A DNA stretch of 31,571 bases from a virus: positions 1 to 31,571 of IMG/VR virus record IMGVR_UViG_3300025132_000171; one strand, given 5' to 3'. Below, one piece after another: positions 1 to 31,571 of the stretch (position 1 is its first letter; the number at the start of each line of letters is the position of its first letter). The position numbers were made by a program, and so were the translations under genes. Under the pieces are notes generated by a model, which was not told the origin of the DNA, ran no database searches, and saw only the letters and a list, made by a program, of their open reading frames with translations.

Positions 1-149
1 AAACTTTTTGCCATCGCCTCAACGCTGCCAATCTGTTGCAACGATGGGTCGGCACTTAGCTCAGGGGGTAGTGTTGAAAGCCAATCTCCTTCGCCAGACG
101 GTGCCTGCCCGGTTTCGACCGGAGCCTCCGCTACCTGTTCTTCGGACAC
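1..149 (-). CDS. Capsid scaffolding protein, N-terminal part (cut by window edge)
   Basis: Reads from a GTG at 149 and runs off the left edge after 49 codons. The visible part is acidic and ends with a W-L-S-T-L-P-P-E-L stretch and a 'dp.l..i.svea.Aks' pattern. That resembles the start of T7-like capsid assembly scaffolds, which guide procapsid assembly and leave before DNA packaging. Purine-rich AGAGAGG lies just upstream, overlapping the end of the preceding gene. Its position after the portal and before the capsid gene (at the other window edge) fits this. The C-terminal capsid-binding region is not visible, so the call rests on the N-terminus and gene order. Confidence 0.7.
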   Translation of the reverse strand, partial: MSEEQVAEAPVETGQAPSGEGDWLSTLPPELSADPSLQQIGSVEAMAKS

Positions 150-152
150 TGC

Positions 153-353
153 TTACCTCTCTTTCTGTTTAATGATGTTATGCAAAAACAACACGACATC
201 GCGTTGCCCTTCTCGAAACGCCGTCTCATCTGAGTTTGGCGTGTAACTCGTTTTCCACAGACCAAAGCGGGCGCCCAAGTCCTCAAGAACTTTTTGGCCG
301 TCTTCGCTGTTTAGGACTGACCGATAAGTTGCTTTCAAATCTTTTGGAGTCAT
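153..353 (-). CDS. Bbp19-like small phage protein (66 aa)
   Basis: A 66-residue protein with the pattern of the Bbp19 family named after Bordetella phage BPP-1: an N-terminal YRSVLNSEDGQKVLEDL-type helix, then FREGQRDVVLFL near the C-terminus. The family is common between portal and scaffold genes of podophages and has no settled function that I know of. The ATG overlaps the portal stop (ATGA), so translation is probably coupled to the portal. Length is close to the family's usual size. The family call is from motif memory. Confidence 0.7.
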   Translation of the reverse strand: MTPKDLKATYRSVLNSEDGQKVLEDLGARFGLWKTSYTPNSDETAFREGQRDVVLFLHNIIKQKER

Positions 354-1990
354 GCCACCGCGCTAATCGCTTGTTGCGCCTCGGGGCTTACTTCATCAAC
401 CGCCCGCACGGCGGGTGCCGCGTTGCCAGCCGCCTCAGCCATTTGCTGAGCCGCTTGCAGTTGCGCCTCCGCTTGCATCGCTTGCGCGCGCTGTTGCCTC
501 AAGCCCAACACCTCGCCGTCGCCACGCACCACAGTGGCGGGCGTGCCGGTGACCTTGATGATGTGCTTGGCCAAGCCATCGGTGTCGAGGTAATCGCCAA
601 CCGATTGGTCAAGATTCATAAGCGGCATCAGGAACTCAATCATCTGCAAGATGCCCTGGACGTCGCCGCTGCGCTGAGCTTTCGCCAGTGGGCTAACGTA
701 CTCGATATCTATGTTGCCATCGCGCAGTGCGGCGGGTGCTGGGGCAAATGCCTTTTGCGCGCTTAATATCTCAAAGCAACGACCGATGAGCGGTTGAAGC
801 AGCTCAGCTTGGAGCCTGCCGAGAACTGGGCCGAGCAAACGCATTTTTTCTTCAGTGCGCTGAATGACCTCGGTCGCCGTCATTTGCGGGCCTTGGCCAA
901 GAATTAGTTGGTCAACGTAAAACGCGGCGCGGATCGCCTGGCGGCGCTGCTCCAACTGCAACTCGCCTAATGGATTGTTGGCGCCGATGTTTAGCGGCTC
1001 AATGCGGTCGCGGGTGCCGCTGCGATAGAAGTTTAAACCGCCGGGAGTGGTGCGCACCGGCGACATAAATCCATCATCGGGAACCATAAGCGGCGGGTGA
1101 ATTTGCAGCTGCGCCGCCCGTATCACTACCTCGGACATCTTATTAATCATGCGCGTGTCTGCTAATGCAGTCATCGCGGGGGATCGCCCGTAGCCCATCT
1201 CAAACGAGGCTTTTAAAAACCTCGGTACACAATATGGAAAAGAGTCAAAACCCGACTCCCCAATGATCATCTTGTCATCAGGGTCGAGATGTATCGAGGC
1301 AAACGGCTTATTAGCCGAGTTACGCTTGCGCGGGTTCCGCACATCACGGGGAGCAACAATGTGCAACAGTTCGATTTCAGCGTAAGGGTCTTGCTCGTTA
1401 AGTTTTGCAATCCGTTGTGTAACCTCTTGCTCACCGAACTGCCGCACCGCTGCACGCGCTGTGGTCTTGTATTTCCTGAATACAGTATCAACGCGCCCTT
1501 GCTCGTTCTCGCTTACATAGCACTCAGCTATGTGCCGCGTGGAAAACCTGAAACCGTCGTCGTCGTCGTTCTCAATGAATATGACAGCGGTGCCAAACGT
1601 GACCAAATCGCTGTATAGCTCATGGATTTGCTCTTGGAAGTTTGAGCGCGCCAGGTGCTGGTACATGACATCGGTCGCGCCTTCGAGCCACTCCTTGGCC
1701 TCATCGTCGCCGTTTAGCTCATCGTTCTCATAACGCAATGAAAACCACGGCGTGGCGGCGTTGGTCAGCATGCCGTGCAAGCTGGCCGACATTAACTCAG
1801 CGGCGTGGATTGCCGTGCCATCATAAATAAGCTCCGTGCGCTTGTCGCCGGATGTGCGCTTTTTTGTGATGTCAGCTTTTCTGGGAACGATGTAGTCGGC
1901 AATCTCTTGCCAATGGCTTTCCCAGTTCTGGCGCTGCGTTTGCAATGTGCCGTAACGCTTCAACAGCATTGCGGCGCGTGGGTCATCCAT
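350..1990 (-). CDS. Portal protein (head-to-tail connector, T7 gp8-like)
   Basis: A 546-residue portal of the head-tail connector family (Pfam Head-tail_con). The dodecameric ring sits at one capsid vertex, is the docking site for terminase and the tail, and is the DNA channel. Family landmarks include an early WEIADYI-like segment (W-Q-E-I-A-D-Y), FPYCVPRFLK near residue 250, and the MTATEVIQRTEEK segment near residue 365. The C-terminal 60 residues are rich in Ala and Gln and probably helical. It follows the large terminase and a small proline-rich gene and is coupled by ATGA to the Bbp19-like gene. Length is typical for T7-like portals. Confidence 0.95.
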   Translation of the reverse strand: MDDPRAAMLLKRYGTLQTQRQNWESHWQEIADYIVPRKADITKKRTSGDKRTELIYDGTAIHAAELMSASLHGMLTNAATPWFSLRYENDELNGDDEAKEWLEGATDVMYQHLARSNFQEQIHELYSDLVTFGTAVIFIENDDDDGFRFSTRHIAECYVSENEQGRVDTVFRKYKTTARAAVRQFGEQEVTQRIAKLNEQDPYAEIELLHIVAPRDVRNPRKRNSANKPFASIHLDPDDKMIIGESGFDSFPYCVPRFLKASFEMGYGRSPAMTALADTRMINKMSEVVIRAAQLQIHPPLMVPDDGFMSPVRTTPGGLNFYRSGTRDRIEPLNIGANNPLGELQLEQRRQAIRAAFYVDQLILGQGPQMTATEVIQRTEEKMRLLGPVLGRLQAELLQPLIGRCFEILSAQKAFAPAPAALRDGNIDIEYVSPLAKAQRSGDVQGILQMIEFLMPLMNLDQSVGDYLDTDGLAKHIIKVTGTPATVVRGDGEVLGLRQQRAQAMQAEAQLQAAQQMAEAAGNAAPAVRAVDEVSPEAQQAISAVA

Positions 1991-1991
1991 A

Positions 1992-2213
1992 CTATTGGCC
2001 TAGCAAAGTTTTCTTTGTGGTGGGCGCTTCAGTCGTGAGACCCATTCCACCCGTCACACGCGCGGCCTGAGTGCCACGACGACGGGCTGCCCGTTTTTGC
2101 ACTCTCTCCGGTTCTTTCGTGTCCTTGGGCTTTATGGGTGGGTCTGGAGGAATCGGAGGCGGCGGAGGTGGCGGAGGGGGGCTGGGAACGCTGGGACTAA
2201 GGAAACCCATCAA
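1992..2213 (-). CDS. Small proline-rich protein between terminase and portal
   Basis: A 73-residue protein whose ATG overlaps the large terminase stop (ATGA). Residues about 12-20 are nine consecutive prolines followed by IPPDPP. The C-terminal half is basic (KRAARRRG) and ends with a T-G-G-M-G-L ... K-K-T-L-L-G pattern. I have seen that ending on small proteins beside podophage portal genes, whose function is unknown to me. The codons in the proline run are mixed (CCC, CCT, CCG, CCA), so this is coding sequence rather than simple repeat noise. Nine prolines should need EF-P for efficient translation. The second ATG, one codon later, could also be the start. Confidence 0.65.
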   Translation of the reverse strand: MMGFLSPSVPSPPPPPPPPPIPPDPPIKPKDTKEPERVQKRAARRRGTQAARVTGGMGLTTEAPTTKKTLLGQ

Positions 2214-3514
2214 ACTGCTCCTTGATGCTCAAACGGGTTGTAATTCATCTCGGCAACCCGTTGCGGGGGTCTGCCGTCGAAAGTGGTCATGCGCTCCATG
2301 CCAACGCTTAGGTATCGAAAGCTATCGGCGGCATGTGATGCCCAATCGTGGACGGGCTGGTCTCTGAATTTGCGGGTGCGCTCGTTATAGGCGCGGTGAT
2401 AATGGCGCAGGGCTTCGAGCCCCTTGCGAGTGTTGTCTCGGTCAAACCAGCAACGCGGGATCGTCATACGCGCGGCATGTATGCCGTCCTCGACCGGCAA
2501 CCGTGGCACAACCCGAAAATTTAAGCCCAGGCTATACGCTGCCTCGCGGCGGCTTTTGCCGGTGCCTAGCTCTTTGACCTCCAAGTCATGCGGGCCGTAG
2601 TGGTTGCCGTAGGTGTAACCCTTGCTGTTTAGCTCCGCGATGTAATGCGGCAGCCCTTCGCCACGGTTCTCATAATAATCGATCACATGGATTTGGCCGC
2701 GCCCAATGTTTTGGGTCATCCAAATGCTCGTATAGTCGTGCATGCCGATGTCCCACCACGTATCAACCTTGATTTGTGGTTGGTGCGGCACGCTGGTTAT
2801 GCGCCCCTTGTCGTCAGCGTCTTGTAACTCTTTGCCAAAAATGGCGCCCGGTACGTTCGCAACCCAACTGCACTCAAACTCTTGATTGTACTGGTCGTCG
2901 GTCATGGTCGCCTTGGCGGCCGCCAGTTCCTCCTCATCCAGCAAGTGGGTTTCGCTGGCTTTGTACATCTTGCGCGCCCACCCTTTGGTGCTGGCCGCCG
3001 TCTCCCATAGATCGTGAAAGTAATTATGGCCGTGGGGCGTGCCTAGAAATGCACAACTGCCTTTGCGCTCCGCCATAGCGGGCCGCAAAATCTCAGGAAA
3101 CAAACTCTCGGGGCAGTCCGCCGTCTCATCGATGACCGCCATGTCCAAATAAATGCCCCTGAGACTTGAGGGGTTCTCCGATCCCAGCAAGGAGATGCGT
3201 GCGCCGTTTGCCAAGTCGCAGCGCAGTTCTGTCTCGTGGTACTTGGTGCCAGGGATGCGCTCGCTGAATTGCTTCAGATAATCCCAAGCCACGTTTTTGG
3301 CTTGCCGGTACGTGGGTGCCACGTATGCCAAGCGCGGGTTTGGTTTCTTTTCCTCAATCGCGCGTTTTAATAGATGGTTTATGGCGCAAACAGTTTTGCC
3401 AAAACGTCGGTGCATTACCAAAACACAAAAGCGATTTGCATCGAGTAGCTTGTGAACCTCGCGCTGTAACGGGCGCGGGGTGTAACCGATGTCGATCTCG
3501 TTCTTTTTTGCCAT
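2210..3514 (-). CDS. terL: Terminase large subunit
   Basis: A 434-residue packaging motor and nuclease. The ATPase part shows Walker A HRRFGKT (residues 35-41), Walker B LDMAVIDE (123-130) and the coupling motif GTP (158-160). The RNase H-like nuclease part shows the expected acidic residues: D255 in WWDIG, D310 in GPHD and D397 in HAADSFRY. It cuts concatemeric DNA and drives it through the portal. It follows the 53-aa gene with a TAATG overlap and is followed by an ATGA overlap, so it sits inside a tightly coupled packaging operon. Length and motif spacing are normal for podophage terminases. Confidence 0.96.
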   Translation of the reverse strand: MAKKNEIDIGYTPRPLQREVHKLLDANRFCVLVMHRRFGKTVCAINHLLKRAIEEKKPNPRLAYVAPTYRQAKNVAWDYLKQFSERIPGTKYHETELRCDLANGARISLLGSENPSSLRGIYLDMAVIDETADCPESLFPEILRPAMAERKGSCAFLGTPHGHNYFHDLWETAASTKGWARKMYKASETHLLDEEELAAAKATMTDDQYNQEFECSWVANVPGAIFGKELQDADDKGRITSVPHQPQIKVDTWWDIGMHDYTSIWMTQNIGRGQIHVIDYYENRGEGLPHYIAELNSKGYTYGNHYGPHDLEVKELGTGKSRREAAYSLGLNFRVVPRLPVEDGIHAARMTIPRCWFDRDNTRKGLEALRHYHRAYNERTRKFRDQPVHDWASHAADSFRYLSVGMERMTTFDGRPPQRVAEMNYNPFEHQGAV

Positions 3515-3675
3515 TAGTGTATGGTTTCGCTTGGCGCGATATAGTGCGGGCTTTCCATAGGCGCCATCAGGAGTCTCAAGAAAAACTCGGCGTCCTCTGC
3601 GTCCTCAAACCCATCAAAAAACAATGCAAGGCGCACCGTGCCATCAGGCGCGTTTACGCAATAAGCGCTATACAT
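3514..3675 (-). CDS. Small acidic protein (53 aa) in front of the large terminase
   Basis: A 53-codon frame reading M-Y-S-A-Y-C-V-N-A-P-D-G and then an acidic run (F-E-D-A-E-D-A-E), ending S-E-T-I-H. Its ATG overlaps the stop of the gene before it (ATGA). Its TAA overlaps the ATG of the large terminase (TAATG). Two exact junctions of the kind used by every neighbour make this a real gene filling what would otherwise be a 160-bp hole. I recognise no domain. It is acidic, in contrast to the very basic proteins encoded just before it, so an interaction with them is conceivable but is only a guess. Confidence 0.7.
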   Translation of the reverse strand: MYSAYCVNAPDGTVRLALFFDGFEDAEDAEFFLRLLMAPMESPHYIAPSETIH

Positions 3676-3908
3676 CAGCGGAACCGCCGGGTTCTTCTCA
3701 TAATGCTTTTGGGTTGCTGGCTGAATTGCTTGCCAGCGGCTTTGTCCTTACGCTTCTTCGCGGTTGTGGCGGCATACTGTGCGGGGCTCAGGCTTTTAAT
3801 GGCGGCCTCGGGCAAGTAACGCTCGCCGGTCTCGCTGCTTTTCTTGCCGCTTTTGGTGCGCCACTTTTGGTCGCTCCAGTTTTTGAGGCTGCGTTGCGAG
3901 GATTTCAT
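3675..3908 (-). CDS. Very basic conserved small protein (77 aa), DUF5872-like
   Basis: Seventy-seven residues, strongly basic, with the pattern K-N-W-S-D-Q-K-W-R-T-K-S-G-K, then GERYLPEAAI, then Q-Y-A-A-T-T-A-K-K-R and K-Q-F-S-Q-Q-P-K. This resembles a small-protein family (DUF5872, from memory) that recurs in marine phages and bacteria and has no known function. The ATG at 3908 overlaps the preceding stop (TAATG) and the stop overlaps the next ATG (ATGA). The family's conservation and charge suggest nucleic acid binding or packaging with DNA, but nothing here proves it. Confidence 0.7.
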   Translation of the reverse strand: MKSSQRSLKNWSDQKWRTKSGKKSSETGERYLPEAAIKSLSPAQYAATTAKKRKDKAAGKQFSQQPKSIMRRTRRFR

Positions 3909-4090
3909 TAGTTGCGATACCCTCCGCCGCGCGACTTGTATTCTTTAGCCAGCAATTGCGCCTTGCGTGCCGACCATTGGCCAGCGGCGGTGCCTTGTAC
4001 GTTGCGGCCCATGATGCTCTTAAACAGGCGCTTGCGCATGCCGGGCTGGGTGTAGTTCCCGGCTTTGTTTACGCTACTTTTTTTTGCCAT
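3908..4090 (-). CDS. Very basic conserved small protein (60 aa)
   Basis: Sixty residues: a Lys-rich start, then N-K-A-G-N-Y-T-Q-P-G-M-R-K-R-L-F, then Q-W-S-A-R-K-A-Q-L-L-A-K-E-Y-K and a Gly-rich end. I recognise this pattern from small unnamed proteins in marine phages, often next to the family encoded at 3675-3908. The function is unknown. The start lies inside the end of the 28-codon frame at 4074-4160 and the stop overlaps the next ATG (TAATG). The first codons contain a run of eight A, where polymerase or ribosome slippage is possible. Confidence 0.7.
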   Translation of the reverse strand: MAKKSSVNKAGNYTQPGMRKRLFKSIMGRNVQGTAAGQWSARKAQLLAKEYKSRGGGYRN

Positions 4091-4160
4091 ATTTCTTTGA
4101 GTTGCGGCGCATCATAGAGGCGTTCTTCTTCTTTGGTTTGCCGTAGTGGGTGCCGGGCAT
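4074..4160 (-). CDS. Candidate 28-aa basic mini-protein
   Basis: A 28-codon frame (M-P-G-T-H-Y-G-K-P-K-K-K ... K-K-Y-G-K-K-K) with 12 Lys or Arg residues. Its ATG overlaps the stop of the 61-aa gene (ATGA), exactly like its neighbours. It ends in TAG 17 bases inside the following gene. It bridges an otherwise empty 70-bp gap in an operon that has no other gaps. The charge and the opening M-P match the surrounding small proteins. At this length chance cannot be excluded, so confidence is moderate. Confidence 0.5.
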   Translation of the reverse strand: MPGTHYGKPKKKNASMMRRNSKKYGKKK

Positions 4161-4345
4161 CAGATTGACATCTTTCGGCGGCGCAAAGCCTTAATGAATT
4201 TTTGACCGTCATCTGACATCATAAACTCACTCGGGCGCACGACGCTGCTTGGGTCGCTTTCTTTCATAAAGCGTTTCATTAACGACATCTCAGATTTCGT
4301 GATGTCTGTAATTTTTTTGGCGCCTTTGCCTTTGGTTTCAGGCAT
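4160..4345 (-). CDS. Small basic protein (61 aa), function unknown
   Basis: Sixty-one residues with a Lys-rich N-terminus and a C-terminal R-R-R-K patch. The middle is a likely helix (S-E-M-S-L-M-K-R-F-M-K-E) followed by F-M-M-S-D-D-G-Q-K-F-I-K-A-L. The start overlaps the preceding stop (TAATG) and the stop overlaps the next candidate start (ATGA). I do not recognise a family. It belongs by position and composition to the run of small basic proteins between the small and large terminase genes. Confidence 0.6.
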   Translation of the reverse strand: MPETKGKGAKKITDITKSEMSLMKRFMKESDPSSVVRPSEFMMSDDGQKFIKALRRRKMSI

Positions 4346-4644
4346 TACGATTTATTCCTCTTGCTTATGGCGGCGGCCTTGCGTTTTGCATCCGCCTTTG
4401 AACTCGCGCCCCACGCCTTGAGAGAGAGCAACAAGCGCGTGGGGCGCCCCTTTTCGTCGCGCTCAGGGCCACGCATGTTGCCCATGCGCGCCAAAAAGGA
4501 TGCACGGCGCGGGTTGTCGCCGCTTTTAACGGGGCGCTTTAGATCGCTGCCGGGGTTGGCGCGCTCGTATGAGCGGCGGCCCTTTTCGTTGAGGCCGCCT
4601 TTTTTGTTTTTGCCCGCTTTGCGGGTCCATGCAGGGCTGGCCAT
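4345..4644 (-). CDS. DUF6321-like basic protein (99 aa)
   Basis: Pattern A-W-T-R-K-A-G-K-N-K-K-G-G-L-N near the start, then F-L-A-R-M-G-N-M-R-G and G-R-P-T-R-L-L-L-S-L-K-A-W-G. This fits the DUF6321 family as I remember it, a Lys/Arg-rich protein of phages and bacteria with no known function. A longer frame exists upstream. The ATG at 4644 is chosen because AGGAG sits 6-7 bases before it and the family begins close to the A-W-T-R-K motif. It is the first gene of the small-protein run and follows a 320-bp non-coding region, so a promoter is likely there. Confidence 0.75.
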   Translation of the reverse strand: MASPAWTRKAGKNKKGGLNEKGRRSYERANPGSDLKRPVKSGDNPRRASFLARMGNMRGPERDEKGRPTRLLLSLKAWGASSKADAKRKAAAISKRNKS

Positions 4645-4788
4645 GCTTTCTCCTGTGCACAAAGGGGCTTAGGCAGAGGGCAACGGTGCCACTGTCGGCA
4701 ACGTATTATGCCGCTGGCAGCGGCGCCCCGGTCTGGCGGGGGGTGGGGGGCCGCCGTCAGAAAATGGACACCCCCTCCCTAGGTCAGC

Positions 4789-4850
4789 AACCTGAAGGTC
4801 AACCCAATGTTATCAATGGCTTAGCTCCTAAGTGGAGCAAGGGTGGAGCA
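4789..4850. repeat. Attachment-region-like motif cluster (13-mer plus two phased heptamers)
   Basis: AACCTGAAGGTCAA at 4789-4802 is identical over 14 bases to 17727-17740. It is followed by TGGAGCA at 4833-4839 and 4844-4850, which is TGCTCCA on the other strand. The two heptamers are 11 bp apart, the same phase as the pairs at 17458/17469 and 17699/17710. So the elements flanking the tRNA-derived core at 17.5 kb recur here without a core. They may be binding sites of the integrase or an accessory protein, or an old att-derived duplication. Confidence 0.6.
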
Positions 4851-4882
4851 TTACCGATCCCGCCCAGCTTTGGGGGGTCGCA

Positions 4883-4928
4883 AATAAGTCAGCATTGCTG
4901 CCATGAATAGGTCAGCATTACTGCCATA
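4883..4928. repeat. Tandem 23-bp direct repeat
   Basis: Two head-to-tail copies, 4883-4905 and 4906-4928, match at 20 of 23 positions. The shared core is GTCAGCATT followed by CTGCCAT. A shorter related element (GGTCAGCA) occurs near 4782. The repeat lies 37 bp from the 3' end of the small terminase gene. Repeated sites near that gene are typical of places where the small subunit binds to start packaging, but an origin or operator role is also possible. Confidence 0.7.
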
Positions 4929-4964
4929 TTTCGCGCGTGCTGCTATGCCTCACAAGATGTGGCG

Positions 4965-5435
4965 TCAACGTGTTGTTTCGGGATCGTTGTCCGTTACGAG
5001 CTTAACCACTTCGCCCTTGGGCTTTTCCTCAACCGGCTCTTCGTCCGCACCCCACATCAACACTACGTTACCGCCAGTATCCACGTCCTCTTTCTTGTGG
5101 CGAACGCCACGCGGTTGCATGCGGGCAAACGTCCACTTGAGCGTATCAACCTCGAGCCGCCTACGCTGCACCTCAGCGTTGGCAAACTTGTTGTCCATGT
5201 TCTCAGGCAACGGTTGCCTGGCTAAATCGTGCATCTCGTCGGCAAGCACCTCAGCCCCAATGGCCCTTGCCCGCGAATACATTTCAAAAAGCTCTTCATC
5301 ACGCTGCACCGCTTGCAGCACCGTAACCCAATGCGGCATCTTTGCATCGCCATCACAAATTGACCGCAACGACTTGCCCGTGGCCAACGCATCACAGATT
5401 GGCCGCATCTTTGCTTTGCTAAGTTTTCCCGGCAT
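4965..5435 (-). CDS. terS: Terminase small subunit (Sf6 gp1-like)
   Basis: A 156-residue protein. The N-terminus (about 1-50) has the small-terminase pattern I-C-D-A-L-A-T-G-K-S-L-R-S-I-C followed by M-P-H-W-V-T-V-L, a helix-turn-helix that recognises the packaging site. The helix after it (F-E-M-Y-S-R-A-R) is typical of Sf6 gp1-like proteins, and the middle is a likely oligomerisation region. A GTG at 5441 would add two residues; the ATG at 5435 matches where the family begins. Neither has a clear Shine-Dalgarno sequence: the seven-T tract of a terminator ends at the GTG. The acidic C-terminal 40 residues probably contact the large subunit. Confidence 0.85.
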   Translation of the reverse strand: MPGKLSKAKMRPICDALATGKSLRSICDGDAKMPHWVTVLQAVQRDEELFEMYSRARAIGAEVLADEMHDLARQPLPENMDNKFANAEVQRRRLEVDTLKWTFARMQPRGVRHKKEDVDTGGNVVLMWGADEEPVEEKPKGEVVKLVTDNDPETTR

Positions 5436-5441
5436 GCCCAC

Positions 5442-5466
5442 AAAAAAACCGGCCCAAAAGGACCGG
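5442..5466 (-). terminator. Rho-independent terminator ahead of the small terminase gene
   Basis: On the minus strand CCGGTCC, loop TTTT, GGGCCGG (7 bp with one G-T pair), then seven T. It would end the leftward replication operon 54 bases after its last stop codon. The T tract stops exactly at the possible GTG start of the small terminase gene, so late packaging transcripts must read through it or start downstream. Confidence 0.8.
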
Positions 5467-5508
5467 CTCTTCTCATATACGAAATCCGCAGTGGCACCGC
5501 GCCAAAGC

Positions 5509-5523
5509 GTAATAAAAACTTAC
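5509..5523. promoter_or_regulatory. Operator-like 15-mer, third copy
   Basis: GTAATAAAAACTTAC matches 14 of 15 bases of the inverted repeat GTAAGAAAAACTTAC (minus strand of 17383-17397). A 13-of-15 match lies at 12507-12521. It overlaps the stop codon of the last replication-operon gene and lies 74 bp upstream of the small terminase start. I see no good promoter in register here, so function is uncertain. Confidence 0.4.
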
Positions 5524-5984
5524 GTTATTTCGCGTGCATCGTCAACACCCTCAGCAAAAAAACCCAACTTAAACCACAACTCCAGCAACGCCCGCTCAAA
5601 CCGCCGCTTAACGGTTTGCGCATGCAAACCTCGCATCCGACCGATCCTCGCCCACTTTGGCCCTCGGTTACTCCTAACGGCACTATGCGCGCACGCCCAC
5701 ACCAACCGCGCGTCCTCTGCATCCATCGCCACCGTAATTCTCAAAGCCCAATCGTAATTGCGCACCTCAACGCTATTAGCCGACCCCCACCCCTCTTCCT
5801 CCTCATTGTACCCGTAAGCCAGTTGCGGCTCTGGCAGCATCTCAGGCCAAGCGCATCGCACATCCAATCCCAACCCACCTGGCAGCTTCCGCTCCGTAAT
5901 AGCCGCCTCCATAAACAAACCCGCCAACCCATCCACCCCCGCGCAATGCTTTACAACCTCAACCGCTACATTTTGCTCAATCAT
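5520..5984 (-). CDS. DUF6362-like protein with C-terminal helix-turn-helix
   Basis: A 154-residue protein. The N-terminal part has M-E-A-A-I-T-E-R-K-L-P and a W-P-E motif. The C-terminal third reads D-A-R-L-V-W-A, K-W-A-R-I-G, H-A-Q-T-V-K-R-R-F, which looks like a helix-turn-helix. The arrangement resembles DUF6362 phage proteins, of unknown function and probably DNA-binding. A longer frame exists, but the ATG at 5984 has GGAGG five bases before it. It is the last gene of the replication operon and follows the repeat cluster at 6011-6113, so it could bind there; this is only inference. Confidence 0.6.
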   Translation of the reverse strand: MIEQNVAVEVVKHCAGVDGLAGLFMEAAITERKLPGGLGLDVRCAWPEMLPEPQLAYGYNEEEEGWGSANSVEVRNYDWALRITVAMDAEDARLVWACAHSAVRSNRGPKWARIGRMRGLHAQTVKRRFERALLELWFKLGFFAEGVDDAREIT

Positions 5985-6010
5985 AAAAACCTCCACAAAA
6001 CGGCCAGGAT

Positions 6011-6113
6011 GCGACACCGCAACACCGCATTCCTAAGAGAAATGCGGTTTTTGCGGTGTGATGCCGCATTATCCGCAAACACCGCATTTTCGTTTTTGCG
6101 GTTTTTGCGGTGT
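6011..6113. repeat. Cluster of TGCGGT repeats (candidate iterons)
   Basis: Within 103 bp there are four TGCGGT on the plus strand (6043, 6052, 6097, 6106) and three ACCGCA (6016, 6024, 6081). These include two identical 17-bp copies of TGCGGTTTTTGCGGTGT at 6043-6059 and 6097-6113, 54 bp apart. ACCGCATT (from 6024) and AATGCGGT can form an 8-bp stem. The cluster lies directly after the helicase gene, where an origin or a control site for the next gene would be expected. Confidence 0.7.
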
Positions 6114-7852
6114 CATTCCAACACCCACGCAACACCATCGCGATAGCCAACAAATTCATCGCCAATGAGATTATCTGCCGCCCGCCGAAACGCGGTGGAC
6201 TTATGCTTGCTCTCGCCGCTCAGCACCTTAAACGCTTCGCTTTTCCATTGCTCTTCTGTGACAACCCGCACCCGGCCATCGGTCACCGACACCCCAGAAT
6301 CTATCAACGCACTGGTTAGTGCCTTCAGCACAGTCTTTTGCACCTTGCCGCTAGGCCGCCGCTTCCGTTTTTGTGTGGCAACTGACGCATCCATCACCAC
6401 GCACGACGACACCTCTTTGCCCCGCGTGTTTACGCCCAACGGCACCACATGCAACGAGAAGCCAAACGTGCCATCGATCTCAAGATCACGTTGCTTTGTC
6501 ACCGTAGCCACCGACCCATTGAGTCCACTGGCCACCTCGATCTCGGTGTCTGTGGCGGCACGCAGCGACGAATGTCCACGCGCACCTCGCGCCTCATCTT
6601 TGCCGGTGTGGTGTATGAGCATCACATGGGCGCGCGTCTCCGCCCGTATGCGGTCACAATTGCCAATCAGCGCGCCCATATCTTCCGACGAGTTTTCGTT
6701 GCCGCCAGCGATCACACGAGCCAGGGTATCCAGCACAACCATGCTGGCACCCTTGACCCTTGCCGTGTTTATGAGCCGCTCGACCGCCTCATCGTCATTG
6801 AGCAAATTGACCGACACCGGAATCACATGAAACGGCACCTTGCCCTCAATCTCATAATGAGACCTGAAGGCCGCCACCCTGTTGCGGATGCCATACGAGC
6901 CCTCAGCCGCTACATACAGCACCGGCCCCGCTTCAACCTCGCGGCCACGCCATTGCCAGCCAAGCGCAACGTGCAGCGCCAAGTCCGCCGCAAAAAAGGT
7001 TTTGCCCACGTTGCTGGCCCCGTACACGACGCTCATGCCGCCAGCAATCAGCACGCCCTCAACAAAGTCATCGGCACTGAGAACCGGCGTAATCTCATCG
7101 GCGTCCAGCGTGTTGTAAACAAAACTTGCGTCCAACTCCGCCGCATTAAACTCAGGGAAAGCGCGAACGGCCGCCAGTAAGTCGCCCTTGTCAGCATCCA
7201 ACCAATCGGACACATCGCTTTTGGCTGGCATGCCGTCGCACACGGGCGCCAGCACCACCGACCGGGCTATGCCTTCGAGCGCCGCACACGTTTTCTCGGC
7301 ACCACGGCGCCCCGCATCATCGTTGTCCGGTATAACAAACACATCTTTGTCGCGGAACCAGCGCAGCGCGCTTGGCTCCCAAGATGACTGCGCGCCGCCG
7401 CTTTTTGTTGTGGCAACCAGCCCCGCATCACAAAGGCGATCCGCATCCTTTTCGCCCTCAACCACGATGACGTAGTCGCTTGCTAACATAGCGGGCAGCC
7501 GGTACGGCAGCCGCTCTATCCCATCCATGCAGCCTTTGCCACGCCGCCATTGACCATCAACAAAGGCGCGCGGCTCAAAAAACTTGGGCATGTAGCGCAT
7601 CACCTCGTAACGCACCTCGCCATGCTCGTCGCAATATGTGTATCTGTTCACCACCATGCGCGCGACGTTGGGCGCCAGTTCTACCTTTGCATCCTCAAAG
7701 TGGCCGCCCTTCCACTCCTCAAAGTCAAACCACTCGCCCGTTTCAAGGTTGACCGATTTGCTGCCCTGGCGCCCAAAGCGCATCTCCACGCCTGACGACA
7801 GCGCCACATTGGGCTCGCCAAACAACTCACGGGCTTGCGCTTCAATTGTCAT
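6113..7852 (-). CDS. Toprim-primase/helicase (RepA-like AAA domain)
   Basis: A 579-residue replication protein. The toprim domain has the catalytic Glu in VVEGEKDADRL (about 130-140) and the metal-binding PDNDDAGRRG (175-183). The RecA/RepA-type ATPase follows: Walker A GASNVGKT (278-285), Walker B MVVLD (371-375) and HHTGKD (414-419). The C-terminal 100 residues may be a winged helix (S-T-A-F-R-R-A-A-D-N). There is no N-terminal zinc-finger primase domain, so priming ability is uncertain. With no DNA polymerase in the window, replication presumably uses host enzymes loaded by this protein. It is coupled to the preceding gene by ATGA. Confidence 0.9.
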   Translation of the reverse strand: MTIEAQARELFGEPNVALSSGVEMRFGRQGSKSVNLETGEWFDFEEWKGGHFEDAKVELAPNVARMVVNRYTYCDEHGEVRYEVMRYMPKFFEPRAFVDGQWRRGKGCMDGIERLPYRLPAMLASDYVIVVEGEKDADRLCDAGLVATTKSGGAQSSWEPSALRWFRDKDVFVIPDNDDAGRRGAEKTCAALEGIARSVVLAPVCDGMPAKSDVSDWLDADKGDLLAAVRAFPEFNAAELDASFVYNTLDADEITPVLSADDFVEGVLIAGGMSVVYGASNVGKTFFAADLALHVALGWQWRGREVEAGPVLYVAAEGSYGIRNRVAAFRSHYEIEGKVPFHVIPVSVNLLNDDEAVERLINTARVKGASMVVLDTLARVIAGGNENSSEDMGALIGNCDRIRAETRAHVMLIHHTGKDEARGARGHSSLRAATDTEIEVASGLNGSVATVTKQRDLEIDGTFGFSLHVVPLGVNTRGKEVSSCVVMDASVATQKRKRRPSGKVQKTVLKALTSALIDSGVSVTDGRVRVVTEEQWKSEAFKVLSGESKHKSTAFRRAADNLIGDEFVGYRDGVAWVLE

Positions 7853-8463
7853 GTGTGAGCTTCCGCGACTGCCATAGAAAATCCACGCGGCGTGCGCGAC
7901 CTAAACGCCGCACGCGCCGCGCCCGGCGGCGCTTTGTGAATCCGGTCGTCAGGCTCTACGTCATCCGGGTGCAAGGGTGGCGGCATGCTAAAGCCGTTGC
8001 CGGTCCAAAGGCAGGTCCGTTTTGTGTAAGCGTCCTCGCACGCAAGGCCGCAATACTGCCACGGGTGAAAGGTGTGGTCTGGCTTCCTCCAGTATGTGCT
8101 TATAGTGCTGACCGGGTTTTCAATGAAATACGGCGCGCCAAAATATTCGGCCCAGAATACCGCGCGCTCAAATAACTCGACGCTTTGCGCCAGTGCGCCA
8201 AGGCCCTTGCCCTGAAACCAGCGCGCGCCGCTCACGGCTAAGTGATCGCAGGGCGGAAACGCCGCGAGAAACCCGACCCCATCCTCAATCACATGACGCG
8301 GCGGAATCCAGTTGCGCAAGTCTGCGCGCACAAATGTGATGCCGTCGCGTTCACCGGCCTCGGCGTCAAGATCAACGCACATGGCGCGGTGTCCGCGCTT
8401 TACAAATTCGCTGGCAAGCACGCCTGATTCTTCAAACAAACCAATGTACCACTTCACGCTCAT
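7849..8463 (-). CDS. Cytosine-C5 DNA methyltransferase-like protein
   Basis: A 204-residue protein with a shortened C5-methylase fold. It has a cofactor-binding start (G-L-F-E-E-S-G-V-L, then V-D-L-D-A), the catalytic FPPC motif with Cys72, and an ENPV motif (115-118) in the place of the usual ENV. This form is common in phages. A target-recognition domain is reduced or absent. Likely roles are modification of phage DNA against host restriction or at a specific site. No partner endonuclease is nearby. The ATG is preceded by the end of the 8465 gene with no gap, and the stop overlaps the helicase start. Confidence 0.7.
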   Translation of the reverse strand: MSVKWYIGLFEESGVLASEFVKRGHRAMCVDLDAEAGERDGITFVRADLRNWIPPRHVIEDGVGFLAAFPPCDHLAVSGARWFQGKGLGALAQSVELFERAVFWAEYFGAPYFIENPVSTISTYWRKPDHTFHPWQYCGLACEDAYTKRTCLWTGNGFSMPPPLHPDDVEPDDRIHKAPPGAARAAFRSRTPRGFSMAVAEAHT

Positions 8464-8464
8464 T

Positions 8465-8818
8465 TCAGCGGCCCGTTTTAAATTGGTCGTTGCCCTTGAT
8501 GGCGTGTTTGAGAGTATTTTGCCAAGTTCCGCGCTTAGTCACTAAAGCGCGCGCTTCTTCTCTTGTGAGGCCTACGCTTAACAAACTCTCATTTATATCC
8601 ACGCCCCATCTTTGTTTGCGCTTTTCGTAAATAAGTTCGGGGTGTATGCGAGGTCCGTATTTTGGCAAATGGGTGCAATTATTTTCTACCAGCAACTCGT
8701 TGCCATTCTTATCTCGCATCAAAATGTAGCTTAGGTAATCGGGTGAGGGGCAAGTGATGCCCTGTGCGTTGTGCGCTTTTTTTCGTTTTTTAAAAAATGC
8801 AACCAACATCCTGAACAT
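8465..8818 (-). CDS. Unknown protein (117 aa) of the replication operon
   Basis: Begins M-F-R-M-L-V-A-F-F then a Lys-rich stretch, so the first residues may touch the membrane or form an amphipathic helix. The rest is mixed, with L-T-R-E-E-A-R-A-L-V-T near the end. The ATG at 8818 is preferred over a longer frame because GGGAG lies upstream (about nine bases), in the gap after the preceding gene's stop. I do not recognise a family. It lies between a zinc-finger protein and the methylase-like gene. Confidence 0.55.
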   Translation of the reverse strand: MFRMLVAFFKKRKKAHNAQGITCPSPDYLSYILMRDKNGNELLVENNCTHLPKYGPRIHPELIYEKRKQRWGVDINESLLSVGLTREEARALVTKRGTWQNTLKHAIKGNDQFKTGR

Positions 8819-8831
8819 TTTGTGTGTCTCC

Positions 8832-9215
8832 CTAACGTAGCGGCGGCAATCCAAAGGGGTCTTCTATGCTCCGCTCAAACTCCGCTTCAATCTTGCGGTC
8901 AAAGTCTGGCCGCACCTCATGCAACCGACCGACAATGGCTTGTAAAAACGTGAGCCACTCATCCTTACTCATCGCAGCCAAGTCCGACTTGCCCAAGCTG
9001 TCCAAGTACTCGCCGCCCGCACTGCCGCATTGCAACAGCATCTCATTCTCTAATGGCAACCAATCCGTCATCTTGTGTGTCTCCCAAAAGTCACGGCAAC
9101 GCCGTGAGCAAAACCAAACATCGTCACCAGCACGCCCGATAAGCCGCCAGCTAAAACCCCAACCACGGGTCCGCCGAAAGCACACCGGGCAAAGCCGCGC
9201 GCTACTCGGGGTCAA
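8832..9215 (-). CDS. DUF6511-like zinc-finger protein
   Basis: A 127-residue protein with C-P-V-C near residue 9 and C-S-R-R-C near residue 36. This is followed by the L-E-N-E-M ... G-E-Y-L-D-S-L-G pattern of DUF6511 phage proteins (from memory). The four cysteines probably hold zinc; function is unknown. The start is a TTG overlapping the end of the preceding gene by 14 bases. No ATG occurs before the second zinc-binding pair, so TTG is required to keep the domain. Confidence 0.65.
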   Translation of the reverse strand: MTPSSARLCPVCFRRTRGWGFSWRLIGRAGDDVWFCSRRCRDFWETHKMTDWLPLENEMLLQCGSAGGEYLDSLGKSDLAAMSKDEWLTFLQAIVGRLHEVRPDFDRKIEAEFERSIEDPFGLPPLR

Positions 9216-9486
9216 TGTCCCGCAGCAAAACTTTTGTGACCTCGCCGTAGTCGTAAAATTCTGAAAGGCGGTCGCCTAGCTCCGCTTTTACCTTTTCGGT
9301 GTTCAACCTTTTTGACGGCGTAGTCTGCACAATCGCTTCAACGAACGCGCCTCTCTCGCCGCCGCGCTGTTTCACCAACTCCGCGATCTCTTTCTCACGC
9401 GCCTTTAGAACCCTGATCTTGTCCCGCACCTCGTCCAACTGGTCGGGCAACGGCAAGTTTGTGTCTTTCGACTCCTCAAAAATCAT
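9202..9486 (-). CDS. Small coiled-coil protein next to the exonuclease
   Basis: A 94-residue protein. Residues about 15-45 are charged and helical (L-D-E-V-R-D-K-I-R-V-L-K-A-R-E-K-E-I). A conserved-looking R-L-N-T-E-K-V-K-A-E-L-G segment follows. Proteins of this build often sit beside phage exonuclease and annealing genes, but I cannot name the family. The ATG at 9486 is chosen because AGGAGG lies six bases upstream; a longer frame has no such site. Confidence 0.6.
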   Translation of the reverse strand: MIFEESKDTNLPLPDQLDEVRDKIRVLKAREKEIAELVKQRGGERGAFVEAIVQTTPSKRLNTEKVKAELGDRLSEFYDYGEVTKVLLRDIDPE

Positions 9487-9703
9487 AGTCCACCTCCTCA
9501 ATTACCAACTCACAACCAAGCTCACGCAGAACCGCTTCGAGCGTGTCGATGCCCGTCATGCAGTTACCGTGTTCAATGTTGAGAATTGTGCCTTCAGCCA
9601 CGCCGCTTCTCTCAGCTAACTCACGCCGAGACCACCGCTTCTGCGACCGCCGTTGCCACACGCCTCGGGCTACCCAACTGCCACTGTGAATTTTACGCGC
9701 CAT
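9476..9703 (-). CDS. XRE-family helix-turn-helix regulator (75 aa)
   Basis: A compact Cro/C1-type DNA-binding domain: W-S-R-R-E-L-A-E-R-S-G-V-A-E-G-T-I-L-N-I-E-H-G, then T-L-E-A-V-L-R-E-L-G. The ATG at 9703 overlaps the end of the exonuclease gene, has GAGGAG upstream and removes an unlikely eight-residue extension. It ends 11 bases inside the next gene. Lying within the replication operon and away from the switch region, it may regulate host genes or dampen early transcription. No binding site can be assigned. Confidence 0.75.
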   Translation of the reverse strand: MARKIHSGSWVARGVWQRRSQKRWSRRELAERSGVAEGTILNIEHGNCMTGIDTLEAVLRELGCELVIEEVDYDF

Positions 9704-10649
9704 TATCAACCCACTCCTCATCACCATGCCGATAACTCACGGTATTGGTGGCGTCATCAACGCCCACCACCTCACCCGTCACAAAAGCCGGTCGGTAGCG
9801 TTGCTGCTCACAACCAGCTTGTTGTTCTGAAAAGCTCAAAAGCCTATCGTAAAAACGACATCGCCACGCGCCATCATCGACCGGCTCACTCCAAACGCAT
9901 GTGCGGCAATTGCGTACTGGCGTGGCGCCCATATGGCACACCTCGCGAAACTCGCAAAAGCGACAAAGCCAATAGTCACGATTTTCACTAATGCGGTCGG
10001 GCAGCCGGTCGCGCTCAAAAATAATTTGGCGCGCACGTTCTACATAAAACTCGGCGGCCTCACGACTGAACTCTGTGCGGCAGCTTGCCCAACGACGACC
10101 GCCTGCACTGGCGACCACCATGTAGCCGCGCTTGCGTCCTCTGTACATCATGTAAAGTTGATGCTGCGCGTAATACGTCTCATTCCACTCGCGCAGCACG
10201 GACTTTTCGCCGACCTTGGCTTTGAGCTTTAAAAACTCGGCAAACTTTTTGTCACCCGAACACTTAATCTCAAGCACATGAGGCGTTGCAGGCGCTTGAT
10301 AGATGCCAAACACCTCGCCATCCAAATGCCCAAGAAAATGTCCCTTGTGATCGCTTACCTCAATCTGGCGTCCAGTGTCGGGATCGCGGTCTATAACCGT
10401 AACGCCGTTCGCCATGCGCAACCGCTCAACAACCAAATCCTCAGTGCGGTGGCCATCGGCAAACATCTTCAGCGTGTTCGCGTTAAAGGGCTCACCGCCG
10501 ACAATACTGTGCCGGTAGGCCGCTTTGCGCCCGCAGTCGCCAATGTATGAGACACCCAAATATTGACGCGCCTCACGCGCGTTTTCCCTTTCCTCAAGCG
10601 CCTTGTCAGCGGCCTCAAGCGTTGGGTCTTCTATTGTCAAATCAACCAT
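9693..10649 (-). CDS. PD-(D/E)XK exonuclease, Cas4/AddB-like with iron-sulfur cysteines
   Basis: A 318-residue nuclease. Active-site residues are D110 in GHLDG, E127 and K129 in LEIKC, and Q162 in the Y-A-Q-H-Q-L motif. C38 plus C229, C232 and C238 (CxxC, then five residues, then C) fit the four-cysteine [4Fe-4S] arrangement of AddB and Cas4 nucleases. A further cluster (C248, C251, C264) adds a probable second metal-binding segment. It probably resects DNA ends for the annealing proteins encoded just upstream. Its start is preceded by a G6 Shine-Dalgarno that lies inside an alternative hairpin (10653-10691). Confidence 0.85.
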   Translation of the reverse strand: MVDLTIEDPTLEAADKALEERENAREARQYLGVSYIGDCGRKAAYRHSIVGGEPFNANTLKMFADGHRTEDLVVERLRMANGVTVIDRDPDTGRQIEVSDHKGHFLGHLDGEVFGIYQAPATPHVLEIKCSGDKKFAEFLKLKAKVGEKSVLREWNETYYAQHQLYMMYRGRKRGYMVVASAGGRRWASCRTEFSREAAEFYVERARQIIFERDRLPDRISENRDYWLCRFCEFREVCHMGATPVRNCRTCVWSEPVDDGAWRCRFYDRLLSFSEQQAGCEQQRYRPAFVTGEVVGVDDATNTVSYRHGDEEWVDNGA

Positions 10650-10652
10650 AAT

Positions 10653-10691
10653 CCCCCCTTAAAAAAGGGGGGCGGGCCGAAACCCGCCCCC
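10653..10691 (-). terminator. Intrinsic terminator that can alternatively hide the next gene's ribosome site
   Basis: On the minus strand GGGGGCGGG (10691-10683), loop TTTCGG, CCCGCCCCCC, then six T: a strong terminator. The same C6 can instead pair with G6 at 10658-10653, which is the Shine-Dalgarno sequence of the exonuclease gene, across an 8-base loop. The two hairpins exclude each other because they share one arm. Confidence 0.75.
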
Positions 10692-10695
10692 AGTT

Positions 10696-11214
10696 TTAAG
10701 CCCGCCAGGGAGGGGAAGCGGGCTGCGGGGAAACTGGTGCCGCTGGCATCTGGCCGCTTTGCTCAAGCACTTCGCCAACCGTGGGCGGCAAGGGTGCTTG
10801 CGCGGCTTGCGCTGCCGCTGGCGCAGGGGCAGAGCCAACCGGCATGTACCGGGTAATTACGTTTTTGTCGGAGTAGCCGTTGGTTCCCGCTTCAACATCC
10901 ACGCGCACCATCAACGGCTGCAAAAGCATCTCCGCGCTGTCGGCAATGTTGGGCTTGCCGAGCGCGCGGGCGATCTCAGCCAACGTGCCGTTGGCAATCT
11001 CAACGGCTTTAGGGTTACTGTTCCAAAGGTTTAAGCGATCCCAAACCGAACCGGCGCCCTCGATCTTTACTTGTAATTCTAGGTAGTTGTTGCCGGGTGT
11101 GGACTTCGACTCCTTTACCTCTTCCGCAACAATCTCAGCCCTGTACTCGCCGGGTTGAATTAGATCAAAACCACCCGAGTTCGCATTGATATCAATCTGT
11201 GGTAACGCAACCAT
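10696..11214 (-). CDS. DUF669 protein (single-strand DNA-handling partner)
   Basis: A 172-residue protein of the DUF669 type: G-E-Y-R-A-E-I-V-A-E-E-V-K-E-S-K, then N-Y-L-E-L-Q-V-K-I, then D-R-L-N-L-W-N. The family is found with phage recombination genes and is thought to act with single-stranded DNA. The last 40 residues are Ala/Pro/Gln-rich and disordered, like the tails of single-strand-binding proteins. The ATG at 11214 overlaps the ATPase stop (TGATG) with GGAGG upstream. It is followed by the terminator at 10653-10691. Confidence 0.75.
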   Translation of the reverse strand: MVALPQIDINANSGGFDLIQPGEYRAEIVAEEVKESKSTPGNNYLELQVKIEGAGSVWDRLNLWNSNPKAVEIANGTLAEIARALGKPNIADSAEMLLQPLMVRVDVEAGTNGYSDKNVITRYMPVGSAPAPAAAQAAQAPLPPTVGEVLEQSGQMPAAPVSPQPASPPWRA

Positions 11215-11966
11215 CAGGCCGCCTCCTCTTTGCTGTAGATTTCTTGAACAAGCGCATCCCAACTGAGCGGTAGCTCGTCAGGAATTGGATATCGGCTTTT
11301 CGCCACGTATGAAGGTCGTTCAGCGGTGCGCAGAACGCGCTCACCTGAGCCAACAGCGCGCGTTATTTTGCGCCCAAAGCCGCCGTCGATTTGCTTTGTA
11401 GAGGTTCTATAAGTTGCGAAACCAATTAAATCGCTGGCCTCCATGCAAACGTCTGCTGCGCTGGCATGCAATTTAATCTGATAACGGTCATAGGGTTCCG
11501 CGCTTGGGTCTTCAAACTTTTTGACCTGCGAGTGCGCCAACATGACCACCGCCATGTTTTTGTGTTTGCGCAAGTGGTTGAGGCCATCCAAGAACGACCG
11601 CCAAAAGTCTTTTGCAAATTTGTATCCTTTGGCGAAAGGTATCTCCTCAATGCTGTTGACTTTTTGTGTGGCGCAAACCCGCTGCCATATCAGCGGCTCC
11701 AGCCAATCAAGAGAGTCAATAACGACCGTTTCATATTCATGCTGCTCGTTAGCAAGTGCGCCAATCGCGTTCTCAACCTCGTCGTAACTGGCCGCTAGTG
11801 GAAACCTCGCGGCTCCAACCACATCGGCGCCGTCTTCTGTTTGTATAAAAATTGGCGCTGGCGCACTGGCGCCAAAAGTTGACTTGCCGACACCGGCTGG
11901 CCCGTACAACAAAACTCTAGGCGGTGCCGTTGAGGCACCCGTAATGATCGATGATAAACTACTCAT
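11214..11966 (-). CDS. Sak4-like RecA-fold ATPase (AAA_24)
   Basis: A 250-residue ATPase with Walker A GPAGVGKST (22-30), Walker B TVVIDS (80-85) and a conserved V-V-M-L-A-H-S-Q segment near residue 150. This is the pattern of phage nucleotide-binding proteins of the AAA_24/Sak4 type, which promote single-strand annealing. It lies between a resolvase-like nuclease and the DUF669 gene, with the exonuclease after them, so the four probably form the phage recombination module. The start overlaps the preceding stop (ATGA). Confidence 0.85.
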   Translation of the reverse strand: MSSLSSIITGASTAPPRVLLYGPAGVGKSTFGASAPAPIFIQTEDGADVVGAARFPLAASYDEVENAIGALANEQHEYETVVIDSLDWLEPLIWQRVCATQKVNSIEEIPFAKGYKFAKDFWRSFLDGLNHLRKHKNMAVVMLAHSQVKKFEDPSAEPYDRYQIKLHASAADVCMEASDLIGFATYRTSTKQIDGGFGRKITRAVGSGERVLRTAERPSYVAKSRYPIPDELPLSWDALVQEIYSKEEAA

Positions 11967-12289
11967 CGTTGAAGCTCTCCCTTCAAAAGTTGGGCAAAGA
12001 GTTGATCTTTAAGTACCCAGAGCCGCTCTTTGCGGTCGGCCCGGACGACAACGACATCGCTGTCATCCTGTTCAAACGCTGAATAAATTACGGAGAAGCC
12101 GTTTTTGCGGCGCTTCGCCTCTACCCTGAGACCGTCGAGCACAATGTCCCCGCTAAACTCATCGCCAAGCTGTTCCTTGTAAGCGCCAGAGCCAAAGATG
12201 CGGCGGCAGTCAAAGCCCTGCTCTTCAGCCCACACCACCACCTCGCGCTCGAGTTCGTAGCCGCGCTGTTTGTTGCGCCGCCCGGTCAC
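11963..12289 (-). CDS. PD-(D/E)XK endonuclease, Holliday-junction-resolvase-like
   Basis: A 108-residue nuclease with E13 in the first helix (R-G-Y-E-L-E-R-E-V), D48 in FSGDIVLD, and E57 and K59 in VEAKRR. This is the layout of archaeal Hjc-like and phage resolvase-like PD-(D/E)XK enzymes. It would cleave branched DNA made during recombination or before packaging. The start is GTG overlapping the stop of the Cro-like gene (GTGA). Confidence 0.75.
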   Translation of the reverse strand: MTGRRNKQRGYELEREVVVWAEEQGFDCRRIFGSGAYKEQLGDEFSGDIVLDGLRVEAKRRKNGFSVIYSAFEQDDSDVVVVRADRKERLWVLKDQLFAQLLKGELQR

Positions 12290-12495
12290 GTTGCCCTTGC
12301 CATCTCATAAGCGCGCTGCAAATCAGTCACGGTCACCATGCCCTCGGTCAATTGAAAGATGCGCTGCGTCATCCGCGCGCTTGGGCGGTGCCGACCGTGA
12401 TACCAAAGCGTTATGGTGGTGGGGCTTGTATCAAGGAGCGCGGCTGCTTCCGCCCGCGTCATACCCCTATTATCTAACCATTCGTTGAAAAGCAT
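12286..12495 (-). CDS. Cro-like regulator, first gene of the leftward operon
   Basis: A 69-residue protein, nearly all helix-turn-helix: G-M-T-R-A-E-A-A-A-L-L-D-T-S-P-T-T-I-T-L-W-Y-H-G. It is transcribed divergently from the repressor gene across the operator region, which is the classical position of cro. The ATG at 12495 is preferred to a TTG five codons upstream. It probably shuts off the repressor promoter during lytic growth. Its likely binding sites are the CTTAC-containing elements at 12507-12541. Confidence 0.75.
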   Translation of the reverse strand: MLFNEWLDNRGMTRAEAAALLDTSPTTITLWYHGRHRPSARMTQRIFQLTEGMVTVTDLQRAYEMARAT

Positions 12496-12506
12496 AATTG
12501 CCGTTC

Positions 12507-12554
12507 GCAAGTTTTACTTACGTTTGCTTACGCCATGTAAGATAAACTTGTCAA
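12507..12554 (-). promoter_or_regulatory. Leftward early promoter region with operators
   Basis: TTGACA at 12554-12549 on the minus strand is a perfect -35 element; the -10 (TAAGCA at 12530-12525 or GTAAGC) is weak. Operator-like elements follow: CTTACGCCATGTAAG (12527-12541) and GCAAGTTTTACTTAC (12507-12521). They would cover the -10 and start region, as expected for repression of the replication operon. Confidence 0.6.
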
Positions 12555-12576
12555 CCAGTAAAAATCAGCAGATAAT
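12548..12576 (+). promoter_or_regulatory. Repressor maintenance promoter
   Basis: TTGTCA (12548-12553), 17 bases, GATAAT (12571-12576): each hexamer matches consensus at five of six positions. It points to the repressor gene 49 bases further on. Its -35 box coincides with the -35 box of the leftward promoter on the other strand. Confidence 0.7.
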
Positions 12577-12624
12577 AAAATTACGGAAAGACGCGGAAAA
12601 CCGCGCGCCGTAGGGAGCTAAGGC

Positions 12625-13233
12625 ATGAGACAGAATCGCATAAAGATTCTGTGCGCCGAACACAATTTACCCGTCGCACAGTTGGCAGAGAGAATCGGGA
12701 TGCAGCCCGCCGCTCTCCGTCGCTATACAAGACAAGAGGCACAGCCGCGCCTTGAGCTTGCGCAAACAATCGCAGCCACACTTGGTGTTAGTGTTGATGA
12801 TGTCTTGGGTGTGAAAATTGGCACGGAGCCAACACAAGCACCGGCACGCCGCATGCCTTTATATGGCGCAGTGCAAGGCGGGATTGGCCATGAGATCACC
12901 GACGTCACTGATCCCATTGACTCAATAGACACGCCATCCTGGCTCGCAAGCGTGCCAGATTCTTACGCCGTTTTTGTGACAGGCAACTCAATGGAGCCCC
13001 GATTCAGAGCGCGCGAAATTATCTATGTGCATCCTCATCGCCCGTATAGAGAAGGCGATTATGTGGTTGTGCAGTTACAAGCGAATGGCCGCACCCACGC
13101 CATTGTTAAGCAGTTTGTTGAGATGACCGACGACGAAGTTATCTTGAAACAACACAACCCCGGCAAAGAATTGCGTCACCCGCGCAGCACAGTCGCCGCA
13201 ATACATTTGGTCGTTGGGAGTTATTTTTCGTAA
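12625..13233 (+). CDS. CI-like repressor with S24 peptidase domain
   Basis: A 202-residue lysogeny repressor. The N-terminal 65 residues form an XRE-type helix-turn-helix (L-A-E-R-I-G-M-Q-P-A-A-L-R-R-Y). The C-terminal LexA/S24 domain has the Ser-Lys pair S122 (GNSMEP) and K162 (AIVKQF). The segment where an Ala-Gly cleavage site is usual reads Y-G-A-V-Q-G-G, so the candidate scissile bond is Gly85-Gly86. RecA-stimulated self-cleavage may therefore be slow or absent. The ATG follows TAGGGAG. It probably binds the CTTAC palindromes at 12527 and 13242. Confidence 0.9.
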   Translation: MRQNRIKILCAEHNLPVAQLAERIGMQPAALRRYTRQEAQPRLELAQTIAATLGVSVDDVLGVKIGTEPTQAPARRMPLYGAVQGGIGHEITDVTDPIDSIDTPSWLASVPDSYAVFVTGNSMEPRFRAREIIYVHPHRPYREGDYVVVQLQANGRTHAIVKQFVEMTDDEVILKQHNPGKELRHPRSTVAAIHLVVGSYFS

Positions 13234-13239
13234 TTATTA

Positions 13240-13269
13240 TTGACTTACGTTTCGTAAGTCCCTTATTGT
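13240..13269 (+). promoter_or_regulatory. Promoter of the plus-strand operon with a perfect operator
   Basis: TTGACT (13240-13245), 18 bases, TATTGT (13264-13269). The spacer and -35 contain GACTTACGTTTCGTAAGTC (13242-13260), a perfect 19-bp palindrome with a TTT centre. It lies just after the repressor gene and before the membrane-peptide gene, so the repressor probably silences the operon 13303-15122 in the lysogen. Confidence 0.7.
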
Positions 13270-13302
13270 CCCCTCCAGTGCCTTACAACGCTGGAGAGAG
13301 CA

Positions 13303-13422
13303 ATGTTACGGACAATTTTTGAAGCTGTTACCTTTAGTGCAGTTCTTGTTCTTATCTACATCAGTTTTTTATTTTTAGCCGCATCGAACGACAGCATGTG
13401 GCAGTCGTGGGTGATGCAATGA
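13303..13422 (+). CDS. Membrane peptide (39 aa), first gene of the plus-strand operon
   Basis: A 39-codon frame starting M-L-R-T-I-F-E-A-V-T. It has one clear membrane segment (residues about 8-27, rich in Val, Leu, Ile, Phe) and a polar end with three tryptophan/methionine residues. GGAGAG lies six bases before the ATG, and its TGA overlaps the next ATG (ATGA). No family is recognised. Possible roles for a repressed single-span peptide include holin-like, superinfection-exclusion or host-inhibiting functions; none is shown by the sequence. Confidence 0.65.
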   Translation: MLRTIFEAVTFSAVLVLIYISFLFLAASNDSMWQSWVMQ

Positions 13423-13589
13423 CGCCCGCGCTTATGGATGCCCAAGAGGCAGCAGAGCTCCTCTTTGGCTCAAGGTCGCGCGCAAACTATAAGCGCGTCT
13501 TGCGCCTCATCCACTCCAATCAATTGGAATATGTGCAACTCAAAAAACGGTATTGGGTGTGGCGCAAGCCGCTCGAGGCCTTGTTGTGA
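13419..13589 (+). CDS. Excisionase-like helix-turn-helix protein (56 aa)
   Basis: Fifty-six residues with the MerR/HTH_17 excisionase pattern: M-D-A-Q-E-A-A-E-L-L-F-G near the start, Y-K-R-V-L-R-L-I-H-S-N-Q-L as the recognition part, and K-K-R-Y-W-V-W-R-K-P-L-E-A-L-L as the strand-turn-helix end. It may direct the integrase towards excision. Under a repressed promoter it would be made on induction, which is what excision needs. The ATG at 13419 overlaps the membrane-peptide stop; a longer frame lacks this junction. Confidence 0.65.
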   Translation: MTPALMDAQEAAELLFGSRSRANYKRVLRLIHSNQLEYVQLKKRYWVWRKPLEALL

Positions 13590-13909
13590 GTTGCAAAAAG
13601 TGTGGCGGCGCTGGCTTAACTAGGACAGGTGTTGTCTCAATAACGTGTGACAATTGTGATTGCCCCGACGTTGATCAAATAAACCCGCCGCATTACCAAA
13701 AAGCTAACGGCGACATTGACGACTATATCTGCGATATCGTGCGCGATTTACCGGGCATTGAGGCTTATCGCGTTAGCCAAGTAATCAAGTATCTCAGCCG
13801 ATATCGGCAGAAGCACGACGATCCGCGCACCGATATAGAAAAGGCAAAGTGGCACCTTAACCGGCTGCGCAACTTGCTTTTCGCCAAAGAGGTGGCGGGC
13901 AATGAGTAA
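13586..13909 (+). CDS. DUF3310 protein with N-terminal zinc motif
   Basis: A 107-residue protein. It has C3-x2-C6 and C21-x2-C24, a probable zinc ribbon, then the DUF3310 signature: I-N-P-P-H-Y-Q (32-38), I-K-Y-L-S-R-Y (67-73) and D-I-E-K-A-K-W-H-L (83-91). The family is widespread in phages, has been called a nucleotide kinase in some annotations, and lacks a firm function. The GTG at 13586 overlaps the preceding stop (GTGA) with GAGG upstream; the longer ATG frame would overlap the excisionase-like gene by 37 bases. Confidence 0.8.
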   Translation: MSCKKCGGAGLTRTGVVSITCDNCDCPDVDQINPPHYQKANGDIDDYICDIVRDLPGIEAYRVSQVIKYLSRYRQKHDDPRTDIEKAKWHLNRLRNLLFAKEVAGNE

Positions 13910-14243
13910 GCGTCTGGTCGTGCTTGAAAGCCCGTATCGCAGTCGCGTTGAAGGGCAAATCAAAAGGAACATTCGTTACGCGCGGGACTGTGTGCGTGAT
14001 TGTTTAGCACGGCACGAAGCGCCAATTGCGTCTCACTTACTATATACGCAAGACGGAATCCTTAACGACGACGATCCCGATGAGCGCAACCGTGGCATCA
14101 GGGCAGGACTATCGTGGACAAAAGTTGCCGATGCGACCGTTGTTTACATCGACCACGGCATAAGCGAGGGCATGTTGCTGGGCATTTTTGAAGCCCAAGA
14201 GCATGGCGTGCCGGTCGAGTTCCGGCGCTTGTATAATGATTAG
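13902..14243 (+). CDS. DUF7768-like nucleoside deoxyribosyltransferase-fold protein
   Basis: A 113-residue protein with V-V-L-E-S-P-Y at the start, N-I-R-Y-A-R-D-C, P-I-A-S-H-L-L-Y, L-N-D-D-D-P-D-E-R, and I-S-E-G-M-L-L-G-I-F-E-A near the end. This is the pattern of phage proteins with the 2-deoxyribosyltransferase-like fold (DUF4406/DUF7768 from memory). A nucleotide-processing or sensing role is plausible; the substrate is unknown. It overlaps the preceding gene by eight bases and the methylase by eight. Confidence 0.7.
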   Translation: MSKRLVVLESPYRSRVEGQIKRNIRYARDCVRDCLARHEAPIASHLLYTQDGILNDDDPDERNRGIRAGLSWTKVADATVVYIDHGISEGMLLGIFEAQEHGVPVEFRRLYND

Positions 14244-14913
14244 CCCGGTCGTTATTGGCGATTGCACGCTATACAGCGGCGATTGCCTTGAGATCATTCC
14301 GATGCTCAGCGATTACGACGCGGTGGTGACAGACCCGCCTTATGGCACGGCGGCGGTTGGTAGTTACAACCGCGCGGGCGACCTTATTCTCAACGATGAC
14401 GATCTATCCGTGGTCTCTGCCGCATTGTCCGCAATCAGTTGTGATGACATGATTGTTTTTTACTCACCGCGCAAGGCAGCGGAGTTTTACACAGAACTCA
14501 GCTTTGTGCCGTGGTACGGCGAGATCGTTTGGGACAAAAAAGCCCTAGGCATGGGTGGCGGCTTGCGTTATCAGCATGAAAACATTGCATGCGCTGGAGA
14601 CTCAAGCCTTTGGTCTGGTGCGTTCAGCATTATCTCAATTTACCGTGACGCGCAAAAACACCCGCACCAAAAGCCGATCCAACTTATGGAAATGCTGCTG
14701 CGCAACTTTAACGCCGAACACATTCTCGACCCATTTATGGGTAGCGGCAGCACGGGGGTGGCATGCGCCAAGCTGGGCAAAAAGTTTATCGGCATTGAGC
14801 TAGACCCAAAGCACTTTGACACGGCGTGCAGCCGTATAGAGGAGGCATACAAGCAACGCGACCTTTTTGTGGCGCCGCCCGCTGCTCCCGTGCAAGAGGG
14901 GCTTGCGTTATGA
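14236..14913 (+). CDS. DNA N4/N6 methyltransferase (beta-type)
   Basis: A 225-residue amino-methylase. DPPY (33-36) comes first, and the cofactor-binding D-P-F-M-G-S-G-S-T-G (165-174) near the C-terminus, preceded by H-P-H-Q-K-P. This order places it in the beta class (m6A or m4C). The target domain between is short (about 110 residues). No endonuclease gene adjoins it, so it probably protects phage DNA or regulates it rather than forming a restriction system. The start at 14236 overlaps the preceding gene by eight bases; a longer frame has no supported start. Confidence 0.88.
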   Translation: MISPVVIGDCTLYSGDCLEIIPMLSDYDAVVTDPPYGTAAVGSYNRAGDLILNDDDLSVVSAALSAISCDDMIVFYSPRKAAEFYTELSFVPWYGEIVWDKKALGMGGGLRYQHENIACAGDSSLWSGAFSIISIYRDAQKHPHQKPIQLMEMLLRNFNAEHILDPFMGSGSTGVACAKLGKKFIGIELDPKHFDTACSRIEEAYKQRDLFVAPPAAPVQEGLAL

Positions 14914-15122
14914 GCCGCAAAAACACCTCAACCGTAAAAGTCAAAACGCAGTTCGGCTCGTTTTTTGTTCATGTGGAAAGCAATGACGCACTCAATGGCG
15001 CAAGCGGCGTTTGGATATCAAAACAACAAAAACTTGAAGACTCAGAGATTGATAAATTAGTCAATCAAATTATTGAGGGCGTACATGAGGGCATCGATGC
15101 GCTAAGCGTCGATCAATCCTAA
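14910..15122 (+). CDS. Unknown small protein (70 aa), last gene of the plus-strand operon
   Basis: Seventy residues with K-T-Q-F-G-S-F-F-V-H-V-E near the start, then G-V-W-I-S-K-Q-Q-K-L-E-D-S-E-I, a beta-then-helix pattern. I recall similar short phage proteins of unknown role. The ATG overlaps the methylase stop (ATGA), so the 84-base upstream extension is not used. Its stop codon overlaps the integrase stop on the opposite strand. Confidence 0.65.
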   Translation: MSRKNTSTVKVKTQFGSFFVHVESNDALNGASGVWISKQQKLEDSEIDKLVNQIIEGVHEGIDALSVDQS

Positions 15123-16297
15123 GCGGTCAAAACATTTTGCAATCGTGATCCCATGCCGGTCGTCGGGCGTATATCATCTAGCCAATGCCCGTACTGTTTG
15201 CGGGTGAACGCAGCGTCCTTATGGCCCATAGCCGCCGACACAGTGACCTCGCTTTCCTTTAAATCGTAGATCAAAAGCGAGGCAAAAAAATGCCGCATGT
15301 CGTGCCACCGGATGCGGGCAACGCCAGCCCGGTCGCAGGCTGGGTGTAAAATGCGATTGCGCCATGCGCTGTTATCCACTTGCACATGACCCGCGCCCGT
15401 AGGGAAAACCAAATTGCAGCCGCGCTGCGCTAGGGGTTGCATCTCACGCCACTCAGCTAAGCCGCCCGCTATCTCTTCCGTAAGCTCGAGGCGCCGCATG
15501 CCCGCCTTGGTTTTTGGCAGGCCAATTGTGCCGCCGGTTTTGCGCGCCTGCCTTATGCTTATGACACGGTCGTGGAGGTCTACGTGATCCCATGTCAGTG
15601 CCGCCTGCTCACCCGCGCGCATGCCCGTGTAGGCCGCCGTTGAGACAAGCAAGTGCGCCCAGCTATTGTCGTTGCGGCCCGGCGTCTGCACGTTTTCCAA
15701 AATCTTTGTAATGATGCGCTTGCTAATGCGCTCACCGATGGGATCGACCGCCTCGTCCTCGTCGGGCAAGGGTAGCTCAATGCCGGTCTTGCCGTTGGCT
15801 GGATTGATCATCAAGGGGTCGTGCGCCAAGTAACCATTCACAAGCGCATACTTAATAACCTGTCCAAACACCGCGTATATGTTGCGGTTGGTTTTGTTCG
15901 CGCGCTTCGCAAACAAAGCTGGCACAAGCGTGTTTTGCACGGCACCCATGCGTATGTCCGCCATCTTGGTTTTAGCAAGCGACACACCGTTGTCATGCGG
16001 TACTGCGTTGAGGTGCTTGATCGCGGTTATCTTGTTTGCGATCTCGCCCTCACCCAAGCGCCGCCCTTGCAGGCGCACGGTGCGCTGATGCTCAATAAAC
16101 TCGTCGGCAACCTTGGCAAAGGTTGGCGTGGCGCTGCGCACTAAATATGAGCCGGTGATGCGATGCTCTTCAGCGGCGGCGGTGTGGCAAGCCTCGGCCT
16201 CGGCCTTGGTGGCAAAACGTACTGTCTTGCCACCAAAGCGCCGTAAATCGGCAACCCAGCCTTTGCGGTTTTTTTCGGTGTCGGGGCGAACGCTCAT
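15119..16297 (-). CDS. int: Tyrosine-recombinase integrase
   Basis: A 392-residue phage integrase. The catalytic set is visible: R227 (GMRAGE), a probable Lys near 264, H332-x-x-R335 (WHDMRH), H359 (MGHKD) and nucleophile Y369 (KQYGHW). Residues 1-55 form an arm-binding-type domain and about 57-160 a core-binding domain. It probably inserts the phage into an initiator tRNA-Met gene, from the tRNA-derived core at 17524-17571. It is the last gene of a five-gene operon read from the promoter at 17377-17405; its ATG overlaps the preceding stop. Its own stop overlaps the 70-aa gene coming the other way. Confidence 0.95.
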   Translation of the reverse strand: MSVRPDTEKNRKGWVADLRRFGGKTVRFATKAEAEACHTAAAEEHRITGSYLVRSATPTFAKVADEFIEHQRTVRLQGRRLGEGEIANKITAIKHLNAVPHDNGVSLAKTKMADIRMGAVQNTLVPALFAKRANKTNRNIYAVFGQVIKYALVNGYLAHDPLMINPANGKTGIELPLPDEDEAVDPIGERISKRIITKILENVQTPGRNDNSWAHLLVSTAAYTGMRAGEQAALTWDHVDLHDRVISIRQARKTGGTIGLPKTKAGMRRLELTEEIAGGLAEWREMQPLAQRGCNLVFPTGAGHVQVDNSAWRNRILHPACDRAGVARIRWHDMRHFFASLLIYDLKESEVTVSAAMGHKDAAFTRKQYGHWLDDIRPTTGMGSRLQNVLTA

Positions 16298-16479
16298 AAT
16301 TTTTCCGCGAATGCGTCGCGTAGTGCCTGCGTGACCGTGTCATACGCGCGATCAGCTGCCGCCTCTTGTTGCGGGCTGTAATAATACCCATTACACAAAT
16401 CTTGCAACCCAGCACTAAGTAGGTCGCGTATTTTCTCCGCCTGCTGCGCAGTCAATTCAAATGTGACCTTGCGCTTCAT
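16294..16479 (-). CDS. Small helical protein before the integrase (61 aa)
   Basis: Sixty-one residues, mostly helical, with a basic start (M-K-R-K-V-T-F-E-L) and an Ala-rich end. Its first strand could be that of a ribbon-helix-helix protein (K-V-T-F-E-L-T-A-Q-Q-A-E-K-I), though the rest is not clear. GGGAG precedes the ATG. It is coupled to the integrase by ATGA, so a role in integration control is possible. Confidence 0.6.
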   Translation of the reverse strand: MKRKVTFELTAQQAEKIRDLLSAGLQDLCNGYYYSPQQEAAADRAYDTVTQALRDAFAEKL

Positions 16480-16498
16480 GGTTGCGCTCCCTTTCCTT

Positions 16499-16708
16499 TT
16501 ATTCGGCCCGCATTTCCAAGCGATCTTTGCTGGATTGGATGCAAGACGATTCTTGACCGTTTACTCGGTATTTTATTTCAAACGCCAATCCGTCACTGAC
16601 CTGAATCCAGTGCGCGCGCTCGCAACTTAAAATCGTTGCCACGCCGACATCTGAGTTGACGACATCGCCGGGCATTAGGTTTTTGACTAATTTAGATTTG
16701 CCTTTCAT
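16499..16708 (-). CDS. Unknown small protein (69 aa), integrase operon
   Basis: Sixty-nine residues: a basic start, then L-M-P-G-D-V-V and alternating beta strands (V-A-T-I-L-S-C, W-I-Q-V-S-D, F-E-I-K-Y-R-V). This suggests a small beta barrel. AAGGAGG lies six bases before the ATG, and the ATG overlaps the stop of the 49-aa gene. No family is recognised. Confidence 0.6.
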   Translation of the reverse strand: MKGKSKLVKNLMPGDVVNSDVGVATILSCERAHWIQVSDGLAFEIKYRVNGQESSCIQSSKDRLEMRAE

Positions 16709-16854
16709 TCTTGCCCTCCTTCGTTCTCAATTGGCCGCAAAATGATCTGGCGGTCGATGATGCAATGTATCTCGTGCGTACCCGCCTCGAGCTTTGCTTG
16801 CGCGTCGGCGCTAAGTTTAAAACGGGCAAAATAGTGGGGGAGGTTGTTTTCCAT
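16705..16854 (-). CDS. Small protein (49 aa), integrase operon
   Basis: A 49-codon frame starting M-E-N-N-L-P-H-Y-F-A-R-F-K-L and ending I-E-N-E-G-G-Q-E. Its ATG overlaps the preceding stop (TAATG) and its TGA overlaps the next ATG (ATGA), closing an otherwise empty 145-bp gap. The C-terminal codons also supply the ribosome binding site of the next gene. The function is unknown; the middle (H-E-I-H-C-I-I-D-R-Q-I-I-L) is probably beta-stranded. Confidence 0.7.
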   Translation of the reverse strand: MENNLPHYFARFKLSADAQAKLEAGTHEIHCIIDRQIILRPIENEGGQE

Positions 16855-17351
16855 TACATAGCCTTTTTGTAGAGTTTTACAGCTTCATCAAGCGGCTCAT
16901 TATTCAAAATGATGCACTTGGGATGGCGCTCCTCTATTTGCACACGAACACGCGGGGCATCTCTTCCGGCAATGTTGAAGGTGTAAATCTTACCATCGTC
17001 AAAGATGGCAACTTTTTTCAAAAGCCGCTTAACGTCTTTCTGAATTTGAAAATCTTCAACAGCTTCATTGACGAGGTAATCAATGCTTGGCTGATAAGAA
17101 AAATAATCGTCGCTCCCATCGGTAGCGGGCAAGGTCGTTTCAATTTCCGGCAGCGCTGCCGCATATTTTACAACGGATTTTATTGCATCGCGGTTGCCGC
17201 CTTTAAGCGGATAATAAAAATTAGAACCGCCACGCCCATCATTATGGGCGGTGAATGCGCGCTTGCCGTCAACGTAAACTGTTGCTTGGAAACAAAGAGT
17301 TTCTTCACTGGCAAACTCTGCGATTTTGACGTTCTTTACAGTAATGTTCAT
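16854..17351 (-). CDS. Unknown protein (165 aa), first gene of the integrase operon
   Basis: A 165-residue soluble protein. The N-terminus (I-A-E-F-A-S-E-E-T-L-C-F-Q-A-T-V-Y-V-D-G-K, then H-N-D-G-R-G-G) looks like a conserved phage family I have seen without a function. The C-terminus has K-C-I-I-L-N-N. GAGGAG precedes the ATG, and it lies 25 bp after a strong promoter that contains an operator-like repeat. As first gene of the operon it should be the most expressed of the set. Confidence 0.65.
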   Translation of the reverse strand: MNITVKNVKIAEFASEETLCFQATVYVDGKRAFTAHNDGRGGSNFYYPLKGGNRDAIKSVVKYAAALPEIETTLPATDGSDDYFSYQPSIDYLVNEAVEDFQIQKDVKRLLKKVAIFDDGKIYTFNIAGRDAPRVRVQIEERHPKCIILNNEPLDEAVKLYKKAM

Positions 17352-17376
17352 CGTTGCTCTCCTCTGTTGATAATTA

Positions 17377-17405
17377 CTTATAGTAAGTTTTTCTTACTAT
17401 GTAAA
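17377..17405 (-). promoter_or_regulatory. Promoter of the integrase operon with internal operator-like repeat
   Basis: On the minus strand TTTACA (17405-17400), 17 bases, TATAAG (17382-17377), five of six matches each. The spacer is almost filled by GTAAGAAAAACTTAC, an inverted repeat also found with one or two changes at 5509-5523 and 12507-12521. The first 13-mer of the attachment region begins nine bases beyond the -35, so integrase binding could also affect this promoter. Confidence 0.75.
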
Positions 17406-17481
17406 CATAAAAGTGACCTTCAGGTTATTTTGCTCCAAATTGAATTTTGAGGCTGAATGCTCCACACATGCTCCAACCAAC

Positions 17482-17515
17482 AAAAAAAGGCCTAGCCGGT
17501 TAGAGCTAAGCCTTT
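17482..17515 (-). terminator. Terminator of the late operon
   Basis: On the minus strand AAAGGCTTAGC, 8-base loop, GCTAGGCCTTT (11 bp, one G-T pair), followed by more T (seven in a row overall). It follows the last lysis gene by 220 bp and lies inside the left half of the attachment region, ending leftward transcription before the integrase operon. Confidence 0.8.
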
Positions 17516-17523
17516 GATTTCAT

Positions 17524-17571
17524 TGGTTGCGGGGAGAGGATTTGAACCTCTGACCTTCAGGTTATGAGCCT
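17524..17571 (-). other. Attachment core: 3' half of an initiator tRNA-Met gene
   Basis: On the minus strand it begins AGGCTCATAACCTGAAGGTC (CAT anticodon in its loop), continues with a T arm (AGAGG/CCTCT around TTCAAAT) and ends CCCCGCAACCA. It matches the initiator tRNA pattern from the anticodon arm to the CCA end. No 5' acceptor strand (GCGGGG) lies upstream, so it is not a working tRNA. It would rebuild the host gene on insertion. ATGAGCC and GGCTCAT around the left boundary form an inverted repeat, suitable as core sites. Confidence 0.8.
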
Positions 17572-17736
17572 AAACAACGGGCTCATGCTCCACCAATAAA
17601 AACAAAGGCTTATGGCCTATGCCCCTAAAAATACACAATTATTGGCGGGAGTAAAGGGGACCGTGTGGGACTAGATGAGATAAGAGGGGAAAGCTAAATG
17701 CTCCAAATTTGCTCCAAACCAAGCACAACCTGAAGG

Positions 17737-18054
17737 TCAATCTTTGGCCGCGCGTATCTTATCGCGCAACGTGCCGTAATCCATAATGAGACGAGCCGCC
17801 GCTGAGCAATCAGCGACTATTGTGTCGCGGGCGCACGGCGGACCTAACTGCTCAAACTCGTCAGCCGCCCGCGCCATAATTTCTGGCGCGTACTCCGTGA
17901 GCGGCGGCGTGACGATCACTGCCTCGCCCTTCTCGCTTGTGAGGTAATCAAAATATGCGCCAGTAACTGACGCGGCTGCACCAACGCTACTACCAATTGC
18001 TGTTACGCAACCGCTCAGCGGTATAACGAGGAGGCTTATCATCGCGAACAGCAT
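17737..18054 (-). CDS. Lipoprotein, candidate outer-membrane spanin (Rz1-like)
   Basis: From the ATG at 18054 the protein has 105 residues and opens with a hydrophobic segment ending L-L-V-I-P-L-S-G-C, a lipobox. The rest is soluble. It lies in another frame and starts inside the small membrane-protein gene at 17990-18184, as Rz1 does inside Rz. The chosen signal has no positive residue before it. A GTG at 18180 in the same frame would add a long basic stretch (K-P-W-K-K-R), so the start is uncertain. It would link the outer membrane to an inner-membrane partner for the last step of lysis. Confidence 0.6.
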   Translation of the reverse strand: MLFAMISLLVIPLSGCVTAIGSSVGAAASVTGAYFDYLTSEKGEAVIVTPPLTEYAPEIMARAADEFEQLGPPCARDTIVADCSAAARLIMDYGTLRDKIRAAKD

Positions 18055-18184
18055 CCATACGCTGGCGCGCTTCTTCCACGGCTTTACGCTGCTTCGCTTG
18101 AGCGATTTTCCCCGCCACCCAGAAGGCGGCAATCGCCGGTATGGCAACCGCTGCGCATCCAAAAACAACAAGCCAACCACTCAC
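17990..18184 (-). CDS. Small inner-membrane protein, candidate i-spanin
   Basis: Sixty-four residues: one membrane segment (about 4-24) and then a charged helix (Q-A-K-Q-R-K-A-V-E-E-A-R-Q-R). The start GTG overlaps the holin-like stop (GTGA). It is short for an inner-membrane spanin, which usually has a long coiled coil, but the lipoprotein gene begins inside it in another frame, which is a typical Rz/Rz1 sign. The 90-aa protein at 18898 is a rival candidate for the same role. Confidence 0.55.
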   Translation of the reverse strand: MSGWLVVFGCAAVAIPAIAAFWVAGKIAQAKQRKAVEEARQRMDAVRDDKPPRYTAERLRNSNW

Positions 18185-18363
18185 TCTCCGCCCTTTTCCT
18201 TGATGAGAGTTGCGGCGATCCCAGCTAGGGCGCCAACGATCACAGTTATTTGGGTAAGCATTTCACCCGGAAGCGAGATGCCAATTGCGGCCATCACCGA
18301 ACCGAGACCGGCCATCGTTGACGGTTCCTTTAAGCGAGCCAAGAGCATTTGAGCAAGTATCAT
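18181..18363 (-). CDS. Holin-like membrane protein (60 aa)
   Basis: Sixty residues with an N-terminal helix, K-E-P-S-T-M-A-G, then two hydrophobic stretches (about 18-30 and 38-54) and a charged end K-E-K-G-G-E. The K-E-P-S-T-x-A-G pattern is common in small phage holins. The ribosome site (GGAGACGAAA before ATG) is the same as that of the endolysin gene before it. It would form the lesion that lets the endolysin reach the cell wall. Confidence 0.7.
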   Translation of the reverse strand: MILAQMLLARLKEPSTMAGLGSVMAAIGISLPGEMLTQITVIVGALAGIAATLIKEKGGE

Positions 18364-18373
18364 TTTCGTCTCC

Positions 18374-18748
18374 TTAGTATGACCAAATCATCGGTCTGTG
18401 GGTCGTGGTTGAGTCGAGGTGGAGGAAACGTCCAGCACCTTTTTGTTGAATTCCAAATCCGGTGAAACGCCCGTCCATCATGGCAAGGCGCAAAAGCTTC
18501 ACGGCATCGCCACGGCTTACAGCTATGTCCGCCGCTTTGCCCGTTGAGTGCGTGCCGGGTTTTGCTTTACGCGCTTCAATTGGATGGCTTGGGGCGCGAT
18601 ATCCGCTTGATATTTGCATAGGACCAAACTGGTCACGCAGAGCTTGCAGTGCGCTCATAAATTCTTCGTCCATGTCGCACTCGCCTGAGTGGCTACAGGC
18701 GAACTCGTTGCGCGCAAAGTTTGGATATTTGCTCCAATCTTCGATCAT
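18374..18748 (-). CDS. Endolysin, M15-type peptidase
   Basis: A 124-residue D,D- or L,D-peptidase-like enzyme of the M15 family. Zinc ligands are H67 and D74 in T-H-S-T-G-K-A-A-D and H110 in F-L-H-L-D; the S-S-G-Y-R-A-P segment (47-53) is typical. It would cut peptide bonds in murein. It has no signal peptide, so it depends on a holin. The ATG at 18748 is chosen because GGAGACGAAA precedes it; the longer frame would translate the leader hairpin at 18765-18808. Confidence 0.9.
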   Translation of the reverse strand: MIEDWSKYPNFARNEFACSHSGECDMDEEFMSALQALRDQFGPMQISSGYRAPSHPIEARKAKPGTHSTGKAADIAVSRGDAVKLLRLAMMDGRFTGFGIQQKGAGRFLHLDSTTTHRPMIWSY

Positions 18749-18764
18749 TTTCGTCTCCAAAACG

Positions 18765-18808
18765 CTAAACGCACATAACAGCGTTTTAAGCGCCGTCTGT
18801 GCGTTTAG
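18765..18808 (-). promoter_or_regulatory. Long stem-loop in the endolysin leader
   Basis: CTAAACGCACA and TGTGCGTTTAG form a perfect 11-bp stem around a 22-base loop, which itself can pair ACGGCG with CGCTGT. It ends a few bases before the Shine-Dalgarno sequence. It lacks a T tract, so it is more likely an RNA-processing or translation-control element than a terminator. The rest of the gap 18749-18897 holds only short GC and A/T palindromes. Confidence 0.6.
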
Positions 18809-18897
18809 GGTTGTTTTTGGGGTATGCCCACCAAGCGCGCGGCTTAACCCCAATGTCGGGGCGGCTCAGGGGCTCGTTTTTTTAAAAACGCTAAAAA

Positions 18898-19170
18898 TTA
18901 GTGCTTGCCGTGGCCATTTATCCTGTCACGGAGGCCGTTGGTAAAGTCCCAAAGACTTGTGATCTGCTTGTTAAGCACATCAACCTCAGCTCTAAGTTGG
19001 ACAATTTGTTCAGCTTGTTTTTGTGTCCAATCGAGCAACCGATGATTGTCCGTTTGCAGTGTATCAACGTCTTTTCGGAGTTCTGACAAAAGCGCATAAC
19101 TGCGGGCAGCATGATAAACGATTGCGCCAAGCAGCAGTATTTGATCCCAATGCGAGGAGATCATTTCCAC
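18898..19170 (-). CDS. Membrane-anchored coiled-coil protein (90 aa)
   Basis: An N-terminal membrane segment (about residues 10-27) is followed by heptad-like sequence (L-R-K-D-V-D-T-L-Q-T-D-N, I-V-Q-L-R-A-E-V-D-V-L) to the end. This is the topology of inner-membrane spanins, and it lies in the lysis region. The start is a GTG with AGGAGG seven bases upstream; an ATG two codons later overlaps the nuclease stop and is an alternative. Without a lipoprotein gene inside it the spanin role is only a possibility. Confidence 0.6.
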   Translation of the reverse strand: MEMISSHWDQILLLGAIVYHAARSYALLSELRKDVDTLQTDNHRLLDWTQKQAEQIVQLRAEVDVLNKQITSLWDFTNGLRDRINGHGKH

Positions 19171-19550
19171 TTAATTGCCTCCTCCCAGGTTTTACGCTCA
19201 CACCCATCTATAAAACGATTTTTTGAGAGTCGTGTTGACTTGCCGGTAATGGTCGCGGTGTTTCGGAATATCACTTTCCTCAACGGAAGAGCAACGCAAG
19301 CAACAATGTCACAAGTTTCGCTAGTAATCTTAGTTTTAACCCGAGAGCCTCGCGTGGTCGCAAAATGGAAAAGAGTGCGGTCAACACGCTCAAGTTTGTT
19401 GGCGGTCTTGACCTCAACCCTCCAAAATTCCCCGGCGTCAAAGGCCAAGAGATCGGCCCCTTTTGTTGGCGACACCATTGTCTGAATCCCCATCTCAATC
19501 AACACGGCTGCCGCCAAATGCTCGCCAGCTTGCCCGACTGTGATATTCAC
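19161..19550 (-). CDS. PD-(D/E)XK nuclease in the lysis region
   Basis: A 129-residue protein with E10 (G-Q-A-G-E-H-L), D33 (K-G-A-D-L-L-A-F), and E46 and K48 (W-R-V-E-V-K-T), the full PD-(D/E)XK set. After it comes a cysteine-containing C-D-I-V-A-C-V-A segment and a conserved-looking G-C-E-R-K-T-W-E-E-A end. It resembles restriction- or resolvase-like small nucleases. A nuclease among lysis genes may degrade host DNA, process packaged DNA or act as a mobile endonuclease. GTG start overlapping the preceding stop (GTGA). Confidence 0.75.
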   Translation of the reverse strand: MNITVGQAGEHLAAAVLIEMGIQTMVSPTKGADLLAFDAGEFWRVEVKTANKLERVDRTLFHFATTRGSRVKTKITSETCDIVACVALPLRKVIFRNTATITGKSTRLSKNRFIDGCERKTWEEAIKWK

Positions 19551-19855
19551 TCAGCGTCGGCGAGGATGGCGGCTAAACACTCCTCTCCTTTTGGTTGTGA
19601 TATCGTGATAACGGCGCGCCCGGTGAGTAGGTGCATCCAAACCACGACCATCGATTGACTGGAGTCTGTTTTTGAGTCCAACAATCCGCGAGTCATTGGC
19701 TCAAACTCTCCACGGGTCATCGCCTCTGAAAGCTGACGATCAGCCCAGCAGGGCATGGTCATCGTTGCCAAATTGTTGGGTGGGGAAATTTTGAATTCTG
19801 CCGCCGTCGTTGGTGCGACGAGCAGAATCAGCGCGATTAACGCGCGGATAACCAT
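19547..19855 (-). CDS. Exported small protein (102 aa)
   Basis: From the ATG at 19855 the first 20 residues form a signal peptide (M-V-I-R-A-L-I-A-L-I-L-L-V-A-P-T-T-A-A-E) with cleavage likely after T-T-A or A-A. The mature part has two cysteines and a W-M-H-L-L-T-G-R segment. The longer frame upstream is the shadow of the 51-aa gene. A periplasmic protein in a lysis cassette could be a lysis regulator, an inhibitor or an anti-superinfection factor; no family is recognised. Confidence 0.65.
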   Translation of the reverse strand: MVIRALIALILLVAPTTAAEFKISPPNNLATMTMPCWADRQLSEAMTRGEFEPMTRGLLDSKTDSSQSMVVVWMHLLTGRAVITISQPKGEECLAAILADAE

Positions 19856-19992
19856 TTTCGAAAAACCCCAATCATGCGCCCAGCATACCACGCAATCGTG
19901 AACGCTGCGGCAATTTCTGGCAGCCAAGATAAAAAAGCCGCCAAGCCATTGAGACCGGCGGCGGCATCTCCAAGATTTTTGAGATCGTTCAT
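19837..19992 (-). CDS. Candidate second holin (51 aa)
   Basis: A 51-codon frame: M-N-D-L-K-N-L-G-D-A-A-A-G-L-N-G-L-A-A-F, then W-L-P-E-I-A-A-A-F-T-I-A-W-Y-A-G-R-M-I, with a basic end. This matches, from memory, small T7-group and cyanophage membrane proteins thought to be holins. Its ATG overlaps the preceding stop (ATGA), and it runs 19 bases into the exported-protein gene. The hydrophobic stretch covers about residues 14-42, one or two spans. Confidence 0.65.
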   Translation of the reverse strand: MNDLKNLGDAAAGLNGLAAFLSWLPEIAAAFTIAWYAGRMIGVFRKWLSAR

Positions 19993-20210
19993 ATTTCTGT
20001 CGGCTTGCGGAAGCAGTCAATCTGCTTAACAGGGGAGTCACCGTAATGCTCGCGCGCCAACAATTTTAACCCGTCAAGATTTTCTCGAACGTGTTCCTGG
20101 CAGTAGGTAGCATTAGAAAACTCAAGCGGCTTCCCATACAAGTGAGTCACCGTCAGAGCGTCGTTTTCTGCGTCCAGCGCCACGAACATAAAAATCACAA
20201 TAACCCACAT
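19989..20210 (-). CDS. Small protein (73 aa) with hydrophobic start
   Basis: Starts M-W-V-I-V-I-F-M-F-V-A-L, a short hydrophobic run that may act as a signal or anchor, followed by a soluble part with two cysteines (T-Y-C-Q-E-H near 37 and I-D-C-F near 66) that could form a disulfide outside the cytoplasm. It lies between the fibre chaperone gene and the candidate holin, and its stop overlaps the latter's start. No strong Shine-Dalgarno is seen. The family is unknown. Confidence 0.6.
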   Translation of the reverse strand: MWVIVIFMFVALDAENDALTVTHLYGKPLEFSNATYCQEHVRENLDGLKLLAREHYGDSPVKQIDCFRKPTEI

Positions 20211-20213
20211 TGT

Positions 20214-20528
20214 TTACGGCTTGTCAGGCCAAGACGGGTTGGCTGCGTCAGAGGTATTTGCTGGCAAATCCCGCAACGCTTGACGATACGCTTTTTGTTC
20301 GTCGCTCATTGTGAGGTCAGACGATGCCCACCAGTCTGTTTCGGCAAGACGGCGATTTCGTTCCTCGCGCAAGTCCTCCCACGGCTTTGCCGCCTCGTAC
20401 TCATCAGTCCAAGTTTGCAGCGTTTCAGCAGACGGTACGCCACCCTCGTACTCAACGACAACATTGTCGGAAACAACCCAACGCACTGTCGGATGCTTCC
20501 AAGACAAGACTGCGCTCAAGTCGCTCAT
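20214..20528 (-). CDS. Tail fibre assembly chaperone-like protein
   Basis: A 104-residue protein with the Phage_tail_APC pattern in its second half: R-N-R-R-L-A-E-T-D-W, then A-Y-R-Q-A-L-R-D-L-P, and W-P-D-K-P at the end. These proteins follow tail fibre genes and help fibre folding or attachment. The ATG overlaps the fibre stop (ATGA), fitting coupled synthesis. Confidence 0.8.
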   Translation of the reverse strand: MSDLSAVLSWKHPTVRWVVSDNVVVEYEGGVPSAETLQTWTDEYEAAKPWEDLREERNRRLAETDWWASSDLTMSDEQKAYRQALRDLPANTSDAANPSWPDKP

Positions 20529-22408
20529 GCGTCGAACTCCGTGATGTGGATTTGAACTCCAGCGTTGTCACCAAACCGCTCGATACTGTGATGACCCGAG
20601 CCGAGATAAGCAGTGCCTGATGTGTTTCCGACCATTCCGAATCTCAATTTGTAGGTTATTTCGCTTGTATCGGCAGCGGTATCCTCGACCATCATCGACA
20701 TGATGTGAGGCCCATTATTTGAGCCGGGGTTGTTTTCAAAAAAGCAACTCCGTATGGCGCTGGCGTCGCTATTTTTGAAAAGAGCAAGCGCCATGTCGAT
20801 TTGGGTTCCGGTCACCGCCGCTTGGGCAATAATGTGAACTACTATTTTGTTGCCGGCCTCTACCGGCGTATAGGCAACCGTCGTGTACTGAGCGCCCTCG
20901 TCAGATTGCGGCACCGTGTCGTCGTCGGGGAAAGTGGATGTCGTGCTAGTGCGCGTTGCAACATTTGCATTTTGGTATTTGACAACTTTGCCACCACTGA
21001 CCGCCCCAAACGCGACATCGGTTCCATCCGAAACCAAGGCCTGTCCCGACGTTCCGGGTCCGATAACAGCTGGATTGCCGCTAGCGTCTCCAACAATAAT
21101 TTTGCCTCTCGCGATGCCCGCCATCTTGGCGAGGGTCACGGCATTGTCAGCAATGCTCGCCTCAACAACTGCGTCACTAGCGACTTTCGCCGCCGTGACT
21201 GCGTCGTCCGCGATCATGCTTGTGGCGACTTGTGCATAACTCGGGTCTGTACCGCCAACCAGCACGGTTGATGCTGCGCCAACTGCAAGCCGCGCCGTCG
21301 CGTTTGAGCTATCACGGACGATGATGTCGCCGCGCGTCGTCATCGGATCGGCAAGGGAACCGGCGTTACCTGTGCGAACAAAAGACACAAGCACCGCGTC
21401 GCTATTACTAAACGAGCCGTTTGACACAACGTGAGTCACAACCAGTTTCACGTACCCGCTGGCGTCAGTACTTGCTCCGCTAATTTTGTAAGTCGCAAAA
21501 TTCTGTTGCGCGGCCTTTTTGGTGATTGTCACCTGTCCACGGTCGCTCGTTTGAGTGCTATCGTCCCACGTTAAAAGGAACGCAGACACATCGGGGTTCC
21601 CTGACGCGGCAGTCGAGTCATCGATAAATATTTGAGAGACACTGCCCAAGGTTCCATTATTTAGCCGCAGCACCCCGGCGCCAGGATCGGCATCAGATGT
21701 CGTCGTAGAGAACGTGTAAAGCAAGCCGCCAACGCCATCGGCCCCATCGCTTCCGGCTGCGCCACCGGACCCGGTCGATCCCGTTGCCCCAGTGCTTCCA
21801 ACAGGTATTCCCAAAGCCAGGGCACCAGTCGTATCGTTAAACGAGACAGTTGCATCTTGTGATGCGCCGCCAGATACCGCCACGTTGCTCACGCTGACAG
21901 AGTTCACGCGCCCGGTTGTTGCCTCAATGCTATTTCCATCTGAACTAAAGCTCAAAAGTTTGGACGCGCGCGTGCTGGCGTCATCCGTAAACTCAGGCGT
22001 GGTGATGCTGTTCGTCTTGGAAACCTTAAACGAGCGGTCAAGTTCTTCCTGAATGCCTTGGGCGATAAAGGTTAGGCGGTCAAGCCCGTCCTCGTGACTG
22101 TTGGCCGGGAAGGGATCGTTCTCAACGTAATCCGTTCCCTGGGTCAAAGTCAGTTTGCGCCGAATGACAACCGTCTCGCCAGATGCTGGCGTGTTGCCGG
22201 TCGTAAACGTCACCGTGCCACCCGAGTCACTGCCAGCACCGCTGACGGTGTAATGGGTCGTGAGCGTTTTGATTGTCTCTGTGCCTGCACTTGCGCGAAT
22301 AATTACCTCAAGATCAGCATCGGCGAAAATCTTAAAGGCATACGCAAAGGCAGTTGTAGAGCCGTTGCCTGAATACGAGTTTTTGGTTGTTGTACTACTT
22401 ACGCTCAA
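20525..22408 (-). CDS. Tail fibre with T7 gp17-like N-terminus and collagen-like segment
   Basis: A 627-residue host-recognition fibre. The N-terminal 130 residues match the T7-type tail-attachment domain (S-Y-S-G-N-G-S-T-T-A-F, then F-P-A-N-S-H-E-D-G-L-D-R). Residues about 204-228 are Gly-rich and partly Gly-X-Y, a collagen-like shaft. Further on come repeats of I-A-D-N-A-V-T-L-A-K-type and a 170-residue C-terminal head. It is a probable trimer. The start is TTG, overlapping the preceding stop, with AAGGAGGTGG just before it. Confidence 0.9.
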   Translation of the reverse strand: MSVSSTTTKNSYSGNGSTTAFAYAFKIFADADLEVIIRASAGTETIKTLTTHYTVSGAGSDSGGTVTFTTGNTPASGETVVIRRKLTLTQGTDYVENDPFPANSHEDGLDRLTFIAQGIQEELDRSFKVSKTNSITTPEFTDDASTRASKLLSFSSDGNSIEATTGRVNSVSVSNVAVSGGASQDATVSFNDTTGALALGIPVGSTGATGSTGSGGAAGSDGADGVGGLLYTFSTTTSDADPGAGVLRLNNGTLGSVSQIFIDDSTAASGNPDVSAFLLTWDDSTQTSDRGQVTITKKAAQQNFATYKISGASTDASGYVKLVVTHVVSNGSFSNSDAVLVSFVRTGNAGSLADPMTTRGDIIVRDSSNATARLAVGAASTVLVGGTDPSYAQVATSMIADDAVTAAKVASDAVVEASIADNAVTLAKMAGIARGKIIVGDASGNPAVIGPGTSGQALVSDGTDVAFGAVSGGKVVKYQNANVATRTSTTSTFPDDDTVPQSDEGAQYTTVAYTPVEAGNKIVVHIIAQAAVTGTQIDMALALFKNSDASAIRSCFFENNPGSNNGPHIMSMMVEDTAADTSEITYKLRFGMVGNTSGTAYLGSGHHSIERFGDNAGVQIHITEFDA

Positions 22409-24540
22409 TTTCCACCTCCTTGTGGCTCATCCGGCGATCCGAGTGCCTTTACAAACTCTTCAATTGGCTCACGCAAACTTGGGTCTGCTGCCGTAATCGC
22501 CGTGAGCCTACCCATGTGTCCAGCTATGGCATCGGCGTTTGTGATTGGGGTTGTAAGCCAGTTGATGAACTTGGGGCTTGTAATAAGTTTGGCGGCAAGC
22601 CTTGGAGCTAAAACGCCCGCAAAAGCACCCGCAACGCCGCCCGTTTGTGGATCACCACCCGCCGCCATACTTAATAAACCGCCACCCAAGGCTTGCAACG
22701 ACATAAACGTCACCATTAGCTTGCCGCTGTTGCTTGTGTTGGCAAATCTCTCAACGCCTTTAAAAGACGATGCGATTTCTACGAGATTATCTAAACCTTT
22801 ACGCATATCGGCGTAACGCTTCCCGCCAAACAATGCGTCTTTTGCCTCGTTTGACATGCCCGACCAATTACTCATAAATTCTTTAACAGAAAACACCTCA
22901 CCGGTAGCATCTTGTCCGCCTTTTCTGGCAAGGCCCATGTTGTTCAAAACACTAGCGCCGATAACGTCCCACTCTTCTGGCTCAAATTGCTGACGCATGC
23001 GGCGTAGTTGAGACCCACCGTCACCAATTCGCGACATGGCAAACGTGAACGCACGCTCATCAGCATCAAGTTTTTTGATTTTGTTAAGAGTCACGCCTGC
23101 CGTTGACATAAATTTTCTATAATAACGGTCGGCACGAGCCATAGCTTTCTCCGCTTGTGGCCCTGCGTATTTGGCTGCCGCCACCATGTCCAAAGTCATG
23201 GCCGCATACACTTGTTTGAAGACTTCATTTTCTGCGCTTGTTGAGCCCGCCAGCACTGGGTCGTCCAAATTTTTTCCCAAAGCGGTGCGCAAGGCGCGCA
23301 AATCCTCAAAGCGCACCGTGTTCAAAATTTCTTCACCTGTGCTGTCTAGTTCAATTTGTCGCAGATATCCAAGGGCTTTTCCATGCGACTGATTCAATGC
23401 TGCTGGCGCATTGGCTAAGCGCGACTCAAGATCAAGGCGTAACGCTTTAACATTATCAATAGCGACTGGCGCGTCTTTGCCGATCAAGTCCATAACTTTG
23501 TCGTATTCAATTCCCGCCTTGCTATCAAACCGCTCCGCCGCTCGTTCAGCGGCTTCTCGTACTAACTGACCGACGCCTTCTTTTGTTCGTGGCGTTCCGA
23601 TTTCTTTCACTAAATCATCTGAAGCCGATTTGATTTGCGTTAAAATACGTTCCGCCTGCTCTTGCACAATTGAGGCGCTAAACGGACTGCCTTCCGCTAC
23701 CTTTTCCAAAAGGGCAACAGTGTTGCTGTTTGAGATAGTTGCTGCCGTGGGATCAATACGGAGACTGCGAAACTTTTCCGCAAGCAGACGACCTCTTGGC
23801 GTAACGCCGACAATAGCCTTTTTGATTCCCTTTTCAATTAGCTCTACAGGCTTTCCTAAGACCACCTCGCCCAATCGTTGGCCGACCGCGCCTAATCCAA
23901 ACTCAAATACCGGCTGAGAAGCGCGATCAATTATGCTGCGCGTATCTACACGACCACCAATCAACCCCGCCGATATATCAAACAACTCCGCGCCAACAGC
24001 GCCCCCAAATCCAGCGCCAATTGCTGCGCCGCCGGGTACAGTGACAGGAGCAGCGGGGCCACCAGCTAGACCTGTTAGTGCGCCTCCCGCCGCACCTAGT
24101 CCCGATGCCACGGCAACTGTTGCCTCCTTTGCCACACTGGCAACATCGCCAAGGTCTAAGCCTTCTGGGTTGTATAAAGTTATCCGTCCGGTTTCTGGCT
24201 CCGTATAGACAAAATTGTCGTCGCCGTATGGTATGGCATCAGGGTAATAGCGTTGGATGTTTGCCAAGCGGTCTTGCGGGGCAGCCGAGCCAACGATTGC
24301 GCGCACCGTTGCGGGCGATCCTGACTCCCCATCAATGACCGATTTGAACCTGTCTGATTCTAAAAAAGTGCGAACAACATTTTGCCTTTTTTCATCTGTA
24401 TCCGCTGCACTTGCGGGAATATCGAGAGCAATAGGTCCGTACTCAATCCGCACAAGCTCATCGGCAGGCGCGGGCGGTGCTTGCGGCTCAACAACGCCCT
24501 CAGCGTCGTCGGCTACTGTGGCGCCTTGCAGTTCTGACAT
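22405..24540 (-). CDS. Internal virion (ejection) protein, 711 aa
   Basis: An acidic N-terminus is followed by a Gly/Ala-rich hydrophobic stretch (about residues 140-200), a long helical middle, and a second Gly-rich hydrophobic segment near 630-670. This layout and the position between another internal protein and the fibre gene fit DNA-ejection proteins that form a channel across the cell envelope. There is no visible lysozyme motif. It overlaps its neighbours by ATG/TTG junctions. The sequence shows no close family I can name. Confidence 0.7.
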   Translation of the reverse strand: MSELQGATVADDAEGVVEPQAPPAPADELVRIEYGPIALDIPASAADTDEKRQNVVRTFLESDRFKSVIDGESGSPATVRAIVGSAAPQDRLANIQRYYPDAIPYGDDNFVYTEPETGRITLYNPEGLDLGDVASVAKEATVAVASGLGAAGGALTGLAGGPAAPVTVPGGAAIGAGFGGAVGAELFDISAGLIGGRVDTRSIIDRASQPVFEFGLGAVGQRLGEVVLGKPVELIEKGIKKAIVGVTPRGRLLAEKFRSLRIDPTAATISNSNTVALLEKVAEGSPFSASIVQEQAERILTQIKSASDDLVKEIGTPRTKEGVGQLVREAAERAAERFDSKAGIEYDKVMDLIGKDAPVAIDNVKALRLDLESRLANAPAALNQSHGKALGYLRQIELDSTGEEILNTVRFEDLRALRTALGKNLDDPVLAGSTSAENEVFKQVYAAMTLDMVAAAKYAGPQAEKAMARADRYYRKFMSTAGVTLNKIKKLDADERAFTFAMSRIGDGGSQLRRMRQQFEPEEWDVIGASVLNNMGLARKGGQDATGEVFSVKEFMSNWSGMSNEAKDALFGGKRYADMRKGLDNLVEIASSFKGVERFANTSNSGKLMVTFMSLQALGGGLLSMAAGGDPQTGGVAGAFAGVLAPRLAAKLITSPKFINWLTTPITNADAIAGHMGRLTAITAADPSLREPIEEFVKALGSPDEPQGGGN

Positions 24541-26636
24541 TATTGACCCGGCGTTTCTTGGCCCAGCGCGTTAAGCCTGAAAACTTTTTTAGGCGGCGCT
24601 ACGGGCGCGGCAGGCGGCGTGCCGTCTGTGGTCGTTGGCTCTAATTCTGCGTCTGTCGTTGATGTTCGTTGTTCCTGTTGAGGAGCGCCTAATTGAATTG
24701 GACTCAGAACAACCTTGTCAGGGTCAAGTTTGTAACTTAGTGCAAGCTCTCTATATTGCCGCTCACGCCCCTGTTGTGTTTTTGTTTGCGCCTCTAATAA
24801 TCGGCCTGCCTCGGCAACAAACTCTTGGCGGGCTTGCGGGCCTAACGTCGTGCCTTTTACAACGCGATTGTAAGATGCCTTGAAACGCTCAGGAATTGAG
24901 GCGGCAAAAGCCGCCGTCCTAAACTCGCTCTCGCGAACCACCGAACCAGGGTCCAGCATTTTCATAAAATTAAAAATTAAAGAAAGATCGCCCGGTGGGC
25001 TTACATTTTGCCCAGCAATTTGCACCTTGTTAAATGCATCGCGAACCGCAACAAAATCTTCTGAGCCTTTGATAAATTCTTTGCGCAACGAGGATTCATC
25101 TTTAAATGCGCCGCCCCTTGTGCCAATATCAAGGCCTAAAATTTTAGCCTTTTCGCTCATCGTTAAATCGCGGCCTAAAATTATTTGTGCGTTGGTAATT
25201 TGTCTCTGATTGTCCAAGAGGCTTTTGTTTTGGTCATCATCGTATTTAATGAATTGACGTCGATAGTTTTCCTGCGCACTCGGATCAAGCGCCACTGCTA
25301 TGCCAGGAGTATTAAACAACTCGCGCGCATCTTTGATTTGTGCATTTGCAATATACCCATCGAGCGCGGCCTCAATCAGGTCTTGTCTCCCGCCCTCTCG
25401 CGCAAGTTCCTCTTGTTCCGTGTTCAAAAACTTTGAAGCGGACTCGCTTATTGTTTGGTCTAACAATTCTAGACCTTGCGGTAAAAAGGTTGGATTTTTT
25501 GTTACATCCACAGTAAGTCCACGTAAATCCGAGCCAATCTGCCTTTGCGCATTTTGCAATTGAGCTTTTCGACGCAAGTCGCCAATTTTTAGAGAATGCT
25601 TAGTGCGGAGTTTTTGCAAGTTCATGCTCAACTCTGCCTTGCTTTCAGACGTACCCTGATGCGCGTCTAACGTGCTTTGCATCATTTCGTCAGCTTGGCG
25701 CATAAAGGTGCTTGATGTCTCTTCTGAGGCCATGTTTTCCTCGAGGTTAAATTGTTGCACTAACCCTTGAAGGCTTGCGTCAAAGTCTGTTTGCGCCAAC
25801 TCCCGTTGCCGCTTCTGTTCTTTGTCTTGGATGCTGCGCTGGCTTTTTGCGGTCGTTACGGTTTCCTTGACCAGCTTATTGACTTGCTCTTGGCTAAGGT
25901 TGTCTCGCGCCGCGTTTAAGATTGGGTCTTGAGAGTTTCCGCTTTGGAAGCCCTCAATCGTGTCATTGATGTCGGCGCCCTTTTGAACCGTATTGGCAAG
26001 AGTGGAGCGCGCTAAACGCTCAAAAAATTTGTTGCGCTTTTTTTCTATTTTTGCAGGACCAAAGTCGGCCTCCGCCTCGGTCAAGGCGTCTAATTGATTT
26101 TGCACCGCGACTGCGCGCCCGTTTGCGGAAAGCAACGGATTACTTGCAATCTCAATTAATGTCGTTGTGTCGCGATCTAGCAAAACCTCTCGTTGCTGTA
26201 CGACGCGCTCGTTGTTGCGGCGACTGAAGTCCACTCTGTTGTTGAACTCAATTTGACGCGCGCGGCGGGTAAAGGCATCACGCGCCATACCTCCAGACAA
26301 ACCCGACTTAAATTTATCAACAAGCAACCGGCTCTTTTCAGCGTACACTTTGTCGGCATTCGCCATGTTTGGCGTCTGCAATAACTCAGACGAAAGTTGT
26401 TGCAACTCTACGCTCAGGTTTGCGCTTGCTTCCGCTGCCTCGTTATCAGCGCCAACTTGCATTTTTTTGAGGCCAAACTGAGATATTTCTTGCCCGAATT
26501 GTGCAAGAGCTTGCCCTCGTTCTGCTAAGGCACGGGCGGGCGCGCCAAGGGCCGCGCCACTAATCTGTGCCGTTGAGAACTGGCGCCCGCCACTCCTTGG
26601 GATTGCGCGTTGGGCTTCGTAAGTTGGGACTCTCAT
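24540..26636 (-). CDS. Internal virion protein, 698 aa, helical
   Basis: Gln-, Ala- and Glu-rich and helical over most of its length, with an N-terminal Y-E-A-Q-R-A-I-P motif and a disordered Thr/Pro-rich tail (about 650-690). This composition is typical of the large core proteins inside podovirus heads. The ATG overlaps the preceding stop (TAATG), as does its own stop with the next gene. No enzymatic motif is seen; an assignment to T7 gp15 or gp16 would be guesswork. Confidence 0.7.
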   Translation of the reverse strand: MRVPTYEAQRAIPRSGGRQFSTAQISGAALGAPARALAERGQALAQFGQEISQFGLKKMQVGADNEAAEASANLSVELQQLSSELLQTPNMANADKVYAEKSRLLVDKFKSGLSGGMARDAFTRRARQIEFNNRVDFSRRNNERVVQQREVLLDRDTTTLIEIASNPLLSANGRAVAVQNQLDALTEAEADFGPAKIEKKRNKFFERLARSTLANTVQKGADINDTIEGFQSGNSQDPILNAARDNLSQEQVNKLVKETVTTAKSQRSIQDKEQKRQRELAQTDFDASLQGLVQQFNLEENMASEETSSTFMRQADEMMQSTLDAHQGTSESKAELSMNLQKLRTKHSLKIGDLRRKAQLQNAQRQIGSDLRGLTVDVTKNPTFLPQGLELLDQTISESASKFLNTEQEELAREGGRQDLIEAALDGYIANAQIKDARELFNTPGIAVALDPSAQENYRRQFIKYDDDQNKSLLDNQRQITNAQIILGRDLTMSEKAKILGLDIGTRGGAFKDESSLRKEFIKGSEDFVAVRDAFNKVQIAGQNVSPPGDLSLIFNFMKMLDPGSVVRESEFRTAAFAASIPERFKASYNRVVKGTTLGPQARQEFVAEAGRLLEAQTKTQQGRERQYRELALSYKLDPDKVVLSPIQLGAPQQEQRTSTTDAELEPTTTDGTPPAAPVAPPKKVFRLNALGQETPGQ

Positions 26637-27157
26637 TAAACTAACTGCGCACCCGCTTTGAAGATACCCGACAACGCTTTGAACCGTGCCGTTCCAGCGC
26701 GAATGCTTGATGCCATGCGCTGTTGTCCGCCTTCGAGTAAGGCAACATTACCCGCAAGGCGCTGATTGGTAGCTTGCTCACGCAGCTTTGTGGCATCACC
26801 AGCGGTCTCCAGTTTAATCAACTGCACCTCCTCCTCACCTTCACTCGCGTTTTCCATCAACACTTGCAACGGTGTGCCGGTGGTTGCTACAACGCCGCCC
26901 TTGCGGAATGCGGTTTCTGTTTGTGCTTGCAGTTTTGCAAACTTTTTGCGGAATCGAACTTCCTCACGACCGCCAACACGCTCTCGCAAATCTGCCTCGC
27001 GCTCTGCCACACGCGCGTTGCGATCTCGTATTGATTTGTTGAACTCTGCCGCCTGCATTTGAGCGGCGCCAAGTTTGTCAAAGCCTTTAGCAGTTTGCAT
27101 CTGGCCATAGGCGCTGATCGCGGTGCCAGCGGCGAACAAAGCTGTCCCAACAGTCAT
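26636..27157 (-). CDS. Internal virion protein, T7 gp14-like
   Basis: A 173-residue protein. An N-terminal hydrophobic helix (T-A-L-F-A-A-G-T-A-I-S-A-Y-G) precedes a long coiled region (N-K-S-I-R-D-R-N-A-R-V-A-E-R-E-A) and a segment T-G-T-P-L-Q-V-L-M-E-N. This is the usual build of gp14-like proteins, which reach the outer membrane first during ejection. The ATG at 27157 overlaps the preceding stop (ATGA) with AAGGTGG upstream, so the GTG five codons earlier is not needed. Confidence 0.8.
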   Translation of the reverse strand: MTVGTALFAAGTAISAYGQMQTAKGFDKLGAAQMQAAEFNKSIRDRNARVAEREADLRERVGGREEVRFRKKFAKLQAQTETAFRKGGVVATTGTPLQVLMENASEGEEEVQLIKLETAGDATKLREQATNQRLAGNVALLEGGQQRMASSIRAGTARFKALSGIFKAGAQLV

Positions 27158-27594
27158 AGTGTCAAAGCCCACCTTTCATAGTCTTCACGGTTTGCGCCGA
27201 ACTGTTTCATCGTGCCTTCATTCTCCATGCCCATAAAACGAGCCAACCGCGCAGCATCGTTCCAGCCGATTTGCGTCACCGCCTGCAACCGCCAAAAGCC
27301 ATGCTCATCAGCGATCCTCAGCAAATCTCTTTTTATGTGGCTAAACAGAGAAACGCTTGGTTTGCTCAATCTGTCACTCGCCAAAAACCACACCTCGGCA
27401 ACGCCAGGCCAAAGTTGGTAAACGCCCGCCGACAAAATCAAGTGGCCGTTATCGATGGCGCTGAACGCCATTTCCTCGTTTACGAGCGCATCAATAAAAT
27501 TTGCAACCCAAGGCGATGGTCGGTTGCGGTCATCGTTTAAGTTCCCCTCAAGCAGCGCCCGTCCGTGCGCCGCCTCAAAAGGTACAATTCTCAC
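27154..27594 (-). CDS. T7 gp13-like protein with acetyltransferase-like fold
   Basis: A 146-residue protein: A-G-V-Y-Q-L-W-P-G-V-A-E-V-W-F, then Q-A-V-T-Q-I-G-W-N-D-A-A-R-L-A-R-F-M-G-M-E-N-E-G in two blocks. This is the GNAT-like pattern of T7 gp13-type proteins needed for internal core assembly. Acetyltransferase activity is not implied. The start is GTG overlapping the nozzle stop (GTGA). Confidence 0.75.
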   Translation of the reverse strand: MRIVPFEAAHGRALLEGNLNDDRNRPSPWVANFIDALVNEEMAFSAIDNGHLILSAGVYQLWPGVAEVWFLASDRLSKPSVSLFSHIKRDLLRIADEHGFWRLQAVTQIGWNDAARLARFMGMENEGTMKQFGANREDYERWALTL

Positions 27595-30065
27595 TGATCA
27601 AACGTACTCAATGTCGCAAAAACAGATAACACCGTCATCGGCAACGGTTGGTCTTGGCGAATCGTTATCTTGCCGTCTGTGTCAAAGGTACTGTTAAACT
27701 CAATCTCTTTGTCACCACTAAATAGCGCAATCGGCGCGTCCATTGAGTCGGCACTTGAGCGAAACGGCACAATATCGAGGTTACTGGTATCGCGCCCAAC
27801 CTTGAGGCCGACCGTGCGGTCCATGCGTACCGTGATTTCATTGATGCGCTTTATCTTGCCTTGCGAGGTTCCCATCGCACTGCCCGCATCAACGCGCAGC
27901 GTCTCTAGGGTTGAGTTATACCCCAAGCCCGCGTGCGCTTTTGTGACATGCCGGTCCAGCGTTACGGCACCCGATGAAACGGTTTTGTCTGGATGCACAG
28001 AGCCATCGGCCAATATTGAAACGCTTTGCCCCTCGAGGTGGGTCAAGCCTGAAAGCGTTGTTGCCGCTTGCGTCACAGTTGCGCCAGCCGCATGCACGGC
28101 GGCAGCGCCCGAAACCTCACGGGTGCAGCCGGTCAACTGATTCGTACTGTTGCCGGTGTAAGATATAACCTCGGTGCCAATTTTTACCGATCCCGATGAG
28201 GGAAACGATGTGCTGTCGGCAAGCGCAATGGTTGTGGCGGTTGCATTGATCTCAGATGAGAGCGTGCTGGTTACGCCTGTAAATGTGAGCGCGCTATCCA
28301 CAAAGATTGCGTTGATGACGTCGGTGCCGAACTCAAAGTTTTTAATGTACTCAATATAGCGTTTTGTCCCACTGTTGATGGTGCGCTTTACAACCAGATA
28401 AATCTCATCCTCATCAAGATCGCCAGGGATCACCGCTATACGCTCAACGACCGCATTGCCCGTGCCAAACACGCCACCCACGATCTGGCGCGACCAACCA
28501 ATTACCTTCTCTTCTGGCTTGTAAGTCATACAAGCCAGTTGCCCGTCGCCCCGTACACTCCACACAATTGAAAACGGCTCTTGCTGATACACAATCTCAT
28601 CAAGTCCGTTCTCGGTTATGTGTTCGCTGATCAGCGTAACGTCTGGCGCAACAAATCCATCAACGTCAAAATTAAACTGCAACTCCAAAACTTTTCTTTT
28701 GGCACGTTGCACAAACAAGATTGAGTTGCCCGCCTGGACCGGCGATTGGTCCGCTGCGCCGTGCGACGTTTGCTGTTTTATTTGTATGTTGGTCGGCGTT
28801 ATGGCTTCGTCACTAGCGCCAGCGCGCACCACAAACTCGCCGCCACTTGTACCCACAATCAAGTTTCTCGTACTGGCGAGGAACCGAATGACATTTACAA
28901 CATTTGAGCCAATCGTAACAACGATGCCATCGTCTGCCTCGGTGCCAGACTCAAAGTTTTCGAAGTCATCGCCTTGGCTAAAAAACAGCGTTTGCGGTTG
29001 CGTCGATGTACCCGCAAAAACGAGGCGCTGCTCGTAAAACGTAACCGCACGGGGAAAGCCTGTGGTGTTGCTAAAAGCACCCAACGCCCACTTGGTTGTT
29101 GCCTCAAGTTTGCCTTGCAACGTAAAGCTCGACCCGGCGCTTTCGTTTGCCAAGTCGGCGCCCGGCGCCAGCGTTAGAACTGTGTCAGTTACATCAACAA
29201 TAAGGTGACCGCTGGTGGTGTTGTTGCTGCTAGTGCCACTGATGACAATGGTCTGGCCGTTTACAAAACCCTGGTCGATAAACCCGCCCGCCGTGTCCTC
29301 AATGCGGTCATTATGCTCAAGGCCGGTTCCATCGGGGTCGCCCTCATGGAAACTGATCGTTGATGCGGCATAGCTTGGCAATATCTCAGATCGCCCGTCT
29401 TCTAACTCTTGCGCCGCGCCATCCACAACCGTGGCAGATGTGAAAGCGGTAATCTTCACAAACCCGCTTGCGATCTTTACCAAACGCCCGACGTCGGTGT
29501 TTGCAAACGTGCTGCCACTGGCGGTCAACCGTATCGTGCCATCACGCGAGTCTGGCGTGATGGTGGTCGTGGTTGTGTTTTGGTCTAGCATCGGGCCACG
29601 CTGCGTTGTGACTTCCGTAAAAGTCCACGCCGTGTGGCTTGTGCGAGTTATCTTGTAGATTGGGTGAGATGGACTGCAAATATACATAACATCCGCAGAC
29701 TGCGCGAACTTCAGCCCATCCAAATCCGATGCGGTGTATACAGTCGTTACCTCAACCGCTGAGCCGCCCGATGTTACTTGCCCGCCGTCCTTGTAAATTC
29801 TGAAATATGTTGGGCCGAATTCGAGAACGTAGGCCTGCTCAACATTGAATTCAAACGGCACTAAACGCACGGCGTTTGAACTGTTTTTGACTTCTGCAAT
29901 AAATTGCGAGCCAGGGCGCCGCGTGACGCCGCCATGCGGCTGCACCAAAAAGTTCTCAAGCGTTGCAGCGCCAGAATCATATTTACCGAGATCGGTACGC
30001 CCGAACAGTTTGGGCGTGATCTCGCCAGCGGCAAAGGTTGAGAATGCTTTACTGACTTTTGGCAC
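27591..30065 (-). CDS. Tail nozzle (tail tubular protein B-like), 824 aa
   Basis: The start K-A-F-S-T-F-A-A-G-E-I-T-P-K-L and Y-D-S-G-A-A-T-L-E-N-F, then G-G-V-T-R-R-P-G-S-Q-F, are the marks of podovirus nozzle proteins. The protein is beta-rich. The region near residue 600-650 (S-A-T-T-I-A-L-A-D-S-T-S-F-P-S-S-G type) resembles short domains found inserted in phage tail proteins. It forms the lower tail tube. The GTG start overlaps the preceding TAG, and its stop overlaps the gp13-like gene. Confidence 0.9.
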   Translation of the reverse strand: MPKVSKAFSTFAAGEITPKLFGRTDLGKYDSGAATLENFLVQPHGGVTRRPGSQFIAEVKNSSNAVRLVPFEFNVEQAYVLEFGPTYFRIYKDGGQVTSGGSAVEVTTVYTASDLDGLKFAQSADVMYICSPSHPIYKITRTSHTAWTFTEVTTQRGPMLDQNTTTTTITPDSRDGTIRLTASGSTFANTDVGRLVKIASGFVKITAFTSATVVDGAAQELEDGRSEILPSYAASTISFHEGDPDGTGLEHNDRIEDTAGGFIDQGFVNGQTIVISGTSSNNTTSGHLIVDVTDTVLTLAPGADLANESAGSSFTLQGKLEATTKWALGAFSNTTGFPRAVTFYEQRLVFAGTSTQPQTLFFSQGDDFENFESGTEADDGIVVTIGSNVVNVIRFLASTRNLIVGTSGGEFVVRAGASDEAITPTNIQIKQQTSHGAADQSPVQAGNSILFVQRAKRKVLELQFNFDVDGFVAPDVTLISEHITENGLDEIVYQQEPFSIVWSVRGDGQLACMTYKPEEKVIGWSRQIVGGVFGTGNAVVERIAVIPGDLDEDEIYLVVKRTINSGTKRYIEYIKNFEFGTDVINAIFVDSALTFTGVTSTLSSEINATATTIALADSTSFPSSGSVKIGTEVISYTGNSTNQLTGCTREVSGAAAVHAAGATVTQAATTLSGLTHLEGQSVSILADGSVHPDKTVSSGAVTLDRHVTKAHAGLGYNSTLETLRVDAGSAMGTSQGKIKRINEITVRMDRTVGLKVGRDTSNLDIVPFRSSADSMDAPIALFSGDKEIEFNSTFDTDGKITIRQDQPLPMTVLSVFATLSTFDQ

Positions 30066-30655
30066 TAAAGCCTCGCGCTAATAAAGATGTCGCTCTCGCT
30101 GTAACTTGCGCGGTCGATGTTGGTTACGTTATCGGGCGTGCCTTCCGTCGCATCCACAAAGCGCGCCTCGCTTAGTTTGCTCTCATACAAGCCAAAAAGC
30201 GTTTGCGTGAGCGCCGCACTATTGACCAAAGCGTAAGAGATGTCGGCGGCCAAGCGAGCAGACAGCGTCTCAATAAGGAGTTGATCGTACTCGTTGGGGT
30301 CGGTCACGCGCGCAACGTAAATCATTTTGAATGGCGTGGTGCTTGATACAATTTTGCGCCCCTCCACCCGAAACACGGTGTCCAAATCTTGAGCGCGCAG
30401 CACCCGCAAGCAATACGGGTCTGTTGGCAACGTGTGCTGATACTCAAACTCAAATGCCGGTGTCGCGGTATCTGCCGGTAAGCTGATTCTACGGACAAGG
30501 CAGTTCCAAGGATGGGCGCGGAATACAGAGTCGCGAACAAATTCAAAGCGTTGGTTGCATACGCGCGCGGCGCGGCTGTCTTCCGTCAATGCAATGATAT
30601 TGCTGGCGCCAATCATGTTGAGCGCGCTGTTACAAATGTCGACGTCAGATGCCAT
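30065..30655 (-). CDS. Tail tubular protein A-like adaptor
   Basis: A 196-residue adaptor that sits between portal and nozzle. The start D-I-C-N-S-A-L-N-M-I-G-A and H-P-W-N-C-L-V-R-R (about 48-56) are family hallmarks, and the C-terminal half is helical. AGGAA lies seven bases before the ATG. It follows the hairpin terminator at 30675-30694, so its transcription depends on read-through from the capsid genes or on a promoter I could not find. Confidence 0.92.
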   Translation of the reverse strand: MASDVDICNSALNMIGASNIIALTEDSRAARVCNQRFEFVRDSVFRAHPWNCLVRRISLPADTATPAFEFEYQHTLPTDPYCLRVLRAQDLDTVFRVEGRKIVSSTTPFKMIYVARVTDPNEYDQLLIETLSARLAADISYALVNSAALTQTLFGLYESKLSEARFVDATEGTPDNVTNIDRASYSESDIFISARL

Positions 30656-30674
30656 TAGAATTCCTCAAAAGAAG

Positions 30675-30694
30675 CGGGGGGCTTTCGCCCCCCG
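30675..30694 (-). terminator. GC hairpin between capsid and tail genes
   Basis: On the minus strand CGGGGGGC, GAAA loop, GCCCCCCG, then CTTCTTTT. It is a perfect 8-bp stem with a stable tetraloop, and the T tract is interrupted. Probably a partial terminator that lowers tail gene expression relative to capsid, or a 3'-end stabiliser of the capsid message. Confidence 0.65.
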
Positions 30695-30700
30695 TTTCAA

Positions 30701-31204
30701 TCAGTCAACGATGTAGGTAATCAAGAACGACAAGTCGCCAGCGGTATCGCCAGCGGCGTCAAACTTCAGTCCCACAAAGTAATGGGTGTTGGGGTCGGTG
30801 CTGTCGCCAGCATCCTCAAAAACCTTTTGACCCATTAGGTTGATATTTCTGGCCTCAAAAGCGACTTCTGTGCCGGTCGTAACAGCACCGCGAAGGTCGG
30901 TGATGGCGCTTGCGTAGCAATCGTCATCCTTGGCCGTCACGTTTCCGTCGCTCGTATACAGCCCAACATCGCAAGTGTTGGTCGTACCACTGTCGAGGTC
31001 GTCGTTGTATAGCTTGATGCTAACAACGGCGGCTCCCGTTGGGATCGGGGCCAACATCACGGTATCTGTGGCCGATAAGTCCCCAGAGGCCAAGGCGATG
31101 GTGCCAGCGGCAACGCGCATGGAACCGTGCAATTGGCTGGCCGGGGAAAATACCGGCGGGTCTGCAACGAAATTCGAAGCAAGAGTCTGATTTACATTAG
31201 CCAT
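30701..31204 (-). CDS. Capsid-associated protein (167 aa), possible decoration protein
   Basis: A beta-rich acidic protein of 167 residues directly after the capsid gene. It has G-T-I-A-L-A-S-G-D-L-S-A-T-D-T-V near residue 34 and I-P-T-G-A-A-V-V-S-I-K-L. The position, size and beta content fit head-decoration or Bbp16-like proteins found after the capsid gene in BPP-1-type phages. AAGGAGG lies eight bases before the ATG, consistent with high expression. The link to Bbp16 is from gene order and recollection only. Confidence 0.65.
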   Translation of the reverse strand: MANVNQTLASNFVADPPVFSPASQLHGSMRVAAGTIALASGDLSATDTVMLAPIPTGAAVVSIKLYNDDLDSGTTNTCDVGLYTSDGNVTAKDDDCYASAITDLRGAVTTGTEVAFEARNINLMGQKVFEDAGDSTDPNTHYFVGLKFDAAGDTAGDLSFLITYIVD

Positions 31205-31217
31205 TATTCAGTCCTCC

Positions 31218-31571
31218 TTACTCAGAACACGCTATTTCCACTACCTTATTTTCCTCCATCCGAGTCGAGCCGAATGTTGAACAGTAGTAGATTTGCGTTG
31301 AAAATGACTTGTCTGCACGCTCTTCGATTCGCGCCATGACATCTTTGCCGATGGCGAGTTTCATGCCGTCCTGCGCAAACGCATAGCACAAGCGGTTAGA
31401 ACTGCCGTCGACCTTTAGCCGGTTGGAAACGATAAACTCGAAACCGACAAAGGTATTGATGTCACCTTGGACGAGAGCCTTCACAGTGTTGAAATCTGAA
31501 CTTGTGACAGTCGTTGAGTTCAACAGGTCTTCAATTTGCTCAGGCGAGACAACGATGAATCGCTTGATGCT
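31218..31571 (-). CDS. Major capsid protein, C-terminal 117 residues (cut by window edge)
   Basis: The frame is open to the right edge and reads F-I-V-V-S-P-E-Q-I-E-D-L-L, then V-T-S-S-D-F-N-T-V-K-A-L-V-Q-G, then F-V-G-F-E-F-I-V-S-N-R-L, and G-S-T-R-M-E at the end. This is the conserved C-terminal part of T7-like/BPP-1-like capsid proteins (HK97-type fold). The N-terminal part and start lie outside the window. The scaffold gene, cut at the opposite edge, should be the gene directly before it on the circular map. Confidence 0.85.
   Translation of the reverse strand, partial: SIKRFIVVSPEQIEDLLNSTTVTSSDFNTVKALVQGDINTFVGFEFIVSNRLKVDGSSNRLCYAFAQDGMKLAIGKDVMARIEERADKSFSTQIYYCSTFGSTRMEENKVVEIACSE

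Follow-up and report, generated by a model that had tools for sequence, protein, structure and literature searches.

A candidate second integrase site of attL-like build beside the small terminase gene of temperate marine podoviruses

Phage integrases are commonly taken to act at a single phage site, attP. In phage P1, loxP lies near pac, and the action of Cre on it serves cyclisation and dimer resolution; Cre is a dedicated simple recombinase that works without arm sites. In phage lambda, cosB carries R sites together with the IHF site I1 beside the terminase genes. The attL site of lambda, when occupied by two Int bridges and IHF, is synapsis-competent (PMC4880445). Among marine phages, the HTVC010P-type pelagiphages and related podoviruses resemble the phage studied here in gene order, in their T7-like portal and in TerL (about 54% identical). 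However, no integrase is listed in the HTVC010P and HTVC035P records, whereas the present group is temperate with a tRNA attP. HTVC010P-type isolates have been reported with direct terminal repeats that reach or include TerL (PMC10504331), which is only suggestive for the present group. HTVC019P, an integrase-bearing autographivirus, showed no element of the kind described below near its genome ends, and DNA and TerS searches of phage databases returned no close isolate. No published precedent for such a site was found in the literature, as judged on open-access papers and few subscription or older phage works.

The DNA analysed, called the window in the following, is a podovirus record in IMG/VR of 31,571 bases (IMGVR_UViG_3300025132_000171). 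It encodes a T7-like portal and the genes listed here:

2210-3514, minus strand, terminase large subunit (TerL; PHROG 2, 2.2e-34)
4345-4662, minus strand, DUF6321 protein, the next gene past the terminase-side site (PF19846, 6.4e-24)
4965-5441, minus strand, terminase small subunit (TerS), Sf6-like (PHROG 1482, 6e-29; PF20901, 1.7e-26)
15119-16297, minus strand, tyrosine integrase (PHROG 1, 1.1e-49; PF00589, 4.6e-14)

The first-pass annotation had reported a 14-base copy of the right outer repeat of the attachment region at the small terminase gene, next to two TGCTCCA heptamers with 11-bp spacing, and it had suggested an exact search for the shared 13-mer. This search was run with TGACCTTCAGGTT and returned four exact copies in the 31,571-base record, at 4789-4801(-), 17414-17426(+), 17551-17563(+) and 17727-17739(-); no further copies appeared when two mismatches were allowed. 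In shuffles, the mean number of matches with up to two mismatches was 0.48, and four were reached in 0 of 100. The 14 bases at 4789-4802 are identical to 17727-17740, and mismatch-free TGCTCCA pairs 11 bp apart occur in the window only at 4833/4844(-), 17458/17469(+) and 17699/17710(+), so that both reported elements were placed correctly. The sole copy of the 13-mer or of the 11-bp pair outside attP is the one at 4789-4850. A chance repeat could appeal to the heptamer, which is common by itself (10 copies in the window against 4.5 expected), but this explanation is contradicted by the shuffles, by the swap tests and by the relatives described below, and is regarded as extremely improbable.

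The attachment region is made up as follows:

17414-17739, attP, a tRNA-derived core between outer repeats and arm pairs
17414-17426, plus strand, left outer copy of the 13-mer, exact match
17458-17475, plus strand, left arm pair (TGCTCCA pair), 93 bp from the core half-site
17507-17519, plus strand, IHF-consensus element TAAGCCTTTGATT, 44 bp before the core half-site
17528-17568, plus strand, identity region, complement of the 3' half of tRNA-Met(CAT)
17551-17561, plus strand, core half-site, with the overlap TTATGAG at 17562-17568
17699-17716, plus strand, right arm pair (TGCTCCA pair)
17727-17739, minus strand, right outer copy of the 13-mer, exact match

All 41 bases of the identity region were found without mismatch in more than 100 bacterial contigs, most of them from Alphaproteobacteria, and the match sat in a tRNA-Met(CAT) gene in all five loci checked. 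It had escaped the first-pass annotation that the 13-mer at 17551 falls inside a partial tRNA-Met(CAT), the core of attP; this copy corresponds to the anticodon-stem and variable-loop part of the tRNA.

On the terminase side, the following features were recognised:

4833-4850, minus strand, candidate integrase arm-type pair, TGCTCCA-N4-TGCTCCA with an 11-bp period, the same heptamer pair as in attP at 17458 and 17699
4811-4823, minus strand, IHF-consensus element TAAGCCATTGATA (complement TATCAATGGCTTA), fitting WATCAANNNNTTR; a consensus match only
4773-4801, minus strand, core-like site, called from an inverted repeat with a 7-bp spacer and from half-site co-variation with the phage's own attP
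4791-4801, minus strand, core half-site TGACCTTCAGG of the core-like site
4784-4790, minus strand, 7-bp overlap TTGCTGA of the core-like site
4773-4783, minus strand, imperfect inverted half-site CCTAGG... of the core-like site
4730-4772, minus strand, conserved block adjoining the unit, ...ATTTTCTGACGGCGGCCCCCCACCCCCCGCCAGACC, downstream of TerS in most relatives; candidate packaging-site element

Read on the minus strand from 4850 to 4773, the site is TGCTCCACCCTTGCTCCA / 9 bp / TAAGCCATTGATA / 9 bp / TGACCTTCAGG TTGCTGA CCTAGG, and the left half of attP reads TGCTCCACACATGCTCCA / 31 bp / TAAGCCTTTGATT / 31 bp / TGACCTTCAGG TTATGAG. The order of arm pair, IHF element, core half-site and 7-bp overlap is the same in both, in the same orientation. 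The first-pass annotation had missed that the 13-mer at 4789 belongs, as one of the two halves, to an imperfect inverted repeat (4773-4801) with a 7-bp spacer, and that IHF-consensus elements, alike in order and orientation, lie between the pair and the 13-mer at both places (4811-4823(-) and 17507-17519(+)). Pair and core are 49 bp apart on the terminase side and 93 bp apart in attP; the extra 44 bp are near four helical turns, and in four genomes the pair-to-core distance of attP was longer by this amount.

This anatomy is that of lambda attL with its P' arm, which likewise has a core inverted repeat with a 7-bp overlap, one IHF site and adjacent direct-repeat arm-type sites on one side only, with core and arm sites both belonging to one integrase. 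The inverted half-sites around the 7-bp overlap were found, the right one being weak in some genomes, the window included, and the IHF site between core and arms was present in the window and in many relatives and absent in several. In contrast to lambda attL, the site is resident in the phage genome by TerS and is not a phage/chromosome junction, it is more compact than the arm of its own attP, and its overlap is not identical to that of attP or attB.

Relatives were collected by TerS searches, which gave loci from dozens of related contigs, all of them metagenomic, with TerS about 60-96% identical. On the longer contigs, the TerS-side site was compared with the region upstream of the same genome's integrase. 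In many relatives the interval from TerS to the next gene held the frame GCATAGC..ACGCGCG, the unit and the C-rich block, with other letters in arms and core. The unit was found in either orientation relative to TerS, and the block equivalent to 4730-4772 stood downstream of TerS in most relatives regardless of this orientation. The arm pair lay at a fixed 30-31 bp from the core. In 14 units an inverted-repeat signal with a spacing of about 7 bp peaked at this place with 3.43 of 6, and other places gave about 1.4. The IHF element remained constant while arms and core changed, and its distances of 9 bp to the arm pair and 9 bp to the core were kept in G000, G005, G011, G016, G018, G025 and G048. 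The IHF match was missing in 6 of the 15 listed units (G013, G020, G022, G031, G032 and G034), and in G013, G022 and G031 the arm pair was present with no clear core at the usual spacing. The first-pass annotation had held that a shared binding protein would be refuted by relatives keeping one cluster and losing the other; this was not seen in the genomes with both regions readable.

At the position equivalent to 4833-4850, each relative holds the arm pair of its own attP. The heptamers are diverse among genomes (TGCTCCA, TGCAACC, CGCTACG, TTGTCAC, GTTACC, TGTTTCC, TGCGACT, TCTGCAA, TGCCACA, TGTCAGC), and the match to the cognate attP, as is expected of the arm-type sites of an attL, was found with up to two mismatches in 14 of 17 genomes. 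Among the misses, G004 and G026 agree with their attP in a single arm (TTGGCA or CTGGCA, with TTTGGCA as the attP arms), and G036 offered only 153 bp of attP-side sequence for comparison. When partners were swapped among these 17 genomes, the near-identical G002 being left out, the observed mismatch sum was 23 and the lowest of 200,000 permutations was 41 (0/200,000 as good); the genomes are related, and such permutation counts serve as a guide and not as exact probabilities. The core half-site behaved alike, with 14 observed against a lowest value of 18 in 100,000 permutations (0/100,000 as good), and 2 of 720 permutations were as good when one genome per tRNA class was used.

The co-variation of the core half-site extends to phages that target other tRNAs. 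In the tRNA-Met phages the TerS-side half-site is TGACCGTCAGG; in G032 it is TGACCCCTACG, and in G025 it is TGACAAAGCGG, identical to the outer attP repeats of that genome. G018 carries GGCAGA-N7-TCTGC on the TerS side, the stem of its own tRNA target, and its attachment region contains a complete tRNA that includes GGGCAGATTTACAGTCTGC. Sharing of the 13-mer as a mere tRNA coincidence was considered and ruled out. In G005, G011 and G016, TGACCGTCAGG stands both on the TerS side (CGACCGTCAGG in G016) and in the outer copies of attP, and the tRNA reads GACCTTCAGG; since the outer repeats carry the TerS-side form, the likeness is not simply inherited from the tRNA.

Comparison among relatives supports that the unit recurs, that it keeps its order and spacing, and that it co-varies with the own attP. 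As far as sequence can tell, the stretch at 4773-4850(-) is very probably an integrase site, and it is probable that it represents a second, compact attL-like site, bound by the phage's own integrase and host IHF and kept by selection. A shared binding protein, one of the two proposals of the first-pass annotation, is strongly supported by arm and core sequences that track the own attP across relatives. Such co-variation also offers a computational route to the arm- and core-type sites of uncultivated integrases.

Repeats and an IHF site at terminase genes are also what lambda cosB displays, and the unit could accordingly be read as a cosB-like or pac site for TerS, with the likeness to attP arising from TerS binding there or from convergence. 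TerS is adjacent and the C-rich block is conserved. However, in contrast to cosB, arms and core follow the attP specificity of each genome's integrase, the tRNA target included, so that repeats recognised by TerS independently of the integrase were not what was found. Arm similarity followed the similarity of the integrase core-binding and catalytic part (Mantel p 0.007), and no significant correlation was detected with TerS (Mantel p 0.10) or with the integrase N-terminal domain (p 0.11). A terminase site is on these grounds very unlikely.

The other proposal of the first-pass annotation was a decayed second attachment site, and a related explanation is a working attP for another chromosomal target. 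The partial attP-like anatomy and the tRNA-like core of several relatives would suit a remnant of an older attP or such an alternative site. Against decay, the arms, the IHF site and the core half-site are all intact, the spacing is rigid, and the co-evolving unit is found throughout a diverse set of phages whose specificity changes. Against another target, the unit has no tRNA 3' part able to restore a gene, and its 17-base core plus overlap, with up to one mismatch, was absent from all 19 candidate-host genomes that carry the tRNA attB (mostly Alphaproteobacteria). Judged by its sequence, the terminase-side site is neither a chance product nor visibly decayed, and a remnant or alternative attP is most doubtful.

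The overlap sets the predicted integrase site apart from attP. TTGCTGA on the terminase side is not identical to TTATGAG in attP, and the TerS-side overlap differed from the tRNA overlap in every comparable genome. It follows that exchange with attP or attB should fail, which leaves a further copy of the site as its only expected partner. The overlap differs even between 96%-identical phages (TTGCTGA and TTGCGGA), which indicates that no partner outside the phage constrains it. Though attL-like in build, the site is therefore predicted to stand outside the attP/attB exchange of the phage.

The position of the site suggests a link to packaging or late gene control. In the mechanism proposed, the phage's tyrosine integrase and host IHF would occupy 4773-4850 beside the small terminase gene, where the predicted site would supply what the complex needs: a core of two half-sites, a bend site and two arm sites. 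The simplest partner would be a second copy of the same site, either in the terminal redundancy of virion DNA or in a multimer. Recombination of the two copies would yield circles or monomers, and the integrase would in this way close the genome into a circle or resolve it, either ahead of its action at attP or following it. Integrase and IHF binding, catalysis, self-recombination and a benefit to the phage are inferred.

Circularisation or resolution of phage DNA near the packaging start by self-recombination is put forward tentatively, as a role somewhat short of probable. Equally tentative is the wider picture in which the lysogeny integrase would use attP for the chromosome and, separately, a compact self-recombining site beside terminase to circularise or monomerise the genome, both sites co-evolving with the enzyme across a large group of marine podoviruses. 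If this role holds, the likeness to loxP-Cre of P1 would lie in a tyrosine recombinase and a phage-borne site near the packaging start that joins redundant ends; the differences are that here the site belongs to a lysogeny integrase, has IHF and arm architecture, and has a function that is only predicted. Cohesive-end packaging, if used, would make circularisation by the integrase unnecessary, and late integrase-driven resolution of concatemers would hinder packaging unless controlled. The Sf6-like TerS would suit headful packaging, which is only suggestive. Contig ends revealed no common terminus near TerS and no clear sign of genome termini, and a 99-bp end overlap in G002 looks like an assembly overlap.

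A regulatory complex, in which integrase and IHF assemble without recombining and control the initiation of packaging or transcription from TerS to TerL and the structural genes, would couple the lysogeny decision to late functions. The site is flanked by TerS and DUF6321/TerL, which share one operon direction, the conserved C-rich block adjoins it, and an overlap unlike that of attP would avoid exchange with attP. Nevertheless, a full inverted-repeat core with 7-bp spacing exceeds the needs of binding, a search of 4600-5000 found no sigma-70-like promoter or terminator, and the presence of the unit in both orientations relative to TerS fits recombination better than a directional operator. 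This explanation is considered unlikely, with recombination between copies of the site preferred. In either case, a second integrase/IHF site by the packaging genes, conserved while its letters follow the integrase, points to a further task of the enzyme. If the site serves circularisation, it would explain how temperate relatives of T7-like phages whose ends are redundant and non-cohesive close their DNA ahead of integration; if it regulates packaging, it would tie the late programme directly to the lysogeny machinery.

Some minor observations were made around these sites. At 4730-4772 and at the same place in relatives, the conserved sequence ATTTTCCTG-GGCGG-CCCCCCACCCCCC is followed by TAATACGTCCACAACTGAGG; this block is a candidate packaging (cos/pac) or promoter element of the phage group, and the RNA structure of the C-rich block was nothing unusual (z -0.11). 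Just past TerS, at 4883-4927, two 22-nt direct repeats were noted (AATAAGTCAGCATTGCTGCCAT / AATAGGTCAGCATTACTGCCAT), of which the 96%-identical relatives G002 and L008 hold a single copy. In L047, L051, L053 and L055, all incomplete contigs, TerL follows TerS with little or no gap, and no terminase-side site is present there; the contigs of the L047/L051 lineage are too short to judge the integrase. A TerS profile scan of bacterial genomes detected no prophage. An apparent integrated prophage was read by eye in L083 (G018) at about 2000-4000, and the integrase-side attachment region of G018 contains a complete tRNA (anticodon-stem GGCAGATTTACAGTCTGC) with a host-like rRNA methyltransferase gene adjoining. 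In L041 (10545-10790), and also in L018, L027, L033 and L045, which represent one lineage, a small HNH-like ORF (DVDH.DGNP) is inserted between TerS and the integrase site, a placement that resembles phages with HNH-assisted packaging. The outer attP repeats (17414 and 17727, and those of relatives) are half-sites of core type whose sequence is that of the TerS-side half-site and not that of the tRNA copy; they may be extra Int or Xis sites.
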